This document shows, one piece after another, positions 1 through 64,000 of a DNA stretch of 64,000 nucleotides (its first letter is position 1; the number at the start of each line of letters is the position of its first letter). The stretch spans positions 1 through 64,000 of the forward strand of contig JAKSOU010000002.1 of the NCBI GenBank assembly GCA_024405435.1, written 5' to 3'. The translations under genes and the position numbers were made by a program. The stretch comes from Akkermansia sp. Its GTDB lineage: Bacteria; Verrucomicrobiota; Verrucomicrobiia; Verrucomicrobiales; Akkermansiaceae. The notes under the pieces were generated by a model. The model saw nothing but the letters and a program-made list of their open reading frames with translations. It ran no database searches and was not told where the DNA came from.

Positions 1-283
1 CCGCGTAGTTGGTGTAGCCCACCATGTTCTGGCCGCGCAGCAGCATCATGTGCGGCGTTTTGGGCGCCAGGCGCTTCAGCGTGTCCAGGCGCTCGAACGG
101 CAGCTCGCCCAGGAAGCGCAGCCCGGCGTCGATGGACGCGCCGCCCCAGGTCTCCAGCGCGGAGAAGCCCATGGTGTCCAGGATGGGTGCGATTTCGAGC
201 ATCTGCTCGGTTGACATGCGGGTGGCGGCCAGCGACTGGTGGCCGTCGCGGAGTACGGTGCAATTGAATGTTGCGGGTTGCAT
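1..283 (-). CDS. Pyruvate/oxaloacetate carboxyltransferase subunit, 5' part only
   Basis: This is the N-terminal 94 codons of a gene that runs off the left edge of the window. The product starts MQPATFNCTVLRDGHQS and shows three signatures of the carboxyltransferase domain of pyruvate carboxylase subunit B and the oxaloacetate decarboxylase alpha chain: RDGHQS (residues 12-17, metal and substrate pocket), ALETWGG (42-48) and LLRGQN (81-86). The family moves carboxyl groups between biotin and pyruvate/oxaloacetate in the cytoplasm. Because the C-terminal half is missing, I cannot tell whether a biotinyl domain is fused or which direction the reaction runs. The start is the only ATG before the conserved block. 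Confidence 0.85.
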   Translation of the reverse strand, partial: MQPATFNCTVLRDGHQSLAATRMSTEQMLEIAPILDTMGFSALETWGGASIDAGLRFLGELPFERLDTLKRLAPKTPHMMLLRGQNMVGYTNYA

Positions 284-360
284 ATTGATGTAGAGTTAAA
301 TGGTCTGCCGCGCGTTGTGCGCGGTATTAAGGGATACACTACCAGAAACGCGGCGGCGCG

Positions 361-2295
361 TCAAGGAAGAATTGCGTTCGGCACAGGCGCGGGCGCCGCG
401 GCGGGCCTTTTGGGCTGGGGTTTGGGTGCGGGGAAGGCGTGGGGGTAGAATTTCATGGCGCGGGGCAGGGCGGCCTGGATGCCCTCCCGCGTGGTGCGGA
501 TGCCGGCCTCGCCATCGAAATTCACGGCGCGGCGGAAGATGTTGTGGTCCGTGCCGAACACCATGTAGCGGTGGATGAGGAAGCGGTCTTCCGTGCAGCC
601 CACCTTGGCCTCCTCCACGGTGAAGGCGGCCTGGTAGTCGGAGGCGGCCAGGGTTTCCAGCATGGGCGGCGTGTTGTAGCCGCCGGGGAAGCAGTACGTG
701 GAGCAGGCGCCGAACAGCTCCAGCAGCTTGGCGCGGGAGGACAGGAACTCCACCTGCAGCTGGTTTTTGTACTGCTCGGATTCCATGGCGTAGCGCCGCC
801 ACTTCTTGGGGTACAGGTGGTTCACGGAGTGGCTGCCGATGGTGGCGCCGCAGCGCTGCATGGCCTGGATCTGGCGCACCGTCATGGAATCCCCCTGCAC
901 ATCGATGTAGCTGGTGTAGAGGAACATGGTGAACGGGTAGCCGTACGCCCGCAGCACCGGGAAGGCATCCGTGTACACGCTCTTCCAGCCGTCGTCTATG
1001 GTGATGAGCACGCAGCGCTCCGGCAGGCGGCGCGTGCCGTTGAGCCATTCCAAAAAGTCCTGCATGGTGACGACACTCAGCCCGGCATCTTTGATGTACT
1101 GCATCTGCTGGCAGAATTCGGAGGTGTGCATGCGCATCTCCGTGGCGGGCTTGGTGTTGCTGAAGTTGTGGTAGCCGAGCACGGCCACGCGGGTGCGCTC
1201 CCGCTCCACCAGGGGCGCGGCGAAACGGCTGGTCACCCAGTCCCCATCCGGCGTGCGGCGCCCCAGGTTCTCGTAGACGGGTGTCACCGCGGGGTAGGCA
1301 TCCTGCGCGTCGGGCGCGGCCACAGGCTCCGGCAGCGGCTCGTCCACTTCCTCCGCCACGTCGTCGTCCTGGAAGGCCTCCGGCACCGGAACGGGTGCGG
1401 GTTCTGGAAGAGGCGTGGGCTCTGCAATGGGCGTGGGTTCCGGTTCCGGCTGCACCGGTTCCGGCTCCTGCTCCTGCGTGTCGGGGGGCGGCGGGGTGTC
1501 GCCAAAATCCACGGCGCGGGTGAAGGAGGAGGCATCCACCACCATATACCTGTGCTGGCGCATGGCGGGGGTGGCCTTGGAATCCTTGCCGCTCTGCATG
1601 CTGAACGCCAGGCGGATGCCGAAGGAGGGCAGGGCGTGCGCCAGGTTGTCCTCCGCAATCCCGCGCGGGTAGGAGAACGCGCGGCAGGCGTGGAACGCGG
1701 CCCCGATGCAGCGCATGGAGTTGCCTAGCTCACGTTCCGCCAGCGCTGAAAAGTCGTCCGTGCCGGAAAGGGCCGCGAACTGCCAGTCATAGCTCTCCGG
1801 GCGGTTCATGGTGTGGCTGCCGATTTCCGCGCCGTTCATGGCCATCTCCTGCAACTGCTGCAGTGTGGCGCGCTCGCTGTCGCCCATCGCAAAGTTGCGC
1901 CCGTCCACGAATATCACAAAGGGGTACTTGCGCTCCCGCAGGATCGGGTACGCCACCTCGTACGCATCCCGGTCCGCCTCGTCCAGCGTGATGAGCACGC
2001 AGCCCGCAGGTAGCGTGCGCCGACCCTGCCGCCAGTCCAGGTACGCCTGCAGGGATATCGGCCGCAGCCCTTGCTCCTTCAGGTAGTCCATCTGCCGCGC
2101 AAACTCCGCCGCTCCCATCGTGCCCGGCGCGCCGTCCGCGCTGAACCTGCCGTAGCCCAGCACTGCCACGCGCTCCTGCCGCGCCTGTGTGGCCGCGCCT
2201 GTGGGCGCATGGGATGTTGCGGGCCCGGACTGCGGCTCTGCCGCAGCCATCAGCGGCAGCATCGCCAAACACGCCTGGAGCATCCACGCCTTCAT
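361..2295 (-). CDS. Secreted protein with two polysaccharide-deacetylase (NodB-like) domains
   Basis: The 644-residue product has a signal peptide (residues 1-19), a first NodB-like domain (about 42-265), a proline/glutamate-rich linker (about 268-335) and a second NodB-like domain (about 368-620). The second domain keeps the metal and catalytic motifs: IDDGW (433-437) and HSVNH (489-493). The first reads LDEAD (104-108) and HTMNR (161-165), so the second Asp of the DD pair is Glu and the second metal His is Arg; it is probably inactive or structural. The family removes N- or O-acetyl groups from polysaccharides or peptidoglycan. Likely location is the periplasm or cell surface. A promoter nearly touching the ATG supports the start. 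The substrate cannot be read from the sequence. Confidence 0.85.
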   Translation of the reverse strand: MKAWMLQACLAMLPLMAAAEPQSGPATSHAPTGAATQARQERVAVLGYGRFSADGAPGTMGAAEFARQMDYLKEQGLRPISLQAYLDWRQGRRTLPAGCVLITLDEADRDAYEVAYPILRERKYPFVIFVDGRNFAMGDSERATLQQLQEMAMNGAEIGSHTMNRPESYDWQFAALSGTDDFSALAERELGNSMRCIGAAFHACRAFSYPRGIAEDNLAHALPSFGIRLAFSMQSGKDSKATPAMRQHRYMVVDASSFTRAVDFGDTPPPPDTQEQEPEPVQPEPEPTPIAEPTPLPEPAPVPVPEAFQDDDVAEEVDEPLPEPVAAPDAQDAYPAVTPVYENLGRRTPDGDWVTSRFAAPLVERERTRVAVLGYHNFSNTKPATEMRMHTSEFCQQMQYIKDAGLSVVTMQDFLEWLNGTRRLPERCVLITIDDGWKSVYTDAFPVLRAYGYPFTMFLYTSYIDVQGDSMTVRQIQAMQRCGATIGSHSVNHLYPKKWRRYAMESEQYKNQLQVEFLSSRAKLLELFGACSTYCFPGGYNTPPMLETLAASDYQAAFTVEEAKVGCTEDRFLIHRYMVFGTDHNIFRRAVNFDGEAGIRTTREGIQAALPRAMKFYPHAFPAPKPQPKRPAAAPAPVPNAILP

Positions 2296-2304
2296 GCGCG
2301 CTCA

Positions 2305-2332
2305 ATTTTACCCCTATCCTGTGTTTGTTCAA
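2305..2332 (-). promoter_or_regulatory. Sigma70-like promoter of the two-domain deacetylase
   Basis: On the minus strand, TTGAAC (2332-2327) and TAAAAT (2310-2305) are separated by 16 bp. Only 9 nt lie between the -10 box and the ATG at 2295, so the transcript would be leaderless or nearly so. Confidence 0.6.
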
Positions 2333-2423
2333 GCCAAATGTTTAAGGAATGTGAAACAATTTTCGCGCGCAGCGCATCCATCCGTTTACGAACGCGGGCG
2401 GAATTTGGGTTGTCAAGCCCTGC

Positions 2424-2954
2424 ATGTTTATACGGGCATTGGCAAACTATTGCAGGGACCTGTTCCACGGGAACGGGAAGAGGATGCGGCGCATGGTGAA
2501 CACGGCGCCGCAGCGCGGGGTGGACCTGGCCGCCTACATGGGGCGCTGGTACGAGCAGGCGCGCTACGACCACGCCTTCGAGCGCGGCCTGGAGCGCGTG
2601 TTCTCGGACTACACCCTGCTGGCGGACGGCTGGGTGAGGGTCAGCAACAGCGGGCGCGGGGCAGACGGCAGGCGGCACCGCGCCGTGGGCATGGCCAGCA
2701 GCCCGCGGGGCGACGGCCGGCTGTGGGTGTCCTTTGTGCCGCCGTATTCCTGGTTCACGGCGCCGTACCACATCCTGTACGCCACGGAGGGGTACACGGG
2801 GGCGGTGGTATCCGGTGAGGACGACCGCTACCTGTGGCTGCTCACGCGGGAGCGGCATCCCGGGCGGGAGCTGATGCAGCGGCTGCTGGCCGAGGCGCGT
2901 GAGCGCGGGTTCGACACCGCGCGCCTGCACTACACGGCGCAGAGCGGGGACTAG
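2424..2954 (+). CDS. Bacterial lipocalin (Blc-like)
   Basis: The protein has up to 176 residues. The lipocalin hallmark GRWYE (residues 40-44) follows VDLAAYM, and the alternating beta-strand pattern, the FSDYTLLADGWVRVSN stretch and the late RYLWLLTRE strand match Blc-type lipocalins, which bind fatty acids or lysophospholipids. Family members are usually outer-membrane lipoproteins, but no lipobox or clear signal peptide is visible here. The start is uncertain: ATG 2424 gives the longest form, while ATG codons at 2484 and 2493 would remove a poorly conserved N-terminus. The stop overlaps the stop of the convergent barrel gene within the palindromic tetramer CTAG. Confidence 0.75.
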   Translation: MFIRALANYCRDLFHGNGKRMRRMVNTAPQRGVDLAAYMGRWYEQARYDHAFERGLERVFSDYTLLADGWVRVSNSGRGADGRRHRAVGMASSPRGDGRLWVSFVPPYSWFTAPYHILYATEGYTGAVVSGEDDRYLWLLTRERHPGRELMQRLLAEARERGFDTARLHYTAQSGD

Positions 2955-3850
2955 AAGCGGAAATCAAGCGCGGCGGCGGCGTACACGCCAGTGCCGTAGT
3001 GGTGCTTGCCCAGGGTTTTCTTGTTAGCGTTGAAGCGGCAGAATTCCGCGGTGGTGACAACGGGCATGCCCACGGAGGTGGAAAGCACGCGCCTGCTTTG
3101 GCCCTCGCGGGAGAAATCCCACTCCTCCGTGGCCCCGGCCACCAGCGAGCGCACGCGGAAGATGCGCGTGTCGCCGCCATCCGTGGCCACCGCCCAGGAG
3201 CCGCCGGACCCCGCCGCGAACAACCCTGCAGACCACCCGCTCCCCAGGTTGCGCATCACCGTGAGCTTCCCGCCTCCCAGCTTCAGGCGCCAGTTCTCGT
3301 TGGGCGTCCACTCGCAGGAGAAGGCGGGGATGACGCACCAGGAGAACATGCGCGGCGCCAGCACCACGCCGAAGCCATACGAGAAATGCTCGCTGGATTT
3401 GATCTTGTACTGGAACATGCCGTTCAGGCTCCAGGCGCGGTTCCATTTCACGAAATCCGTGGCCAGGGTGGGGGCCAGGGCCGCAATCATGCTGTTCCCG
3501 CTCTTGAAGCGGTGGATAACCGTGCAGGGCAGGGCGAAATTGTACAGCTCGCGCTTGCGCAGGTCGAAGCCCCCCGCGTGCATGTGCGTTATCTCCGAAT
3601 CCAGCGACAAGCTGAACTTCCAGTCGCGGTAGCCGCTGCGGCTCGTGTCGGACAGCTGCAGGTTCAGCTCGTATTTCTGCATGGCCAGGGAGTGGGCGCC
3701 GTGCCGCTCGTGCAGGTACGAGAACATCTCGAACGTGCACGCCGTGGGCAGAACTCCCGTGGAAGGAAAATGGTACGTCAAGCCGGTGGTGGCGGCTTGG
3801 GCCACTCCAGCCACCGTCAACAGGATAGATGCAAACGCAGCGGGCTTCAT
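2951..3850 (-). CDS. Putative outer-membrane beta-barrel protein (DUF6268-like)
   Basis: This is a 299-residue exported protein: a signal peptide ending near AGVAQA, then long amphipathic strands with alternating aromatic and polar residues, and a C-terminal ALDFRF whose final Phe is typical of barrels inserted by the BAM machinery. The overall pattern resembles uncharacterised outer-membrane barrels annotated in Bacteroidota and Verrucomicrobiota. No substrate is indicated. I take the ATG at 3850 rather than an upstream in-frame GTG because a promoter sits 6 nt before this ATG. Confidence 0.6.
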   Translation of the reverse strand: MKPAAFASILLTVAGVAQAATTGLTYHFPSTGVLPTACTFEMFSYLHERHGAHSLAMQKYELNLQLSDTSRSGYRDWKFSLSLDSEITHMHAGGFDLRKRELYNFALPCTVIHRFKSGNSMIAALAPTLATDFVKWNRAWSLNGMFQYKIKSSEHFSYGFGVVLAPRMFSWCVIPAFSCEWTPNENWRLKLGGGKLTVMRNLGSGWSAGLFAAGSGGSWAVATDGGDTRIFRVRSLVAGATEEWDFSREGQSRRVLSTSVGMPVVTTAEFCRFNANKKTLGKHHYGTGVYAAAALDFRF

Positions 3851-3856
3851 GACCAC

Positions 3857-3885
3857 ACGCTAGCAGAGTGCACGCGCAAAATCAA
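3857..3885 (-). promoter_or_regulatory. Promoter of the outer-membrane barrel gene
   Basis: On the minus strand, TTGATT (3885-3880), a 17-bp spacer and TAGCGT (3862-3857) end 6 nt before the ATG at 3850. This arrangement implies a leaderless mRNA. Confidence 0.55.
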
Positions 3886-3917
3886 GCCCCGCCCGCGGCA
3901 GCGCGCCTAGGAGACGC

Positions 3918-4556
3918 CTAGGAGAGCTCCCAGCCGTTCGGCGGGGGGCATTGGCCCACCCGCACGCTGGCCATCCCCGCCGCGGCCGCGGCGCGCAGCC
4001 CGGGTTCCCCGTCCTCGAACACCACGCAGTCTTGCGGATCCACACCCATGAGCTCCGCGCAGCGCAGGAAGATGTCCGGTGCGGGCTTGCCGCGCCCCGG
4101 CGGCACATCGTCCGGGGTGACGATGATGGGGAACCAATCCCGCATGCCGGCGGAGCCGAGGGTTTCCAGCGGACCGGGCATGATGCTTCCGGTGCCGATG
4201 GCGTAGGGGATGCCGCGCCCGCGCAGCGTGAGCACCAGGTCCCGCATTTCCGGGATGGCGGGCAGCTGCTCCGTTTGCAGCAGGTGGGTGTAGCACTCGC
4301 GCTTGTACAGGGCCACCGCCTCCGCATCCATGTCGAGGTTGTACAGGCGGTTGAGGTCGCGCACGATGTCTGGCGCGGCCATGCCGCCGTGGGCGGTGAA
4401 CTCCGGCCACAGGAAGGCGTGCGTGGGCGCGCCGTGCCTTGCCAGCGCCATGCGCCAGGCGCGGTAGTGGGTGGGCATGCTGTCCACCAGCGTGCCGTCC
4501 AGGTCAAAGATGTACCCGCCGTAGAGGCGGCCCGGCAATTCCACGCGCGCAGTCAT
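3918..4556 (-). CDS. HAD-superfamily phosphatase (beta-phosphoglucomutase/CbbY-like)
   Basis: The product is a 212-residue cytoplasmic protein. Catalytic motif I is DLDGT (residues 18-22). It also has a cap domain, motif II in AIGTGS, the Lys of GKPAPDIF and the metal-binding acidic pair in VFEDGEPG, as in subclass IA HAD hydrolases. These enzymes dephosphorylate or isomerise small phosphorylated metabolites; the substrate is not predictable. The start is fixed by an ATGA overlap with the upstream ktrA stop codon, so the two genes are translationally coupled in a ktrB-ktrA-HAD operon. A longer reading frame starting inside ktrA is not credible. Confidence 0.85.
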   Translation of the reverse strand: MTARVELPGRLYGGYIFDLDGTLVDSMPTHYRAWRMALARHGAPTHAFLWPEFTAHGGMAAPDIVRDLNRLYNLDMDAEAVALYKRECYTHLLQTEQLPAIPEMRDLVLTLRGRGIPYAIGTGSIMPGPLETLGSAGMRDWFPIIVTPDDVPPGRGKPAPDIFLRCAELMGVDPQDCVVFEDGEPGLRAAAAAGMASVRVGQCPPPNGWELS

Positions 4557-5260
4557 TGCAGGTCGAACTCCTCCACGAATGCCTTCAGGTCCGCGTCCTT
4601 GCCGAACAGCACCAGGATATCGCACGCCTGGAACTCCAGGCTGGCCTCCGGCGTGTCGATGACGGGCGATTCCGGCGCGGGCAGCACGTTGTCTGTGGCG
4701 GCTTTCTCCACGGGCTTGCCGCGGCGCACGGTGAGCAGGTTGAGACGGTAGTCCTGGCGAAGGCCCACCTCGGAGAGCTTCTTGCCTACCCAGGCCGCCG
4801 GCAGCCTCACTTCCGCCAGGGAGTGCGTGGCGTCGATGCGCCGCAGGTTCACCATCCCCTCGTTCACCAGGCGGTCGCCGAGCTGCTGCGCGGCCACCTC
4901 CTCCACGCGGAAGACATTGTTGACGCCGATGAGCTTCAGCACGCTGTTCTGCAGGTCGTTCACGTTGCGGACGTACAGGTTCTTGGCACCCATCTGCTTA
5001 AGCTGGGCGGTGATGAGGATGTTGCGCTCGTACTGCTCGCCAACGGTGACGATGACGCATGTGTCGTCGTCCGTCAGGTCGAGCTGTTCGAGCACGCGGC
5101 TATCGGTGGCATCGCCGATGAGGGGATTTGCCACGAGGTCTTTGATGGGTGTGATGTTGGCTTCCCGGATATCCAGGGCCGTTACATCGTATCCGTGTTC
5201 CGAAAGGAAGAGCGCGAGGGCGCGCCCGAACTGTCCGATGCCTATGATAACGAATTTCAT
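4553..5260 (-). CDS. ktrA: K+ uptake regulatory subunit KtrA/TrkA (RCK domains)
   Basis: This 235-residue cytoplasmic protein gates the membrane subunit encoded just upstream. The RCK-N Rossmann fold has GIGQFG (residues 7-12) and the acidic residue at the end of strand 2 (D30, in VTALDI), which binds nucleotide. The RCK-C domain spans about 140-235 and carries an unusual insertion rich in Pro, Glu and Thr (roughly 180-212) before the final strand. In the family, ATP/ADP or NAD(H) binding controls K+ flux. The gene lies 15 bp downstream of ktrB and overlaps the HAD phosphatase gene by 4 bp. Confidence 0.92.
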   Translation of the reverse strand: MKFVIIGIGQFGRALALFLSEHGYDVTALDIREANITPIKDLVANPLIGDATDSRVLEQLDLTDDDTCVIVTVGEQYERNILITAQLKQMGAKNLYVRNVNDLQNSVLKLIGVNNVFRVEEVAAQQLGDRLVNEGMVNLRRIDATHSLAEVRLPAAWVGKKLSEVGLRQDYRLNLLTVRRGKPVEKAATDNVLPAPESPVIDTPEASLEFQACDILVLFGKDADLKAFVEEFDLQ

Positions 5261-5275
5261 GGTCTTTCAGGTGGG

Positions 5276-7060
5276 TTAATTAAGGGGAAGCCTGGTTTCC
5301 GGGTGCCGCAGCGGTGCGGGGTCCTTCTGCTTGATGAAGATGAGCATGAAGGTGAACATGCCCACGCGGCCGAAGAGCATGCTCAGCGAGACGATGCAGC
5401 GGGAAAGCGGGGAAAGCTGCGGCGCCACGCCCAAATCAAATCCGGTGGTGGTGTACGCGCTCACCTCCATGAAGAGCATCTTGAACGGTCCCTGCGGGTC
5501 TGCCGCTATCTTCGGCTCCAGCAGCAGCAGCAGCATGGTGGCGAGCACTATCAGGAAGATGGAAAGCACCACGGTGGCCATGGCTCGCTCCACCGTGGCG
5601 CGGGCAATGCGGCGCCCGTGCATCTCCACATCCTGCTGGCCGCGCAGCACGCGCCATATCTCCAGCAGGCACAGGCACAGCACCGGCGCAAACACACCGC
5701 CGCCCGTGCCCGCAGGGTTGCCGCCCACGAACATCATCACGCACATGAACATCTTGTACACCGGCCCATATGCTCCGATATCCGTCAGGTTGAACCCGGC
5801 TGAGCGGCTCACGGAGTTCCACAGGGCCTCCCACACATTGTGCGCGCTCGCTGCATGTGCGCAGGGCTCCAGCAATCCCAACAGGGAGAACCCCAACGTG
5901 CCCAACACCAGCACTGCAAGCGTCACGCGCAGGACCAGCCAGGAGTGCGTGCTCCAACGGCGTGGAAGGAATTTGTGTGCCATGCGCCGGCGCAGGCGCT
6001 GCAGCGCCTCCAGGTACACGCCGAATCCCAGCGTGCCCACCAGCATCATGGTTATCATCACGCCCTGCACGCCGAAACAACCCTGCACGCCCGGGTGGCT
6101 CATGCCATCCGGGAAGAGCGTGATACCCGCGTTGCAGAAGGCGGAAACGGCGTGGAACACGGCGTATCCAATCAATTGCTCCTGTGGGATTCCCGCCGCC
6201 CCCCGCCACAGGAAGTACAGAAACACGGCCCCCACCAGCTCCGTGACCAGGGTCACGCTGAACACCGTCTTGAGCAGTAGGCGCATGTTCACGCCCTGCT
6301 GGTCCAGCACGCTGGACATGGTCATGCTGTCGCGCACGGCCAGGCGGCGGCCCAGCATGAGCAGCACCATGTAGGTGAAGGTCATCACGCCCACGGCGCC
6401 CACCTGGATATCGATGAGCAGCACCACCTTCCCCGGCGTGGTGAAGGTTTGCGCCATGTTCACGCAGTCCAGCCCCGTGATGGAGGTGGCGGACGCGCAG
6501 GAGAACAGCGCCTCCGTGAGGGAAATGGGGTGGTGCGTGGCACCCGGCGTCAGCATCACAAGCGTGCTGATGAACACCAGGGCCAGCATGTAGGTGAAGA
6601 AGGAGACCGCAGGGCTCCACCAGGTGGCGTGTCCGCGCACAATGCTTTGGCGGTGCGCCCGTCGGCGCAGGAAGAAGCGGATGGCTGCAAACCCGCCGAT
6701 GCACAGGCAGCAGCCCGCCTGCACCCATTCCAGCCAAACGTGGAAATGCCCGGCGAACGGCAGGGCAAAGAGCGCGGCGGATGCCGCCACCACCGCCACC
6801 TGCACCCAAAGCAGGCGCCCCGGCACGCGCCGGAACGACAGCTCCCTGGCAAAGTGCGCCAGCACCGCGGCCGCGTTGAACCACACCAGCCCGCACAACA
6901 TCATGTAAGAGCCGCGGATGAAGTGCTGCTGCGGGTCATCGTTCCCGGCAGGTTGGAAAAACACTATCCAAAGCAGGACAAACAGGACAAGCGCGCCGGA
7001 GATGATTTCCGGCAGCTCAAGCACGCGGTTGTGCCTTTCCCTGTGGTGGCTGAGCGCCAT
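5276..7060 (-). CDS. ktrB: K+ transporter membrane subunit KtrB/TrkH family
   Basis: The product is a 594-residue inner-membrane protein. Four pore-loop motifs of the Trk/Ktr superfamily are visible in order: ATSITGLDCVN, FCNAGITLF, SRSAGFNLTDIG and AYTTTGFDLG. Each supplies the filter glycine. The core begins near residue 145; the first 140 or so residues add three or four extra membrane spans not found in the shortest KtrB proteins. It forms a K+ uptake system with the adjacent RCK protein. A promoter 9 nt from the ATG supports the start. Confidence 0.92.
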   Translation of the reverse strand: MALSHHRERHNRVLELPEIISGALVLFVLLWIVFFQPAGNDDPQQHFIRGSYMMLCGLVWFNAAAVLAHFARELSFRRVPGRLLWVQVAVVAASAALFALPFAGHFHVWLEWVQAGCCLCIGGFAAIRFFLRRRAHRQSIVRGHATWWSPAVSFFTYMLALVFISTLVMLTPGATHHPISLTEALFSCASATSITGLDCVNMAQTFTTPGKVVLLIDIQVGAVGVMTFTYMVLLMLGRRLAVRDSMTMSSVLDQQGVNMRLLLKTVFSVTLVTELVGAVFLYFLWRGAAGIPQEQLIGYAVFHAVSAFCNAGITLFPDGMSHPGVQGCFGVQGVMITMMLVGTLGFGVYLEALQRLRRRMAHKFLPRRWSTHSWLVLRVTLAVLVLGTLGFSLLGLLEPCAHAASAHNVWEALWNSVSRSAGFNLTDIGAYGPVYKMFMCVMMFVGGNPAGTGGGVFAPVLCLCLLEIWRVLRGQQDVEMHGRRIARATVERAMATVVLSIFLIVLATMLLLLLEPKIAADPQGPFKMLFMEVSAYTTTGFDLGVAPQLSPLSRCIVSLSMLFGRVGMFTFMLIFIKQKDPAPLRHPETRLPLN

Positions 7061-7069
7061 AGCGCGCGA

Positions 7070-7098
7070 ATGCTACCACATTCCATTCACCATGGCAA
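7070..7098 (-). promoter_or_regulatory. Promoter of the ktrB-ktrA-HAD operon
   Basis: On the minus strand, TTGCCA (7098-7093), a 17-bp spacer and TAGCAT (7075-7070) lie 9 nt before the ktrB ATG. It belongs to the near-leaderless promoter class seen throughout the window. Confidence 0.6.
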
Positions 7099-7127
7099 GC
7101 GTTATATCATGCCGCCCACGCTGCGCT

Positions 7128-7166
7128 GACCAAATCCTAATCCTCATCCTAATCCCGATCCTAATC
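7128..7166. repeat. Degenerate CCTAAT hexamer array
   Basis: Between lpxK and ktrB, CCTAAT-type hexamers occur four to five times in tandem with substitutions (CCTAAT, CCTCAT, CCCGAT). This is one orientation of the GGATTA array family that recurs near 20.9, 22.1, 22.5, 31.2 and 52.3 kb. No inverted partner is visible at this site. Confidence 0.7.
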
Positions 7167-8361
7167 ACAGCACGTCCCCCCACTCCGGTGCGGGCTTTTC
7201 ATCCGCTATGGAGCAGATGCGGTTGATCATGCGGTCCCACTTGTCGCGCCCCTCCAATATGTCGATTTCAATGCGCAGGAAGTAGATGGGCACGTCCATC
7301 TCGTTCGGCTCCAGGAAGCGCACGGCATCCTTTTCCGTGGTGATGATGGCATCCAGCGCGCGGTCTGCGCAGCGCTGCACAAAGGCCTCCAGCTCTTGCT
7401 GGTCGAACCAGTGGTGGTCGGGGTACCGGCGGCGTATCTCGATATTGGCACCCTGCTGCTCCACGAGTGTCTCGAAGCTCTCCGGGCGGGCGATGCCGCT
7501 GAGGCAGGCCACGTACTTGCCATTGAGGAAGGAGAGCTCCTTGCGCTCCCCGGTGAAGATGTTCTCCAGGTAGGCGGGGGCGTGGTTGGTGACGATGATG
7601 TCCGCCACACGGTTGTACTTGCGGATGGTGGCGATGAGCTCGTCCTGCGGCTTGCAGGCGCTCTTGGTGAGGATGATGTAGCTGGCGCGCTTGAGGCTGG
7701 TGCGGGGCTCCCGCATGGTGCCGCGCGGCAGCAGCGCCCCCGTGCCGAACGGGAACCCGCAGTCCACCAGCACGATGTCTATCTCGTGCCGCAGCTTCAG
7801 GTGCTGCATGCCGTCGTCCAGGATGAGGGTGTTGCAGCCCAGCTGCTCGATGGCGAAGATGCCGGACTTCACGCGGTCCTTGTCCACCAGCACGGCCACG
7901 CCGTCCAGGTTGCGCGCCAGCATGAACGGCTCGTCCCCGGCGTAGCGCGGGTCCAGCTTGCGGTTGGTGCCGTCGCTGGCAATCTTGGGGATGCGGCGCA
8001 GGCGGCGGCCGTCCTTGTCCAGCCACACCTGCGGGTGGTGCAGGGGCTTGCTCTTGTATCCGCGGGTGAGGATGGCGCACTTCCTGCCGCGGGCGGCGAG
8101 GGTGCGGGAGAGCAGCTCCACCACGGGGGTCTTGCCGGTGCCGCCGGCGGTGATGTTGCCCACGCTGATAGTGAGCGCGCCCAGGTAGTGGACGGTGAGG
8201 ATGCGGCGGCGGAAGAGGTAGAGGCGCAGGGCGGTGACGGCGCGGAAGCCCCAGGAGCCCACGCGCAGGATGCCGCGCATGGCCCACGCGCGGAAGCCGC
8301 GGGCGCGCCCGAATATCACATCGGTGCCCCACTCCTCCAGCTCCTCCGCGCGTGATTTCAT
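7165..8361 (-). CDS. lpxK: Tetraacyldisaccharide 4'-kinase
   Basis: LpxK phosphorylates the 4' position of the lipid A disaccharide at the inner face of the inner membrane. The 398-residue product has the Walker A loop GGTGKTP (residues 73-79), the family signature AGDEP (141-145) and LDDGMQH (181-187, usually DDGFQH). An N-terminal amphipathic/hydrophobic segment would anchor it to the membrane. The gene follows asnS by 16 bp and is probably co-transcribed with it. Its presence shows that the organism makes lipid A. Confidence 0.95.
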   Translation of the reverse strand: MKSRAEELEEWGTDVIFGRARGFRAWAMRGILRVGSWGFRAVTALRLYLFRRRILTVHYLGALTISVGNITAGGTGKTPVVELLSRTLAARGRKCAILTRGYKSKPLHHPQVWLDKDGRRLRRIPKIASDGTNRKLDPRYAGDEPFMLARNLDGVAVLVDKDRVKSGIFAIEQLGCNTLILDDGMQHLKLRHEIDIVLVDCGFPFGTGALLPRGTMREPRTSLKRASYIILTKSACKPQDELIATIRKYNRVADIIVTNHAPAYLENIFTGERKELSFLNGKYVACLSGIARPESFETLVEQQGANIEIRRRYPDHHWFDQQELEAFVQRCADRALDAIITTEKDAVRFLEPNEMDVPIYFLRIEIDILEGRDKWDRMINRICSIADEKPAPEWGDVL

Positions 8362-8377
8362 GGATCGGCCGCCGCGT

Positions 8378-9742
<1,365 letters not shown>

Positions 9743-9839
9743 AGATAATCTGCTTGTTACCCGCCATTCTACTACCGCACCCGCCCCGTGGCGAGAAAAA
9801 AAAGACGTTCCCGCGGCGCGGCATGCGGCGGGGAAAGGC

Positions 9840-9868
9840 TTGACGCGGGATGGGGACGGGTCTAGAAT
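9840..9868 (+). promoter_or_regulatory. Promoter of the His-rich protein gene
   Basis: TTGACG (9840-9845), a 17-bp spacer and TAGAAT (9863-9868) precede the His-rich gene. The -10 box contains the ATG at 9867, so translation more likely begins at ATG 9888, which leaves a leader of about 12 nt. Confidence 0.65.
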
Positions 9869-9887
9869 GAAAGGCGTGCAAGCGGTT

Positions 9888-10286
9888 ATGAGATACTGCA
9901 TGCTGGTATTGGCGCTGCTGCTGATGCCGGTGGTGGTGACGGGCTCTCTGGTGGAGGGCGCGGGGCCGCATTGCACGGAGGCGAACTGCTGCCTGCTGGC
10001 GCACTGCCATTGCGACTGCTGCGGCTGCGCGGGCTTCTACCACCGCCACGAGGCCGACCATGAGCACAACGCGGACCACCATCACCACCATCACCACCAC
10101 GGCGTGTTCGAGCTGCTGGGGGATGCGGGCGAGACGCTGCCGCACGCGGCGGCTCCCGCGGTGGCGGTGCTGTGCGTGCCGCCGAGCCTCACCCCGCGCC
10201 AGACGGGCGCGGAAGAGTTGCCGCCGTATGCGCCGGAAGCGCGTCCGCGCGGCCCCGGCGGGGGATTCGCCCCGCTGCGTTGTTGA
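9888..10286 (+). CDS. Small exported Cys/His-rich protein, putative metal binder
   Basis: The 132-residue product has a signal peptide ([19 protein letters not shown]), then a cysteine cluster ([14 protein letters not shown]) and a histidine tract of eight consecutive His preceded by [10 protein letters not shown]. The C-terminal third is Pro/Ala/Gly-rich and low in complexity. No family is recognised. It lies directly upstream of a heavy-metal RND operon whose membrane-fusion subunit also has a His-rich N-terminus. A periplasmic metal-buffering or delivery role is therefore a reasonable inference, not an observation. The start follows from the promoter: the earlier in-frame ATG lies inside the -10 box. 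Confidence 0.6.
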
Positions 10287-10369
10287 AGGAGGACTGTACC
10301 CTGAACCCGGCCGTTCCCATGCGGGAGCGGTGTGCCGTGATACAGTCCAATTAGAAAAAATCCTTCAAC
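10282..10369 (+). promoter_or_regulatory. Long imperfect stem-loop between the His-rich gene and the efflux operon
   Basis: Two nested inverted repeats frame this gap: GTTGAAGGA (10282-10290) with TCCTTCAAC (10361-10369), and GGACTGTA (10291-10298) with TACAGTCC (10341-10348). The 3' arms are separated by a 12-nt A-rich bulge. An inner hairpin (CCGTTCCC/GGGAGCGG) sits inside. The structure begins at the stop codon of the His-rich gene and ends 6 nt before the efflux ATG. It could be an attenuator, a processing site or a translational control element. Confidence 0.5.
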
Positions 10370-10375
10370 CATACC

Positions 10376-11656
10376 ATGCTTAAATACACCTTTCCGGCGA
10401 TAGCCGCGCTCATGCTCACCTGCTGCGTGGGCTACGCGCCGCTCGCCATCGATTTGAACCGCGACACCGCAGAATGGCGCGAGTTGTCGCAGAACCTCTG
10501 CCGCGGCGGCGCGCTCTCGCGGGCGGACGCCTGCCACATCGGCCTGCTGCTCAACCCGGACCTCAACCGCGCGCGCCTCACCTACGCCCGCAGCACCGAG
10601 GCCGCCAAGTACGCTGGGCTGTGGGACGACCCCTCGCTCTCCGGCAGTCTGGAGCGCGTGCTGCAGGGCGGCTTCTTCAACCACGGCATCGCGCCCTCCC
10701 TCTCCATCCCCGTTACGGGAACCAAGGGGCTGGCGCGGCAGGTGGCCGAGCAGTACAGGGAGGCCGACTACTGGCAGATGCGCGACAAGGAGCGCGTGTT
10801 CCTGGCGGAGCTGAACGCGCTGTGCAACGAGGTGCTGGTCACCCACGCCAAGCTGGAGCTCATGCGCGGCCGCCTGGCGCAGGCGCGCGACGAGCAGCGC
10901 CGCGTGGAGAAACTGCAATCGCTCGGCGAGGTTCCCTTCGCAGACATGCAGGTGGTCAACACCCGCCTGAGCGATTTGGTGAAGGACGAGCAGGAGCTCT
11001 CCAACCGCCACCTGGAGGTGCACCAGAGGCTCACCCGCATGCTGGGGCTGCACCCCGCCGCGGGCGAGGTGGAGCTGGCCGCCGAGCTGCCCCCATCCCT
11101 GCCGCAGAAGGCGGCCGCGCCCACGGCGGAGCTTCTGCTGAACCATCCCGCCCTGCTGGCGGAGCAGGCCAACCTGGGGGCGGGAGAGCTGGAGTTGAAG
11201 GCGGAAATCCGCCGCCAGTTCCCTGATGTCTCCCTGGAGCCGGAATACCGCCGGGAGGACGAAGCCAACCGCATCGGCCTCGGCCTCAGCTTCACCCTCC
11301 CCGTATGGAACCGCAACCGCGCAGCCATCCACTCCGCTCAGGCCGACCGCGCGCTCGCCTGCCAGAAGCTCGTCGCCACTTGGCGCGGGTTGCTGCAGGA
11401 TGCCTCCGACCTCGCGGCGCAGCAGGAACTGGCCTACACCCATTGCCGCGAGGAACAGGCGCGCATCGACGCCCTCGCGGGCGCGGAGGCCCGCCAGGAG
11501 CAGCTCTGCAGCATGGGCGAAACCGCTTTCCCCGCGCTGGCGGAGGCCCGCCAGGAAATCTACACCCGCCGCCTCAACTACCTGGACTGCCTCGGCAAGC
11601 TGCTGGACATCCGCGTGAAACTCCAATCCCTCAACCCCACCTCCTTCCAACAATGA
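10376..11656 (+). CDS. Outer-membrane efflux channel, TolC/CusC/CzcC family
   Basis: This 426-residue exported protein has two repeats of long helices with the TolC-type pattern: NPDLNRARLTYARSTEAAKYAG and, in the second half, HPALLAEQANLGAGELELKAE with LGLSFTLPVWNRN. In CzcC/CusC systems such a trimer forms the outer-membrane exit duct for metal ions. A hydrophobic N-terminus (MLKYTFPAIAALMLTCC) provides export. Its stop overlaps the start of the next gene by ATGA, which establishes the operon order CusC-, CusB- then CusA-like. Confidence 0.88.
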   Translation: MLKYTFPAIAALMLTCCVGYAPLAIDLNRDTAEWRELSQNLCRGGALSRADACHIGLLLNPDLNRARLTYARSTEAAKYAGLWDDPSLSGSLERVLQGGFFNHGIAPSLSIPVTGTKGLARQVAEQYREADYWQMRDKERVFLAELNALCNEVLVTHAKLELMRGRLAQARDEQRRVEKLQSLGEVPFADMQVVNTRLSDLVKDEQELSNRHLEVHQRLTRMLGLHPAAGEVELAAELPPSLPQKAAAPTAELLLNHPALLAEQANLGAGELELKAEIRRQFPDVSLEPEYRREDEANRIGLGLSFTLPVWNRNRAAIHSAQADRALACQKLVATWRGLLQDASDLAAQQELAYTHCREEQARIDALAGAEARQEQLCSMGETAFPALAEARQEIYTRRLNYLDCLGKLLDIRVKLQSLNPTSFQQ

Positions 11657-12879
11657 AAACCACTTTTTTGACCGTTCCCTATCTCCTCTACGCCCTCATG
11701 CTGCCCCTCGGCGCCCATGAGCACGATGAGCACGAACACTGCGAACACGAGCACGAACACGAGCATGAGCATGAGCATTGCGACCACGACCATGACCATG
11801 ACCATGAATCCGTGGTGGTGAAGGCGGACGAGCATTCCCGCCACATCCTGGCCATCCAGACGGAGACCGTTCCCGCCGCGGGGCAGCGGCTGGTGTATTC
11901 CGTGTACGGCACGCTCAACGTGCCGCAGCACGCGCTCCGCACCTACGCCCTGCCGAGCGCGGGCCGCGTCACCCTGCACGTGAAATCCGCCCAGGCCGTC
12001 CGCAAGGGGGATTTGCTCTACACGCTGGAATCCCCGCAGGTGGCGGATGCCGTGGCGGAGCGCGACCGCGCGGATGCCGCCGCAGAACGCTGCTCCGCGG
12101 AAATCGCCGCCATGGAGCAGCGCGTGAAGCGTCTCAATGATGTCGGCACCCGTAACAGCGACCTGGAGGAACAGCTCCTCTTCAAGCGCGCGGAGCTGCG
12201 CCAGCTCACGCAGGACGCCGCCAGCGCGTCCTCCCGCCTCTCCATGCTCTGCCTCGGCGCGGAGCCGGCGCAAGAGAACGGTGCGCTTTGCGTGCGCGCC
12301 GCAGCCGACGGCACTGTGCGCAACGTGGGATTCACCCAGGGCGGTTGGGGAGAGCAGGGGACCAGTGTTATTTCCATGGCGGACACCGCCGCGCTGGAGG
12401 TGGCGGCCCCGCTGCACGCCGCATCCGTCCCGGAAATCGGCACCGTGCGCTCGCCCCTCTCGGAGGAGGGAACGTGGCGACTGGACGAGCAGGTGGACCC
12501 CGCCACCCAGACGCGCACGCTCTACTTCACCCCCGCAAAGCTGCCGCAAGGCGCGCGCGCGGGCCAGTTCTGCCGCCTGGACATCTACAACGGCACCTTG
12601 GACGATGACGACATCGTGACCATCCCGGATTCCGCCATCGTGAAGGTGGGCGCGGATGATATAGTGTTCGTGGAGGTGGAGGAGGGCACCTACGCCGCGG
12701 TGAAGGTGCACGCGGGCGAGAGCCGCTTCGGCATGACGCCCGTGGAGGGGCTTGCCCCCGGCCAGAGGATGGTGGTGAAGGGCGGCCACGAGCTGCGCAA
12801 CCTGCTGCCCGCGGACGGCGCGGCCAAGAAGGCCGGGCACTTCCACGCAGACGGCCATTTCCACGAGGGAGAGGACTGA
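11653..12879 (+). CDS. RND periplasmic adaptor (membrane-fusion) protein with His-rich N-terminus
   Basis: The product has 408 residues. After the signal peptide (MKTTFLTVPYLLYALMLPLGA) comes a tract of about 30 residues made almost only of His, Glu and Asp with two Cys, then the adaptor fold: barrel-sandwich strands around AGRVTLHVKSAQAVRKGDLLYTLESP, a coiled-coil hairpin (about residues 135-195) and beta-barrel/membrane-proximal domains. The C-terminus is also His-rich (GHFHADGHFHEG). Adaptors of this type link inner-membrane pump and outer-membrane channel, and His-rich ends are common in Zn/Co/Cu/Ni systems. The ATG overlaps the upstream stop; 3 nt separate it from the pump gene. Confidence 0.9.
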   Translation: MKTTFLTVPYLLYALMLPLGAHEHDEHEHCEHEHEHEHEHEHCDHDHDHDHESVVVKADEHSRHILAIQTETVPAAGQRLVYSVYGTLNVPQHALRTYALPSAGRVTLHVKSAQAVRKGDLLYTLESPQVADAVAERDRADAAAERCSAEIAAMEQRVKRLNDVGTRNSDLEEQLLFKRAELRQLTQDAASASSRLSMLCLGAEPAQENGALCVRAAADGTVRNVGFTQGGWGEQGTSVISMADTAALEVAAPLHAASVPEIGTVRSPLSEEGTWRLDEQVDPATQTRTLYFTPAKLPQGARAGQFCRLDIYNGTLDDDDIVTIPDSAIVKVGADDIVFVEVEEGTYAAVKVHAGESRFGMTPVEGLAPGQRMVVKGGHELRNLLPADGAAKKAGHFHADGHFHEGED

Positions 12880-12882
12880 TCC

Positions 12883-15800
12883 ATGAACCGTCTCATTGCC
12901 TTTTGCCTGAAGAACCGCTGCATGGTGTGCATCGCCACCGTGCTGCTGGCGCTGTGCAGCCTGTATGTGGTGCTGGGGCTTCCCGTGGATGTCTTCCCGG
13001 AACTCAAGGTGCCCCGCGTCACCGTGCAGACCGAGGCCCCCGGGCTCTCCGCCGAGGAGGTGGAGCAGTACGTCAGCATCCCCGTCGAGTCCGCCCTCAG
13101 CGGCGCCGCGGGGGTCAAGGGCGTGCGCTCATCCTCCGGCAGCGGGCTGTCCTTCGTGTGGGTGGACTTCGACTGGGACACCGACATCTACCGCGCCCGC
13201 CAGATTGTCTCGGAACGCCTGGCCGCGGTGCGGGATTCCCTGCCGCAGGACGTGGAGAGCGAGCTCGCGCCCATCGTTTCCGTCACGGGCGAAATCATGC
13301 TCGTTGCCGTGACCGGCGACGATGGCGTGGACCCGCTGGAGATGCGGCGCGTGGCGGAGTTCGGCCTGCGCAACCGCCTGCTCTCCGTGCCGGGCGTGGG
13401 CCAGGTCACCGTGCTGGGCGGCCGCCTGCCGGAGTACCAGGTGCTCTACAACCCAGACAAGATGCTGCGCAGCGGCGTGACGCTGGATGATATCCGCGCC
13501 GCCGTGCAGGATGCCCAGAGCACCGCCCCCGCAGGCTATCTGGAGGACGTGGCGGGGCTTGAGCTGCCCGTGCAGCAGGCATCCCGAGCCGCATCCCCGG
13601 AGCATCTGCGCCGCGCGCTCGTCAAGTCCCACCCCGGCGGCGTGCTGCGTCTGGAGGACGTGGCGGACGTACGCATCGACGGTGCGCCGCGCCGCGGCAA
13701 TGCGGGCTTCAATGGGCGGGAGGCCGTTATCCTCGCGGTGCTGAAAGTTCCCGGCGCCAACACGCTGGAGCTCACGGAAAAGCTGCAGAGGGAGGTGGAT
13801 GATTTCGCCAAGAGCGCGCTGCCTTCCGGCATGCACCTGCACGCGGATGCCTACCGCCAGGCGGACTTCATCCAACTCTCGCTGGAGAACGGTCGGCAGA
13901 CGCTGTTCATAGCCGCCATCGTGGTGATGCTGGTGATTGTGCTCACGCTGCTCAACCTGCGCACGGCAGTCATCACGCTGGTGAGCATGCCGCTCTCCGT
14001 GCTGTTCGGCATGGCGTTCTTCCCCGCCTGCGGGCTGTCGGTGAACATCATGACCCTCGGCGGATTGGCCGTGGCCGTGGGCGACGTGGTGGACAACGCC
14101 ATCATCTTTGTGGAGGTGGCCTGGCGCAACCTCTCCCGCAACGCCGCATTGCCGCCGGAGCAGCAGAAATCACGCTTCCGGGTGCTCATGGAGGCCAAGG
14201 GCGAGATTGTGGGCTCCATCACGTACTCATCCGTCATCATCCTGCTGGTGTTCGCGCCCGTGCTGTTCCTGGGCGGGCTGGAGGGGCAGTTCTACCGCCC
14301 GCTGGGTGTGTCGTACATGCTGGCGCTGGCGGCGTCGCTCCTGGTGGCGCTCACCATCGTTCCCGTGCTGTGCATGATTGGGTTCAAGCGTTCCAAGAAC
14401 GCATCCGACAACGGGGATTCCGCCACCGCGCGCGCCATCCGCGCCGCCTACCGTCCCGTGCTGGCGTTCTGCATGCGCCGCGCGGGCTGGGTGTTCGCCT
14501 CCCTGCTGGTGGTGACCGCAGGCTTCATGGCGCTGGCATCCACCTACGGCACCAGCTTCCTGCCACCCTTCAACGAGGATTGCTACACCGTTTTCGTGAA
14601 CACGGTCCCCGGCACTTCCCTGCAGGAGACCGAGCGCATCTCCAACCAGGTGATGCGCGAGCTGCAGCAAATCGACGGCGTGAAGTCCGTGGCCCAGCGC
14701 ACGGGGCGCGCCGAGAGCGACGAGCATGCCGAACCCGTCAGCGCTTCCGAGCTTCTGGTGCGCGTGGACCTTGCTAAGGACCAGAAGAAGATTCGCGAGG
14801 CCATCCATGAGGTCATCCACGGCGTGCACGGCACCAGCGGCATGATCGGCTATCCCATGGCCCATCGCATCTCCGCCGTGCTCTCCGGCTCCAATTCCGA
14901 GATCGCCATCAACATCTACGGCGACGAGCTGCCCCAGCTCCGCAAGGCCGCCAAGAAGGCAGCGGAAATCCTTTCATCTATGCCGGAGGTGGCCGATGCA
15001 CGCGCCAACCGCGAGGTGATGGTGGACACCATCTGCGTGGACTACAACCGCGAGGTGCTGGCCGCCTACGGACTCACCGTGGCGGAGGCCGCGGAGCAGG
15101 TGTCCGCCGCGCTCCACGGCCTGAAGGCGGGCGAGGTCATCCGCAACCTCGACCACTGGAACATCATGCTGCGCCTGGACCCGCAGTTGCGCATGGGTGT
15201 GGACGACGTGCGCCGCCTGCCGCTGCTGGCGGGCAACGGAAAATCCGTGCCGCTCGGCGAGGCCGCCCAGGTTTACCGTGCGGAGCAGACCAACCTCATC
15301 CTGCGCGACAACACACGCCGCAAGGCCATGATTTCCTGCAACCCCGCGCCCGATTCCAACCTCGGCGACCTCGCGCAGGCCTGCCGCGAGAAGCTGGACC
15401 CAGCCATGCATGAGCTGGGCTGCACCGTGGACTACGACGGCACCATCAAGAGCCGCGAGCAGGCGGGCCGCCGCCTGTACCTGCTGGGTGGCGCGGTGTG
15501 CGTGCTCATCGTGCTGCTGCTGGCCGCATCGCTCGGCAGCGTGCGCCGCGCCGCCGTCACGCTGGTGAACATCCCGCTGTGTCTGGTGGGCGGTATCGCC
15601 GCCGTGTTCCTGGCCTCGCCCGACACCGTGGCATCCGTGCTGCACGGCGGGTATGTGCCGCCCATCCTGTCGGTCAGCTCCATCGTGGGCTTCGTCACGG
15701 TCATCGGCTTCGCCATCCGCAGCGGCCTCATCCTGCTCAACCGCTACCGCGCCCTGGAGCAATCCGGCATGTCCGCCGCGGATGCCATCCGCAACGGTTC

Positions 15801-16035
15801 CGAGGAACGCCTCATCCCCATCATCATGACCAGCCTCACCACCATCCTCGGTCTGCTCCCCCTCGTCTGGGCCCGCAACCAGCCCGGCGGCGAGCTCCTG
15901 GCCCCCCTCGCCATCGTCCAGTTCGGAGGCCTCCTCTCCGCAACCATCCTCAACCTCCTCCTAGTCCCCGCAACCTCCTCCCTCTTCGCCAAATGGCTCA
16001 CTCCGCGCCACCATGCTGCCCGCCCCCCAAAATAG
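12883..16035 (+). CDS. Heavy-metal RND efflux pump, CusA/CzcA family
   Basis: This 1050-residue inner-membrane pump is driven by the proton gradient. It has the RND layout: a transmembrane helix at the N-terminus, periplasmic porter loops, a six-helix bundle, and the whole repeated. Helix 4 reads GGLAVAVGDVVDNAIIFVE, keeping the Asp and Glu used for proton relay in heavy-metal RND pumps; the alanine two residues before the glycine resembles CusA rather than the extra Asp of CzcA. Substrate is therefore unresolved between Cu/Ag and Zn/Co/Ni types. It is the last gene of the efflux operon. Confidence 0.92.
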   Translation: MNRLIAFCLKNRCMVCIATVLLALCSLYVVLGLPVDVFPELKVPRVTVQTEAPGLSAEEVEQYVSIPVESALSGAAGVKGVRSSSGSGLSFVWVDFDWDTDIYRARQIVSERLAAVRDSLPQDVESELAPIVSVTGEIMLVAVTGDDGVDPLEMRRVAEFGLRNRLLSVPGVGQVTVLGGRLPEYQVLYNPDKMLRSGVTLDDIRAAVQDAQSTAPAGYLEDVAGLELPVQQASRAASPEHLRRALVKSHPGGVLRLEDVADVRIDGAPRRGNAGFNGREAVILAVLKVPGANTLELTEKLQREVDDFAKSALPSGMHLHADAYRQADFIQLSLENGRQTLFIAAIVVMLVIVLTLLNLRTAVITLVSMPLSVLFGMAFFPACGLSVNIMTLGGLAVAVGDVVDNAIIFVEVAWRNLSRNAALPPEQQKSRFRVLMEAKGEIVGSITYSSVIILLVFAPVLFLGGLEGQFYRPLGVSYMLALAASLLVALTIVPVLCMIGFKRSKNASDNGDSATARAIRAAYRPVLAFCMRRAGWVFASLLVVTAGFMALASTYGTSFLPPFNEDCYTVFVNTVPGTSLQETERISNQVMRELQQIDGVKSVAQRTGRAESDEHAEPVSASELLVRVDLAKDQKKIREAIHEVIHGVHGTSGMIGYPMAHRISAVLSGSNSEIAINIYGDELPQLRKAAKKAAEILSSMPEVADARANREVMVDTICVDYNREVLAAYGLTVAEAAEQVSAALHGLKAGEVIRNLDHWNIMLRLDPQLRMGVDDVRRLPLLAGNGKSVPLGEAAQVYRAEQTNLILRDNTRRKAMISCNPAPDSNLGDLAQACREKLDPAMHELGCTVDYDGTIKSREQAGRRLYLLGGAVCVLIVLLLAASLGSVRRAAVTLVNIPLCLVGGIAAVFLASPDTVASVLHGGYVPPILSVSSIVGFVTVIGFAIRSGLILLNRYRALEQSGMSAADAIRNGSEERLIPIIMTSLTTILGLLPLVWARNQPGGELLAPLAIVQFGGLLSATILNLLLVPATSSLFAKWLTPRHHAARPPK

Positions 16036-16156
16036 GATGGGATAATTTGCGATGAGCTGTTGAAGCCGGCGTGGAAGTACGCTGAAATTGGCATCGAACA
16101 ACAAGGGCGGCAAACGCCTGGCATACGTGTTCGGGAGACCTGCCTGAGGACGCGGC
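16036..16156. other. Intergenic gap between convergent genes, no feature recognised
   Basis: This 121-bp gap separates the efflux pump from the convergent nitroreductase-like gene. A short open frame exists on the plus strand (DELLKPAWKYAEIGIE...) but has no start codon or recognisable family. It may be a gene remnant at the edge of the surface-polysaccharide islet. No clear terminator is visible. Confidence 0.4.
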
Positions 16157-17164
16157 TTAATGAACTGTGGTTATTTCCTTCCCTGTCCTGCGGGGGGATG
16201 ATGTGGCTTTGAACTGGTTTGCAGGAAGCCCGCAAACTATAAACAGGGCTATCTCCTCCTCCGGGGGGATGCCTGCACGAACACGAGCCTCGGCATCGGT
16301 TTCCGGTTGCACCTGCCAGTTGAGCATGCAATGGGCCACATGGTAGTAGTGCAAGGCGTAACTCAGATTCATGGCAAAAAGGCCCGCGCACAGGTATATC
16401 TCATGCCGCTCTCCGCGCCAGTGCATGTAGCTCATATCCGATGTGACAATGATAAGCTGTTCGGCATTTTCACCGAAGCCCCTGTTGCCGTTCTGCAAGG
16501 CCAGCAAGGGCTGAACCTTTTCTTTTGCCTCATATAGATGGACCCTCACATACTGCTTGTTGCACGCACAGGGAGCATTGGTTGCCAACTGTATGGCCTT
16601 CATGATGTCTTCATGCGGTGCGCTGCCGGCGAAATGGCGCACAGAATGCCGAGAGGCGGAGAAAACCGGGAACGGGGCGTTTGAATCCCTCCAGAAATCT
16701 TGTGCGCTTATTTCCGGCTGGCGCTCGGGAAGAACATCCACTCCCTCCAATGCGCACTGCAAGGCTTGTTCAACCTCTTGCGGCAATGTAAAGTGCAACT
16801 CCCGGTGGACTCGCCGGTATTCGGCCAGAATGCCCAGGGCCGTACGATACTCAAACGCCTCCTTGTTATAACCGGCCGCCTGGTATTTGCCTACAACCTT
16901 GCTGAGTTCCAATACCGTGCCGGTGCTGTGGCCAGGGGCAAAGCCGGGCATGGTCAAGCCCTTTTCCACGCAGTGGGAATGGAAAATCATCATCCCCCGC
17001 ATGCTGCCCTCCCGCTCTGGTTGCAAATACCCGGCATGCTCCCAAGCAGCACGGTCCCTGGCAAGGAATTCGTCTAACACCTCTCCATGGATTGCCTTTC
17101 TCAATGCGCATTTGGGATGAAGGAAGAGCTGCCTTATCGCGGTTATGAATTTCTTCACTTGCAT
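16157..17164 (-). CDS. Nitroreductase-family protein of a surface-polysaccharide cluster
   Basis: The product has 335 residues. The C-terminal half is nitroreductase-like: SASRHSVRHFAGSAP (phosphate/FMN-binding Arg-Ser-Val-Arg), ATNAPCACNKQ, and late GIPPEEEIALFIVCG, which resembles the usual G(I/Y)P segment. About 130 N-terminal residues (with HCVEKGLTMPG) are specific to nitroreductase-like proteins found beside polysaccharide pyruvyl transferases and F420H2-dehydrogenase-like proteins, as here. Function is inferred as FMN-dependent redox chemistry during glycan synthesis; the substrate is unknown. Start ATG 17164 has AGGA 6 nt upstream; an ATG 15 nt earlier is possible. The gene appears more AT-rich than its neighbours. 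Confidence 0.7.
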   Translation of the reverse strand: MQVKKFITAIRQLFLHPKCALRKAIHGEVLDEFLARDRAAWEHAGYLQPEREGSMRGMMIFHSHCVEKGLTMPGFAPGHSTGTVLELSKVVGKYQAAGYNKEAFEYRTALGILAEYRRVHRELHFTLPQEVEQALQCALEGVDVLPERQPEISAQDFWRDSNAPFPVFSASRHSVRHFAGSAPHEDIMKAIQLATNAPCACNKQYVRVHLYEAKEKVQPLLALQNGNRGFGENAEQLIIVTSDMSYMHWRGERHEIYLCAGLFAMNLSYALHYYHVAHCMLNWQVQPETDAEARVRAGIPPEEEIALFIVCGLPANQFKATSSPRRTGKEITTVH

Positions 17165-17173
17165 ATCTAATCC

Positions 17174-17206
17174 TGGCATACAGTATTTGGAATACTGTAG
17201 CAAGCC
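17174..17206 (-). promoter_or_regulatory. Promoter with a dyad as spacer, reading into the nitroreductase gene
   Basis: On the minus strand, TTGCTA, then the 17-nt dyad CAGTATTCCAAATACTG, then TATGCC, lie 10 nt before the ATG at 17164. The perfect arms are ACAGTATT/AATACTGT (17180-17198). An operator exactly filling the spacer is the geometry of MerR-type or steric repressor control. It is the mirror image of the element at 17338-17367. Confidence 0.5.
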
Positions 17207-17337
17207 TAAAAATGCACAACCCCAGAAAATGATGGGGCACATGGTATGATGAACTAGGCCTTCTGGCATTGCCTGTATGTCCCTATGGATGCTCCAATGC
17301 ATTGGCTATAAATCCTTTACATTTACATAGCGCAAAC

Positions 17338-17367
17338 GCTCCTACAGTATTCCAAATACTGTAGTCT
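17338..17367 (+). promoter_or_regulatory. Promoter with a dyad as spacer, reading into the F420H2-dehydrogenase-like gene
   Basis: CTCCTA, the dyad CAGTATTCCAAATACTG and TAGTCT are arranged as -35/spacer/-10, with arms ACAGTATT (17344-17351) and AATACTGT (17355-17362). With this -10 box the ATG at 17377 lies 9 nt downstream, so I prefer it to the ATG at 17368. The two dyads are inverted relative to each other, with centres 164 bp apart. Confidence 0.45.
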
Positions 17368-17376
17368 ATGGTGAAA

Positions 17377-18584
17377 ATGCCGAAAGACGATAATCCCCGA
17401 CCTATCCTCCCCTCCTCCGTCTCGCCCTGCACGGGGTGCGGGCTGTGCATGTCTGTGTGCGGGCAGAATGCCATCAGCATGGAGGAGAATGCAGAGGGAT
17501 TCCTGGTGGCCGAGGTGAATGAGGCAGCGTGCATCGGCTGCAGGGCATGCGAGAAGATGTGCGCGCGGCTGGCCAAGGTTGGGGGGAGCGGGGAACACCG
17601 TTTCTACGAGGGGTGGAGCCTGACGCCGGAAATCCGCTGTGGGAGCTCCAGCGGCGGCGTGTTTAGCGAGCTTGCGCTGGATTGCATCCGCCGCGGAGGC
17701 GTGGTGTACGGCGTTGCCATGCGGGGAGCTGATTTCTCCCGCTTTGTGGCGGTGGAACGGGAGGAGGACCTGCACCTGCTGCGCGGCAGCAAGTATCTGC
17801 AGGCGGATACGGGGGATGTGTTCCTGCAAATGGCGGCGGCATTGAAAACGGGCCACCCTGTGCTGTTTGCGGGGGTGTCCTGCCAGGTGCGCGCGGCGCG
17901 CGTCCCGGGGAACGGTACGACAATCTGCTGCTGGTGGATCTGGCGTGTTTCGGCGCACCGAGTCGGCATGTGTGGCGGAGTTTCCTGAGGGGACACGCGA
18001 ACGGCAGGGGGATCACCAGTGTGTCATTCCGAGACAAGACGCGCAGCCGGAGGGAATACTCCATGCGCATAGAGTACGGGGACGGCACCCGAACCATGAT
18101 ACCCAGGGAGGACAACCCCTTTATGAAAGGCTTCCTCTGCCATCTGGGGCTCAACAGGTGCTGCTACACCTGCCGCTCCGCCGAGGATGACCGCCCGGGC
18201 GACATCACCCTGGGTGATTTCTGGGGCCGCCCCAGGCAGGATGACGAGCATCAGGGTGTCTCCGTGGTGATAGCCCACACTCCCAAGGGGGAGGCGGCCT
18301 TGGAGAGCATACGCCCCGCCTTGCACTTGAATCCTGCAGATGAAAGCCGGGCGCTTTCCGCCAACGGCGGCCTGGTGACCCATGCGGGCGGGATTCCGCG
18401 GCAGCGTGCGGCCTTCCTGCACGCCCTGCGGTGCCAACCGCTCCAGTGCGCGCTCAGCAGCTTCCTGGATGCATCCAAGCGTCCCCGCCCCGGACTGCGC
18501 CTCTGCGGCCGCTTCTTCCCCGGCCCCGCACCGCTGCGCAAACTCGCCCGCAAGCTCAGGAAAATGCTGAACCGCCGGGGCTGA
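17377..18584 (+). pseudogene. F420H2 dehydrogenase beta-subunit-like (FrhB/FdhB) gene, frameshifted
   Basis: Two overlapping frames together encode one family member. The first frame (to 17988) has a ferredoxin-like N-terminus with two 4Fe-4S motifs (CTGCGLCMSVCGQNAI and CIGCRACEKMC), then the FrhB core up to VLFAGVSCQVRAAR. The expected continuation, GERYDNLLLVDLACFGAPS, is in the -1 frame and runs to 18584 through the C-terminal domain (CYTCRSAEDDRPGDITLGDFWG). The break lies near 17902-17910. Loss of one base would explain it; so would a -1 slip, because CCCGGGG at 17904-17910 is in slippery register. Related proteins in polysaccharide loci accompany pyruvyl transferases. I call it a pseudogene provisionally; a sequencing error is also possible. 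Confidence 0.7.
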
Positions 18585-18587
18585 ACC

Positions 18588-18615
18588 TTGACATCCCGCG
18601 TCTGTCTGCTAGACT
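18588..18615 (+). promoter_or_regulatory. Promoter of the polysaccharide pyruvyl transferase gene
   Basis: TTGACA (18588-18593), a 16-bp spacer and TAGACT (18610-18615) end 6 nt before the ATG at 18622. This strong near-consensus promoter would give a leaderless mRNA independent of the upstream frameshifted gene. Confidence 0.65.
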
Positions 18616-18621
18616 GAGAGC

Positions 18622-19992
18622 ATGACGGATTGCGCGCAAGGAGATGAGGGGAAGCCGGACATCGGTGTGGCCACGCTGTGGTTCAGCTGCAATTTCGGAG
18701 CGGTAATGACCACGTATGCGCTGTACCGCCTGCTGGAGGAAACGGGGAGGCGGCCCGTGCTTCTGGACAATGCGGCAATGCTCCGGAATCCCTACTTCAT
18801 GAAGGGGGACAATATCTCCCGCCGCTTTATGCAGAGGCATGGGATTACATGCACAAAACCGCTCAAAGACGATGGAGACTACGATGCGCTCAACGACAGT
18901 CTGGACACCTTTGTCATCGGTTCCGACCAGGTGTGGAGGTGGAGGTACACGGCAGACTGCGGGCTCGCCTATTTCCTGGATTATGCCCGTGGGGACAAGC
19001 GCAAGGTTGCTTTTGCCTCATCCTTTGGCATAGAGACGGAAGAGCGCCCTACGGAATCAGTGGAGCGTGCGCGATACTGCCTACAGGCGTTCGATGCGGT
19101 ATCCGTGCGGGAAAAATGCGGAGTGGATATTCTGCGGGAGCATTACGGCATAGAGGGGGAATGGGTGCTGGACCCGGTGTTCCTGTGCCGCATGGAGGAT
19201 TACGACACCCTGTGCGAATGCGCGGAGAGGCAGGAGTCGCCATACGTGCTGTCGTACGTATTGGAATTGGATGATGCCGTGCGGCACCACATTGCGGCCA
19301 TATCCCGGGAGCGCGGGGTGCAGGCGGTCAACATGGTGGATGCCCTAAGGAATTGCGAGGAGACGCAAGGGCGTTTCGGCCCCGGGCAGGGTGCGCGGGA
19401 TATTTCGCCGGAGCAGTGGGTGCGCAACATCCGCGATTGCGATTTCTTTATCACGGATTCGTTCCATGGTGTGTGCTACGCGCTCATATTCAACCGCCCG
19501 TTCCTGTGCGTGGCCCCGCCGATAAAGGGGCGCGCGCGCTTTGAATCCCTGTTGGGGCTGGTGGGCCTGCAGCGCTGCCTGCTCTCGCCGGACTACACCG
19601 AGGAGGACTGGAACGCCGCCGTTGCGCCCATAGACTGGGTTCAGGTGAACGGCATCTTGCAGAGGGAGCGGGAGAAGGCGCGCGCCTGGCTCGAAAACGC
19701 GTTGAGCGCCCCGCGGCCCGCCTGGCGCGTGGCTCTGGGCACGCTGGTGTACGAAAAGCTGTATGCCGGCTGGGGCGAAAAGGAAATGTATCCGCAACAG
19801 GAAAGTGAAATTCAAGACCACTTGCGGGGATTCTGCCAGCATATGCTGCCCGCAATCATTTGGTTGGAGCGCCTCTGGCACCGCTTGTTGCTGCACGTGA
19901 CCTTCGGCCGCGCGCATGCGCGCCATGCAGCGCGCCTGAAAGTGCTCCACGGCCTGCCACGCTACCTGAAACGCAGGAACCGCCGCATGTAG
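18622..19992 (+). CDS. Polysaccharide pyruvyl transferase family protein
   Basis: This 456-residue cytoplasmic protein belongs to the family that adds pyruvate ketals to sugar residues of surface glycans. Visible family features are the start IGVATLWFSCNFGAVMTTYALYR (glycine-rich loop), VIGSDQVWR, the Arg/Glu-containing SVREKCGVDILREHYG, VLDPVFL, and the hallmark ITDSFHGVCYALIFNRPF with its SFHG motif. The C-terminal 70 or so residues are a basic tail. It forms a cluster with the nitroreductase-like and F420H2-dehydrogenase-like genes. No glycosyltransferase is next to it, so the acceptor glycan is made elsewhere or the islet is a partial cluster. Confidence 0.88.
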   Translation: MTDCAQGDEGKPDIGVATLWFSCNFGAVMTTYALYRLLEETGRRPVLLDNAAMLRNPYFMKGDNISRRFMQRHGITCTKPLKDDGDYDALNDSLDTFVIGSDQVWRWRYTADCGLAYFLDYARGDKRKVAFASSFGIETEERPTESVERARYCLQAFDAVSVREKCGVDILREHYGIEGEWVLDPVFLCRMEDYDTLCECAERQESPYVLSYVLELDDAVRHHIAAISRERGVQAVNMVDALRNCEETQGRFGPGQGARDISPEQWVRNIRDCDFFITDSFHGVCYALIFNRPFLCVAPPIKGRARFESLLGLVGLQRCLLSPDYTEEDWNAAVAPIDWVQVNGILQREREKARAWLENALSAPRPAWRVALGTLVYEKLYAGWGEKEMYPQQESEIQDHLRGFCQHMLPAIIWLERLWHRLLLHVTFGRAHARHAARLKVLHGLPRYLKRRNRRM

Positions 19993-20071
19993 CCTGGGGG
20001 AATCCCTTTCGCGGCGCTGGCTTTGTCTCAATGCAAATCCCCGTCATCAAGGGATATCCGTGTCCGCGATT

Positions 20072-20899
20072 CTACTTGATGTCGATGATGCTGACTTCCG
20101 GGGGGCAGAAGAAGCGGATGCCCCAGGTGGAGCCGACACCGCGGGTGACGAAGACGTGGCGGTGCTCGCCGTAGGGGTAGAGGCCGGAGACCATCTCCGA
20201 GCGGAAGGAGATGAAGTGGCGGGTGAACGGGATGCCGATCTGCCCGCCGTGCACGTGGCCGCTGAGCATCAGGTCCCAGTCGTAGGCGTCCAGCAGCGTG
20301 CGGCTCTCGGGGTCGTGCGAGAGCAGGAGCACGGGGTGCTCCTCCTGGCCGTCGGGCTTCATGCAGGCGTCCGGGTTCTCGTCGCCCTCGTTCCAATCGC
20401 CCAGCCCGATGATGCGGATGGTGCTGCCGTTGGGCGCGGTCCAGTCCACGGCCCAGTTGCGGAGGATGGACACGCCAGCGGTCTCGAGGATGCGCGCCAC
20501 GGGCTCCAGGCGCTCGTAGTCCATGTTGCCGAGGATGGCGTAGGTGGGGGCGATGGCCTTCAGACGCCGCAGCTCGGTTATGTACTTGCGGGTGCGCTTG
20601 GTGCGCTCATCAAGCGCGATGAAGTCGCCGCCGTAGACGATGAGGTCGGGCTTGGCGGCCTCGACCATGTCCACCGCCTTCTCCAGCATGTCCTTGCTGT
20701 TGTGCAGGTCGCTGATGAAGGCGATACGCAGCGGCCCGGCACCGGGCAGGGTTTCTGCGGGAAGCTCGGTGGTGTTGCACTCCAATTGTGAAGCGCTCCA
20801 TTGGCCGAACCACTTTGTGCCGAAATAGACAACCGCAAGCACCGCGATAATCCAAAACCAGCGGCGGCGGAAAAGGCTTTTCTGATGCTCGTTTGACAT
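20072..20899 (-). CDS. Membrane-anchored calcineurin-like metallophosphoesterase (YaeI-like)
   Basis: This 275-residue protein has one N-terminal transmembrane helix (residues 13-30). Metal ligands follow in order: SDLH (63-66), GGD (90-92), GNMD (124-127), LLLSHDPE and GHVHGGQ. The usual GNHD motif reads GNMD, so the catalytic His is replaced by Met. The YaeI group includes a lipid A pathway UDP-2,3-diacylglucosamine hydrolase (LpxG of Chlamydia); with lpxK in the same window that role is possible but unproved. The changed motif could also mean altered chemistry. Confidence 0.8.
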   Translation of the reverse strand: MSNEHQKSLFRRRWFWIIAVLAVVYFGTKWFGQWSASQLECNTTELPAETLPGAGPLRIAFISDLHNSKDMLEKAVDMVEAAKPDLIVYGGDFIALDERTKRTRKYITELRRLKAIAPTYAILGNMDYERLEPVARILETAGVSILRNWAVDWTAPNGSTIRIIGLGDWNEGDENPDACMKPDGQEEHPVLLLSHDPESRTLLDAYDWDLMLSGHVHGGQIGIPFTRHFISFRSEMVSGLYPYGEHRHVFVTRGVGSTWGIRFFCPPEVSIIDIK

Positions 20900-20914
20900 G
20901 GCAAGAATGAACGG

Positions 20915-20994
20915 GAATTAGGATTAGGATTAGGAAGTGTGGAATGTGCCTACGGCGCGGAGGAAATTCTTAATCATAATCTTAATCTTAATTA
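20915..20994. repeat. Inverted pair of GGATTA / CTTAAT hexamer arrays
   Basis: A GGATTA array (20915-20936) and a CTTAAT array (20966-20994) face each other across about 30 bp, like a very short element with repeat-made terminal inverted repeats. The second array supplies the TAA stop of the neighbouring M29 peptidase gene. It looks like an empty version of the 22107-22559 element. Confidence 0.65.
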
Positions 20995-22098
20995 TACTTC
21001 GGGGTTCAGCATGCCCAGCGCCGGGTCCAGGAAGATTCCGTCCTTGCGGATGAGAACATCATCGAAGTATATCTCCCCGCCGCCGTAGTCCTTTCGCTGG
21101 ATGCACACCAGGTCCCAGTGGATGGCGGAGTCGTTGCCGTTGGGAGCCTCGTCGTAGCACTGGCCGGGGGTGAAGTGGAAGGAGCCGCCGATTTTCTCGT
21201 CGAACAGGATATCCCGCATCGGCTGCAGGATGAACGGGTTCACGCCCAGCGCGAACTCGCCGATGTAGCGCGCACCCTCGTCCGTGTCGAGTATCTTGTT
21301 CAGGGCCTCGTCGTTTCCGTTGCAGTGGGCCTCCACAATCTTGCCGTTCTCGAAACGGAAGCGCACGCCGTCGAACGGGATGCCCTGGTAGATGCTCGGC
21401 GCGTTGTAGGCAAGGGTGCCGTTGATGGAATCACGCACGGGCGCGGTGTACACCTCGCCGTCCGGCACGTTGCAGTCGCCCGCGCAGGGGATGGCCTTGA
21501 TGCCCTTGATGGAGAAGGTCAAATCCGTGCCGGGGCCGACGATGCGCACCTTGTCGGTGGCCTCCATCATGGCCTTCAACCGCTCCATGCCGACCTTGAG
21601 CTTGGCGTAGTCGGCCAGGCAGCAGCGGAAATAGAAGTCCTCGAACGCCTCCGTGCTCATGCCGGCGGCCTGCGCCATGCTGGGCGTGGGCCACGCCAGC
21701 ACGGTCCACTTGCGCTTGTTGCAGGTGAGGTTGCTGGCGGCCTTGAAGTGCTTGCTGATGATTTGCATGCGCTCGCCCGGCACGTCCGCGGACTCGAACG
21801 TGTTGGAGTCGGCGTACATGGCGATGTGCACCTGCATGTCCTCCGCGCGCCGGAGGCGGTACTTGCCCTCCAGCCCGTATTGTTCCTCCGTGGCACCCAT
21901 CTGCAGCTCCTTGTTGACGAGCGCGTGGGTGATGTCCACATGCGGGATGCCGCCGGCCTCCCTGACGGCGCGGATGAGCTCCACCACCATGGCATCCGGG
22001 ATGTCCTGCATGCGCAGGTTCACATGTTCGCCGGGCTGCACATTGACGGAGTAGCCGCAGATTTGCTTTGCGAGTTGAGTATAGCGTGGGTCCTTCAT
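20992..22098 (-). CDS. M29-family aminopeptidase (paralogue 1)
   Basis: This 368-residue cytoplasmic metallopeptidase belongs to the thermophilic aminopeptidase family M29 (AmpS/PepS type), which removes N-terminal residues. Candidate metal ligands are the Glu in KIVEAHCNGND, the Glu in ARYIGEFALG, and the His/Asp set in GSFHFTPGQCYDE and AIHWDLV, in the order expected for M29. A paralogue of identical length lies 466 bp upstream, so this is a tandem duplication separated by a four-helix-bundle gene. Both its stop codon and its upstream region touch hexamer arrays. Confidence 0.88.
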   Translation of the reverse strand: MKDPRYTQLAKQICGYSVNVQPGEHVNLRMQDIPDAMVVELIRAVREAGGIPHVDITHALVNKELQMGATEEQYGLEGKYRLRRAEDMQVHIAMYADSNTFESADVPGERMQIISKHFKAASNLTCNKRKWTVLAWPTPSMAQAAGMSTEAFEDFYFRCCLADYAKLKVGMERLKAMMEATDKVRIVGPGTDLTFSIKGIKAIPCAGDCNVPDGEVYTAPVRDSINGTLAYNAPSIYQGIPFDGVRFRFENGKIVEAHCNGNDEALNKILDTDEGARYIGEFALGVNPFILQPMRDILFDEKIGGSFHFTPGQCYDEAPNGNDSAIHWDLVCIQRKDYGGGEIYFDDVLIRKDGIFLDPALGMLNPEV

Positions 22099-22106
22099 GA
22101 TGATTT

Positions 22107-22559
22107 GGAATTAGGATTAAGATTAAGATTAGGATTAGGAGGGGTTGGTATTGCGGGGGTACCTGGTGTTCTTTCGGCGTGATTCTGCCGTGGCGTGGAG
22201 GATAGCGATAAGCTGGTTAGACTCGTCAATGATTTGATCAAGCGAACCTTCTTTGACTAAGCCGACCCTTGCGATGGTGCGCAACCAGTGGCGGGATTCG
22301 GCGGCTTCGCCCTCGGCAATCTTCAGCTTGGCGATAAAATCGGCATCGGATCGCGCATGTGTGGCTTCGGCGTAGTTGGCGCCAACGGATGAAGATGAGC
22401 GAACAAGCTGCAATCCATAGCATGAGCCTACGTTCGACGCCTTGATGTGCGTGTGGAGATTTGCACACCGCACGGCAAAATCGACAAGGCGGTCTTCCAT
22501 TTCTAAGCGGTTCATGTTTGAAAAAGGCAAATTTCCTAATCTTAATCCTAATCTTAATT
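22107..22559. mobile_element. Putative cassette: four-helix-bundle gene between inverted hexamer arrays
   Basis: The left end (22107-22140) is a run of GGATTA/AGATTA hexamers; the right end (22534-22559) is the same sequence in reverse complement, so the 453-bp unit has terminal inverted repeats about 26-33 bp long made of tandem hexamers. Inside is one gene on the minus strand whose TAA stop lies within the left array. The element sits between two duplicated M29 peptidase genes. No target-site duplication could be defined. Confidence 0.5.
22135..22515 (-). CDS. Four-helix-bundle protein (S23 / 23S rRNA intervening-sequence family)
   Basis: This 126-residue helical protein fits the TIGR02436 family: MEDRLVDFAVRCANL, then LVRSSSSVGANYAEATHARSDADFIAKLKIAEGEAAESRHWLRTI (the SxGANxxEA and KxxxAxxEAxExxxWL pattern) and a final helix ELIDESNQLIAIL-like. 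Relatives are encoded in 23S rRNA intervening sequences, occur as the Avd accessory of diversity-generating retroelements, or stand alone; the stand-alone role is unknown. Here no rRNA or reverse transcriptase is nearby. The ATG at 22515 replaces a TTG five codons upstream. Confidence 0.8.
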   Translation of the reverse strand: MNRLEMEDRLVDFAVRCANLHTHIKASNVGSCYGLQLVRSSSSVGANYAEATHARSDADFIAKLKIAEGEAAESRHWLRTIARVGLVKEGSLDQIIDESNQLIAILHATAESRRKNTRYPRNTNPS

Positions 22560-22563
22560 GCGG

Positions 22564-23670
22564 TTACACCGCCGGGTTAAGGTCACTCAGCGCCGGGTCC
22601 AGGAAAATCCCGTCCTTGCGGATGAGGACATCATCCAGGTAAATCTCCCCACCTCCGTAATCTTTGCGCTGGATGCAGACAAGGTCCCAGTGGATCTGCG
22701 ATTTGTTGCCGTTGGGCGCCACATCGTAGCACTGGCCGGGGGTGAAGTGGAAGGAGCCGGCGATTTTCTCGTCGAACAGGATGTCCCGCATGGGTTGGAG
22801 GATGAACGGGTTCACGCCGAACGAAAATTCGCCGATGTAGCGGGCGCCCTCGTCGGTGTCCAGTATCTTGTTGAGGGCGTCGTCGTTGCCGTTGCAGTGG
22901 GCCTCCACAATCTTGCCGTTCTCGAAACGGAACTTGATGCCGTCGAACGGAATTCCCTGGAACACGCTGGGAGCGGTGTAGGCGAGGGTGCCGTTGATGG
23001 AGTCGCGCACGGGCGCGGTGAAGACCTCGCCGTCCGGGATGTTGAGCTTGCCGTCGCACAGGATGGCGGGGATGCCCTTGATGGAGAAGGTGAGGTCCGT
23101 ACCGGGGCCCACGATGTGCACGCGGTCGGTCTTCATCATCATGGCCGCCAGCTTCTCCATGGCCGCGCGCAGCTTGTCGTAGTCGGCCAGGCAGCAGCGG
23201 AAATAGAAGTCCTCGAAGGCTTCCGTGCTCATGCCTGCCCCCTGCGCCATGGCGGGGTTGGGCCAGCGCAGCACGCACCAGCGGGTGTTGTTGACGCGCT
23301 CGTTGTGGACGGGGCGCAGGTATTTCTGGGCGAGCTTCATGCGGTCGGCGGGCACGCTGGAGTTCTCGAAGCTGTTGGCGGCGCCTCGGATGGCGATGTA
23401 GGCGTCCATCTTCTGCATTTCCGCCAGCTCCACGGCGGCGATGGCGTCGTACTGCTCATCGGTGGCTCCGGAGAACATCTCGCGTGTGACGGCGGTGTGG
23501 CGCAGGTTGATGTGCGGGCAGGCTCCCGCGGCGCGGGCGGCGCGGATGAGCTCGATGGCGATTTCGTCCGGCGCGTCGATGACCTCGAACAGCACGTGCT
23601 CCCCGGGTTTCAGGGCGCAGGAGTGGTTGATGAGGTTGCGGGCCAGGATGGTTGTTCTGGGATCAGTCAT
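22564..23670 (-). CDS. M29-family aminopeptidase (paralogue 2)
   Basis: This 368-residue product is a close paralogue of the peptidase encoded at 20992-22098. The C-terminal third is almost residue-for-residue identical (DTDEGARYIGEF, VNPFILQPMRDILFDEKI, FHFTPGQCYD, HWDLVCIQRKDYGGGEIY), while the N-terminal half differs more, for example ALKPGEHVLFEVIDAP in place of VQPGEHVNLRMQDIP. That pattern suggests different substrate selection on a shared catalytic core. Metal ligands are conserved. It lies 30 bp downstream of aroB and is probably transcribed with it. Confidence 0.88.
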   Translation of the reverse strand: MTDPRTTILARNLINHSCALKPGEHVLFEVIDAPDEIAIELIRAARAAGACPHINLRHTAVTREMFSGATDEQYDAIAAVELAEMQKMDAYIAIRGAANSFENSSVPADRMKLAQKYLRPVHNERVNNTRWCVLRWPNPAMAQGAGMSTEAFEDFYFRCCLADYDKLRAAMEKLAAMMMKTDRVHIVGPGTDLTFSIKGIPAILCDGKLNIPDGEVFTAPVRDSINGTLAYTAPSVFQGIPFDGIKFRFENGKIVEAHCNGNDDALNKILDTDEGARYIGEFSFGVNPFILQPMRDILFDEKIAGSFHFTPGQCYDVAPNGNKSQIHWDLVCIQRKDYGGGEIYLDDVLIRKDGIFLDPALSDLNPAV

Positions 23671-23700
23671 GTTCTTGATATTGGGGTGAAGGGTTTTTCC

Positions 23701-24810
23701 TCACGCGGGGGATTGCAGCAGCTCCAGCGCCACGCGCATGTCGGCCTCCGTCACGGTGTCGCTCACCACGGGCTTGCCGATGGCCTCCAGCAGCACCAGG
23801 TGCGGCTTGCCGCCGCGGAACTTCTTGTCCGCCGCCACGCGCTCCATCACGGTCTCCGCGTCCACGTGCTCCGGCAGGGTGAGCGGCAGCCCGATGGTGC
23901 GCATGGTTTCCAGCACCAGCTTCTCGTCCGATGCGGAAAGGCCGGCGAACTTGCGCGAGAGGTGCAGCGCGGCGCGCATGCCCAGTGCCACGGCCTCCCC
24001 GTGCAGCAGCTCGCCGTACGGCACGCTGGCCTCGATGCCGTGGCCGATGGTGTGCCCGAAGTTCAGGAAGGCGCGCACTCCGCGGGTCTCGTGCTCGTCC
24101 TGCTCCACGATGCGTGCCTTCACCGAGATGTTGTCGGCGATGATTTCCGGCAGCCTTTCAATGGTGGAGAGGGAGAAGCCGATATCCAGTTCCTCGGCCA
24201 GCTGCATGAGCGGGAAAAGGCTCTTGGCGCGGCTGATGGCGGCGTGCTTCACCATCTCCGCCATACCCTCCCGCCCCACGCGCGACGGCAGCGTGGTGAG
24301 CGTCAGCGGGTCCGCCACCACCATCCGCGGCTGGTGGAACGCGCCCACCAGGTTCTTCCCGGCCGCAATGTTCACGGCGGTCTTGCCGCCCACGGAGCTG
24401 TCCACCTGGGCCATCACGGTGGTGGGTATCTGGATGAACGGGATGCCGCGGTAGTACGTGGCGGCCAGAAAACCCGCCAAGTCCCCGGTCACGCCGCCGC
24501 CCAGCGCCACGATGAAGCTGGTGCGGTCGTGCCCGGCCTTCACCATCTCGCCCGCCAGCGTCTCCGCCGTGGACAGCGTCTTGCTCTGCTCCCCGGCGGA
24601 GAACACGTGCGTGCTCACGCGGTATCCGGCGTCGTCCAGCGCGGTGATGACGGATGCGGCGTAGAGCGGGGCCACGTTGCTGTCGGTAATGAGCGCGACC
24701 TTGCCCTCCAGGCGGGCGCGCGCCACCAGGAAGCCCACGGATTTGAGGGAACCGTTGGCCACGTGCACCTCGTATGATTTCTCACCCAATGACAAGTGAA
24801 TATCCGGCAT
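23701..24810 (-). CDS. aroB: 3-dehydroquinate synthase
   Basis: AroB converts DAHP to 3-dehydroquinate, the second step of the shikimate pathway, using NAD+ and a divalent metal in the cytoplasm. The 369-residue protein has the NAD loop ALGGGVTGDLAGF, the substrate loop QIPTTVMAQVDSSVGGKTAVN, the metal-binding Glu/His residues in GREGMAEMVKHAAI and the histidines of FLNFGHTIGHGIE. A consensus promoter lies 6 nt from the ATG. No other aromatic amino acid gene is adjacent; trpB is 25 kb away. Confidence 0.96.
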   Translation of the reverse strand: MPDIHLSLGEKSYEVHVANGSLKSVGFLVARARLEGKVALITDSNVAPLYAASVITALDDAGYRVSTHVFSAGEQSKTLSTAETLAGEMVKAGHDRTSFIVALGGGVTGDLAGFLAATYYRGIPFIQIPTTVMAQVDSSVGGKTAVNIAAGKNLVGAFHQPRMVVADPLTLTTLPSRVGREGMAEMVKHAAISRAKSLFPLMQLAEELDIGFSLSTIERLPEIIADNISVKARIVEQDEHETRGVRAFLNFGHTIGHGIEASVPYGELLHGEAVALGMRAALHLSRKFAGLSASDEKLVLETMRTIGLPLTLPEHVDAETVMERVAADKKFRGGKPHLVLLEAIGKPVVSDTVTEADMRVALELLQSPA

Positions 24811-24816
24811 GCAGGC

Positions 24817-24845
24817 ATTATAAACGCCGCGCCCCGCACGGGCAA
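24817..24845 (-). promoter_or_regulatory. aroB promoter
   Basis: On the minus strand, TTGCCC (24845-24840), a 17-bp spacer and a perfect TATAAT (24822-24817) lie 6 nt before the aroB ATG. This implies a leaderless aroB transcript. Confidence 0.7.
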
Positions 24846-24897
24846 GGCCATATTGCGCATGCGCGCGTGTGCAATGCGGCGTTCCGCGTGGATATGG

Positions 24898-26043
24898 TTA
24901 GTCAATCCCCCAAAGCCGCGCGCTTTCCCTCTTGGGCCGGTATCCTTTCCGCGTGCTTTCCAGCAGGCCGCACTGCACCAGCTCCGCCAAGTCGCGGCTG
25001 AGTGTGCGCAGGTTCTTGTGGCGGTAGTGGGTGTAGAAGACCGCCTGCGGGATATCCGCGAAGCCCGCGATGGGCGTGGGTTCGGCGGGCAGGGAGAGCA
25101 GGAGGTCGCGCCGGCGCGTGCCGGTTTTCTCCGTGGGGCTGTTGCGGAAGTGTTCCTCCACATGCAGGCGCCAGGCCGCGCGGAGCTGGTGTTCGCGGAT
25201 ATCCGCCAGTAGGGTGCGCAGGGTGGTGCGCCAGCCCTCCAGCGCGTAGATGAAAAACCCGTCCCACAGCGCGGTGTCGTCTGCCGCCAGGGTTGCCACC
25301 TCATGCATGAACTGCGTGCGTGTGGCGGTGTAGTGCCCGCTCAGGCAGAGCGCCGCGGGGCAGGGGATGCCGGCCTTCATCAGCAGGAACAGCTCCGCCA
25401 GACGCGCTGTGCGCGCGTTGCCGTCGGCATACGGGAGTATCCGCAGCAGGTACACGTGCGCCATCAGCGCCCGCAGGATACCCGCGATGCCCTGCATCTC
25501 CGAACCCTCCGCCGCGAAGGTCTCGGAATCCAGCCAGGAGCAGAGGCTCTCCAAGGCCAGGCGGCACTGCGCGGCGGGCAGGCCCATGCCTTCCACCTCG
25601 CCGCTCCGCACGCCGCCCGCCGACTCCCCTTCGGGCAGCTCCAGGCCGTCCAGTACGGTGGCGTTGATGCGCCCCAGGTAGTCCGTGTTGAATTTGGGCA
25701 CCGTGAACTTGCGCGTGGCGGCCACCAGGCCGTGGCAGGCTTGGACCACGTTCAAAATTTCGCGTTCTCGCGGAGTTTCCTCAAACCCGCCCCTTTCCGC
25801 GCGCTTCAGGAGGTCGTTCAACTCGTTCTCGGTCAAAGGATTGTCGTTGGCTGCCGCAATAGCCCGGGCACAACCGAGCATGTGCCTTTCCTCCACTTCC
25901 ACCGCCTCGGCGGGGGGCAGGGCGGCCGACTGAACCTCCCGCAGCACCGCGCCAATCTCGCCCAGCAGCAGCCACAGGCGGTAATGACCCCCAACGGGGA
26001 TTTCTTGCGGAAAGTGCATGGCGTTTTGGTTGTTGGCGTTCAT
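24898..26043 (-). CDS. Fic-fold protein lacking the catalytic histidine
   Basis: This 381-residue protein has a Fic domain in the middle: LRALMAHVYLLRILPYADGNARTARLAELFLL aligns with the Fic core HPFxDGNGRxxR, but the His is Leu (LPYADGNARTAR) and the second Gly is Ala. A preceding helix bundle and a C-terminal winged-helix-like segment (GFADIPQAVFYTHYRHKNLRTLSRDLAELV) are typical of stand-alone Fic proteins that AMPylate targets. Without the His, AMP transfer by the standard mechanism should fail, so this may be a degenerate enzyme, a regulator or a DNA-binding relic. It has its own promoter and is monocistronic. Confidence 0.75.
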   Translation of the reverse strand: MNANNQNAMHFPQEIPVGGHYRLWLLLGEIGAVLREVQSAALPPAEAVEVEERHMLGCARAIAAANDNPLTENELNDLLKRAERGGFEETPREREILNVVQACHGLVAATRKFTVPKFNTDYLGRINATVLDGLELPEGESAGGVRSGEVEGMGLPAAQCRLALESLCSWLDSETFAAEGSEMQGIAGILRALMAHVYLLRILPYADGNARTARLAELFLLMKAGIPCPAALCLSGHYTATRTQFMHEVATLAADDTALWDGFFIYALEGWRTTLRTLLADIREHQLRAAWRLHVEEHFRNSPTEKTGTRRRDLLLSLPAEPTPIAGFADIPQAVFYTHYRHKNLRTLSRDLAELVQCGLLESTRKGYRPKRESARLWGID

Positions 26044-26116
26044 TGGCAATTAGTGGTTTGCGTGATGATGAGAATGGAGGTTGTCGGACGCTTTGGCGGG
26101 GCACCCGCGTGCCCTT

Positions 26117-26144
26117 AGTATAGCACCTGCGAGTGCGGGGTCAA
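26117..26144 (-). promoter_or_regulatory. Promoter of the Fic-like gene
   Basis: On the minus strand, TTGACC (26144-26139), a 16-bp spacer and TATACT (26122-26117) are followed by a leader of about 65 nt. This gene is therefore an exception to the leaderless pattern. Confidence 0.6.
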
Positions 26145-26323
26145 GCGTTTTTGTATTGTCTTGGAAAATTGACGCTTATTTTACATAAGCGGGCGGTGTA
26201 TTGTCAACGGTAGTATATTGGTAAGCAATATACAAGCGTTATTCTTGTATAAAAAGTGTCAAATAGACTGTCAGCCTATTTGGGATTTAGGATTTAAGAT
26301 TTGGGATTTAGGGTTTGGGGGTG
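26145..26323. repeat. AT-rich gap with small dyads and a GATTTAG heptad array
   Basis: The gap holds two hairpin-forming dyads: CGCTTAT/ATAAGCG around 26172-26190 and GTATATTG/CAATATAC around 26212-26233. Next to the dnaG stop is a tandem heptamer array (26279-26319) of GATTTAG, GATTTAA and GATTTGG units. The region is much more AT-rich than the flanking genes. No gene was recognised. Confidence 0.55.
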
Positions 26324-28192
26324 TCAGGCCTGTTTTTCGCTTGTGGGTTTCACCTTGAGCAGGGAGGTGAGCTCCGTGAGGCGGTCGCCGAGCTCGTCTC
26401 GCTCGGCCGGGGTGAGCGTTGCATCCAAAATGCGGGATTTGATGGTGTCGATATCGGCCTTGATGGCCTCCCGCACGGCGATGTCGCAGGAGGAATCGAC
26501 GAAATTCTGGAGGTCGCCCTCCACGGTGAGGGGGGAATTGGCGACGTGGGCGAGCGCGGCGGCCTGCTCCGGTGTGAGGGAGGCGATGAAATTCTGCCAC
26601 TGGTCGTCGTTGCCGGGGTCGGGCATCTTTTCCATGAGACGCTGGAGTACGATGCCGCCGGCGAGCTTTTTCATGGGTTCGTGGAGGTCCTCGATGCGGT
26701 CCACGTAAAGCTCTTGCATACCCTTGTGTCCGGCGGCGTTCTTGATGATGTCCAGGATGGTGGGGTGGATGCGGATGGGCACCACGCGCACGGGCTCCTC
26801 CTGCGTGCCGTACCGGGCCTCCGGGTCGTCGTAGTCCAGGTAGGATGGTTCGTCCTGCTGCCGGAAATCCCTGCGGGTGTCCTCCTTGCGTGCGCGGATG
26901 ATTCCGTTCACGGTGGCGCGGAAGTCGTCCAGCCCGGTGTTGAGGCGGGTGGCGAGGTCCATCACAGCGACGTCGCGGCGCGTGGGGTCGGCAATCTCGG
27001 AGGCCAAATCGGCCATGCGGGGGATGAGGGCGGCTCGGTCGTTGGCGTTTTGGATGGCGGCCAGCTCGATTCCGGCGCGCAGCTCCAGGTAGGGCTTGGC
27101 GGCGGCTATGGCCTGGCGCAGGGCGTCCGCCCCGCTGTGCTTGATGAGGGAATCGGGGTCCTCGCCCGGGGGCAGGGCGGCCTGGTAGACGTCCATGCCC
27201 ACCTGGGCGAGCTTTCGAAAAGTCTTCTCGCTGGCCTTGATGCCGGCATTGTCGCCGTCGTAACAGAGGATGGCCTTGGAGGCGTACTTGTGGAGCATCT
27301 TGGCGTGGTCATCGGTGAACGCGGTGCCGAGTCCGGCCACGGCGTTGCGGATATCGGCCTTCTCGTGGCAGGCGATGACGTCCAGCTGGCCCTCGCAGAC
27401 CACCACGCACATGCCAGCCTTGGCGATGGGCCCGGTGGCCTTGTGGAGGCCGAAGAGGAGCTCGCCCTTGCGGAAGGCGGCGGTTTCCGCGGTGTTGACG
27501 TATTTGCGGGGGTCCTGGCCCTCCTGCATGATGCGGCCGGAGAAGCCCACCACCTCGCCGCGCACGTTGCGGATGGGGAACATCAGGCGGTCGCGGAACA
27601 CGGGGTACGCGCCGCTGCGGCCGTTGCCCAGCAGGTAGGCGTCCGCCTGCAGGCGCGAATCCATGCCGTTGGAGGCGGCGATGTCGGCCAGCTCGCGGTA
27701 GTCGGGCGGGGCCCAGCCGAGCTCCCAGGCCTTGGCGATATCGATGTTGAATTCGCGCTGCTTGAGGTATTCTCGGACGTGTGCTGCGGCCATGTCGCGG
27801 CAGAGCTTGCGGTGGAAGTAGGAGGCGGCGAGGGTGTTGAGCTGGATGATGCGGGAGCGGAGCATGCGCAGGCGCGCGGCCTCCGGGTTCTCCTCCTCCT
27901 CGATGACCGGGATGCCGTTGATGTCCGCAATGCGGCGCAGCGCGGTGGGGTAGTCCAGGTTCTCGAACTGCATCAGGAACTTCACGCCGTCGCCCCCCAC
28001 GCCGCAGCCGAAGCACTTGAACGTCTGCCGCGCCGGGTTCACATGGAAAGACGGCGTCTTCTCGTTGTGGAACGGGCAGCACGCCTTCCACGAGTTCCCC
28101 GCCCGCCGCAGCTGCACGTACCGCCCCACCAGGTCGACGATATCGATCGAGCTCTTGATGCGCTCCACGCATTCCTGAACGATTCTGGGCAT
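26324..28192 (-). CDS. dnaG: DNA primase
   Basis: DnaG synthesises RNA primers at the replication fork. The 622-residue protein has the N-terminal CHC2 zinc finger (CPFHNEKTPSFHVNPA followed by FKCFGCG), the RNA-polymerase core and TOPRIM subdomain (VVVCEGQLDVIACH, CYDGDNAG with the metal-binding acidic residues, then PPGEDPDSL), and a helical C-terminal DnaB-interaction region. The length is normal for the family. It starts 6 bp after the CBM9-like gene, so the two are probably co-transcribed. rpoD, often linked to dnaG, is not here. Confidence 0.96.
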   Translation of the reverse strand: MPRIVQECVERIKSSIDIVDLVGRYVQLRRAGNSWKACCPFHNEKTPSFHVNPARQTFKCFGCGVGGDGVKFLMQFENLDYPTALRRIADINGIPVIEEEENPEAARLRMLRSRIIQLNTLAASYFHRKLCRDMAAAHVREYLKQREFNIDIAKAWELGWAPPDYRELADIAASNGMDSRLQADAYLLGNGRSGAYPVFRDRLMFPIRNVRGEVVGFSGRIMQEGQDPRKYVNTAETAAFRKGELLFGLHKATGPIAKAGMCVVVCEGQLDVIACHEKADIRNAVAGLGTAFTDDHAKMLHKYASKAILCYDGDNAGIKASEKTFRKLAQVGMDVYQAALPPGEDPDSLIKHSGADALRQAIAAAKPYLELRAGIELAAIQNANDRAALIPRMADLASEIADPTRRDVAVMDLATRLNTGLDDFRATVNGIIRARKEDTRRDFRQQDEPSYLDYDDPEARYGTQEEPVRVVPIRIHPTILDIIKNAAGHKGMQELYVDRIEDLHEPMKKLAGGIVLQRLMEKMPDPGNDDQWQNFIASLTPEQAAALAHVANSPLTVEGDLQNFVDSSCDIAVREAIKADIDTIKSRILDATLTPAERDELGDRLTELTSLLKVKPTSEKQA

Positions 28193-28198
28193 GGCGGG

Positions 28199-28753
28199 CT
28201 AGACGAGGCTGGTGGGGGCCCAGGACCACGGGCGGTGGAAGTCCGGCTCGCCGTGGAGGTCGCTGGAGGTGGTCAAATAGAGGTAGTCCGGGGAGTTCTG
28301 GATGGCGGCGGCGGCCAGGCGGCAGTTTGCGGGGTTGATGCCGATGGCCTCCAGGTACGCCAGCGGCAGCTCCGCACGGCACTCCCACGCGCCGTCGGGC
28401 GCAATCCCGCCCTGCGCCGAAACTGAGGGCAGGGGCGGCACCGACAAATCGCGCACGCGCGGTTCGGTGAACACGCAGGCCCACCACGCGCCGTTGGGGG
28501 CCAGGTTGAACTCCATGTAGCGCGTGCCCTCCACGTTGGACACAAAGAATTCCGCGGTGTCGTACTCCCACAGGCCCTCCACGAACTCGCCGGGCTGGGC
28601 GGTGGGGTGGAGCTTCACCGCGCGGCGCTGGCCTGCGGTGTACACCAGCTTGCCGTCCGCCACGCGGAACGCATAGCGCACGGGCTCCGGCAGCTCCGTG
28701 CCGTACCATTCCCTGCGCAGCTCACCGCTCAATTGTCCGTTCTCGCGTTCCAT
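28199..28753 (-). CDS. CBM9-like carbohydrate-binding domain protein
   Basis: This 184-residue protein lacks a signal peptide. Its beta-sandwich pattern (LWEYDTAEFFVSN, YMEFNLAPNGAWWACVF, AWECRAELPLAYL, GINPANCRLAAAAIQ) resembles family 9 carbohydrate-binding/DOMON-like domains found in glycan-degrading bacteria. The ligand is unknown, and cytoplasmic location is unusual for such a module. The start is set at ATG 28753 because a TTGACA/TATGTA promoter ends 7 nt before it; upstream in-frame ATGs lie in or before that promoter. It precedes dnaG by 6 bp. Confidence 0.65.
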   Translation of the reverse strand: MERENGQLSGELRREWYGTELPEPVRYAFRVADGKLVYTAGQRRAVKLHPTAQPGEFVEGLWEYDTAEFFVSNVEGTRYMEFNLAPNGAWWACVFTEPRVRDLSVPPLPSVSAQGGIAPDGAWECRAELPLAYLEAIGINPANCRLAAAAIQNSPDYLYLTTSSDLHGEPDFHRPWSWAPTSLV

Positions 28754-28760
28754 CCCCCCA

Positions 28761-28789
28761 TACATACCACGGCACGGCCGGAATGTCAA
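28761..28789 (-). promoter_or_regulatory. Promoter of the CBM9-like/dnaG unit
   Basis: On the minus strand, TTGACA (28789-28784), a 17-bp spacer and TATGTA (28766-28761) are followed after 7 nt by ATG 28753. This settles the start codon. Confidence 0.65.
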
Positions 28790-28893
28790 TCATGCGTCTG
28801 GTGACTTCCTACGTGTATTTTTTCAATGAAATCTTGCATGTCGTGGTGGGGTTGCCTACCAACCACGCTTTATGGGGCGTCAAATCGCAAATG

Positions 28894-29604
28894 TCAATTC
28901 CCCATTTCCTTGGCGTTGGCGTGCATGATTTCCATCTGCAGGCGGGTGAGCTCCTCATCGAAAACGATGGGGCTGAGGGGTTCCCAATCGCTGCCGGAGC
29001 GCAGGCGGGCCAGCACCGTCTCCACGGGGCCGGCCAGGGTGGAGGCGGTGTCCAGCAGTGGTGTGACGAGCACGGCGGCGCCCTTCATGTAGTTGCGGCT
29101 CTCGCCGCGCATGCGGGGGCCTGCCACGGCCATGTTGTCGAAACTGAAGCCCAGGTCCATCTTGTAGGTGTGCTCCAGGGAGAAGGGAAGGGTGGCGATG
29201 CGCTCCACGTCCATGTAGAAGCAGACGCGGCAGAGCTGCTTGAGGAGGCCGCAGATGACGGATGCGGGGAGGAGGCGGCCGTTGGAAATCATCATGTCGA
29301 GGGGCTCGCCCTTGATGCGCTCGTTGGCGAGGTACCAGGTGCCTTCGTCCTGCAGGAGCTCCAGCGGGGCGGCGATGTGGATGTTCCTGACCTGAGCCTT
29401 GGCGCGTGCACTCTCAATGAAGAACTGCACCTTTCGGCGGTCCTGGGCGGCGGCGGGGCGCAGGCCCTCCACCAGCACCTCTCGGCGCATGTCCTTTTGG
29501 GAGGCGGCGTAGGTGACGGTGGTGGGGGTTTCCTGCACGATGGAGGAGAGGATGTACTGCTCCCCGATGACCCTGGGCAGGTTGTAGGTCTGCGCCTCTT
29601 CCAT
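28894..29604 (-). CDS. Protein-kinase-fold protein without catalytic motifs
   Basis: This 236-residue product resembles the N-lobe and hinge of Ser/Thr kinases: GEQYILSSIVQETPTTVTYAAS (strands 1-2), REVLVEGLRP (in place of the strand-3 Lys segment), FFIESARAKAQVRNIHIAAPLELLQDEGTWYLANERIKGEPLDMMI (helix C and hinge). No VAVK-type Lys, HRD or DFG triad is visible and the C-lobe is short, so a pseudokinase or scaffold is more likely than an active kinase. Its start lies 3 bp after the GH29 fucosidase stop codon, which implies translational coupling. The functional reason for the pairing is unknown. Confidence 0.55.
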   Translation of the reverse strand: MEEAQTYNLPRVIGEQYILSSIVQETPTTVTYAASQKDMRREVLVEGLRPAAAQDRRKVQFFIESARAKAQVRNIHIAAPLELLQDEGTWYLANERIKGEPLDMMISNGRLLPASVICGLLKQLCRVCFYMDVERIATLPFSLEHTYKMDLGFSFDNMAVAGPRMRGESRNYMKGAAVLVTPLLDTASTLAGPVETVLARLRSGSDWEPLSPIVFDEELTRLQMEIMHANAKEMGN

Positions 29605-29607
29605 GAA

Positions 29608-31077
29608 TCAGGGGTTGTGGGTGAGGTTGAGCACGGGCAGGCCCTGCACGGCGTTCTTCCAGGCGGCGGCGGGCACGGTGAATTCCATGAACGCGCGCGG
29701 CTCTTCCTGGCCGGGTTCCTCCACGCGGCGCATGCCCACCTTCACCTCCGGCTGGCCGAGGATGGAGGGCGCCACGTTGTCCAGCTGGTGGGCGGGGATG
29801 CGCAGCACGTAGTCCTGCTGCACGCCGGCGGGCAGGAAGACGTAAATCTCCTCACCGGCGATGCTGGCGCCCACGCCCTCCGGGAAGTCCACGTCCAGCA
29901 CGCCGCGGGTGCCGTAGATGGCCTTGGAGTTCACCTTCATCCAATCGCCCACGCAGCGGAACACGTTCACCAGGGGCTCCGGGATGGAGCCGTCCACCTT
30001 GGGGCCAATGTTGAGCAGGAGGTTGCCGTTCTTGGCGGCGCACTCCTCCAGCTTGGCGATGATTTCCTGCGGGCTCTTGAAGTTCAGGTCCACCTGGCAG
30101 TAGCCCCATCTGTCGCCCACGGTCATGCATGCCTCCCAGTCGGTGCCGGGGTAGCCCTTGGCGGGGATGCGCTTCTCCGGCGAGGTGTAGTCGCCGTGGC
30201 GGCGGGGCAGGATCTCGCCGTCGCGCGAGGCATCGAACCCGGAGAGGTTGTAGAGGCGGTTGTTCATGATGATGCCGGGCTGCAGGGTGTGGGCCATGGT
30301 CATGAGCTCGGTGGCCTTCCAGGCGCGGTCGCCCTCTGCGGCGCCCTGGGAGTAGTCCCACCACAGCACGCTGATGTCGCCGTACTTGGTGAGCAGCTCG
30401 CGCACCTGGCCGTGCAGGTATTTCAGGTAGGCCTCCTGGTCGCGCGGGATGCCCTTCTGCTTGAGCATGGCCTCCTGGTCCTCCGGGTAGCAGAGATCCG
30501 GGCAGATGGTGTTGTCGTAGGACGGATGGTGCCAGTCGATGACGCTGTGGTAGAAGCCGATCTTGATGCCGCGCTTGCGGAAGGAATCCACGTACTCGCG
30601 CACGATGTCGCGCCCCACGGCCTTGCCGGCGCAGTAGTCGGTGGAGTCGGTGTCGAACAGGCCGAACCCCTCATGGTGCTTGGTGGTGAGCACGGCGTAC
30701 TTGCATCCGGCGTAGGCGGCCAGCTCCGCCCAGGCCTCCGTGCAGCCGGGCGCCGGCTTGAACTTCGGCAGGGCCTCCGCCGCGTACGTGTCGGTATCCA
30801 GGCGCAGGTTGCGCTGAATCCACTCGCCGCCGCCGAACTGCCCCTTGAAAAAGCCGCCCAGCCCGGAGTACAGGCCGTAGTGGATGAACATGCCGAACTT
30901 GGCATCGCGCCACCACTGCATGCGGGCGTCGCGCTGCGCGTCCGTCTCCTCCCACGGCAATACGACCTTTGCCTGCGGCTGTTCCGCCGCGGCGGGCGCC
31001 TTATCTTCCGGCTGCCCGGCGAACGCGCCCAGGCCCAGCCCCATCATGCACAATGCGGAAATCGTCTTGGTCATCAT
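29608..31077 (-). CDS. Secreted alpha-L-fucosidase, GH29
   Basis: The 489-residue exported enzyme releases alpha-L-fucose from glycans such as mucin or milk oligosaccharides. After a signal peptide (MMTKTISALCMMGLGLGAFA) comes the GH29 barrel: WWRDAKFGMFIHYGLYS, GCKYAVLTTKHHEGFGLFD, KIGFYHSVIDWHHP and the nucleophile region ISVLWWDYSQG (Asp after WW). A C-terminal beta-sandwich follows. The start is ATG 31077, 7 nt after the -10 box; a second ATG directly follows it. A longer frame would start inside the promoter. Location is presumably the periplasm or cell surface. Confidence 0.93.
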   Translation of the reverse strand: MMTKTISALCMMGLGLGAFAGQPEDKAPAAAEQPQAKVVLPWEETDAQRDARMQWWRDAKFGMFIHYGLYSGLGGFFKGQFGGGEWIQRNLRLDTDTYAAEALPKFKPAPGCTEAWAELAAYAGCKYAVLTTKHHEGFGLFDTDSTDYCAGKAVGRDIVREYVDSFRKRGIKIGFYHSVIDWHHPSYDNTICPDLCYPEDQEAMLKQKGIPRDQEAYLKYLHGQVRELLTKYGDISVLWWDYSQGAAEGDRAWKATELMTMAHTLQPGIIMNNRLYNLSGFDASRDGEILPRRHGDYTSPEKRIPAKGYPGTDWEACMTVGDRWGYCQVDLNFKSPQEIIAKLEECAAKNGNLLLNIGPKVDGSIPEPLVNVFRCVGDWMKVNSKAIYGTRGVLDVDFPEGVGASIAGEEIYVFLPAGVQQDYVLRIPAHQLDNVAPSILGQPEVKVGMRRVEEPGQEEPRAFMEFTVPAAAWKNAVQGLPVLNLTHNP

Positions 31078-31084
31078 GCTTCCT

Positions 31085-31112
31085 ACTCTACCACACCCCC
31101 GCGCGGATGCAA
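31085..31112 (-). promoter_or_regulatory. Promoter of the fucosidase gene
   Basis: On the minus strand, TTGCAT (31112-31107), a 16-bp spacer and TAGAGT (31090-31085) lie 7 nt before ATG 31077. Confidence 0.55.
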
Positions 31113-31165
31113 GGGAATTCACATGGCCGGGCGTGGAGGGGCAGGGGATACCTCACGAGTTGGAA

Positions 31166-31191
31166 AATTAAGATTAAGATGAGGATTAAGA
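31166..31191. repeat. Single AGATTA/GGATTA hexamer array
   Basis: About four tandem AGATTA-type units lie in the divergent gap between the fucosidase and C_GCAxxG genes. No inverted partner is nearby. The rest of this 323-bp gap holds the fucosidase promoter and the tandem palindromes described next. Confidence 0.6.
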
Positions 31192-31233
31192 GTTTGTGTG
31201 GAGTATAACCCTGAACGCCGCATTTTGCCAATT

Positions 31234-31294
31234 TGCCATTTTTTCCTACGAAAAACTGGCAGAATGTGCCACTTTTTCCTAGGAAAAAGTGGCA
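31234..31294. promoter_or_regulatory. Two tandem 28-bp palindromes
   Basis: Positions 31267-31294 are a perfect 28-bp palindrome with half-site TGCCACTTTTTCCT. Positions 31234-31261 are an imperfect copy with half-site TGCCATTTTTTCCT. They are separated by 5 bp, so their centres are 33 bp apart. The pair sits between divergent genes, which suggests a cooperative operator; extruded hairpins are the alternative. Confidence 0.6.
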
Positions 31295-31400
31295 AAACGG
31301 GCGGAACGCGGTATCAGAACAGGGGGATGAGGGGCACGCCCGGGACGGGTTTTTCCTTTTCCCCGCGCATTTGCCGTGCTAGAATGCATCCACTTCCACC

Positions 31401-31844
31401 ATGCCGCAAGAGAAAGCATCAGAATACTTCCACCGCGGGTTCAACTGCGCTCAGTCCGTCTTTGCAGCCTTTGCCGCGGAGATGGGACTGCCGGAGGACA
31501 CCGCCCTGCGCATCCCCGCCGCATTCGGCGCCGGGCTCGGCCGCATGCGCGGCACCTGCGGTGCCTTTGCCGGGCTCGCCATGGTGGCCGGGTTCAAGCA
31601 CGGCAACCTCACCGGGGAACCCGCCGACAAGGAGCGAATCTTCCAGCTCACGCGGCAGCTGGCTGAGGCCTTCCGCGCGGAGTTCGGCAGCCTGCAGTGC
31701 CGCGAGCTCCTGCACCTGCCGGAAAATGCACAGGAAGGCGCGCGCCCGAACGAGCGCAACGCCGCCTATTACGCATCCCGTCCCTGCGGGCGCTGCGTGG
31801 CGTTCTGCGCCTCCAAGGCCGCCGAAATACTGGCGAACCGATAG
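31401..31844 (+). CDS. C_GCAxxG_C_C family redox-type protein
   Basis: This 147-residue protein belongs to the C_GCAxxG_C_C family (TIGR01909). It has GFNCAQSVFAAF, GAGLGRMRGTCGAFAG (the CGAxxG element), SLQCRELL and the late pair CGRCVAFC. The conserved cysteines suggest metal or Fe-S binding, and relatives often lie near redox or transport genes, but no reaction is established. It is divergent from the fucosidase gene. Upstream, TAGAAT at 31380-31385 could be a -10 box with a weak -35. Confidence 0.85.
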   Translation: MPQEKASEYFHRGFNCAQSVFAAFAAEMGLPEDTALRIPAAFGAGLGRMRGTCGAFAGLAMVAGFKHGNLTGEPADKERIFQLTRQLAEAFRAEFGSLQCRELLHLPENAQEGARPNERNAAYYASRPCGRCVAFCASKAAEILANR

Positions 31845-31905
31845 GCAAACCAGGCGGTATGCCGCGGCGCAGTCATACTTTTTTTTACTTTTTTTCAAAA
31901 AAAGC

Positions 31906-31935
31906 TTGACGCAGGGCGGGGTAGGGGGGTAACAT
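31906..31935 (+). promoter_or_regulatory. Promoter of a candidate small RNA
   Basis: TTGACG (31906-31911) and TAACAT (31930-31935) are spaced by 18 bp and are followed by no start codon but by a structured segment ending in a terminator-like hairpin. Confidence 0.5.
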
Positions 31936-31941
31936 TCACTC

Positions 31942-32045
31942 GTCTACGGGACCGGACGTAAAATTGGTTCCCGGGCTCGAAAGAGTCCGATTCATAGGGT
32001 AGTTGGGCACCCAGGGGCTTCGGCCCCTGGGTGACTTCCTTTTCC
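31942..32045 (+). ncRNA. Candidate structured small RNA of about 100 nt
   Basis: Downstream of the promoter the segment can fold into three consecutive hairpins: GGGACC/GGTTCCC (31948-31972, one bulge), GGGCTC-GAAA-GAGTCC (31973-31988, a GNRA tetraloop) and an 11-bp perfect stem CACCCAGGGGC closed by a UUCG loop (32008-32033), followed by a pyrimidine-rich tail ACTTCCTTTTCC. No credible ORF is present. It does not match the conserved cores I know for SRP RNA, tmRNA, RNase P or 6S RNA. Possible roles are a trans-acting RNA or an unrecognised structured RNA. Confidence 0.45.
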
Positions 32046-32052
32046 GGAGGTG

Positions 32053-32085
32053 CAAAAAAGGGAAGCCGCGCAGAACGCGGCTTCC
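32053..32085 (-). terminator. Rho-independent terminator of the repeat-protein gene
   Basis: On the minus strand a 10-bp perfect stem (GGAAGCCGCG/CGCGGCTTCC, 5-nt loop) is followed by CTTTTTTG. It lies just downstream of the stop at 32114. Confidence 0.75.
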
Positions 32086-32113
32086 GAAAGGGGCAGGGGA
32101 GTATGATGGAATA

Positions 32114-32518
32114 TCAGTGGCTCTTGGAACCCTTGTAGGACCCCGTCTTGTCGTAGTAGCGGGTGGTACCGCCGCTGTTGGAGGCCGAACCCTTGAAGGA
32201 GCCGCTCTTGTCGTAGTATCGCGTGGTGCCGCCGCTGTTGGAGGACGAGCCCTGGAAAGAACCGGACTTGTCGTAATAGCGCGTGGTTCCACCGCTCTCC
32301 GTGGCAGAGCCAATAAAGGAGCCGCTCTTGTCGTAGTAGCGCGTGGTGTTGCCGCTGCGCTGCGCGGAGCCCTGGTAGGAGCCGGTCTTGTCGTAGTAGC
32401 GGGTGGTGTCGCCGCTGGTGGAGGCAGAGCCCTCGTAGCCGCCGCTGCCGTTGTAGAATCGCGGGCTGTCGGCAAGCGCGAAGGACGCCGTCATCAGGAT
32501 CAGTATAATGGATTTCAT
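32114..32518 (-). CDS. Small secreted protein of 20-residue TRYYDKSGS repeats
   Basis: This 134-residue protein has a signal peptide (MKSIILILMTASFALA), then about six copies of a 20-residue unit with consensus GGTTRYYDKSGSFxGSASxS. In the DNA the units are 60-bp direct repeats with scattered substitutions, so copy number could change by slippage or recombination. Similar short RYYD-repeat proteins are annotated as hypothetical in Gram-negative bacteria. The unit looks like a repeating beta-hairpin, perhaps a surface solenoid. The start is the ATG directly before the signal peptide; an upstream frame extension is not supported. Confidence 0.75.
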   Translation of the reverse strand: MKSIILILMTASFALADSPRFYNGSGGYEGSASTSGDTTRYYDKTGSYQGSAQRSGNTTRYYDKSGSFIGSATESGGTTRYYDKSGSFQGSSSNSGGTTRYYDKSGSFKGSASNSGGTTRYYDKTGSYKGSKSH

Positions 32519-32576
32519 ATTGATGTTGGGTTTGTTTGTTGGCGTATATATATATTGGCGCACGCGGCGCCGCGGA

Positions 32577-33218
32577 TTATTCCAGGGTAAAGGTGATGTT
32601 TTCCATTTCCGTTTCGCGCGACATCTCGCGGATGCGGCAGGTGGCCTTGCCGGTGATGACCTTGGTGCCGTCCGCCTTCTTGGTGTAGTCGATGAAGGTC
32701 AGCACGTAATCCGCCGACGAGCTGGATTTGGCGTCCACCTGGCGCACGCGCACCTTGGCCGTGCAGTCTGCCGTCTTGCGGTAGTCGGCGGAGTAGCTCA
32801 CTCCGTCCTGCCAGCGTCCGGCGACGGAATTGCCGTTGGGGAACGTGTAGCTGCGCGCGGATTCACCCTCCAGTGCGCTCCATTCGCCCCAAGAGCCCGG
32901 CGTGCCGCTCGGGTACAGCTCACGGCAGCGGATGCGCGCACCCTTCCCGTACGTGAACTTCAGCGTCTTGTGCGCCACCTTGTCCGGCGCGTACGTGAAC
33001 TTCAGCGTTATGTGCGCCACCTTGTCCGTCGACCTCAACTGCTGTCCATCGGAACAGACCATGACTGCCGTGTTCCCGTGAATCTCCGTCTTCACCTCGC
33101 CAGTGCCCACGTACTCGGATTCCGGCTTTCCGGATTCCGTCTGCGGCTCTGCGCCGTCCGCCAACGCCACAGCACTCGCCAGAACTACGCCAGCCATCAC
33201 TGCATGAATCTTCATCAT
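32577..33218 (-). CDS. Small exported protein of unknown function
   Basis: The 213-residue product starts MMKIHAVMAGVVLASAVALA (signal peptide). The mature part is beta-rich and includes an internal tandem duplication, DKVAHITLKFTYAP followed by DKVAHKTLKFTYGK, produced by a short direct repeat of about 45 bp in the gene. Cysteines in VMVCSDG, IRCRELYP, DCTAKV and KATCRIREM may form disulphides. No family is recognised. A promoter 6 nt upstream of the ATG supports the start. Confidence 0.6.
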   Translation of the reverse strand: MMKIHAVMAGVVLASAVALADGAEPQTESGKPESEYVGTGEVKTEIHGNTAVMVCSDGQQLRSTDKVAHITLKFTYAPDKVAHKTLKFTYGKGARIRCRELYPSGTPGSWGEWSALEGESARSYTFPNGNSVAGRWQDGVSYSADYRKTADCTAKVRVRQVDAKSSSSADYVLTFIDYTKKADGTKVITGKATCRIREMSRETEMENITFTLE

Positions 33219-33224
33219 ACCCGT

Positions 33225-33253
33225 TTTCTATCACAAAACCCCTCTACGCGCAA
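33225..33253 (-). promoter_or_regulatory. Promoter of the exported-protein gene at 32577-33218
   Basis: On the minus strand, TTGCGC (33253-33248), a 17-bp spacer and TAGAAA (33230-33225) lie 6 nt before the ATG. Confidence 0.5.
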
Positions 33254-33340
33254 GCATTTCCGCTATTTTGCATTACATATATTATGCGAAGTTGTAAATT
33301 TGCGTGACGGGGTTGATGCCCTGCTTGGGAATGGGAGAAA

Positions 33341-33385
33341 TCCAAAATCCAAAATCCAACATCACAAATCCACAATCGAAAATCA
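33341..33385. repeat. AAATCCA heptad array
   Basis: Tandem heptamers AAATCCA and variants (ACATCAC, CAATCGA) occur six to seven times in the gap upstream of the osmC-like gene. In reverse complement this is TGGATTT, close to the GATTTAG and GATTTAC arrays near 26.3 and 50.6 kb. Confidence 0.65.
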
Positions 33386-33438
33386 GCGAGTGCCTGCGTA
33401 TTCCCGCCTCGCGCACAAACCAATCCGCCAAAATGAAC

Positions 33439-33466
33439 TTGACGCAGTCAACAGCGGTGGTATGCT
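33439..33466 (+). promoter_or_regulatory. Promoter of the osmC-to-tlyA operon
   Basis: TTGACG (33439-33444), a 16-bp spacer and TATGCT (33461-33466) end 6 nt before ATG 33473, implying a leaderless first gene. Confidence 0.65.
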
Positions 33467-33472
33467 GTTGCC

Positions 33473-33880
33473 ATGGTTAAGTGCAAGATGACATACTGCG
33501 GCGGACTGCATTGCGAGCTGGTCCACGAGCCCTCCGGTGCGAAAGTGATCACGGATGCGCCGGTGGACAACCACGGCAAGGGCGAATCGTTCTCGCCGAC
33601 GGATTTGATGTGCTCTGCGATGGCCGGCTGCATGGCCACAATCATGGGCATCTACGCGGAGGAACACAACCTGGACCTGCGAGGGATGACGATTGAGGTG
33701 GCGAAGATCATGAACCCGAACCCGCGGCGCATTGCGCGCATCGAGACGGAAATATGCGTGCCGCTGCCGGAGGACAACCCGCACAAGGAAGCGCTGGCGC
33801 AGTGCGCGCTGGGAAGCCCCGCCATGCGCAGCTTCCACCCGGATATCGAGGTGCCCATCACCTGGAAATGGGTGGGCTGA
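33473..33880 (+). CDS. OsmC-family protein
   Basis: This 135-residue cytoplasmic protein shows the OsmC/YhfA fold: an N-terminal beta-sheet (CGGLHCELVHEPSG), the helix FSPTDLMCSAMAGCMATIMGIYAEE with two cysteines, and a C-terminal half ending in VPITWKW. OsmC/Ohr proteins reduce organic peroxides with paired cysteines; the YhfA branch is less well characterised. The cysteine of MAGCMA corresponds to the resolving site in many members. It is the first gene of a five-gene run ending in tlyA. Confidence 0.88.
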   Translation: MVKCKMTYCGGLHCELVHEPSGAKVITDAPVDNHGKGESFSPTDLMCSAMAGCMATIMGIYAEEHNLDLRGMTIEVAKIMNPNPRRIARIETEICVPLPEDNPHKEALAQCALGSPAMRSFHPDIEVPITWKWVG

Positions 33881-33901
33881 TCCTACACCGAAAGCCATCA
33901 C

Positions 33902-34381
33902 ATGAAGCGTCTGACCTACATCTACTGGGGCGTGCCGGCGGCGTGTGCGCTGTCGCTGCTGCGGGGGTATGTCTCCGGCACGGCGCACGTGAGCCTGTTC
34001 TGGGTGTCGCTGCTCCCGGCCCTGGTGCTGTGGGGCGCCACGTGGCTGCGCCTGCAGGAGAACCGCGCCATGAGGCCGGAGTTCTCCGCGCTGGCGGTGC
34101 TGCCGCACCTGGTGTTCTTCGGCGCGATGGCGGCGGGCGAGGACCTGCTGTCGCAGGTACAAGCCAACATCTGGATAATCGTGTACACGCTGATGTGGCT
34201 GGGAGCCGCGCTGGGCATGGTCATGGCGCTCTGCCCCTCCGCGGACGAGAAGAAGGAAAAGGCCGCCAAGGGCGGGCGCGACGCCGTGTTCATCATGATG
34301 TCCATCCTCACGCTCGCATACTGCTGGTACAACTGGACCTACACCACCAGGGACATTTTCCTCAAACTCTATACCACCTGA
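33902..34381 (+). CDS. Four-helix membrane protein, unknown function
   Basis: This 159-residue integral membrane protein has about four hydrophobic segments (around residues 7-25, 30-48, 62-80 and 88-108) and a charged loop KKEKAAKGG before a last hydrophobic stretch. No family is recognised. It lies 21 bp after the osmC-like gene and 1 bp before the first lipoprotein gene, so co-expression is likely. Confidence 0.6.
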   Translation: MKRLTYIYWGVPAACALSLLRGYVSGTAHVSLFWVSLLPALVLWGATWLRLQENRAMRPEFSALAVLPHLVFFGAMAAGEDLLSQVQANIWIIVYTLMWLGAALGMVMALCPSADEKKEKAAKGGRDAVFIMMSILTLAYCWYNWTYTTRDIFLKLYTT

Positions 34382-34382
34382 C

Positions 34383-34799
34383 ATGAACGCTGCGAACCGG
34401 ACACTCCTGCTTGCATGCGGCACGGCGCTGATGGCGTCGTGCAGCGATTTCTACCAGACAGACGGCCGCGCCACGGTGAGCGGCAATTCCGTATACGCGC
34501 GAGCGCAGCAGGTAGCGTACGCCCCTAAAACCGTGGCACCCCCTGCCCCCAAGGATTCCAACATCGCGTACTACGTGCCCGCAAGCTCAGTGCCGCGCGG
34601 CGTCCGTGAACTCCACATCTACAAAAAGGCTCCCGTCTTGCAGCAGCCCTCCCCGCAGGAACTCCTGAAGAACGCGCCTGCCCCGGAACCCGAACCCGTG
34701 GTGGAGGACAGCGAACTGGAACACATCCCCGACGAGCTCTTGGAGCAGCCCGCCGGCACGCATTCCCACCAAGTCCCGGCCGGGAACCAAACCCTGTAA
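34383..34799 (+). CDS. Small lipoprotein (paralogue 1)
   Basis: The 138-residue product has a lipobox LMASC near residue 20. The mature N-terminus (CSDFYQTDGRATVSGNSVYAR) matches the next gene's CDHYDRTDGHATVIGPSVYSN, so the two are tandem paralogues that differ in their Pro-rich tails. It is probably an outer-membrane or periplasmic lipoprotein; no function can be assigned. Confidence 0.7.
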   Translation: MNAANRTLLLACGTALMASCSDFYQTDGRATVSGNSVYARAQQVAYAPKTVAPPAPKDSNIAYYVPASSVPRGVRELHIYKKAPVLQQPSPQELLKNAPAPEPEPVVEDSELEHIPDELLEQPAGTHSHQVPAGNQTL

Positions 34800-34819
34800 A
34801 CAATACCATCACACCCACC

Positions 34820-35341
34820 ATGAACAAGTCTATCGTCCCCTTTGTGATAACGTCCGCCATCCTGGCGTCTTGCGACCACTACGACCGCACGGACGGCCAT
34901 GCCACGGTGATCGGCCCGTCCGTTTACTCCAACTACAACCCACAGTCGAGAGCGCGCGAGGTGCAACCGCCCGTGCGCCGCGTGGAGCCCAAGCCGGCAC
35001 CCCCTGCCCCGGCACCACAACCCGCAGCACCAGCTCCCAAGCCTGAGGCACCCCCTGCCCCGGTGGCATCTCCCGTGAGCCAGAACCAGCCGCGAGTGGC
35101 CGAGACCCCCTCCCCCGCACCGGCTCCCAAGCCCGCGGCAGCCCCCAAGCCTGCTCCTGCACCCCAACAGGTGGTTATTCCATCGCCGAATGAGTTGCCG
35201 CAGCAGCAGTCCGCCCCTGCGGCCAAGCCCGCGCCGATTCCAGCCCCCGCTCCCGCAGCGCAGGAGGAACAGCCCGCCAAGCCCACCTATGCCGTCATGC
35301 CCGGCCAGAACCGAGGCTTGAGGGTGCGTCCCCGCCGATAA
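34820..35341 (+). CDS. Pro/Ala-rich lipoprotein (paralogue 2)
   Basis: The 173-residue product has a lipobox ILASC followed by a short conserved head (DHYDRTDGHATVIGPSVYSNYN). About 110 residues of Pro/Ala/Lys-rich repeats (PAPAPKPAAAPKPAPAP type) follow, then a basic end RGLRVRPRR. Such tails can span the periplasm or contact peptidoglycan. It is separated from its paralogue by 20 bp and from tlyA by 14 bp. Confidence 0.7.
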   Translation: MNKSIVPFVITSAILASCDHYDRTDGHATVIGPSVYSNYNPQSRAREVQPPVRRVEPKPAPPAPAPQPAAPAPKPEAPPAPVASPVSQNQPRVAETPSPAPAPKPAAAPKPAPAPQQVVIPSPNELPQQQSAPAAKPAPIPAPAPAAQEEQPAKPTYAVMPGQNRGLRVRPRR

Positions 35342-35355
35342 AATCCACAAATCCC

Positions 35356-36084
35356 ATGCCCAAGCAACGCCTGGATGTACTGGTAGTCTCCCGCGGGCTC
35401 TGCGATTCCCGCGAGCAGGCGCAGCGTCTCATCCTGGCGGGCGAAGTCACCGTGAAGGACCAGGTGATTACCAAGCCCGGCACCAAGGTGGATGACGCCC
35501 TGCCCATCGCGGTCAAGAACAAGCCCCGGTATGTGAGCCGCGGCGGCCTCAAGCTGGAGGGTGCCCTCAAGGCCTTCCCCGTCTCCGTGGAGGGCAAGGT
35601 CTGCCTGGACATCGGCTCGTCCACCGGAGGCTTCACCGATTGCCTGCTCCAGAACGGCGCCCAGCGCGTGCACGCCGTGGACGTGGGCACCAACCAGCTG
35701 GTGTGGAAACTCCGCACCGACCCCCGCGTGGTGGTGAAGGAGCAGTTCAACGCCCGCTACATGACCCCTGAGGACTTGGGTGAAAAGGTGCAGCTCATCG
35801 TGAGCGACGTCTCGTTCATCTCCCTCACCAAGATCCTGCCCGCCGCCTACGCCTGCCTGCAGGATGGCGGCGACTTGCTCGTCCTTATCAAGCCGCAGTT
35901 CGAGCTGCAGCCGGAGGACATCGGCCCCGGCGGCATTGTGCGGGACCCCGCCCTGCACCGCCGCGCTGTGGACAAAATCCACGATTTCGTGGTCAACGAG
36001 CTGCACCGCGAATGGATGGGCGTGGCCGACTCCCCCATCAAGGGCATGGAGGGCAACACCGAATTCCTCGCTTGGCTACGCTGA
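35356..36084 (+). CDS. tlyA: TlyA-family 2'-O-rRNA methyltransferase (S4 + FtsJ)
   Basis: This 242-residue protein combines an N-terminal S4 RNA-binding domain (RLDVLVVSRGLCDSREQAQRLILAG, residues 5-29) and an FtsJ/RrmJ-like methyltransferase domain with the SAM loop CLDIGSSTGGFTDCLLQNGA, an acidic residue in VHAVDVGTNQL and DVSFISL. TlyA homologues methylate rRNA cytidines and were once called haemolysins. Its last 27 codons and downstream region are duplicated at 36856 onward. Confidence 0.92.
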   Translation: MPKQRLDVLVVSRGLCDSREQAQRLILAGEVTVKDQVITKPGTKVDDALPIAVKNKPRYVSRGGLKLEGALKAFPVSVEGKVCLDIGSSTGGFTDCLLQNGAQRVHAVDVGTNQLVWKLRTDPRVVVKEQFNARYMTPEDLGEKVQLIVSDVSFISLTKILPAAYACLQDGGDLLVLIKPQFELQPEDIGPGGIVRDPALHRRAVDKIHDFVVNELHREWMGVADSPIKGMEGNTEFLAWLR

Positions 36085-36331
36085 AACATGCGGATGTACA
36101 AAGTACAATGTACAATGTATAAATCATAGGTTAGGCGGCTGCGCCGCAAATTTTTTGACATTTTTTCATTTTTTTTGTGCATTTTGCCCTTTTCCCGCTT
36201 AATAGGGTATAGACAAACCCATCATCGTACCATGAAGACCGGATACATACACAAGATTTGCCTGGCGCTTGCGTGCGCGCTGGGAACCGCCTCCGCTGCC
36301 GAGAACACCCCGGCTGCCGACACCTCAACTT
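36002..36331. repeat. Copy 1 of a direct duplication: tlyA tail, promoter, signal peptide
   Basis: This segment is nearly identical to 36856-37170. It covers the last 27 codons of tlyA, a GTACAAT array, a T-rich leader with TTGACA at 36155-36160, and the first 25 or so codons of a secreted protein. Differences are small indels in the array and T-runs plus a few substitutions, so the duplication is recent. Confidence 0.85.
36094..36124. repeat. GTACAAT heptad array (copy at the tlyA end)
   Basis: Four GTACAAA/GTACAAT heptamers occur in tandem 9 nt after the tlyA stop. The 27-28 bp run starting GGATGTACAAAG is identical to the array after the fumarase gene at 43243; a shorter version lies at 36948-36964. 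Confidence 0.75.
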
Positions 36332-36774
36332 CAGCCGTACAGGCCGCCCCAGAAACGGAATCGCCGGTCATTCAGGTAGCCCTGGCCATTGAAAGGCACG
36401 CCGCCAACCCCGCCATCCAAACAACCGCCGCGGCGGACGATGAGAAATTCCACAAGCTGGCAGAGGCCGAAATCAGCAAGCTCACCACCCCGGAATCCCT
36501 GTTTGCCTTGGCGGTGCTCCTCTACGACGGCTACCGAGAATTCTTTGGAACCCCGTTTGACCGGCACATGTTCGCTGCGCAGGAAATGGCCGTTATCCAT
36601 CTGGCCCGCTTGGGCACCGAGGAGGCCTACAGCTATTTCAAAGCCCTGAAAAGCCTACACGGGCGCGACGGTGCCGGTTCCATGCAATTCCGGGTTTTGG
36701 AATTCCGCCATTTCAAGCAATATTCCGACGACCCCAAGGTCATCAACGCGAAATCCGACAAGGAGTTCATCTAA
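36232..36774 (+). CDS. Secreted protein, signal peptide shared with the next gene, unknown mature domain
   Basis: The 180-residue product has a signal peptide (MKTGYIHKICLALACALGTASA) that is identical to that of the next gene, as is the upstream region. The mature part (helical, with EISKLTTPESLFALAVLLYDGYREFF and a terminal FKQYSDDPKVINAK) is unrelated to the next gene's product. No family is recognised. The gene could be intact, or the 3' end could have been cut by the rearrangement that placed a second tlyA tail 80 bp downstream. Confidence 0.6.
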   Translation: MKTGYIHKICLALACALGTASAAENTPAADTSTSAVQAAPETESPVIQVALAIERHAANPAIQTTAAADDEKFHKLAEAEISKLTTPESLFALAVLLYDGYREFFGTPFDRHMFAAQEMAVIHLARLGTEEAYSYFKALKSLHGRDGAGSMQFRVLEFRHFKQYSDDPKVINAKSDKEFI

Positions 36775-36814
36775 CACATTCCCAAAGTGCCAAACGCGCC
36801 GTTGTCACACTTCC

Positions 36815-36969
36815 TTGACGCGCGCTGCATTTCGTGCCACAATGGGGGCATGAAATGCACCGCGAATGGATGGGCGTGGCAGACTCCCCCATCAAGGGCA
36901 TGGAGGGCAACACCGAATTCCTCGCTTGGCTGCGCTGAAACATTTGGATGTACAATGTACAAATCATAG
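36815..36969 (+). pseudogene. Orphan promoter and start fused to a duplicated tlyA tail
   Basis: TTGACG (36815-36820), a 17-bp spacer and CACAAT (36838-36843) are followed 6 nt later by ATG 36850. The sequence from 36856 is a copy of the last 27 codons of tlyA, read out of frame from this ATG. The junction therefore joins a lost gene's promoter and start to duplicated tlyA sequence. The 39-codon frame is unlikely to be functional. Confidence 0.5.
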
Positions 36970-37170
36970 GTTAGGCACCTTGCGGCGCAAGTTTTTTTGA
37001 CATTTTTTCTTTTTTTTGTGCATTTTGCCCTTTTCCCGCTTAATAGGGTATAGACAAACCCATCATCGTACCATGAAGACCGGATACATACACAAGATTT
37101 GCCTGGCGCTTGCGTGCGCGCTGGGAACCGCCTCCGCGGCCGAAAACACCTCGGCTGCCGAGCTCAACTT
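36856..37170. repeat. Copy 2 of the tlyA-tail/promoter/signal-peptide duplication
   Basis: This is the second copy of 36002-36331. It includes a shorter GTACAAT array (36948-36964), the same T-rich leader and the identical start of a secreted protein. The copies lie 841-854 bp apart in direct orientation. Confidence 0.85.
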
Positions 37171-38938
37171 CTACACGCAGAGCGCAGAGGAAATATGCGC
37201 CGCCGACTGGCATTCCCAGTTGGCCAAGCAGCATGCGCTAACCTCGCTCGCGATGATACGATGCATGGAGCCCGGGCAAAACCTCTCGGAGGAAGAAAGC
37301 GTGAAACTGGCGCAAATACTGGCGCGCGAATCCACACCGGAAGGCTCCCTGTCTCCCATTCTCCCGCTGTATCTGTATTGCGGCGCGCAGATGAAGGACG
37401 CCACCCCGCAGGAGCGGCTGCAATGGTTGGAAAGCCGCTTCAAGCCCTACCTCAGCACAGACAATGGCTCCGCCCATGTCGGGCTGGCCGCACTTGCCGC
37501 GCAGTGCGGACAGGATCCCATGCCGCACCTGAAGGCATCCGCGGCAGCCGGGCAGCTCCAGGGCCTTGTGGGCTATGCCTCCCGGTGCTGCATGGTCATG
37601 CTCAACAATGCAGACGAGATGCAAAGGTGCCTGGTGGCCGCCGCGCCCAAGATGGTGAATGCTACGGTTGGCAATGGGCTGCGCGCCAATATGCTCATGA
37701 ACATGGCGGAAAGCTGCGAGATGAAGGGCGGCGCCTTCGATGCCCTGCGCGGCCCATGCTTGGCCTGGGCTTACGGCGTGTATGACAAGGATGATGAATA
37801 CGCCTACCTGCTGCCTGCATATTACGAGAATTGGGATGGCCTGTACTGGAGATACTGCGCCTTTATGCGCCTGGCCAAGCTCTCCCCCTCCGTGTACTCG
37901 TATAAGCATTTGGCCAAAATGTCCGAGGAAATGGGGCAGACCGAACAGGCGGAAATGCTTCATGTCTTGGCAGAGCGTTCCGGCTACCAGGAAGGAAAGG
38001 ACTACCTGCATGATTTCCCCCATGGATGTGCCGACTCAACCACAAATATTGTCCTCGACCCCAAGGGGTTGGACAAGCATGACCGCGAGCTGCTCACCGC
38101 CGGTGTCCGCAACGCATTGTGCTCCAAGCAAAAGGGCACGACCGGTGATTCTGGAGAAGTAAACAGCGCGGAGGGCGTTGAATTGCTCACCGAATTGGGA
38201 TTGGGATTGCTGCGGGAGGATGAAGACCGGGACTCGAAGGAATCCCTGCTCCGGCAGATTGAGGACATGAAAGCGAAATGCACCGAGAAGAATGCCGGCG
38301 AGGTCTACCTCTTTATCTATAAGGCCTATCAGCGCTTGGGCGACAACATCAAAGCCATGGACTACCTGATGAAGTCCGCCGACGAGGGGAACGGCGAGGC
38401 CCTCTGCGAACTGGCCAAGCAGGCAGGCCCCACCAGCGAGGAATACGAATACATGATGTCACAGGCAGCGAGCGCCGGTTGCGGAGAGGCTGCCTTCCTG
38501 ATGTTCAACATTGCCACGGAACATCCGGAGAAGGTGAATGATGCAGCATCGGCGGCCGTTCAATCCTTGGGTGCGGCATTGGCGGGAAACTATGCCCCGG
38601 CGTGCGACTACGCCGCGGAAAAGGAGAAGGATAACCCGTCCGCAGTCCTGCTGGCGAGCGCCATGGCTGCCGCGAACTGCGGGGACCGCATTCCCGCGCT
38701 GGATGCCGCCCTGGCGGACTACGCCAAGGCCCACCCGGAGACACAGGCGGTGGTGCGCGCCATCAGGACAGCCATTCTCGCCGGCATGGGTAGCTATAAT
38801 TTCAAGGAAGCCGCGCAAGCCCGCTGCGCCCTGGAAACCCTGCGCGGCCTGCTGAAGGAATACGGCATGCCCGCCGAGGAAATCCAAGCCCGCACCAAAG
38901 TGCTGGAAGAGGGTATCAAGGAGCATTTCAAGGAGTAG
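37073..38938 (+). CDS. Secreted helical-repeat protein (Sel1/TPR-like)
   Basis: The 621-residue product has the duplicated signal peptide MKTGYIHKICLALACALGTASA. The mature part is a long array of paired helices: EEVYLFIYKAYQRLGDNIKAMDYLMKSADEGNGEALCELAKQA and MMSQAASAGCGEAAFLMFNIA follow the Sel1-like pattern, while the N-terminal half has more degenerate repeats with many Cys and Met. Such solenoids mediate protein-protein contacts in the periplasm or outside the cell. No partner is indicated. Composition is less GC-rich than neighbouring genes. Confidence 0.75.
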   Translation: MKTGYIHKICLALACALGTASAAENTSAAELNFYTQSAEEICAADWHSQLAKQHALTSLAMIRCMEPGQNLSEEESVKLAQILARESTPEGSLSPILPLYLYCGAQMKDATPQERLQWLESRFKPYLSTDNGSAHVGLAALAAQCGQDPMPHLKASAAAGQLQGLVGYASRCCMVMLNNADEMQRCLVAAAPKMVNATVGNGLRANMLMNMAESCEMKGGAFDALRGPCLAWAYGVYDKDDEYAYLLPAYYENWDGLYWRYCAFMRLAKLSPSVYSYKHLAKMSEEMGQTEQAEMLHVLAERSGYQEGKDYLHDFPHGCADSTTNIVLDPKGLDKHDRELLTAGVRNALCSKQKGTTGDSGEVNSAEGVELLTELGLGLLREDEDRDSKESLLRQIEDMKAKCTEKNAGEVYLFIYKAYQRLGDNIKAMDYLMKSADEGNGEALCELAKQAGPTSEEYEYMMSQAASAGCGEAAFLMFNIATEHPEKVNDAASAAVQSLGAALAGNYAPACDYAAEKEKDNPSAVLLASAMAAANCGDRIPALDAALADYAKAHPETQAVVRAIRTAILAGMGSYNFKEAAQARCALETLRGLLKEYGMPAEEIQARTKVLEEGIKEHFKE

Positions 38939-39015
38939 GCGTCCCCCATGGCGTGATTGCGTTAGTTGGTGTGCGAATGTGGATTCGGGGGCGGGTTGCA
39001 TACCAAAGCCGCCGG

Positions 39016-39714
39016 CTACCGTGAGCAGCCCTCCATGAGGTAGAGGGTCTCTGCCACCGGCTCCTCCTCCCCGTTGTCCGGGATGAAGAAGATGCCCCAG
39101 CGGGAGCCGTAGACGCGGCCGGGGGCTCCGCTGTACACGTGCACGCGGGGGAACACCACGCGCAGCACGCCGTCCGCGGCGGCGGCGCGGTCAGCGGCGG
39201 AGATGCGGTACACCATGGGGTCGGTATCCATGGCCATGCCCGAGGTGTATTCCGCGGCGCGCAGCACGAAGGCACCTTCCGAGCTGGCGTCCTGCGGCAG
39301 GAGGAGCTCCACCCGGTAGACGCCCTCCGCGCCGGATATGTGCACGCCCGGCGGTGCGACCTGAAGGGCGTCATCCTGCGGCGAGAGGAAGGTCACGTCT
39401 GCCGGGGCGGTGACGCCCTCGGCAAAGGAATCGCGCGCGAGGGGCTTGGAAAGGATTGCGGCGGAGTAGAGCATGAAGACCACCACGCACCAGCCGATGT
39501 GCAGCAGCTCCACCGCGCCGCCCGCCAGCCAGTGCCGCCAGGTGCGCGCCACATTCCAGCGGCGGCGGCACAGCGCAACCGCCGCCAGCCACACCGGCAC
39601 CAGCAGCAGGCCGGCCGCCACGCCCGCAAGGGTGGGGCGGCATGCGTTGAGCGCCAGCACGGCCGCGCTGAGCAGCGGTACCGCCCACCAGGTGCTGGCA
39701 ATGCGCTTGAACAT
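39016..39714 (-). CDS. Membrane protein with periplasmic domain, unknown function
   Basis: This 232-residue protein has three hydrophobic segments near the N-terminus (around 10-25, 30-48 and 68-92), then a soluble beta-rich domain of about 135 residues (DVTFLSPQDDALQVAPPGVHISGAEGV and YGSRWGIFFIPDNGEEE). No family is recognised. The start is the ATG at 39714, 16 bp after the DEAD-box helicase stop, so the two genes are probably co-transcribed; a longer frame would overlap the helicase gene. Confidence 0.6.
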   Translation of the reverse strand: MFKRIASTWWAVPLLSAAVLALNACRPTLAGVAAGLLLVPVWLAAVALCRRRWNVARTWRHWLAGGAVELLHIGWCVVVFMLYSAAILSKPLARDSFAEGVTAPADVTFLSPQDDALQVAPPGVHISGAEGVYRVELLLPQDASSEGAFVLRAAEYTSGMAMDTDPMVYRISAADRAAAADGVLRVVFPRVHVYSGAPGRVYGSRWGIFFIPDNGEEEPVAETLYLMEGCSR

Positions 39715-39730
39715 GGTGTTTTGTTGGGGG

Positions 39731-41452
39731 CTACCTGCGGCGGGGGCGGCGCTCGAAGCGCTCGTAGAAGCCGCCCTCGCGCCTGCGGCGCTCGCGGGGG
39801 CGGAAATCTTGGCGGAATTCCTGGCGGAAGGCCGGGCGTGGCGCGGGTTTGCCCTTGTCCTCGCGGATGTTGACCTCATACCCGCAGACGGTGGCGGTGG
39901 CCAGGCGCTGCACGAGCTGCGGGGCCACCTCCGGGGAAACCTCAATGAGGGAGTGCTTGGGGAACATGCGGATATCGCCGATGCTGCCCTTGGGGGCGCC
40001 GCCCTCGTTGTACAGCAGGCCCGCGATGTCCTTGGGGCGGATGTGCAGCATCTTGCCGGCGTTCATGAAGAGGGTGACGCTCTCCTGCAGGCTCCAATCG
40101 TTGCCCTTCTCCACGGGCAGCTCGTCCTCCGCCACGCGGCCGCGGCGCTTGGGGCGGTCCTCCGGGATGGGCTGGATCTCGCGGCAGCCGCGCTCCGCCA
40201 GCAGGTGGAACATGGCGCACATCAGCTTCTCCTCCGGCATGTCCAGGTCGCGCAGCTCCTCCGGCAGCTCGTGCGCCATCGCGGCTTTCTCCAGGATGTC
40301 GTCCACCAGGGATTCGCGGCGCATCTGGGCCACCTGGTCGGCGGTCATGACCTGCTCGCGCTGCATGCGTGTGCCGACGAAGCGCTCGATGCGGCCCATG
40401 AGGGAGAAATCGCGCCTGCCGAAGAAGGTGACGGCCCTGCCCTTGCGTCCTGCGCGGGCGGTGCGGCCGATGCGGTGGACGTAATCCTCCGGCTCGCGCG
40501 GCAGCTCGAAGTTCACCACCATGTCCACGTCGTCGATATCCAGCCCGCGGGCTGCGATATCCGTGGCCACCAGGACGTTGAGGTTACCCTTGCGGAAAGA
40601 TTCCATCACGCGCTCGCGGAGGGTCTGGGGCATGTCGCCGTGCAGGCGGTCCACGGAATACCCGCGCGCCAGCAGGCCGTCCACCACATCGTCCACCACG
40701 CGCTTGGTGTTGGCGAAAACCAGGCCGCGCTTCATGCGGCCCATTTCGATGAGGCGGCTGAGCACCTCGATGCGCGAGGAGAACAGCACCTCGTAGGCCA
40801 CCTGCTCGCAGGTGGGCACGGTGAGCACGGGGCGCTCCACGGCAATCTCCCGCGGGTCGTGCGAGATGCGCTTGATGAGCTCGCGGATGGGGTGCGACAT
40901 GGTGGCGGAGAAGAAGAGCGTCTGCCGCTGCTCCGGCAGGGCGGCCACAATGCGCTCGATGTCCTCCTGGAAGCCCATGTCCAGCATCTCGTCCGCCTCA
41001 TCGAGAATCAGCGTGGAGACGGCGTCCGTGCGCAGCTCTCCCTGCTCCATGAGGTCGATGATGCGGCCGGGCGTGCCCACCACGAACTGCACGCCGCGCT
41101 TGAGCGCGGAAAGCTGCGGGCCGAAGGAGGCCCCGCCGTAGATGGGCACCGCGGACACGCCGTCCAGATACATGGCGAGCTTGTCCACCTCGCGGCAGAT
41201 CTGCACGGCCAGCTCGCGCGTGGGCGCCAGGCACAGCACCTGCACGGCGCGCACGGCGGGGTCGATGCCCTCCAGCGCGGGGATGGCGAAGGCGAGGGTC
41301 TTGCCGCTGCCGGTGTGGGAGAGGCCCACGATGTCCGCGCCCTCCAGCGCGGGCGGGATGGCCTGTTCCTGGATGGGTGACGGGGTCTCGAACCCCAGCA
41401 TGTCGATGGCTTCAAGGATTTCCGGGCAGATACCGAGTTGGGCGAAATTCAT
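39731..41452 (-). CDS. DEAD-box ATP-dependent RNA helicase (DeaD/CsdA/DbpA-like)
   Basis: This 573-residue cytoplasmic helicase has the full motif set: Q motif FETPSPIQEQAIP, motif I SHTGSGKT, PTRELA, TPGR, DEADEML, SAT, and in the second RecA domain VFANT, ATDIAARGLDI and HRIGRTARAG. A DbpA/CsdA RNA-binding domain (about 450-530, MLHIRPKDIAGLLYNEGG) precedes an Arg-rich tail. It probably acts in ribosome assembly or mRNA decay. Start is ATG 41452; a TTTACA/CAGACT promoter lies 10 nt upstream. Confidence 0.94.
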   Translation of the reverse strand: MNFAQLGICPEILEAIDMLGFETPSPIQEQAIPPALEGADIVGLSHTGSGKTLAFAIPALEGIDPAVRAVQVLCLAPTRELAVQICREVDKLAMYLDGVSAVPIYGGASFGPQLSALKRGVQFVVGTPGRIIDLMEQGELRTDAVSTLILDEADEMLDMGFQEDIERIVAALPEQRQTLFFSATMSHPIRELIKRISHDPREIAVERPVLTVPTCEQVAYEVLFSSRIEVLSRLIEMGRMKRGLVFANTKRVVDDVVDGLLARGYSVDRLHGDMPQTLRERVMESFRKGNLNVLVATDIAARGLDIDDVDMVVNFELPREPEDYVHRIGRTARAGRKGRAVTFFGRRDFSLMGRIERFVGTRMQREQVMTADQVAQMRRESLVDDILEKAAMAHELPEELRDLDMPEEKLMCAMFHLLAERGCREIQPIPEDRPKRRGRVAEDELPVEKGNDWSLQESVTLFMNAGKMLHIRPKDIAGLLYNEGGAPKGSIGDIRMFPKHSLIEVSPEVAPQLVQRLATATVCGYEVNIREDKGKPAPRPAFRQEFRQDFRPRERRRREGGFYERFERRPRRR

Positions 41453-41580
41453 GTCGCGGGCAAGTCTGCCCCATGCCCGCACGCTTGTAAAGACTAAACG
41501 GAAAAAATGACAATGTGCGCACGCACCGGGTGTTTTTAGACTCGCAAATCAGGGGAGATTGTGGTACGTATATGCGCGTT

Positions 41581-43230
<1,650 letters not shown>

Positions 43231-43243
43231 GGTGCGCGCAGGG

Positions 43244-43275
43244 ATGTACAAAGTACAATGTACAATGTACAAATT
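43244..43275. repeat. GTACAAT heptad array between the fumarase gene and cdsA
   Basis: Tandem GTACAAA/GTACAAT units lie directly upstream of cdsA, sharing a 27-28 bp identical run with 36093-36120. The apparent N-terminal extension of cdsA is just translation of this repeat. Confidence 0.75.
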
Positions 43276-44178
43276 ATGAGCGACAAGCTGAAGACATTCT
43301 TCGCGCGCCTGTTCAGCACGGTGGTGCTGCTGGCGCTGCTGGGCGGCGCCGTTTGGTGGAATAGCCCGGCGGGGTACGGCGTGCTCATCTGCCTGCTGTG
43401 CAACCTCACCTCCGTAGAGTGGTTCCGCATGCTGAAGGGCACCACCGCCTGCCGCAAGCTGGTGCTGGTGTTCGGCCTGCTGCTGCCGTGGCTGGAGTTC
43501 GCCAAGATGCTCCAGGAGCCGCAGTTTCCGTCCTTGGCTGCCGACTCCTGCGGGCTGTTCCTGATGTTGCTGGTGTACGTGCTGGCGGCGTTTTTCGTGA
43601 ACCTGTTCTGCATGGACCGCCGCGGCCGCACGGGGCGGGAGGCGCTGGAATCCATGGGGCTCACCCTGCTGGCCTTCGTGTTCCCCGTGTGGATGTTCTG
43701 CTTCGGCATGAAGGAGCTGGACACCAACAATCTCATGCTGCTGCTCTGGGTGGTGCTCTTCACCAAGATGAGCGACATCTGGGCGTACTGCTGCGGCGTG
43801 CTGGTGGGGCGCAAGTTCATCCAAGCACCGTTCAGCCCGGCGGTCTCACCCAAGAAATCCTGGGAGGGTATCATCGGCTCCTACATCATCACCATGGTGG
43901 CGGGGTACTTCCTGTTTGACCTGATTGTCGGCCCCGTGGAGAAGGATTTGCCGCTCCACTGGTACATCATCATGGGCAGCATCCTCTTTGTGCTGGCCGT
44001 CACGGGCGACCTGGCGGGCTCGCTCATCAAGCGCGGCCTGGCGGTGAAGGACAGCGGCTCCCTGCTGCCCGGCATCGGCGGCATCTTCGATTTGATCGAC
44101 TCCCCCGCCTTCACGGTATCGGTCTGCTTCGGCCTCTGCCCGCTGCTGGGTGAGACCATTGAAATCCTCTTTCACTGA
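43276..44178 (+). CDS. cdsA: Phosphatidate cytidylyltransferase
   Basis: CdsA makes CDP-diacylglycerol from phosphatidate and CTP in the inner membrane, the branch point of phospholipid synthesis. The 300-residue protein has about eight hydrophobic segments and the family signature SPKKSWEGIIGS, then VTGDLAGSLIKRGLAVKDSGSLLPGIGGIFDLIDS, which carries the catalytic acidic residues (GD, KD, DLID). The start is the ATG right after the GTACAAT array. Its TGA overlaps the ATG of the next lipid gene by one base. Confidence 0.93.
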   Translation: MSDKLKTFFARLFSTVVLLALLGGAVWWNSPAGYGVLICLLCNLTSVEWFRMLKGTTACRKLVLVFGLLLPWLEFAKMLQEPQFPSLAADSCGLFLMLLVYVLAAFFVNLFCMDRRGRTGREALESMGLTLLAFVFPVWMFCFGMKELDTNNLMLLLWVVLFTKMSDIWAYCCGVLVGRKFIQAPFSPAVSPKKSWEGIIGSYIITMVAGYFLFDLIVGPVEKDLPLHWYIIMGSILFVLAVTGDLAGSLIKRGLAVKDSGSLLPGIGGIFDLIDSPAFTVSVCFGLCPLLGETIEILFH

Positions 44179-45167
44179 TGCCCGATACCCCCGCACAGCC
44201 GCTGCCGCTGCTGATGAACCCGAAGGCGGGCAGCCTCTTCCGCTCCGGGCTGGATGCCTGGCTCAAGGCGCATGCGGAGGGGTTGCGCATCATCCCCACG
44301 GAATCCGCGGACGACCTGACGGAGCAGTGCCGTCGCTTGGCGGACGCGGGGGAGCCCGTGGTGCTGGCCGCCGGGGGCGACGGCACGCTCATGCGCGCCG
44401 CGCAGGGGCTCATCGGCACAGACACCGCGCTGGGCATCTTCCCCTGCGGCACCATGAACGTCTTTGCGCGGGAGATGGGCATCGGCTCCCGCAACTTCGA
44501 CCTGGCGCTGAGGGCCGCGCAGGGTGACGCCCGCCAGATGGTGGATGTCTTCACCGTGAACGGCAATCCCTTCCTGCAGCTGGCGGGATTCGGGCCGGAT
44601 GCCACCATCGTGAAGCTCATCAAGCCGTGGATGAAGAAGCGCCTTGGCGCGCTCTCCCACGCGCTCACGGCCATCCAGGTGGCCACCAGCCACCTGCCCG
44701 CCATCACCGTCACCCTGCCCAACGGCGAGACCGTGCAGGGCACGCAGGTGATCTTCGGCAACGGCAAGCGCTACGGCGGCGAGGGGCACCTCTTCGCCGG
44801 GGCCAAGTACGACGACGGGGTGCTGGATGCCGCCGTGTTCGGCATGGAGGGCGCGGGCATCCTGTATGAAATCCTATCCTACATGCTGCTCAACGGCATC
44901 AACGACCACAACCTTGGCGATGCCACCAAGATGTGCCGCATGGAGGGCTGCACCGTCACGGCGGACGCCTCCCTTGACTACGAGCTGGACGGCGACTACA
45001 CGGGCACCATCCGCCCCGGAGAGGAAGCCGTCATCGAGCGCCTGCCGCGGCAGCTCAAGGTCTGCGTGCTGGAGGAGCAGGTGCCCATCACGCCGCTGGA
45101 CCACGTGAAGGCACACCCCATGGTGCGCGCGTTCATGAAACGCCTGCAAGACATCAAGGACTACTAA
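44178..45167 (+). CDS. Diacylglycerol/lipid kinase family protein (YegS/DagK-like)
   Basis: This 329-residue protein has the DAGK catalytic domain: LLMNPKAGS (nucleotide loop, residues 11-19), VLAAGGDGTLMRAAQGL (GGDGT motif), LGIFPCGTMNVFAREMGI and the C-terminal beta-sandwich with YGGEGHLFAGAKYDDGVLDAAVFG. Such enzymes phosphorylate diacylglycerol or related lipids at the membrane. The one-base overlap with cdsA suggests recycling of diacylglycerol to phosphatidate for CdsA, an inference from context. Confidence 0.9.
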   Translation: MPDTPAQPLPLLMNPKAGSLFRSGLDAWLKAHAEGLRIIPTESADDLTEQCRRLADAGEPVVLAAGGDGTLMRAAQGLIGTDTALGIFPCGTMNVFAREMGIGSRNFDLALRAAQGDARQMVDVFTVNGNPFLQLAGFGPDATIVKLIKPWMKKRLGALSHALTAIQVATSHLPAITVTLPNGETVQGTQVIFGNGKRYGGEGHLFAGAKYDDGVLDAAVFGMEGAGILYEILSYMLLNGINDHNLGDATKMCRMEGCTVTADASLDYELDGDYTGTIRPGEEAVIERLPRQLKVCVLEEQVPITPLDHVKAHPMVRAFMKRLQDIKDY

Positions 45168-45173
45168 ACCGCC

Positions 45174-46850
45174 GTGAACCGGGTCTCCCCCACCGCCAAG
45201 GCCGTTCTTGCGGCTGTTCTGTTTGCACTGGTATGCGAACTGGCTGATCCGATGCCATGGCATAGCGCGGTCATGACGCTGCTTTCTATCGGCACTGTGG
45301 CCATGCTGTCGCTGCTCTCATATTCGTTGCTTCGCACGTGGGCGCTTGCGGTATGGATTCCCTATCTGCTCATCATTGGCCTGACTGCCTACATGAAGCA
45401 TGCATACAACCTGGCGCTCGACCCGTACATCGTCTCCCAGATAATCGGCGCCTCGCCCCAAGATTTCGCCCAGTTCGCCAACTTTCGCAACATCGGCGTG
45501 TTCTGCCTTATCGCCTTGTCATGCACCGGCACTCTGCTGCTCCTTTTCTGCGTGTACCGCAAGGCGCCGCGGTGGCGCATGCTTTGTCTTTCCATCATTG
45601 GGTTGGCCCTGTGCGCGGGCATGGGGTGCATGGTGCAGGAATCCTGCCTCTCCTACAACGAGCATGAGGGCCTGGGTTCTCCCGGTATCATCTACCGGCT
45701 TCCCAACACGTACAGGCTGGCAAAGGCCCGCAACACCGCCCTGTTCCAGAAGGTGGCAGCCCTGCCGTCTCCTGCAGACAAACCCTCGTCTATCTCCACG
45801 CTCCGGGGAGACGAAGGGTGCATTTGCATCCTGCACATCGGCGAGAGCGTGCGGGCGGACCGCCTCTCCCTCAACGGCTACGCCCGCGACACCACGCCGT
45901 GGCTGCGGCAACACGCTGCGGAGCTGGTGAACTTCACGGACTGCACCGCCATCTCCACCCTCACCACCAACTCCATGCTCACCATCCTCACGGATGCCGC
46001 CGGCAACATGGAGCGTGAAATCTCCCCGCAGCTGGACGCCCGCTGCGGCAACGTGATGGACATCTTCGCAGCGCACGGGTTCGGCTGCTATGGCTTCTTC
46101 ACCAGCAAAGTGAGGGATGTCCATGAAACCTGGGGCTCCGCCTTCGAGCGCCTACAGCAGCTCATTTCCGCCAAGGCCGCGGGCGTGTACGAGTACGGCA
46201 ACACGGATACGGGCGACTACAACCCCAAGCTCCAGCTGCCCATCATCCACAAGGTGCTGGAGGAAACCTCCGGCAACCGCTTCCTGCTCATCAACAACGT
46301 GGGCAGCCACTCCCCGTTCTTCGCGTACGACCAGGAGCACCCCGCATTCACCCCCACCAGCCCGGAAGCCCTGCACAACGCCCCGCACACCAACCCGCAG
46401 GCCGCGGAGATGACCTCCAACGCCTACGACAACACCATCCGCTACACGGACGAGTACATCCGCGACCTGTTGGAACCCTTGCGCGGCAAGCCCTACCTGT
46501 ACATCTACGTGAGCGACCACGGCGAGCCCGTGGGCGAGAACAACGAGTGGACCCGCGGCAACCCCAACTTCCACCGCACGCAGTGGTGCAAGGTGCCGCT
46601 CATCGTCATCGCCTCCCCTGAATTCGAGCAACTGCACCCGCACTTTGCGGAAGCCCTGGCGCAGCTGCGCGCCCACGCCACCCTGCCCTGCGCCCATGAG
46701 AACATCTTCCATTCCCTGCTGGGCGTCTTCGGCATCTCCACCCCCTACTACAACGCGGAGCACGATCTCTCATCCCCGCAGTGCAAGCCCTACACCGGAC
46801 CCCACCCCGCCCGCAACGGCGAACCATCCGACGGCTTGAAGTGGGAGTAG
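45174..46850 (+). CDS. EptA-like phosphoethanolamine transferase (alkaline-phosphatase superfamily)
   Basis: This 558-residue protein has five hydrophobic segments in the first 155 residues and a periplasmic catalytic domain. Motifs match lipid A/oligosaccharide phosphoethanolamine transferases: ILHIGESVRADRLSLNGYARDTTPWL, the Thr-rich nucleophile region TAISTLTTNSMLTIL, a conserved NVGSHSPFF and YIYVSDHGEPVGEN with metal ligands. These enzymes move phosphoethanolamine from phosphatidylethanolamine to lipid A or other glycans, often giving cationic-peptide resistance. Translation appears to start at GTG 45174, 6 nt after the preceding stop, so it is part of the cdsA lipid operon. Confidence 0.85.
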   Translation: MNRVSPTAKAVLAAVLFALVCELADPMPWHSAVMTLLSIGTVAMLSLLSYSLLRTWALAVWIPYLLIIGLTAYMKHAYNLALDPYIVSQIIGASPQDFAQFANFRNIGVFCLIALSCTGTLLLLFCVYRKAPRWRMLCLSIIGLALCAGMGCMVQESCLSYNEHEGLGSPGIIYRLPNTYRLAKARNTALFQKVAALPSPADKPSSISTLRGDEGCICILHIGESVRADRLSLNGYARDTTPWLRQHAAELVNFTDCTAISTLTTNSMLTILTDAAGNMEREISPQLDARCGNVMDIFAAHGFGCYGFFTSKVRDVHETWGSAFERLQQLISAKAAGVYEYGNTDTGDYNPKLQLPIIHKVLEETSGNRFLLINNVGSHSPFFAYDQEHPAFTPTSPEALHNAPHTNPQAAEMTSNAYDNTIRYTDEYIRDLLEPLRGKPYLYIYVSDHGEPVGENNEWTRGNPNFHRTQWCKVPLIVIASPEFEQLHPHFAEALAQLRAHATLPCAHENIFHSLLGVFGISTPYYNAEHDLSSPQCKPYTGPHPARNGEPSDGLKWE

Positions 46851-46865
46851 CCCGCGCGAATCGGA

Positions 46866-46895
46866 TTGACAACACGCCCAGCCCTGTGGCAAACT
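46866..46895 (+). promoter_or_regulatory. Possible promoter of the AAA+ ATPase gene
   Basis: TTGACA (46866-46871), an 18-bp spacer and CAAACT (46890-46895) lie 12 nt before ATG 46908. The -10 box is weak. Confidence 0.45.
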
Positions 46896-46907
46896 GGCTG
46901 TACCTCT

Positions 46908-48875
46908 ATGAACAACCGCGACATATACGCCGACCGCCAGGCCATGGAGCTGCGCCTGGCCGCACTGTGCGATTTCGTGACACGCTCCGGCAAATACCGC
47001 GAAAGGGATTTCCGCGAGGTGCTGCGTCTGGACGCCATGAATTTCCTGCTGTACCTGGCGGCGGCGGACGGCAAGCTGGTGAAGGATGAGCTGGACTACA
47101 TCTGCGGGGTGTTCTGCTACCGGCTCACGGAGGAGAAGTGGCAGCGCTACATGGCGGAGCGCGGCATCACGGACGAGGCCTACCCCACCTCCGCGCCGTT
47201 CTCCCTGCACACCGTCATCCAGGCGGAGAACGCCGTGGCGTCCCGCGGCTACCACCCCACCATGATCTACATGGAGAACATGTTCGAGCTGAGCGAGCGG
47301 ATGCTGCAGGCGGGCGCCAGCCCGCTGGCGCGCAACGCAAAGGCCGCGGCGCGGGCGCGGCGGGACGCCTTCATCGAGTTCCTGGTGGCCTACACCGAAA
47401 AGCACCTGCGCAGCAAGTGGAGCACGCGCGATTTCCGTTTCGCCTTCAACCTCTCCCAAGCCAAGGAAATCGCCAAGATCGCACCCCATTACGATGATTT
47501 CAAGAAGCTGCTCACCTCCATGAAGGAGGCCACGCAAACGCGAATCGCCAACCTCGGCTCACACCGCGACGGCTACCAACACTTCCTGCGCGACCTAGAG
47601 GACTTCGCCATCTACATCATCTCCGCAGACGGGCGAATCACGCCGGACGAGACCACCATGATGCGCTTCTACCTGGACTCGCCCGTGGACGCCGTATCCC
47701 TCCAGGAGCGCATCGACTGCGAGGGAATCCACCCCGCCGGAATCCTGGACCGCTGCCCGCAAACCATGGAGGACTGCATCCGCGACGACCGCTACATGGC
47801 GGAGCGCGGGCACACCGATTTCAAGAGCGGCCCCGCCGTCATCAAGGCGTTCGAGGCGTTCGGCAAGGAATTCATCATCGCGGATTCCCAGACCACGGAG
47901 AGGGAGATAGACGCCTACCTGCGCTACATCACCCACCTCAACCGCATCTACAACAACGCCTTCCCCAGCACGCTCACCGAAACCGCCACGCTAGACCAGG
48001 CATTCTACCAGGAGGCCAGGAACACCCCCGCCGACCGCGATTCCGCGCCCGGCGAGCCCTCCTCCCAGCTGCCGGAGCTCATGGACGAGCTGAACGCGCT
48101 CACCGGGCTCACCGCCGTGAAGGAGGAGGTGGCCTCCATGGTGCACCTGCTGGAGGTGCAGCGCATGCGCCAGGCCCGCGGCATGAAAACCATCCCCACC
48201 TCCAACCACCTGGTGTTCTCCGGCAATCCCGGCACCGGAAAGACCACCGTGGCCCGCCTGCTGGCCCGCATCTACAAGGAGCTCGGCATCCTCAAGGGCG
48301 GCACCCTGGTGGAGGTGGACCGCTCCGGCCTGGTGGGCGGCTACGTGGGCCAGACCGCACTCAAGGTGCAGGAGGTCATCAAGCGCGCACTCGGCGGCGT
48401 GCTCTTCATCGACGAGGCCTACACCCTCTCCCAGAGCAAGGGCGAGAACGATTTCGGGCAGGAGGCCATCGACACCCTGCTGAAGGCCATGGAGGACCAC
48501 CGGGACGACCTGATTGTGATTGTGGCGGGCTATCCCAAGCTCATGGAGCAGTTCATTGCGAGCAACCCGGGGCTGGCCTCGCGCTTCAACAAGTTCATCC
48601 ACTTTGAGGACTACACGCCCGCGGAGCTGCTGGCCATCTTCGAGAGCATGTGCGGCAAGAGCGGCTACAACCTTTCAGATGCCGCCAGGGACAAGGCGCG
48701 CCGCGTGCTGGAGACCCTGCACGCGCAGCGCACGGAAAACTTCGCCAACGCTCGCGAGGTGCGCAACCTTTTCGAGCAATCCGTCACCCGCCAGGCCAAC
48801 CGCCTGGTAGCCGTCTCCAATCCCACGGATGCACAGCTGGCCGGAATCGAGCCGGAAGACGTGCCGGAGGATTGA
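46908..48875 (+). CDS. CbbX/SpoVK-like AAA+ ATPase with TerB-like N-terminal domains
   Basis: The 655-residue protein has, in its first 380 residues, two helical TerB-like modules (YLAAADGKLVKDELDYICGVF and YIISADGRITPDETTMMRFYL, each with a DGxxxxDE pattern). The C-terminal AAA+ domain is of the CbbX/SpoVK group: ELNALTGLTAVKEEVASMV, Walker A GNPGTGKTT (about residue 440), pore loop VGGYVGQTALK, Walker B VLFIDEAYTL (about 498), sensor VIVAGYP and arginines in NAREVRNLFEQSVTRQANR. CbbX remodels Rubisco, but none is expected here; relatives in other clusters act as generic remodelling ATPases. The target is unknown. Confidence 0.85.
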   Translation: MNNRDIYADRQAMELRLAALCDFVTRSGKYRERDFREVLRLDAMNFLLYLAAADGKLVKDELDYICGVFCYRLTEEKWQRYMAERGITDEAYPTSAPFSLHTVIQAENAVASRGYHPTMIYMENMFELSERMLQAGASPLARNAKAAARARRDAFIEFLVAYTEKHLRSKWSTRDFRFAFNLSQAKEIAKIAPHYDDFKKLLTSMKEATQTRIANLGSHRDGYQHFLRDLEDFAIYIISADGRITPDETTMMRFYLDSPVDAVSLQERIDCEGIHPAGILDRCPQTMEDCIRDDRYMAERGHTDFKSGPAVIKAFEAFGKEFIIADSQTTEREIDAYLRYITHLNRIYNNAFPSTLTETATLDQAFYQEARNTPADRDSAPGEPSSQLPELMDELNALTGLTAVKEEVASMVHLLEVQRMRQARGMKTIPTSNHLVFSGNPGTGKTTVARLLARIYKELGILKGGTLVEVDRSGLVGGYVGQTALKVQEVIKRALGGVLFIDEAYTLSQSKGENDFGQEAIDTLLKAMEDHRDDLIVIVAGYPKLMEQFIASNPGLASRFNKFIHFEDYTPAELLAIFESMCGKSGYNLSDAARDKARRVLETLHAQRTENFANAREVRNLFEQSVTRQANRLVAVSNPTDAQLAGIEPEDVPED

Positions 48876-48986
48876 CCCGCCTGCCCATCAACCGGGCGGC
48901 AAAGAGCCGCCCGGGGTATCCCCCGGACGGCTCCCAACGCTGACAAGGTCTCGCATAGCGAGCTTGAAAGCACAAACACACACATG

Positions 48987-49008
48987 AAAAAAACGGCGTT
49001 CTCACGCC
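48987..49008 (-). terminator. Intrinsic terminator of the tiny RNA
   Basis: A 5-bp stem GGCGT/ACGCC with a GAGA loop is followed by a run of seven U on the minus strand. Confidence 0.6.
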
Positions 49009-49027
49009 TACAATTGTTTCCAATTGC
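48987..49027 (-). ncRNA. Candidate tiny RNA of about 40 nt
   Basis: On the minus strand, downstream of a TTGCCT/TATACT promoter, the sequence forms a hairpin CAATTG-GAAA-CAATTG (49026-49011), then GGCGT-GAGA-ACGCC followed by GTTTTTTT (49008-48987), a clear intrinsic terminator. A GTG-initiated frame runs through the terminator but looks non-coding. It could be a regulatory RNA or the product of early termination. Confidence 0.45.
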
Positions 49028-49033
49028 ACGGCC

Positions 49034-49063
49034 AGTATACAGCATTCCTAATGCTGTAGGCAA
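49034..49063 (-). promoter_or_regulatory. Promoter with a dyad as spacer (left copy of the second cassette)
   Basis: On the minus strand, TTGCCT (49063-49058) and TATACT (49039-49034) flank an 18-bp spacer that is a dyad, ACAGCATT/AATGCTGT (49039-49057). It is the best promoter of the four dyad copies and reads toward the tiny RNA. Confidence 0.6.
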
Positions 49064-49186
49064 GACTTTTTTTCAAAAAAGTGCAAAAAAAGCAGATTGC
49101 GACCCAATCCGACCGTGCGCGGAACGGACGATTCAAACCGCGAAAATTTTTAAGCGCCTTATTATTAAGGTGTTGTAATTTTTTCT

Positions 49187-49216
49187 TGCCTACAGCATTA
49201 GGAATACTGTAGGCAT
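49187..49216 (+). promoter_or_regulatory. Promoter with a dyad as spacer (right copy of the second cassette)
   Basis: TTGCCT, the dyad ACAGCATT/AATACTGT (49192-49210) and TAGGCA follow the same layout in the opposite direction, reading into the 3' end of trpB as antisense. The -10 box is weak, so this copy may be mainly a binding site. Confidence 0.4.
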
Positions 49217-49225
49217 GCCGGACAC

Positions 49226-50467
<1,242 letters not shown>

Positions 50468-50507
50468 GATGGTGTATCAGTTTTCCCCGCGCCGCGGCGG
50501 GCGCGCG

Positions 50508-50537
50508 CATACTACCACACCGCACCCGCTCCTGTCA
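50508..50537 (-). promoter_or_regulatory. trpB promoter
   Basis: On the minus strand, TTGACA (50537-50532), an 18-bp spacer and TAGTAT (50513-50508) leave a leader of about 35 nt. No trp attenuator or T-box is visible in that short leader. Confidence 0.6.
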
Positions 50538-50555
50538 ACCGGAATAACACGCGGG

Positions 50556-50594
50556 GGATTTACGATTTACGATTTGCGATTTACGATTTGGAAA
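50556..50594. repeat. GATTTAC heptad array
   Basis: Five tandem GATTTAC/GATTTGC heptamers lie between trpB and merR, related to the arrays at 26279-26319 and 33341-33385. Confidence 0.7.
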
Positions 50595-50624
50595 GTTCGC
50601 AGCGCGTGCAGACGCGCTATGGGC

Positions 50625-50653
50625 TTGACGCGCAGGGTGGCGTGTGGTGGAAT
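50625..50653 (+). promoter_or_regulatory. Promoter of the MerR-family gene
   Basis: TTGACG (50625-50630), a 17-bp spacer and TGGAAT (50648-50653) lie 14 nt before ATG 50668. Confidence 0.5.
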
Positions 50654-50667
50654 GAGGGGCAATCCCC

Positions 50668-51162
50668 ATGCCGCAGCAGAAGTACACCATATCCGATTTG
50701 TCAGAGAGGACGGGGCTGTCCATCCACACCCTGCGCTTCTATGAGAAGGAGGGGCTTTTGCGGCACGTGGAGCGCACCAAGACCGGGCGCCGCATCTACG
50801 GGAACGCCAGCATCGGCACGCTCATGGGCATCCTGTGCCTCAAGCGCGCGGGCATCACCCTGCCCCAGATCAAGGAGTTTTTCGATGAGACGATGCGCGG
50901 GCCGGAAACGCTGCCGCACCGCCTGCGGATGCTGGAGAAGGCCAAGGCCAAACTGCTGGCCGCTCGCGAGGAAATCGAGCACGGACTGCAGATGGCGGAT
51001 TTCGGCATCGCCGGCTGCCACCAGGCCATGGAGGCCCTGGCGGAGGGTAAGAACCCGGATATCGCCTTCCCCTTCCTCACCCGCGAGGGCGTGGCCGCAT
51101 TCCCCTTCATGAAGGACGACGAGGGCCGCCTGGTACCCGACGACCCGCCCGACATAGACTAA
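50668..51162 (+). CDS. MerR-family transcriptional regulator
   Basis: The 164-residue regulator has an N-terminal winged helix-turn-helix (YTISDLSERTGLSIHTLRFYEKEGLL, residues 6-31, then RRIYGNASIGTLMGILCLKRAGITLPQIKEFF), a dimerisation coiled coil (about 85-115) and a short C-terminal region with a single Cys (GIAGCHQAM). It lacks the Cys pattern of metal or SoxR sensors, so the effector is unknown. Members activate or repress promoters with unusual spacers. The dyad-spacer promoters at 17.2-17.4 and 49.0-49.2 kb are conceivable targets, which is speculation. Confidence 0.85.
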   Translation: MPQQKYTISDLSERTGLSIHTLRFYEKEGLLRHVERTKTGRRIYGNASIGTLMGILCLKRAGITLPQIKEFFDETMRGPETLPHRLRMLEKAKAKLLAAREEIEHGLQMADFGIAGCHQAMEALAEGKNPDIAFPFLTREGVAAFPFMKDDEGRLVPDDPPDID

Positions 51163-51187
51163 CCCCAAACCCCACCAAACACACACT

Positions 51188-51319
51188 ATGACCAAGAGAC
51201 TTGCACTCGTCATCGCCCTGGGCGGCCTCGCCGCGCTGGCCGCAGCCGCCGCCCTCATTGCCCTGCAATCCCGCCGCGATGTGCGCGACATCTACGGCAT
51301 GCTCGACAAATACGAATAG
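51188..51319 (+). CDS. Small single-span membrane protein (43 residues)
   Basis: ATG 51188 opens a 43-codon frame: a Lys/Arg start MTKR, a hydrophobic helix LALVIALGGLAALAAAAALIAL and a polar tail QSRRDVRDIYGMLDKYE. The lipid-spanning helix with a charged tail is typical of small bacterial membrane proteins. It lies 25 bp after merR and may be co-transcribed. No family is recognised. Confidence 0.5.
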   Translation: MTKRLALVIALGGLAALAAAAALIALQSRRDVRDIYGMLDKYE

Positions 51320-51402
51320 CTGCCGCGGAGCCTGGAAGGGAGAGAAAACACTCCCGCCTTGGCCACGTGACGCAAAAAAGTTGGGATTTGTTAAAATTAT
51401 GC

Positions 51403-51430
51403 TTGCCAAATGGGGGAAAGGGTGTATATT
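51403..51430 (+). promoter_or_regulatory. rpmI promoter
   Basis: TTGCCA (51403-51408), a 16-bp spacer and TATATT (51425-51430) lie 9 nt before ATG 51440. Confidence 0.6.
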
Positions 51431-51439
51431 TCTCCCACC

Positions 51440-51649
51440 ATGACCCGCAAAGGTGGTATCAACAAGACACGTAAGGCTGTTGCCAAGCGTTTCAAGGTGA
51501 CCGGCACGGGCAAGGTTCTGCGTCGCAAGCAGGGTAAGCGTCACATTCTCCAGAAGAAGTCCAGCAAGCGCAAGCGTCAGCTTGGCAAGCCGGCACTGGT
51601 GGACGAGACCCAGGTTTGGGCAGTCAAGCAGAACATGCCCTTCGCCTAA
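51440..51649 (+). CDS. rpmI: Ribosomal protein bL35
   Basis: The product is a 69-residue basic protein: MTRKGGINKTRKAVAKRFKVTGTGKVLRRKQGKRHILQKKSSKRKR, the classic L35 pattern, with a C-terminal extension ALVDETQVWAVKQNMPFA. It is a structural component of the 50S subunit. It is followed by rplT as in most bacteria, but infC is not directly upstream. The start is set by the promoter and the conserved N-terminus. Confidence 0.95.
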   Translation: MTRKGGINKTRKAVAKRFKVTGTGKVLRRKQGKRHILQKKSSKRKRQLGKPALVDETQVWAVKQNMPFA

Positions 51650-51744
51650 AGCCGAGGAACATGGCAACCAAGCCAAGCATCCGTCCGCAAAACGGGCGGC
51701 CTCCGTGCAGCCTTCCCCCCGTGGGATAGAGCGAACGAGACTGC

Positions 51745-51774
51745 AAGGAGGTGAGGAAGAACAGTTTGCTCACC
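51745..51774 (+). promoter_or_regulatory. Sequestered strong Shine-Dalgarno in the rplT leader
   Basis: AAGGAGGTGA (51745-51754) is a near-perfect anti-16S match but lies about 40 nt before the rplT ATG. GGTGAG (51750-51755) can pair with CTCACC (51769-51774), hiding it. This may be part of ribosomal-protein feedback control. Confidence 0.4.
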
Positions 51775-51794
51775 AACAAATAGAATAGAAAACT

Positions 51795-52178
51795 ATGGCA
51801 CGTGCTACAAATGGGCCCGCCTCAAGGGCTCGCCGCAAGCGCATCCTGCAGCGCGCCAAGGGCTTCCGCGGATTCCGCAGCAAGCTCTTCCGCTACGCGA
51901 AGGATGCAGTGTACAAGGCATGGCAGTATGAGTACCGCGACCGCAAGAGGAGGAAGGGCCAGTTCCGCCGCCTCTGGACGGCGCGTATCTCCGCCGCCTG
52001 CCGCCCCTTGGGCCTGACGTACTCCCGCTTCATGGAGGGACTGAAGGCAGCGAACATCGAGCTTGACCGCAAGGCCCTGGCGGACCTGGCGGTGAACAAC
52101 CCGGAGGCCTTCAAGGCGGTCTTCGAGCAGGCCAAGAAGGCCATCGATGCGAAGGAGGGTGCAGTACTCGCGAAGTAA
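51795..52178 (+). CDS. rplT: Ribosomal protein bL20
   Basis: The 127-residue product has the L20 signature: RRKRILQRAKGFRGFRSKLFRYAKDAVYKAWQYEYRDRKRRKGQFRRLWTARISAACR, then LTYSRFMEGLKAANIELDRKALADLA. L20 is essential for early 50S assembly and in other bacteria represses its own operon. A 145-bp spacer with a sequestered Shine-Dalgarno separates it from rpmI. An intrinsic terminator follows 26 nt after the stop. Confidence 0.97.
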   Translation: MARATNGPASRARRKRILQRAKGFRGFRSKLFRYAKDAVYKAWQYEYRDRKRRKGQFRRLWTARISAACRPLGLTYSRFMEGLKAANIELDRKALADLAVNNPEAFKAVFEQAKKAIDAKEGAVLAK

Positions 52179-52204
52179 AACCCGCAAAACATCAACCCCA
52201 TATC

Positions 52205-52238
52205 CCCGGGCTGCCGCAAGGCGGCCCGGGCGTTTTTT
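52205..52238 (+). terminator. Intrinsic terminator of the rpmI-rplT operon
   Basis: An 11-bp stem (CCCGGGCTGCC/GGCGGCCCGGG, one G-U pair) with a GCAA tetraloop is followed by CGTTTTTT. Confidence 0.85.
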
Positions 52239-52287
52239 ATTCCAGGGCGGAAATTGCGGTATGCAGGGGGATGCCGCCTGGCGGCGG

Positions 52288-52403
52288 CAATTGGGATTAG
52301 GAGTAGGATTAAGAAGAAAGCCCGTCCGGCGGAACGCCGGGCGGGCTTTGAAATTTCCTGCACGCGCAGCGTGCAGCGCTATTTTACATCCTAATCCTAA
52401 TGA
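52288..52403. repeat. Inverted hexamer arrays around two hairpins
   Basis: A GGATTA-type array (about 52290-52312) and a CCTAAT array (about 52386-52401) face each other across about 75 bp, the same layout as 20915-20994. The interior holds the strong hairpin at 52317-52349 and a TGCACGC/GCGTGCA stem near 52358-52375. Confidence 0.55.
52317..52349 (-). terminator. Probable terminator of the tandem glycosidase operon
   Basis: A 15-bp stem (AAAGCCCGTCCGGCG with its complement, GAA loop, one wobble pair) is followed on the minus strand by CTTTCTTCTT. It lies 75 bp after the stop at 52425. Confidence 0.6.
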
Positions 52404-52424
52404 CGGTAGCCACCAGGTCCAGGG

Positions 52425-54353
52425 TTATTTCACGGGCTTGCCTTCCAGCACCAGCACCTCGAAGGGCGCCAGCTTGACCTTGACAGGCTTTCCGGCCTCC
52501 GCCACCCTGGCGGGCAGCTTGTCGCTCTTGGGGGAAGTGAGCGCGTACTTGACGGGCGCGCCGACGGGGAGCTCCCAGACTGCGGCGGGGTCGAAGACGA
52601 ACTCCTGCGGCTCTGCGGCGGGGTTGCGGAGGGTGAGGATGCCCTTCTTGGGGGACCAGGAGGCGAAGCCGTAGACAACGAGGTCCACGGGGTTGCCGCC
52701 CACCCAGTGGGAATCCACGAGGGTTTCGCCGTTGGCGCGGGCCCACTTGGCGGCGGCGGCCAGGGAGTCCCACTCCTTGGGCTTGAGCATGGAGGGCGTG
52801 ATGTACAGCTCCTCCATCTGGGTGCCGAGGCCGAATCCGCTCCAGATTTCCTTGGCCAAATCATCCCCCTCTGTGGTGGTGAGGCCGCGTGCGCTCCTGT
52901 TGTAGATGACGCCGTGGGTCATGAGCGAGTTGATGGGGAAGAGCGGGGAAATCTTTACGTTGTTGAGGTAGATTTGCGCGTCTCGGAAGGTGATCCACCG
53001 GTTGCGGTTGGAGCCCTCGCCGCAGAAGTCGTGGTCCCAGTCGCCGCGCCAGATGGAATCCGCGATGCCGAACCAGAACGGGGAGGACCAGGTGCCGGTG
53101 GTGAGGTTGATGTACAGGTCCGGCCGCACGTCGCGCAGCTCGCTGATGAGGCAGATGGCGGCCTCGAAGTCCGACCCGAATCTGGAGCCCTTGGCGGGCT
53201 CGGCCTCGCCGGAGGTGCCGTCGAACTTGAAGTGGTTGATGCCGTTCTCCTTGATCATGTGCAGGCACATGCTCTTGAAGTGCTCATAGTACTTGGGGCC
53301 GGAGAGGGCGAACCCGCGCTCGTTGGTCTCGAAGCGGTCGCCGGCGGCCTGCAGGCGCATGTCGTGCGGCTTGCCGTAGCCGCCCCACGGGGAGAACCAC
53401 ACGCCGGGGTCCGCGCCGTAGCTTTCCGCCAGCTTGCGGATCTTGCGGAACTCGTTGGGCATGTCCTTGTGGAACTCCCACAGCGTTTCCGTGTTGTCCC
53501 AGCCGTCGTCGAACAGGAAGGAATCCATCTTCACGCCGCGCTTCTTCACCAGCTCCTCGCCGAAGAGCTTCACGGTGGCCAGCGCGTCCTTCTCGGTGTA
53601 CGGGGAGAAGTAGCCGATGTCGTACCAGGTGTTGTAGTTGAGGAAGGGGGCGTAAGCGCGTGCGCGCTCCTGGTTGATGTAGTTCAGCTGGAAGGTGCGG
53701 CGCAGCTGGGTGGGCTGGCAGAAGCCGAGCACGGCGGAGAAGCTGCTCACCGCGCGGCGCGGCAGGTCCGTCTTGCGAACTACCGAGCAGCTGAAGCCGT
53801 CCTTGTCCGCCTCGCTCAGGCACAGCGGGCTTTCCATGCCGGCGAACAGGCGGTTGCCCGCCGCCACTATCGGCGCGCCCTTCACCGTGCCCTCCACGCG
53901 GGCTTCCGGCGCCTTCACGTCCAGCAGCGTCACCTTGCGAACAGGCATGGCGAACTGCAGCGGCTCGACATCCAGCCCCACACGCACGTACGGCTGGCCC
54001 TGGCGCAGCTCCGCCCACCAGGTGAAGCTCTTGCCGTCCGTCGGCACGGCGAAGGACACCACGATGCGCTTGCCGGGCTTGCGCTCCACCAGGCGGCGCG
54101 CCTTGGGCTTGGCCGCCAGGCGCACTTCCTTCAACTCCACGCACATCAAATCCTGCGCGGTGATGGTGTGCATGGTGTCCTTGTACTCCTTTTTGGAGCA
54201 AGCCTCGTCTGTCTGTTCGTCCTGAACGAGGAGACGGAAGATGTCGTTGCCGAGGCTGTACACGCGGCCGTTGATGTTGTCGCGCACGATGACGCCGGCG
54301 AGCTTGCGGCCGACCCTCTGCACGTCTACGGAAACATAATCGTTCTGAATCAT
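52425..54353 (-). CDS. GH-D clan glycosidase (alpha-galactosidase-like), no signal peptide
   Basis: This 642-residue protein has an N-terminal beta-sandwich (about 1-240) and a TIM-barrel with clan GH-D features: DSFLFDDGWDNTETLWEFHKD, DPGVWFSPWGGYG, the probable nucleophile Asp in NHFKFDGTSG and acidic residues in WRGDWDHDFCGEG. A C-terminal beta domain ends FEVLVLEG. It resembles GH36/GH27 enzymes that release alpha-galactose or alpha-GalNAc. It closely resembles its upstream neighbour but starts directly at the first beta strand (MIQNDYVSVDV), without a signal peptide. It may act in the cytoplasm, or the leader may have been lost in duplication. Confidence 0.78.
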   Translation of the reverse strand: MIQNDYVSVDVQRVGRKLAGVIVRDNINGRVYSLGNDIFRLLVQDEQTDEACSKKEYKDTMHTITAQDLMCVELKEVRLAAKPKARRLVERKPGKRIVVSFAVPTDGKSFTWWAELRQGQPYVRVGLDVEPLQFAMPVRKVTLLDVKAPEARVEGTVKGAPIVAAGNRLFAGMESPLCLSEADKDGFSCSVVRKTDLPRRAVSSFSAVLGFCQPTQLRRTFQLNYINQERARAYAPFLNYNTWYDIGYFSPYTEKDALATVKLFGEELVKKRGVKMDSFLFDDGWDNTETLWEFHKDMPNEFRKIRKLAESYGADPGVWFSPWGGYGKPHDMRLQAAGDRFETNERGFALSGPKYYEHFKSMCLHMIKENGINHFKFDGTSGEAEPAKGSRFGSDFEAAICLISELRDVRPDLYINLTTGTWSSPFWFGIADSIWRGDWDHDFCGEGSNRNRWITFRDAQIYLNNVKISPLFPINSLMTHGVIYNRSARGLTTTEGDDLAKEIWSGFGLGTQMEELYITPSMLKPKEWDSLAAAAKWARANGETLVDSHWVGGNPVDLVVYGFASWSPKKGILTLRNPAAEPQEFVFDPAAVWELPVGAPVKYALTSPKSDKLPARVAEAGKPVKVKLAPFEVLVLEGKPVK

Positions 54354-54378
54354 ACTTGGTATCTTGGTTGAAAGTTGG

Positions 54379-56430
54379 TTAGATTTGCGGGGCGCCCTCC
54401 AGCACCATCACCTCGAACGGCGCCAGCTTCACCTTCACGGGCTTGCCGGCCTCCGCCTCCGCCGCGGGCAGCTTGTCGCCCTTCGGCGAGCTCAGCTTGT
54501 ACCTGGCGGGCGCGCCGACGGGAAGCTCCCACACGGCGGCGGGGTCGAACGCGAACTCCTGCTCCTGCGAGGAGGGGTTGCGGAGGGTGACGATGCCCTT
54601 CTCAGGGGACCAGGAGGCGAATCCGTACACCTCCATGTCGGCGGGGTTGCCGCCCACCCAGTGGGAATCCACCAGGGTGGCCGCGTTGGCGCGCGCCCAC
54701 TTGGCGGCGGCGGCCAGCGTGTCCCATTCACCCGGCTTGAGCATGGCGGGGGTGATGTAGAGCTCCTCCATCTGGGTACCCAGGCCGAACCCGCTCCAGA
54801 TTTCCTTGGCGAGGTCGTCGCCCTCGGTGGTGGTGAGGCCGTGGGCGTGCTTGTTGTAGATGACGCCGTGGGTCATGAGCGAGTTGATGGGGAAGAGCGG
54901 GGAGATTTTGACGTTGTTGCGGTAGATTTGGGAATCGCGGTAGGTGATCCAGCGGTTGCGCTTGGAGCCCTCGCCGCAGAAATCGTGATCCATCTCGCCG
55001 CGCCAGATGGAATCCGCGATGCCGAACCAGAACGGGGAGGCCCAGGTGCCGGTGGTGAGGTTGATGTAGATGTCCGGGCGGGCGTTGCGCAGCTCGCGGA
55101 TGAGCGAGATGGCCGCCTCGAAGTCCGACCCGAAGACGGAGCCGGGCGCGGGCGTGGCCTCGGCGGAGGTGCCGTCGAACTTGAAGTGGTTCACGCCGTT
55201 CTCCCGAATCATGTGCAGGCACATGCCCTTGAAGTGGTCATAGTACTTGCGGCCGGTGAGGGTGAATCCGCGCTCGCTGGTCTCGAACTTCCCGCCGGCG
55301 GCCTTGATGCGGCTCTGCTGCAGGCTGCCGTAGCCGCCCCACGGGGAGAACCACACGCCGGGGTCCGCCCCGTAGCTTTCCGCCAGCTTGCGGATGTTGC
55401 GGAACTCGTTGGGCAGGTCCTTGTGGAAGCCCCACAGCGTCTTCGGGTCGTCCCACCCGTCGTCGAACATGAACGAGTCCATCTTCACGCCGCGCTTCTT
55501 CACCAGCTCCTCGCCGTACAGCTTGATGGTGTCCAGGGCGTCCTTCTCGGAGTACATGTTGGAGTAGCCGATGTCGTACCACGTGTTGTAGTTGAGGAAC
55601 GGCGCGTAGGCGCGGGCGCGCTCTTGGTTGACGTAGTCCAGCTGGAAGGTGCGGCGCAGCTGCGTGGGTTGGCAGAAACCCAGCACGGCGGTGAAGCTGC
55701 TCACGGCCTGCGGCAGGTTCGTCTTGCGCTCCAGCGAGCAGGTGAAGCCGTCCGCAGTCGCCTCGCTCACGCACAGCGGGCTTTCCACGCCCGCGAACAG
55801 GCGGTTGCCCGACGCCACAACGGGCGCGCCCTTCACGGAACCCTCCACGCGGGCCTCCGTGGCCTTGATGTCCAGAAGCGTAATCTTGCGCACGGGCAGG
55901 GCGAACTGCTGAGGTTCGATATCCAACCCGATGCGCACGTACGGCTGGCCCTCGCGCAGCTCCGCCCACCAGGTGAAGCCCTTGCCGTCCAGCGTCACCA
56001 CAAACGGCACCGTGATGCGCTGGCCCGCCTTGCGCTCCACCAGGCGCCGCGCCTGCGGATCCGCCGGCAGCGCCTCGCGCTTCACCTCGCCGCATATCAA
56101 ATCACGCGCGGTGAGCGCACCCAGGGTGTCCTTGTACTCCACCTTGGAGCACGCCTCGTCCGTCTGGGCCTCCAGCGAGAGCACGCGGAACACGTCCTCC
56201 CCCAAATCGTAGGTGCGGCCGTTGATTTTGTCGCGCACCACCACGCCCGCCAGCTTGCGGGCCACCTTCTGCACCTCCACGGAGACGAATTCGTTCTCCA
56301 TGACGATGGATCCTTCGCTGGAGGAAACGCCGGGCCGGGATGCAGCCGCGGCCGCCGGAGCCGCCGGGCAAACCCCACCCGCCAGGATTCCCAGCGCGAA
56401 CAGACCTGCCAAGATGTGTGTAGAATTCAT
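54379..56430 (-). CDS. GH-D clan glycosidase (alpha-galactosidase-like), exported
   Basis: This 683-residue exported paralogue of the next gene begins with a signal peptide (MNSTHILAGLFALGILAGGVCPAAPAAAAA) and then the same domains: a beta-sandwich, a barrel with SFMFDDGWDDPKTLWGFHKD and NHFKFDGTSAE (candidate nucleophile), DHDFCGEGSKRNRW, and a C-terminal beta domain. The two proteins align over their whole mature length with long identical blocks, for example EIWSGFGLGTQMEELYITP. It probably acts on host or dietary alpha-galactosides outside the inner membrane. Start is ATG 56430, 8 nt after a promoter; 25 bp separate its stop from the second gene. Confidence 0.82.
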   Translation of the reverse strand: MNSTHILAGLFALGILAGGVCPAAPAAAAASRPGVSSSEGSIVMENEFVSVEVQKVARKLAGVVVRDKINGRTYDLGEDVFRVLSLEAQTDEACSKVEYKDTLGALTARDLICGEVKREALPADPQARRLVERKAGQRITVPFVVTLDGKGFTWWAELREGQPYVRIGLDIEPQQFALPVRKITLLDIKATEARVEGSVKGAPVVASGNRLFAGVESPLCVSEATADGFTCSLERKTNLPQAVSSFTAVLGFCQPTQLRRTFQLDYVNQERARAYAPFLNYNTWYDIGYSNMYSEKDALDTIKLYGEELVKKRGVKMDSFMFDDGWDDPKTLWGFHKDLPNEFRNIRKLAESYGADPGVWFSPWGGYGSLQQSRIKAAGGKFETSERGFTLTGRKYYDHFKGMCLHMIRENGVNHFKFDGTSAEATPAPGSVFGSDFEAAISLIRELRNARPDIYINLTTGTWASPFWFGIADSIWRGEMDHDFCGEGSKRNRWITYRDSQIYRNNVKISPLFPINSLMTHGVIYNKHAHGLTTTEGDDLAKEIWSGFGLGTQMEELYITPAMLKPGEWDTLAAAAKWARANAATLVDSHWVGGNPADMEVYGFASWSPEKGIVTLRNPSSQEQEFAFDPAAVWELPVGAPARYKLSSPKGDKLPAAEAEAGKPVKVKLAPFEVMVLEGAPQI

Positions 56431-56790
56431 ACGGACGTATTGTATACCAACCACTGCCGCGTTTCAAGCCAAAACCGCGCTTGGCGGCGCATTCGCGTGG
56501 GACAAAAAACGGAAACCGGACAGAGCGGATTTGGGAGGAGCGGTGCTAATCCACCCCTCACAAGGCGGGGTGGATTAAAACTCCGTCCGCATACCAACCA
56601 CGCCTATTACCATTAATCATTGCACACCGTCCTACAGGTCACATGCGGTCGAATTCCTCTACGCGGATTACCCATTTTCCCAGACCTCACCCCGCCACAC
56701 TGCGAGTTTGCGCTCCACTTATCGGAACGTTATGGACAGCAATGATTTGAGAAGATAGACAGCTTCCCGCCGGGATTGCCGGTGCCGCGG
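56431..56790. other. 360-bp gap: glycosidase promoter and one hairpin
   Basis: The gap lies between the recQ stop and the glycosidase start, both on the minus strand. It holds the promoter at 56439-56467 and an 11-bp perfect inverted repeat TAATCCACCCC/GGGGTGGATTA with a 9-nt loop (56547-56577), which lacks a U-tract on either strand. No gene or further repeat was recognised. Confidence 0.6.
56439..56467 (-). promoter_or_regulatory. Promoter of the tandem glycosidase operon
   Basis: On the minus strand, TTGAAA (56467-56462), a 17-bp spacer and TACAAT (56444-56439) lie 8 nt before ATG 56430. Confidence 0.6.
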
Positions 56791-58938
56791 CTATTCACCG
56801 AGGTAGTCCCGGATGAGTGCGATGAAGTGGCGGAGGTAGCGGCTGGCGGTGTAGGGGCCGATGCCTTTGATATCGAGGGCGTCGTCCTCGCTGGTGGGTT
56901 TGCGGGTGGCGAGCTGCTGGAGGGTGGCGTTGCCCATGATGCGGTAGGCGGGCACATTCTCCTCCCGTGCGAGGTCGTAGCGCAGTTCCTTGAGGCGTTT
57001 CAGGAGCTCCTTGTCCTCTCCGTGCAGATTGATTGCCTCCAAGAAGCTCCTTTTGTCCCTGGCGGGAGCCGCGTTTTGCGCGGGTGCGGCCCAGCCGGCG
57101 CGGGAGAGGATGGCGGGCTGCTTGCCGAGCATGACGTCCTCCCCCTTGGCGGAGAGTGTGACGAGCGGCATCTCCCCGCCGGTGGACTGGAGGAGGCCGG
57201 CCTCATGCATGGCGCGGAAGAGGGCCTTGATGCGGTTCTCCGTGAACCCGGCGAGCAGGCCGTAGGTGGAGAGCCCGGTGAGGAAGCGGTGCATGTTGGC
57301 GTTCTTGGCGCCGCGCAGCATGTCCATGATCTTGCCCCTGCCGTAGATGGCCTCCCAAGAGCCGTCCGGGAGGTGGCGGGATGCGCGCGCCACGCCGGAG
57401 AGGGCCTTCAGGAGGGTGTTCCGCTCCTCGCCCTGGAGCTCGGCGGCGTTGGCGACCTCCGGCGGGCAGCACTGGTCGCAATGTCCGCAGGGGGCGGAGT
57501 CCGTCTCGCCGAAGTAGTCCAGTATCCACTTCTGGCGGCAGCCGCTGCTGTAGGCGTAGCGGGTGATGGACTCGATTTTCGCGTGGTCGCGGCGTGCCTT
57601 CTCCTGCAGGGCCTCGCGGTTGATTCCCAGGTCGTTGAACGCGCGTGCGGGGTCTGTTACGCGGGTGCCGCGGGTGTTGGAGCCGGGGATATCGAAGCGA
57701 GATATGGCACCGGCGTGGATGAGGACGGAGAGGGCGGAGCTCACGGCCATGGTGTTGCCGCCGTTGCCGAGGTTCTCCGCAAGGGAGTCGATGGTCTCCA
57801 TCAGCTCGTGCGTTTCCGGGTTGCACTTGGAGCAGAGCAGGCTGTAGAGCATGCGGATGGTGGTGATGGAGGGGTTGCTGCCCTCGTAGAAGAACTCCTG
57901 GGTCTTGAGGTCCACGTGGTTGAAGAGCAGCTCGCACACGGCGGTCTCGCCATCGCGCCCGGCGCGCCCGGCCTCCTGGTAGTATGCCTCCACGCTGCCG
58001 GGGATATCGAAATGAATGACGAAGCGCACATCCGAGCGGTCGATTCCCATGCCGAAGGCGTTGGTGGCCACCACCACGTCCGCCCTGCCGGAGATGAAGG
58101 CGTTTTGTGAGAACTCGCGCTCCTCGTCGGTCATGCCGGCGTGGTAGGCCACGGCGTTGATGCGGCGGCGTGAAATCTCCTCGAAGACGCGCATAACGCT
58201 CTTGCGCGTGGAGCAGTAGATGATACCTGTTTTCCACTTGGCGACCACCTTTTCGATGCGCTCGTACTTCTCGCGATGGGAGCCGCAGGGGGTGATGCTG
58301 AAATCCAGGTTGTCGCGGGCGAAGCCGCTGATGATGACGGCTGGGTCCCGCAGCTCCAGGGTTTGGAGGATATCCCGGCGCACGGGCTCCGTGGCGGTGG
58401 CGGTGAGTGCAATGGTCTGTGGGTAGCCAAGCTCGCGGCGCGCGCGGCCCAGGCGCAGGTAGTCCGGGCGGAAATCATGCCCCCACTGGCTCAGGCAGTG
58501 AGCCTCGTCCACCGCCAGCAGGGATATCGGCTGGCTTTGCAGCGCGTTCATAAAACCCGGCTGAGAGAAGCGCTCCGGCGCCACGTACACAATCTTGAGC
58601 TCCCCGTGGCGGAACGCGGCCATCACCTGCCGGTACTCGTCCTCCCCCAGGGAGGAATTGATGGCGGCGGCGGGGATGCCGCGCGCCTGTAGGGCGTCCA
58701 CCTGGTCCTTCATGAGCGCGATGAGCGGGGAGACCACCACGGTGACGCCCGCCCGGCAGAGCGCGGGGAGCTGGTAGCAGAGGGACTTGCCGCCGCCCGT
58801 GGGCATGATGGCCAGCGCATCCCGCCCGTCCATCACGGCCTCCACCACCTCGGCCTGCCCCAAGCGCAGGGCGTCGAAGCCGAAGAAGTCGTGCAGGGCG
58901 TCCTGGATATCGGGCAGCTGGGAGGGTTCGCCGTTCAT
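56791..58938 (-). CDS. recQ: ATP-dependent DNA helicase RecQ
   Basis: This 715-residue 3'-5' helicase acts in recombination and repair. Motifs: LRLGQAEVVEAVMDGRD (motif 0), MPTGGGKSLCYQLPAL (Walker A, about 45-60), VDEAHCLSQWGHDFRPDY, ALTATAT, and in domain 2 VVATNAFGMGIDRSDVRFVIH and QEAGRAGRDG. The RQC zinc site is CRQKWILDYFGE with CGHCDQCC; an HRDC domain (LRYDLAREENVPAYRIMGNATLQQLA) closes the protein. It follows an unrelated lipoprotein gene by 9 bp. Confidence 0.96.
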   Translation of the reverse strand: MNGEPSQLPDIQDALHDFFGFDALRLGQAEVVEAVMDGRDALAIMPTGGGKSLCYQLPALCRAGVTVVVSPLIALMKDQVDALQARGIPAAAINSSLGEDEYRQVMAAFRHGELKIVYVAPERFSQPGFMNALQSQPISLLAVDEAHCLSQWGHDFRPDYLRLGRARRELGYPQTIALTATATEPVRRDILQTLELRDPAVIISGFARDNLDFSITPCGSHREKYERIEKVVAKWKTGIIYCSTRKSVMRVFEEISRRRINAVAYHAGMTDEEREFSQNAFISGRADVVVATNAFGMGIDRSDVRFVIHFDIPGSVEAYYQEAGRAGRDGETAVCELLFNHVDLKTQEFFYEGSNPSITTIRMLYSLLCSKCNPETHELMETIDSLAENLGNGGNTMAVSSALSVLIHAGAISRFDIPGSNTRGTRVTDPARAFNDLGINREALQEKARRDHAKIESITRYAYSSGCRQKWILDYFGETDSAPCGHCDQCCPPEVANAAELQGEERNTLLKALSGVARASRHLPDGSWEAIYGRGKIMDMLRGAKNANMHRFLTGLSTYGLLAGFTENRIKALFRAMHEAGLLQSTGGEMPLVTLSAKGEDVMLGKQPAILSRAGWAAPAQNAAPARDKRSFLEAINLHGEDKELLKRLKELRYDLAREENVPAYRIMGNATLQQLATRKPTSEDDALDIKGIGPYTASRYLRHFIALIRDYLGE

Positions 58939-58947
58939 GCGCGCCGG

Positions 58948-59532
58948 TTAGTCCACATGGCCGTGGATAGACGGGATATCGTACTTCATCGGGGCACCGA
59001 CGAAATCATCCGGGAGGCGGGAGACGGTAGGGGAGCCGACCGGGTTGTCAGGGAATTCCGGGCCCAAATCCCGGAAATCCACCATATTGGAGAAGGTGAA
59101 GTCAATGGTGATGTGCTCAAAGTGGTCCTCCATCCCATCGTACCAATAGGCCTCGCACTCCAGCACCAGGCGGCGGTTGCTGAAAACCGGCTTGGACAAG
59201 GGGGTCAGCTCCGCCTTGACCGGGATTTCCGGGAAGGCGGCCTGCATCTCCAGGTCGTCCGACTCCGGCAGGGGGGAGACGATTCTGAGATTCACCGCCT
59301 CGTCGCCCAGGATTTTGAAGCTGACCACGCCGTTGGGGCCCTGGTCCCCGCGCTGGGCCTCCACGGTGAGGGTGTAGCCGTCCAGCACGGAGATATCCGG
59401 GTTGCTCTTGCCGCCGTGGCCGCCGCCACCGCCGCTGCAGGAATCAAGGGTGAAGCAAACGGCGGCGGATGCCGCCAGCAGGCACGCCGTATGCAGCGCC
59501 CTGCCCCATATTGTCTTTCGGTTGGTATTCAT
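58948..59532 (-). CDS. Lipoprotein of unknown function
   Basis: The 194-residue product has a signal sequence with lipobox LDSC (about residue 32) followed by a Gly/His linker SGGGGGHGG and a beta-rich domain (DISVLDGYTLTVEAQRG, LVLECEAYWYDGMEDHFEHITIDFTF). No family is recognised. It sits between the first CAP-domain gene (20 bp) and recQ (9 bp), so the three may share a transcript. Confidence 0.65.
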   Translation of the reverse strand: MNTNRKTIWGRALHTACLLAASAAVCFTLDSCSGGGGGHGGKSNPDISVLDGYTLTVEAQRGDQGPNGVVSFKILGDEAVNLRIVSPLPESDDLEMQAAFPEIPVKAELTPLSKPVFSNRRLVLECEAYWYDGMEDHFEHITIDFTFSNMVDFRDLGPEFPDNPVGSPTVSRLPDDFVGAPMKYDIPSIHGHVD

Positions 59533-59552
59533 GTCTAGTTATGGTGAGGGGG

Positions 59553-60986
59553 TCAGAAGAGGTCCACCACGTACTCGTCGTGGAGGGCGCCGGAGACGAT
59601 GGAGATCCAGTACACGCCCACGGGCTTGCCGTCCTTGGTGGGCATCTGGCTGAAATCCGGCATGAAGACGATGGAGTTGCCCACGGGGAACATGCCGTTG
59701 TCCGCGTGTGCGCACACCTTCTTCACCTTGATTTCCTTGGCGTCCGCCAGCTCCTTGGCGGAGGGCGCGGACTTGGGGCTGCGGGAGAGGCGCCAGATCC
59801 TGACGGTGGCGGAGCCGCCCACGGACTGTCCCTGCGCGGGGTAGTAGCTCCAGCCGTCGCCCAGCAGGTACTCCTTGGGGAAGAAGCCGCGGCCGGGATA
59901 GCTGTGGGCGGTGGAGAGCGGGGAGCCGGAGAGGTCGCTGGTGCGCATGGCGTGGAAGCTGCCCTTCACGCCGAACCCGGTCTTGACAGACTTGGGGTAG
60001 AGGATCCAGGCGCGGTGGCCGCGGTCCTCGTAGTTGTTCTGGCCGGGGTCCTGGATGTACTCCCTCACGCTGTCTGAGGAGGACATGCCGGAGGGGCCCA
60101 TGTGCAGGTTGCACTCGTCCGTGTGGTGTCCCAGCCCGTGGTCGATGGTACCGGCCTTCAGGCAGGCTTCCGCGGCCTGCTGCGCATCCTTGGCGTAGGA
60201 GGAATCGAAGCCCATGTTGGGCGGCACGTTGCAGAGCAGGCGGTAGACGTTTGCCATGTTCACGGCGTCCTGCTGGTTCTTGTCGGCCCCGCGGGAGGGC
60301 TTGGTTGCCAGGATGTCCTTGATGCGCTTAGTGAGCTCCTTGCGGTCCATGGGGTAGAACTTGCGGCTCACGGCGGGGCCGGAGGGGTTGGTGATGTTCT
60401 TGATTTCGGCGGCGGCCTTCTTGCCCATGTCGGAGAAGGCGTTGCGCAGGTCGCCCATCATGGAGACGGCGTCCTCCTCATCCGCCACCTTGGCCTTGTT
60501 CAGGCCGTCCACAAAGGCGCGGGCGGGCGCCTTGCCGTCCGCTGCAAGCCACTTGAGGAAATCGGGCTCCTTCTGGAGGGAATCGGGGTCCAGGCCGTCT
60601 GCACTGCGCTGCGCGAGGGTGATGCAGGCGTGCACGGCAAGGGCGTGCTTGGCGAGCGGGCCCTTCACCGCGGCTTTCCAATGCGGGCGGCTGGGGTCCG
60701 GGTACGCGCCGGGGAACGCCTCCTTCAGCAGGCGCGCCAGCTCATCCCTCAAGCCGTCGAAATCCCCCTGTTCCGCGTGTTCCTTGATGAGTTTGCGCAG
60801 CTGCTTGGCGGCCTCCTTGTCCTTGGCGGATTCCGGCCCCAGGGAAAGCGGCTTGGGCGCGGCGGGTTCCGCGGCCGGCGTCGTATCCGCCGGGTCCGCG
60901 GCATCCTGCGCGATGCAGGGGGCTCCCATTCCCAAAACCAGCCAGGCGGCAAGCGCCGGCAGGCAAACGGCATGCTTCATTTTCAT
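59553..60986 (-). CDS. Exported CAP/SCP-domain protein (paralogue 1)
   Basis: The 477-residue product has a signal peptide (MKMKHAVCLPALAAWLVLGMGAPCIA), then an Ala/Pro linker and a helical region (KDKEAAKQLRKLIKEHAEQGDFDGLRDELARLLKEAFPGA). The C-terminal half is CAP-like: NMANVYRLLCNVPPNMGFDSSYAKDAQQAAEAC, the His in GLGHHTDECNLHM and the NYEDRGHRAWILYPK block. CAP proteins are secreted and of diverse function. Start ATG 60986 lies 7 nt after a promoter. Its first 150 residues are nearly identical to the upstream paralogue, also at DNA level. Confidence 0.75.
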   Translation of the reverse strand: MKMKHAVCLPALAAWLVLGMGAPCIAQDAADPADTTPAAEPAAPKPLSLGPESAKDKEAAKQLRKLIKEHAEQGDFDGLRDELARLLKEAFPGAYPDPSRPHWKAAVKGPLAKHALAVHACITLAQRSADGLDPDSLQKEPDFLKWLAADGKAPARAFVDGLNKAKVADEEDAVSMMGDLRNAFSDMGKKAAAEIKNITNPSGPAVSRKFYPMDRKELTKRIKDILATKPSRGADKNQQDAVNMANVYRLLCNVPPNMGFDSSYAKDAQQAAEACLKAGTIDHGLGHHTDECNLHMGPSGMSSSDSVREYIQDPGQNNYEDRGHRAWILYPKSVKTGFGVKGSFHAMRTSDLSGSPLSTAHSYPGRGFFPKEYLLGDGWSYYPAQGQSVGGSATVRIWRLSRSPKSAPSAKELADAKEIKVKKVCAHADNGMFPVGNSIVFMPDFSQMPTKDGKPVGVYWISIVSGALHDEYVVDLF

Positions 60987-60993
60987 GCTCCCC

Positions 60994-61022
60994 ACCATAC
61001 CACCCTGTCCCCGCCCGGTCAA
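60994..61022 (-). promoter_or_regulatory. Promoter of CAP paralogue 1
   Basis: On the minus strand, TTGACC (61022-61017), a 17-bp spacer and TATGGT (60999-60994) lie 7 nt before ATG 60986. Confidence 0.6.
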
Positions 61023-61051
61023 GAAGATAGCGGCGCAGCCCCCAAATCGCG

Positions 61052-62485
61052 TCAGTAGAGCTCCACCACGTATTCATCGCGGAGAGAGCCGGAGGTGATG
61101 CGCACCCAGTACACGCCCACGTTCATGTCGTGCTTCTTCAAGAACGCGGAATAGTCCGGTTCAAAGACGATGCTGTTGCCCACGGGAATGCTGCCGTTGT
61201 CAGGATGGACATAGACCTTCTTGACGGGAACTTTGACGGCGGAGGCAAGCTCCTTCTCGGAGGGAGCGGCCTTGAGGCTGCGCGGCAAGCGCCAAATTTC
61301 CACTTGCGCGTTACTGCCCACGGACTTTCCCTGCTCGGGATAGTAGCTCCAGCCGCCGCCCTTCAGGTACTCCTTGGGGAAGAAGCCGCGGCCCGGGTAG
61401 CTGTGGGCCGTTTTCTGCGGGGTGCCGCCGATATCATGGGTGCGCATGGCATGGAACACTCCATCCACGCCGAAAGCGGTCTTGCGTGACCGGGGATAGA
61501 GCACCCAGGCGCGGTGGCCGCGGTTCTCGCGGTTGTTGGCGCCCGGGTCGTTTACATACCCCGCCACGGAGGGCGCGGGCGGAATATCCCGAGAGTTCAT
61601 GTGAAGGTTGCACTTGTCCGTGGAGTGACCGAGACCGTGGGAAATGGTGCCGGCCTTCTTGCAGGCCTCCGCTGCGTCTTGGGCATCCTTCCTGTAGCCG
61701 GGGTCGTAGGTCACGGAGGAGACCACGTTGCAGAGCAGGCGGTAGACGTTGGCCACGTTGACGGCATCCTGCTGCTCTGCATCAACCCCGCGCGCGGGCT
61801 TGGTGGCCAGGATATCCTTGATCCTCTTATCCAGTTCCTTCTTAGTGTAGGGATAGAGCTGGCGGTTCACAGGACTTCCGGCGGGATCGGTGATGCCCTT
61901 GATTTCCGCGTACGCCTTCTTGCCAAGGCCTGCGAAGGCGGTGCGGAGGTCTCCCATGAGGGAAACGGCCTGCGCCTCATCCGCCACCTTGGCCTTGTTG
62001 ATGCCCTCCACAAAGGCGCGGGCGGGAGACTTGGCATCGGAAACAAGCCATTTCATGAAATCCGGCTCCTTCTGCCTGGCGGCGTCATCCAGTTCCTCCG
62101 CGCTGCGTTGGGCAAGCGTGATGCAAACCTGCACGGCCAATGCCTGCCTGGCCAGCGGGCCCTTCACCCCCGCCTTCCAGCACGGGCGTTCCGCATTGGC
62201 GATAGCACCGGGAAAGGCTTCTTTCAGCAGACGCGCCAGCTCATCCCTCAAGCCGTCGAAATCCCCCTGCTCCGCGTGTTCCTTGATCAGCTTGCGCAGC
62301 TGCTTGGCGGCCTCCTTGTCCTTGGCGGATTCCGGCCCCAGGGAGAGGGGCTTGGGCGCGGCGGGTTCCGCGGCCGGCGTCGTATCCGCCGGATCCGCGG
62401 CCTCCTGCGCGATGCAGGGGGCGCTCCACGCGAACGCCAGAGCGGCGGCGAGCGCGCACGCGCGGGCAATGGGTTTCGGTATCAC
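61052..62485 (-). CDS. Exported CAP/SCP-domain protein (paralogue 2), GTG start
   Basis: This 477-residue paralogue of the next gene has a signal peptide (after GTG: IPKPIARACALAAALAFAWSAPCIA), the same helical linker domain and a CAP-like C-terminal half with NVANVYRLLCNVVSSVTYDPGYRKDAQDAAEAC, SHGLGHSTDKCNLHM and NRENRGHRAWVLYPR. An in-frame ATG at 62497 lies inside the -10 box TATGCT, so I set the start at GTG 62485, 7 nt after that box. The CAP halves of the two paralogues differ far more than the N-terminal halves. Confidence 0.75.
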   Translation of the reverse strand: MIPKPIARACALAAALAFAWSAPCIAQEAADPADTTPAAEPAAPKPLSLGPESAKDKEAAKQLRKLIKEHAEQGDFDGLRDELARLLKEAFPGAIANAERPCWKAGVKGPLARQALAVQVCITLAQRSAEELDDAARQKEPDFMKWLVSDAKSPARAFVEGINKAKVADEAQAVSLMGDLRTAFAGLGKKAYAEIKGITDPAGSPVNRQLYPYTKKELDKRIKDILATKPARGVDAEQQDAVNVANVYRLLCNVVSSVTYDPGYRKDAQDAAEACKKAGTISHGLGHSTDKCNLHMNSRDIPPAPSVAGYVNDPGANNRENRGHRAWVLYPRSRKTAFGVDGVFHAMRTHDIGGTPQKTAHSYPGRGFFPKEYLKGGGWSYYPEQGKSVGSNAQVEIWRLPRSLKAAPSEKELASAVKVPVKKVYVHPDNGSIPVGNSIVFEPDYSAFLKKHDMNVGVYWVRITSGSLRDEYVVELY

Positions 62486-62492
62486 GCCTACC

Positions 62493-62522
62493 AGCATACC
62501 ACCGCGGGGCATTGGGTGTCAA
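62493..62522 (-). promoter_or_regulatory. Promoter of CAP paralogue 2
   Basis: On the minus strand, TTGACA (62522-62517), an 18-bp spacer and TATGCT (62498-62493) lie 7 nt before GTG 62485, just beyond the rarA stop. Confidence 0.65.
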
Positions 62523-62538
62523 GGGCGGGCTGTATAAT

Positions 62539-63933
62539 TTAGGCTTGGGGATTTGATTGCCCCTGCGGGCCGCCCTGCCCCGCCTGTTCCCGCAGCCGGC
62601 GGAGGTACTCCATGCGCTCGGAGATTCGGAGCTCCATGCCGTTCCTGGTGGGGTGGTAGTAGACGCGGCCCTCCGGGAGGTAGGCCTGGGGGACGAAGTG
62701 GTCCTCCCCGAAATCGTGCGCGTACTTGTACTCGGTGTCTTCCTCCGCCACGCCGCGGAGCTTGGCGAGCTTCTTGCGCGTGGGGGTGGAGAGGTGCGGC
62801 GGCACGGCGAGGGTTTTGCCCTCCTGCACGTCCTTCATGGCGGCGCCGAGTGCGGCGTACGCGGAGTTGCTCTTGGGGGCGGTGGCCAGATAGGCGGTGG
62901 CGTGCGCCAGGGGGATGCGCCCCTCCGGCATGCCCACCATCTCCACGGCGCGCGCGGCATCCAGCGCCACGCGCAGCGCGTTGGAATCCGCCAGGCCTAT
63001 GTCTTCGCTGGCGCATATCACGATGCGCCGCGCGATGAACCGTGGATCCTCCCCGGCGTTCAGCATGGTGGCCAGCCAGTAGAGCGCGGCGTCCGGGTCG
63101 CTCCCGCGCATGGATTTGATGAAGGCGGAGATGGTGTCGTAGTGGCCGTCGCCCATGCGGTCGTACTTGACTGCCTTTTTCTGGATGGATTCCTCCGCCA
63201 CGGCGAGGTCCACAAGGATGCGCCCGTTTTCCGCGGGCGGGGTGGAGAGGGCGGCCACCTCCAGCGCGGTGAGGGCCTTGCGGGCGTCGCCGTCCGCCTT
63301 GAGCGCCATGTGCGCGTAGGCCTCGTCCGTGACATCCAGCGGCATGTTGCCCAGCCCGCGCTGCGCATCGCCCGCGGCGCGGCGCATGAGGGCGATGATT
63401 TCATCGTCCGGCACGGGCTCCAGCGGGAAGATCTGGGAGCGGGAGAGCATGGCGGAGTTGATGGCGAAGAAGGGGTTCTCCGTGGTGGCGCCGATGAAGC
63501 GGACGGTGCCGCGCTCCAGGTGGGGGAGCAGGACATCCTGCTGGGCCTTGTTGAAGCGGTGCAGCTCATCCACGAAGAGGATGGTGCGCTGGCCGTGGAG
63601 GGCCTGGCGGGTGCGGGCCTCTGCAATCTTCTCCAGGATATCGCCCTTGCCGGACTCCACGCCGTTGAGCATCACGAAATACGCGCTGGTGCAGCGGGCG
63701 ATGACGTACGCGAGCGTGGTCTTGCCCACGCCGGGCGGGCCGTAGAAGATGAGCGAGGAGAAGCGGTCCGTCTCGATAGCGCGGCGCAGCAGCTTGCCGG
63801 GGGCCAGCAGGTGGCGCTGCCCTGCCACCTCCTCCAGGGTTTCCGGGCGCATGCGCGCGGCCAGAGGCATGTCCTGCGTGGGAGCGGCTTTCTGCTCCGA
63901 GCTGGAGCCGTGGGGCGTGAAAAGGTCTGCCAT
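62539..63933 (-). CDS. rarA: Replication-associated recombination protein A (RarA/MgsA)
   Basis: This 464-residue AAA+ ATPase is related to clamp loaders and to eukaryotic WRNIP1; it acts at stalled forks. It has PLAARMRPETLEEVAGQRHLL, Walker A YGPPGVGKTT (K71), FVDELHRFNKAQQD (Walker B), sensor 1 IGATTENPFF, sensor 2 GDARKALTALE, and the C-terminal tetramerisation region with FIKSMRGSDPDAALYWLATMLNAGEDPRFIARR. Length and domains are normal. The region upstream (63934-63958) is short, suggesting read-through from the preceding minus-strand gene. Confidence 0.96.
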   Translation of the reverse strand: MADLFTPHGSSSEQKAAPTQDMPLAARMRPETLEEVAGQRHLLAPGKLLRRAIETDRFSSLIFYGPPGVGKTTLAYVIARCTSAYFVMLNGVESGKGDILEKIAEARTRQALHGQRTILFVDELHRFNKAQQDVLLPHLERGTVRFIGATTENPFFAINSAMLSRSQIFPLEPVPDDEIIALMRRAAGDAQRGLGNMPLDVTDEAYAHMALKADGDARKALTALEVAALSTPPAENGRILVDLAVAEESIQKKAVKYDRMGDGHYDTISAFIKSMRGSDPDAALYWLATMLNAGEDPRFIARRIVICASEDIGLADSNALRVALDAARAVEMVGMPEGRIPLAHATAYLATAPKSNSAYAALGAAMKDVQEGKTLAVPPHLSTPTRKKLAKLRGVAEEDTEYKYAHDFGEDHFVPQAYLPEGRVYYHPTRNGMELRISERMEYLRRLREQAGQGGPQGQSNPQA

Positions 63934-63958
63934 GGTAGTTGGGGTAGCGGGTAGAACT

Positions 63959-64000
63959 TCAGATGCGCGGGGCGGTGGTGCGCAGCTCGCGCAGGATGGC
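63959..64000 (-). CDS. 3' end of an unidentified gene
   Basis: The last 42 bases, read on the minus strand, give AILRELRTTAPRI followed by TGA in one open frame. This is consistent with the C-terminus of a gene lying beyond the right edge and ending 25 bp before rarA. It is too short to identify. Confidence 0.35.
   Translation of the reverse strand, partial: AILRELRTTAPRI

Follow-up and report, generated by a model that had tools for sequence, protein, structure and literature searches.

The window analysed here, a 64,000-nucleotide stretch of an Akkermansia sp. contig, probably contains a clade-specific Akkermansia small RNA gene of about 130 nt on the minus strand, running from about 49027 to 48900, whose promoter appears to span one end of an inverton. 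The "dyad cassette" at 49038-49211, which a sequence-only reading had taken for a promoter arrangement driving a roughly 40-nt RNA, is, as far as its sequence tells, an Akkermansia inverton of a genus-wide family. That reading had overlooked two features, namely that the dyad pair looks like an invertible element and that the RNA would belong to a dispersed multi-copy family.

The dyad pair at 49038-49211 consists of palindromes of the form TACAGYATT-NNN-AATRCTGTA (n=2) in inverted order, with the following organization:

49038 to 49058, no strand assigned: left inverted repeat, TACAGCATT-CCT-AATGCTGTA, doubling as the promoter spacer
49059 to 49190, no strand assigned: putative invertible segment with TTGCC at both inner ends, supported by homologues in both orientations and by triplet matching
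49191 to 49211, no strand assigned: right inverted repeat, TACAGCATT-AGG-AATACTGTA, its triplet complementary to the left one

The dyad pattern was found 8 times in the 64-kb window versus 0.02 matches expected, and the source genome holds 22 matches for the forward pattern versus none for a reversed control. The inverted repeats thus enclose a short segment and carry compatible crossover cores, the central triplets being matched. Indeed, the triplet varies among elements, yet in 30 of 32 of them the two ends carry reverse-complementary triplets, including where the arms have diverged. Since site-specific inversion requires reverse-complementary triplets, this matching fits an inverton; a transposon target-site duplication is ruled out, as the triplets match in inverted and not in direct order. 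Furthermore, part of a promoter lies on the segment and points outward, with the -35 at 49063-49058, and A. muciniphila-type elements, like those at paralogous genes, have such an outward -35 on the segment too. Two terminator-like hairpins are located within the inverton, one per strand (49093-49111, minus; 49153-49186, plus), and may serve to insulate it from its convergent neighbouring genes on either side.

A TACAG-type dyad is present in 27 of the 97 genomes searched (the source genome and relatives), all 27 belonging to the same genus, and paired dyads are usually spaced by 143-182 bp. The closest named relatives of the source genome are Akkermansia MAGs. Besides the element at 49038-49211, the source genome carries the following members:

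Window 17179 to 17363: second inverton of the same family, with triplets TGG/CCA and TTGCTA-17-TATGCC pointing left, in the direction of a gene on the minus strand
Contig C13 (L010) of the source genome, 2486 to 2678, 5012 to 5189 and 7805 to 7982: three invertons

Like most family members, the inverton at 17179-17363 has its -35 at one end only. The three elements of C13 each lie directly upstream of one of three paralogous secreted-protein genes. TTGACA faces the gene in two of them (most clearly as TTGACA-18-TATGCT) and lies at the far end in the third, which places the -35 on the segment, the repeat in the position of the spacer and the -10 in the fixed flank. By this arrangement, two of the C13 invertons look ON and one looks OFF. 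The C13 paralogues code for large, autotransporter-like secreted proteins that carry a sorting signal at the C-terminus. Dyads were not found at the corresponding position in the AAA-gene relatives L045 and L046. Two further dyads, L009 2409 on contig C8 and L159 38 on contig C126 of the source genome, share the same unusual bases AGGGATAC and are located at two contig ends; from their sequences, they look like the two parts of a single inverton that the assembly split, as would happen if the sample held both orientations.

Tyrosine recombinase genes directly adjoin dyads. For instance, on contig C126 of the source genome the dyad lies at 38 and the gene starts at 70. Comparison of coordinates places dyads next to tyrosine recombinase genes also on G006 C83 and C88, G005 C14, G042 C57 and G035 C17, and further on G010 C148, G002 C53, G007 C15 and G013 C4. 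In the source genome, two different recombinase genes each have one dyad just upstream (L164 2245, contig C35, and L159 38, contig C126), one of these dyads being of the CGGATT type and the other of the TACAG type. The sequence context suggests that the site beside a recombinase gene reflects the specificity of that recombinase. The A. muciniphila repeat motif CGGATT..AATCCG (Jiang et al. 2019, as cited in PMC13343947) is not matched by the window repeats, which read TACAGYATT..AATRCTGTA. The CGGATT motif reaches 22-88 copies in some Akkermansia genomes and 2 in the source genome, where TACAG-type repeats are found instead; across the genus, the two arm types have nearly complementary distributions. 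Their coexistence within one genus suggests that the recombinase system changed specificity.

The RNA gene adjoins the left end of the inverton, and its predicted elements are, in the direction of transcription:

49064 to 49090, minus strand: T-tract/A-tract behind the left -35, UP-element-like; present in 8 of 10 copies and absent from the two flipped ones
49058 to 49063, minus strand: -35 TTGCCT on the invertible segment; TTGC kept in 10 of 10 copies
49034 to 49039, minus strand: -10 TATACT, located in fixed DNA and with its first two bases forming the outer end of the repeat; TAnnnT kept in 10 of 10 copies
48898 to 49033, minus strand: four-hairpin RNA, full model match, with the predicted transcription start near 49027
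49009 to 49028, minus strand: hairpin A with a GAAA loop, TGCAATTG-GAAA-CAATTGTA; six of seven pairs with changes on both sides
48987 to 49008, minus strand: hairpin B followed by U7, an attenuator at most; no U-run in four homologues
48963 to 48986, minus strand: near-invariant G/U-rich core CATGTGTGTGTTTGTGCTTTCAAG; one variable position in seven copies
48939 to 48971, minus strand: hairpin C
48904 to 48933, minus strand: hairpin D, GC-rich, -32 kcal/mol, likely terminator

Positions 48899-49065 of the window match several places in genomes G030 and G109 with about 76-85% identity, and the aligned copies have in common the promoter, hairpins A and B, the core, hairpin C and the GC-rich hairpin D. 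A covariance model matches 4 of 76 Akkermansia genomes (two copies in the source genome, four in G030, four in G109 and one in G001), and the family members are 125-155 nt long. Several homologues share a covarying secondary structure. In the seven-row alignment, 6 pairs changed on both sides, a number reached by none of 500 shuffles, so that the compensatory changes in the hairpins, which the sequence-only reading had proposed as a check, are indeed present. The fourteen-row model alignment, which is fitted to the model and includes four rows in which only hairpin D is matched, on the reverse strand, gave 14 pairs, again above all 500 shuffles; ten related RNA copies are few for such statistics. 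The RNAs also fold strongly, with z from -4.0 to -7.6.

As that reading had anticipated, nothing here looks translated: no conserved frame runs through the hairpins and single-base indels separate the copies, which makes the RNA probably non-coding. The 64-aa ORF at 48984-49178 was rejected as a coding candidate, since its frame is disrupted by indels from copy to copy and, in one of them, ATG is replaced by ATA. In Rfam 15, no family reached its gathering score, the matches being weak and far under these scores, and the plasmid collection gave no match. The copies on contig C92 of the source genome and on G109 C36 adjoin a common neighbouring gene (94% identity, 467 residues), which makes it probable that the RNA's long and short forms are true homologues. 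The unit lies beside trpB also in G109 C43 and probably in G030 C125, a contig that ends just inside a trpB-like end.

The spacer between TTGCCT and TATACT is 18 bp long and lies inside the perfect dyad. The promoter pattern alone is weak, with 2 matches versus 0.7 expected. However, TTGC-17/18-TAnnnT occurs in 10 of the 10 RNA copies having upstream sequence and ends 0-1 nt before the model start. Six of these ten copies have no intact dyad; the promoter is thus part of the RNA gene itself, and only some copies have the inverton. The left promoter proposed earlier is thus upheld by conservation, not by match statistics. A right promoter had also been proposed, giving RNA antisense to the end of trpB. 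TTGCCT is present at that end, G109 C43 lacks a -35 there, and the -10 TAGGCA is TAGGCC or TAGGGA in relatives; a conserved antisense-trpB promoter is not supported by these comparisons.

Both hairpins on which the shorter transcript had been based are present, at 49028-49009 and 49008-48995 (the latter with the stem GGCG..CGCC), as are the seven T at 48993-48987. Termination at U7, which would release an independent RNA of about 40-45 nt, is nevertheless unlikely: although hairpin B and U7 can be recognised as a terminator in the window copy, the most conserved stretch, the near-invariant core, lies past U7 together with hairpins C and D. Other short homologues have five T after hairpin B, and the four long forms (C92 of the source genome, G109 C43b, G030 C20 and G001 C8) keep the hairpin without the U-run. 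Hairpin D, at -27 to -32 kcal/mol, is 3-5 times more stable than hairpin B, at -6 to -11. The absence of the U-run in four copies, the conserved core beyond B and the greater stability of D point to a conserved product of about 125-155 nt, about 135 nt in the window, and judging from the sequences the RNA most likely ends at hairpin D (48933-48904). Premature termination at U7 in the window copy is possible.

Quite unlikely, too, is an attenuated leader, in which hairpin B would stop most transcripts and read-through would reach a downstream gene. It would suit G030 C125 and G109 C36, where the unit is just upstream of a coaB-like gene of the same direction, but in the window, G109 C43 and G109 C51 the RNA runs towards a convergent gene, facing its 3' end, and read-through would be stopped by hairpin D. 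It is very improbable that the whole unit is a non-functional, MITE-like mobile repeat, as could be suggested by its terminal inverted repeats, its usual sizes of 143-182 bp and the dispersal of its copies among different neighbouring genes, given that the triplets do not match as direct target duplications, that the RNA unit exists also without dyads, and that RNA structure and promoter are both under constraint.

The reading as a small RNA gene fed from an inverton is further informed by the orientation of the segments. The RNA-linked segments lie in opposite orientations, one way in the window and G109 C43 and the other way in G109 C51 and G030 C125, and their inverted alignments score 32-48 versus shuffle maxima of 22-24. 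The two orientations were thus observed between homologous loci and species. In the first orientation, a T-tract/A-tract stands behind the -35, as in the inverton-free copies; in the second, the tract is absent. TTGC is present at both inner ends in three of the four RNA-linked invertons, whereas G109 C43 and the remaining 28 elements carry one at a single end. With a -35 at both ends, flipping should modulate transcription and not abolish it.

We propose that a tyrosine recombinase flips the 170-bp segment, the partner sites being aligned by their matched central triplet. Sequence and conservation show the -10 in fixed DNA by the RNA, the -35 and upstream A-tract on the segment, and the repeat as the 17-18 bp spacer. 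In most invertons of the family, a flip would separate the fixed -10 from its sole -35. At the window inverton, it would instead swap the A-tract behind the -35, tuning RNA output with no switch-off. The RNA is predicted to fold into hairpins A to D with the G/U-rich core exposed, and its probable mode of action is base pairing in trans, though no target was found: for the complement of the core, the search of the source genome gave no other near-perfect site. With a looser pattern around start codons, there were 15 matches versus 1 for the reversed control; ATGAAAAA is common at gene starts anyway, which makes this a lead only. Longer family members without invertons (L181, L185, L186 and L179) have a UUUCAUGG loop in hairpin A, which, by its sequence, could base-pair with CCAUGAAA-type start codons. 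It is a tentative idea that inversion varies a trans-acting RNA in this way, one flip then altering several unlinked genes at once.

Invertons have been described mainly as switches of capsule and surface proteins. In A. muciniphila, ON/OFF inversion of an element at the phase-variable cps1 capsule locus was shown (PMC13343947), and the CGGATT..AATCCG element was recovered as inverton group 138 (PMC11892184). These invertons resemble that of the window in their paired ATT-NNN-AAT repeats, matched triplets and common spacing of 150-180 bp, and in TTGAC or TTGC beside the repeat, a comparable layout being found at some CGGATT..AATCCG elements. The window inverton differs in its arms, TACAGYATT..AATRCTGTA in place of CGGATT..AATCCG, in having a -35 at both ends, and in adjoining a small RNA gene and not a capsule or surface gene.

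The invertible capsule promoters of Bacteroides, with their Mpi recombinase system (cited in PMC11892184), are likewise numerous. They are of similar size and are believed to have recombinases in common. Whereas Mpi belongs to the serine recombinases, the candidates neighbouring the Akkermansia elements are tyrosine recombinases, and here the repeat doubles as promoter spacer. The matched triplet offers a simple rule for how dozens of invertons per genome could avoid cross-recombination.

A literature search of incomplete coverage found no inverton-driven small RNA and no Akkermansia small RNAs. Through an inverton that feeds a conserved non-coding RNA, phase variation would extend to gene networks; with half a promoter on flippable DNA, this gut Akkermansia species may vary the expression of a regulatory RNA as it does that of surface proteins. 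With bacterial trans-acting small RNAs, the window RNA shares a promoter of its own (here predicted), a length in the range of 100-150 nt, a conserved core and a terminator hairpin. It departs from that class in belonging to no Rfam family, in being confined to one Akkermansia clade, and in having a promoter that would lie partly on an invertible segment.
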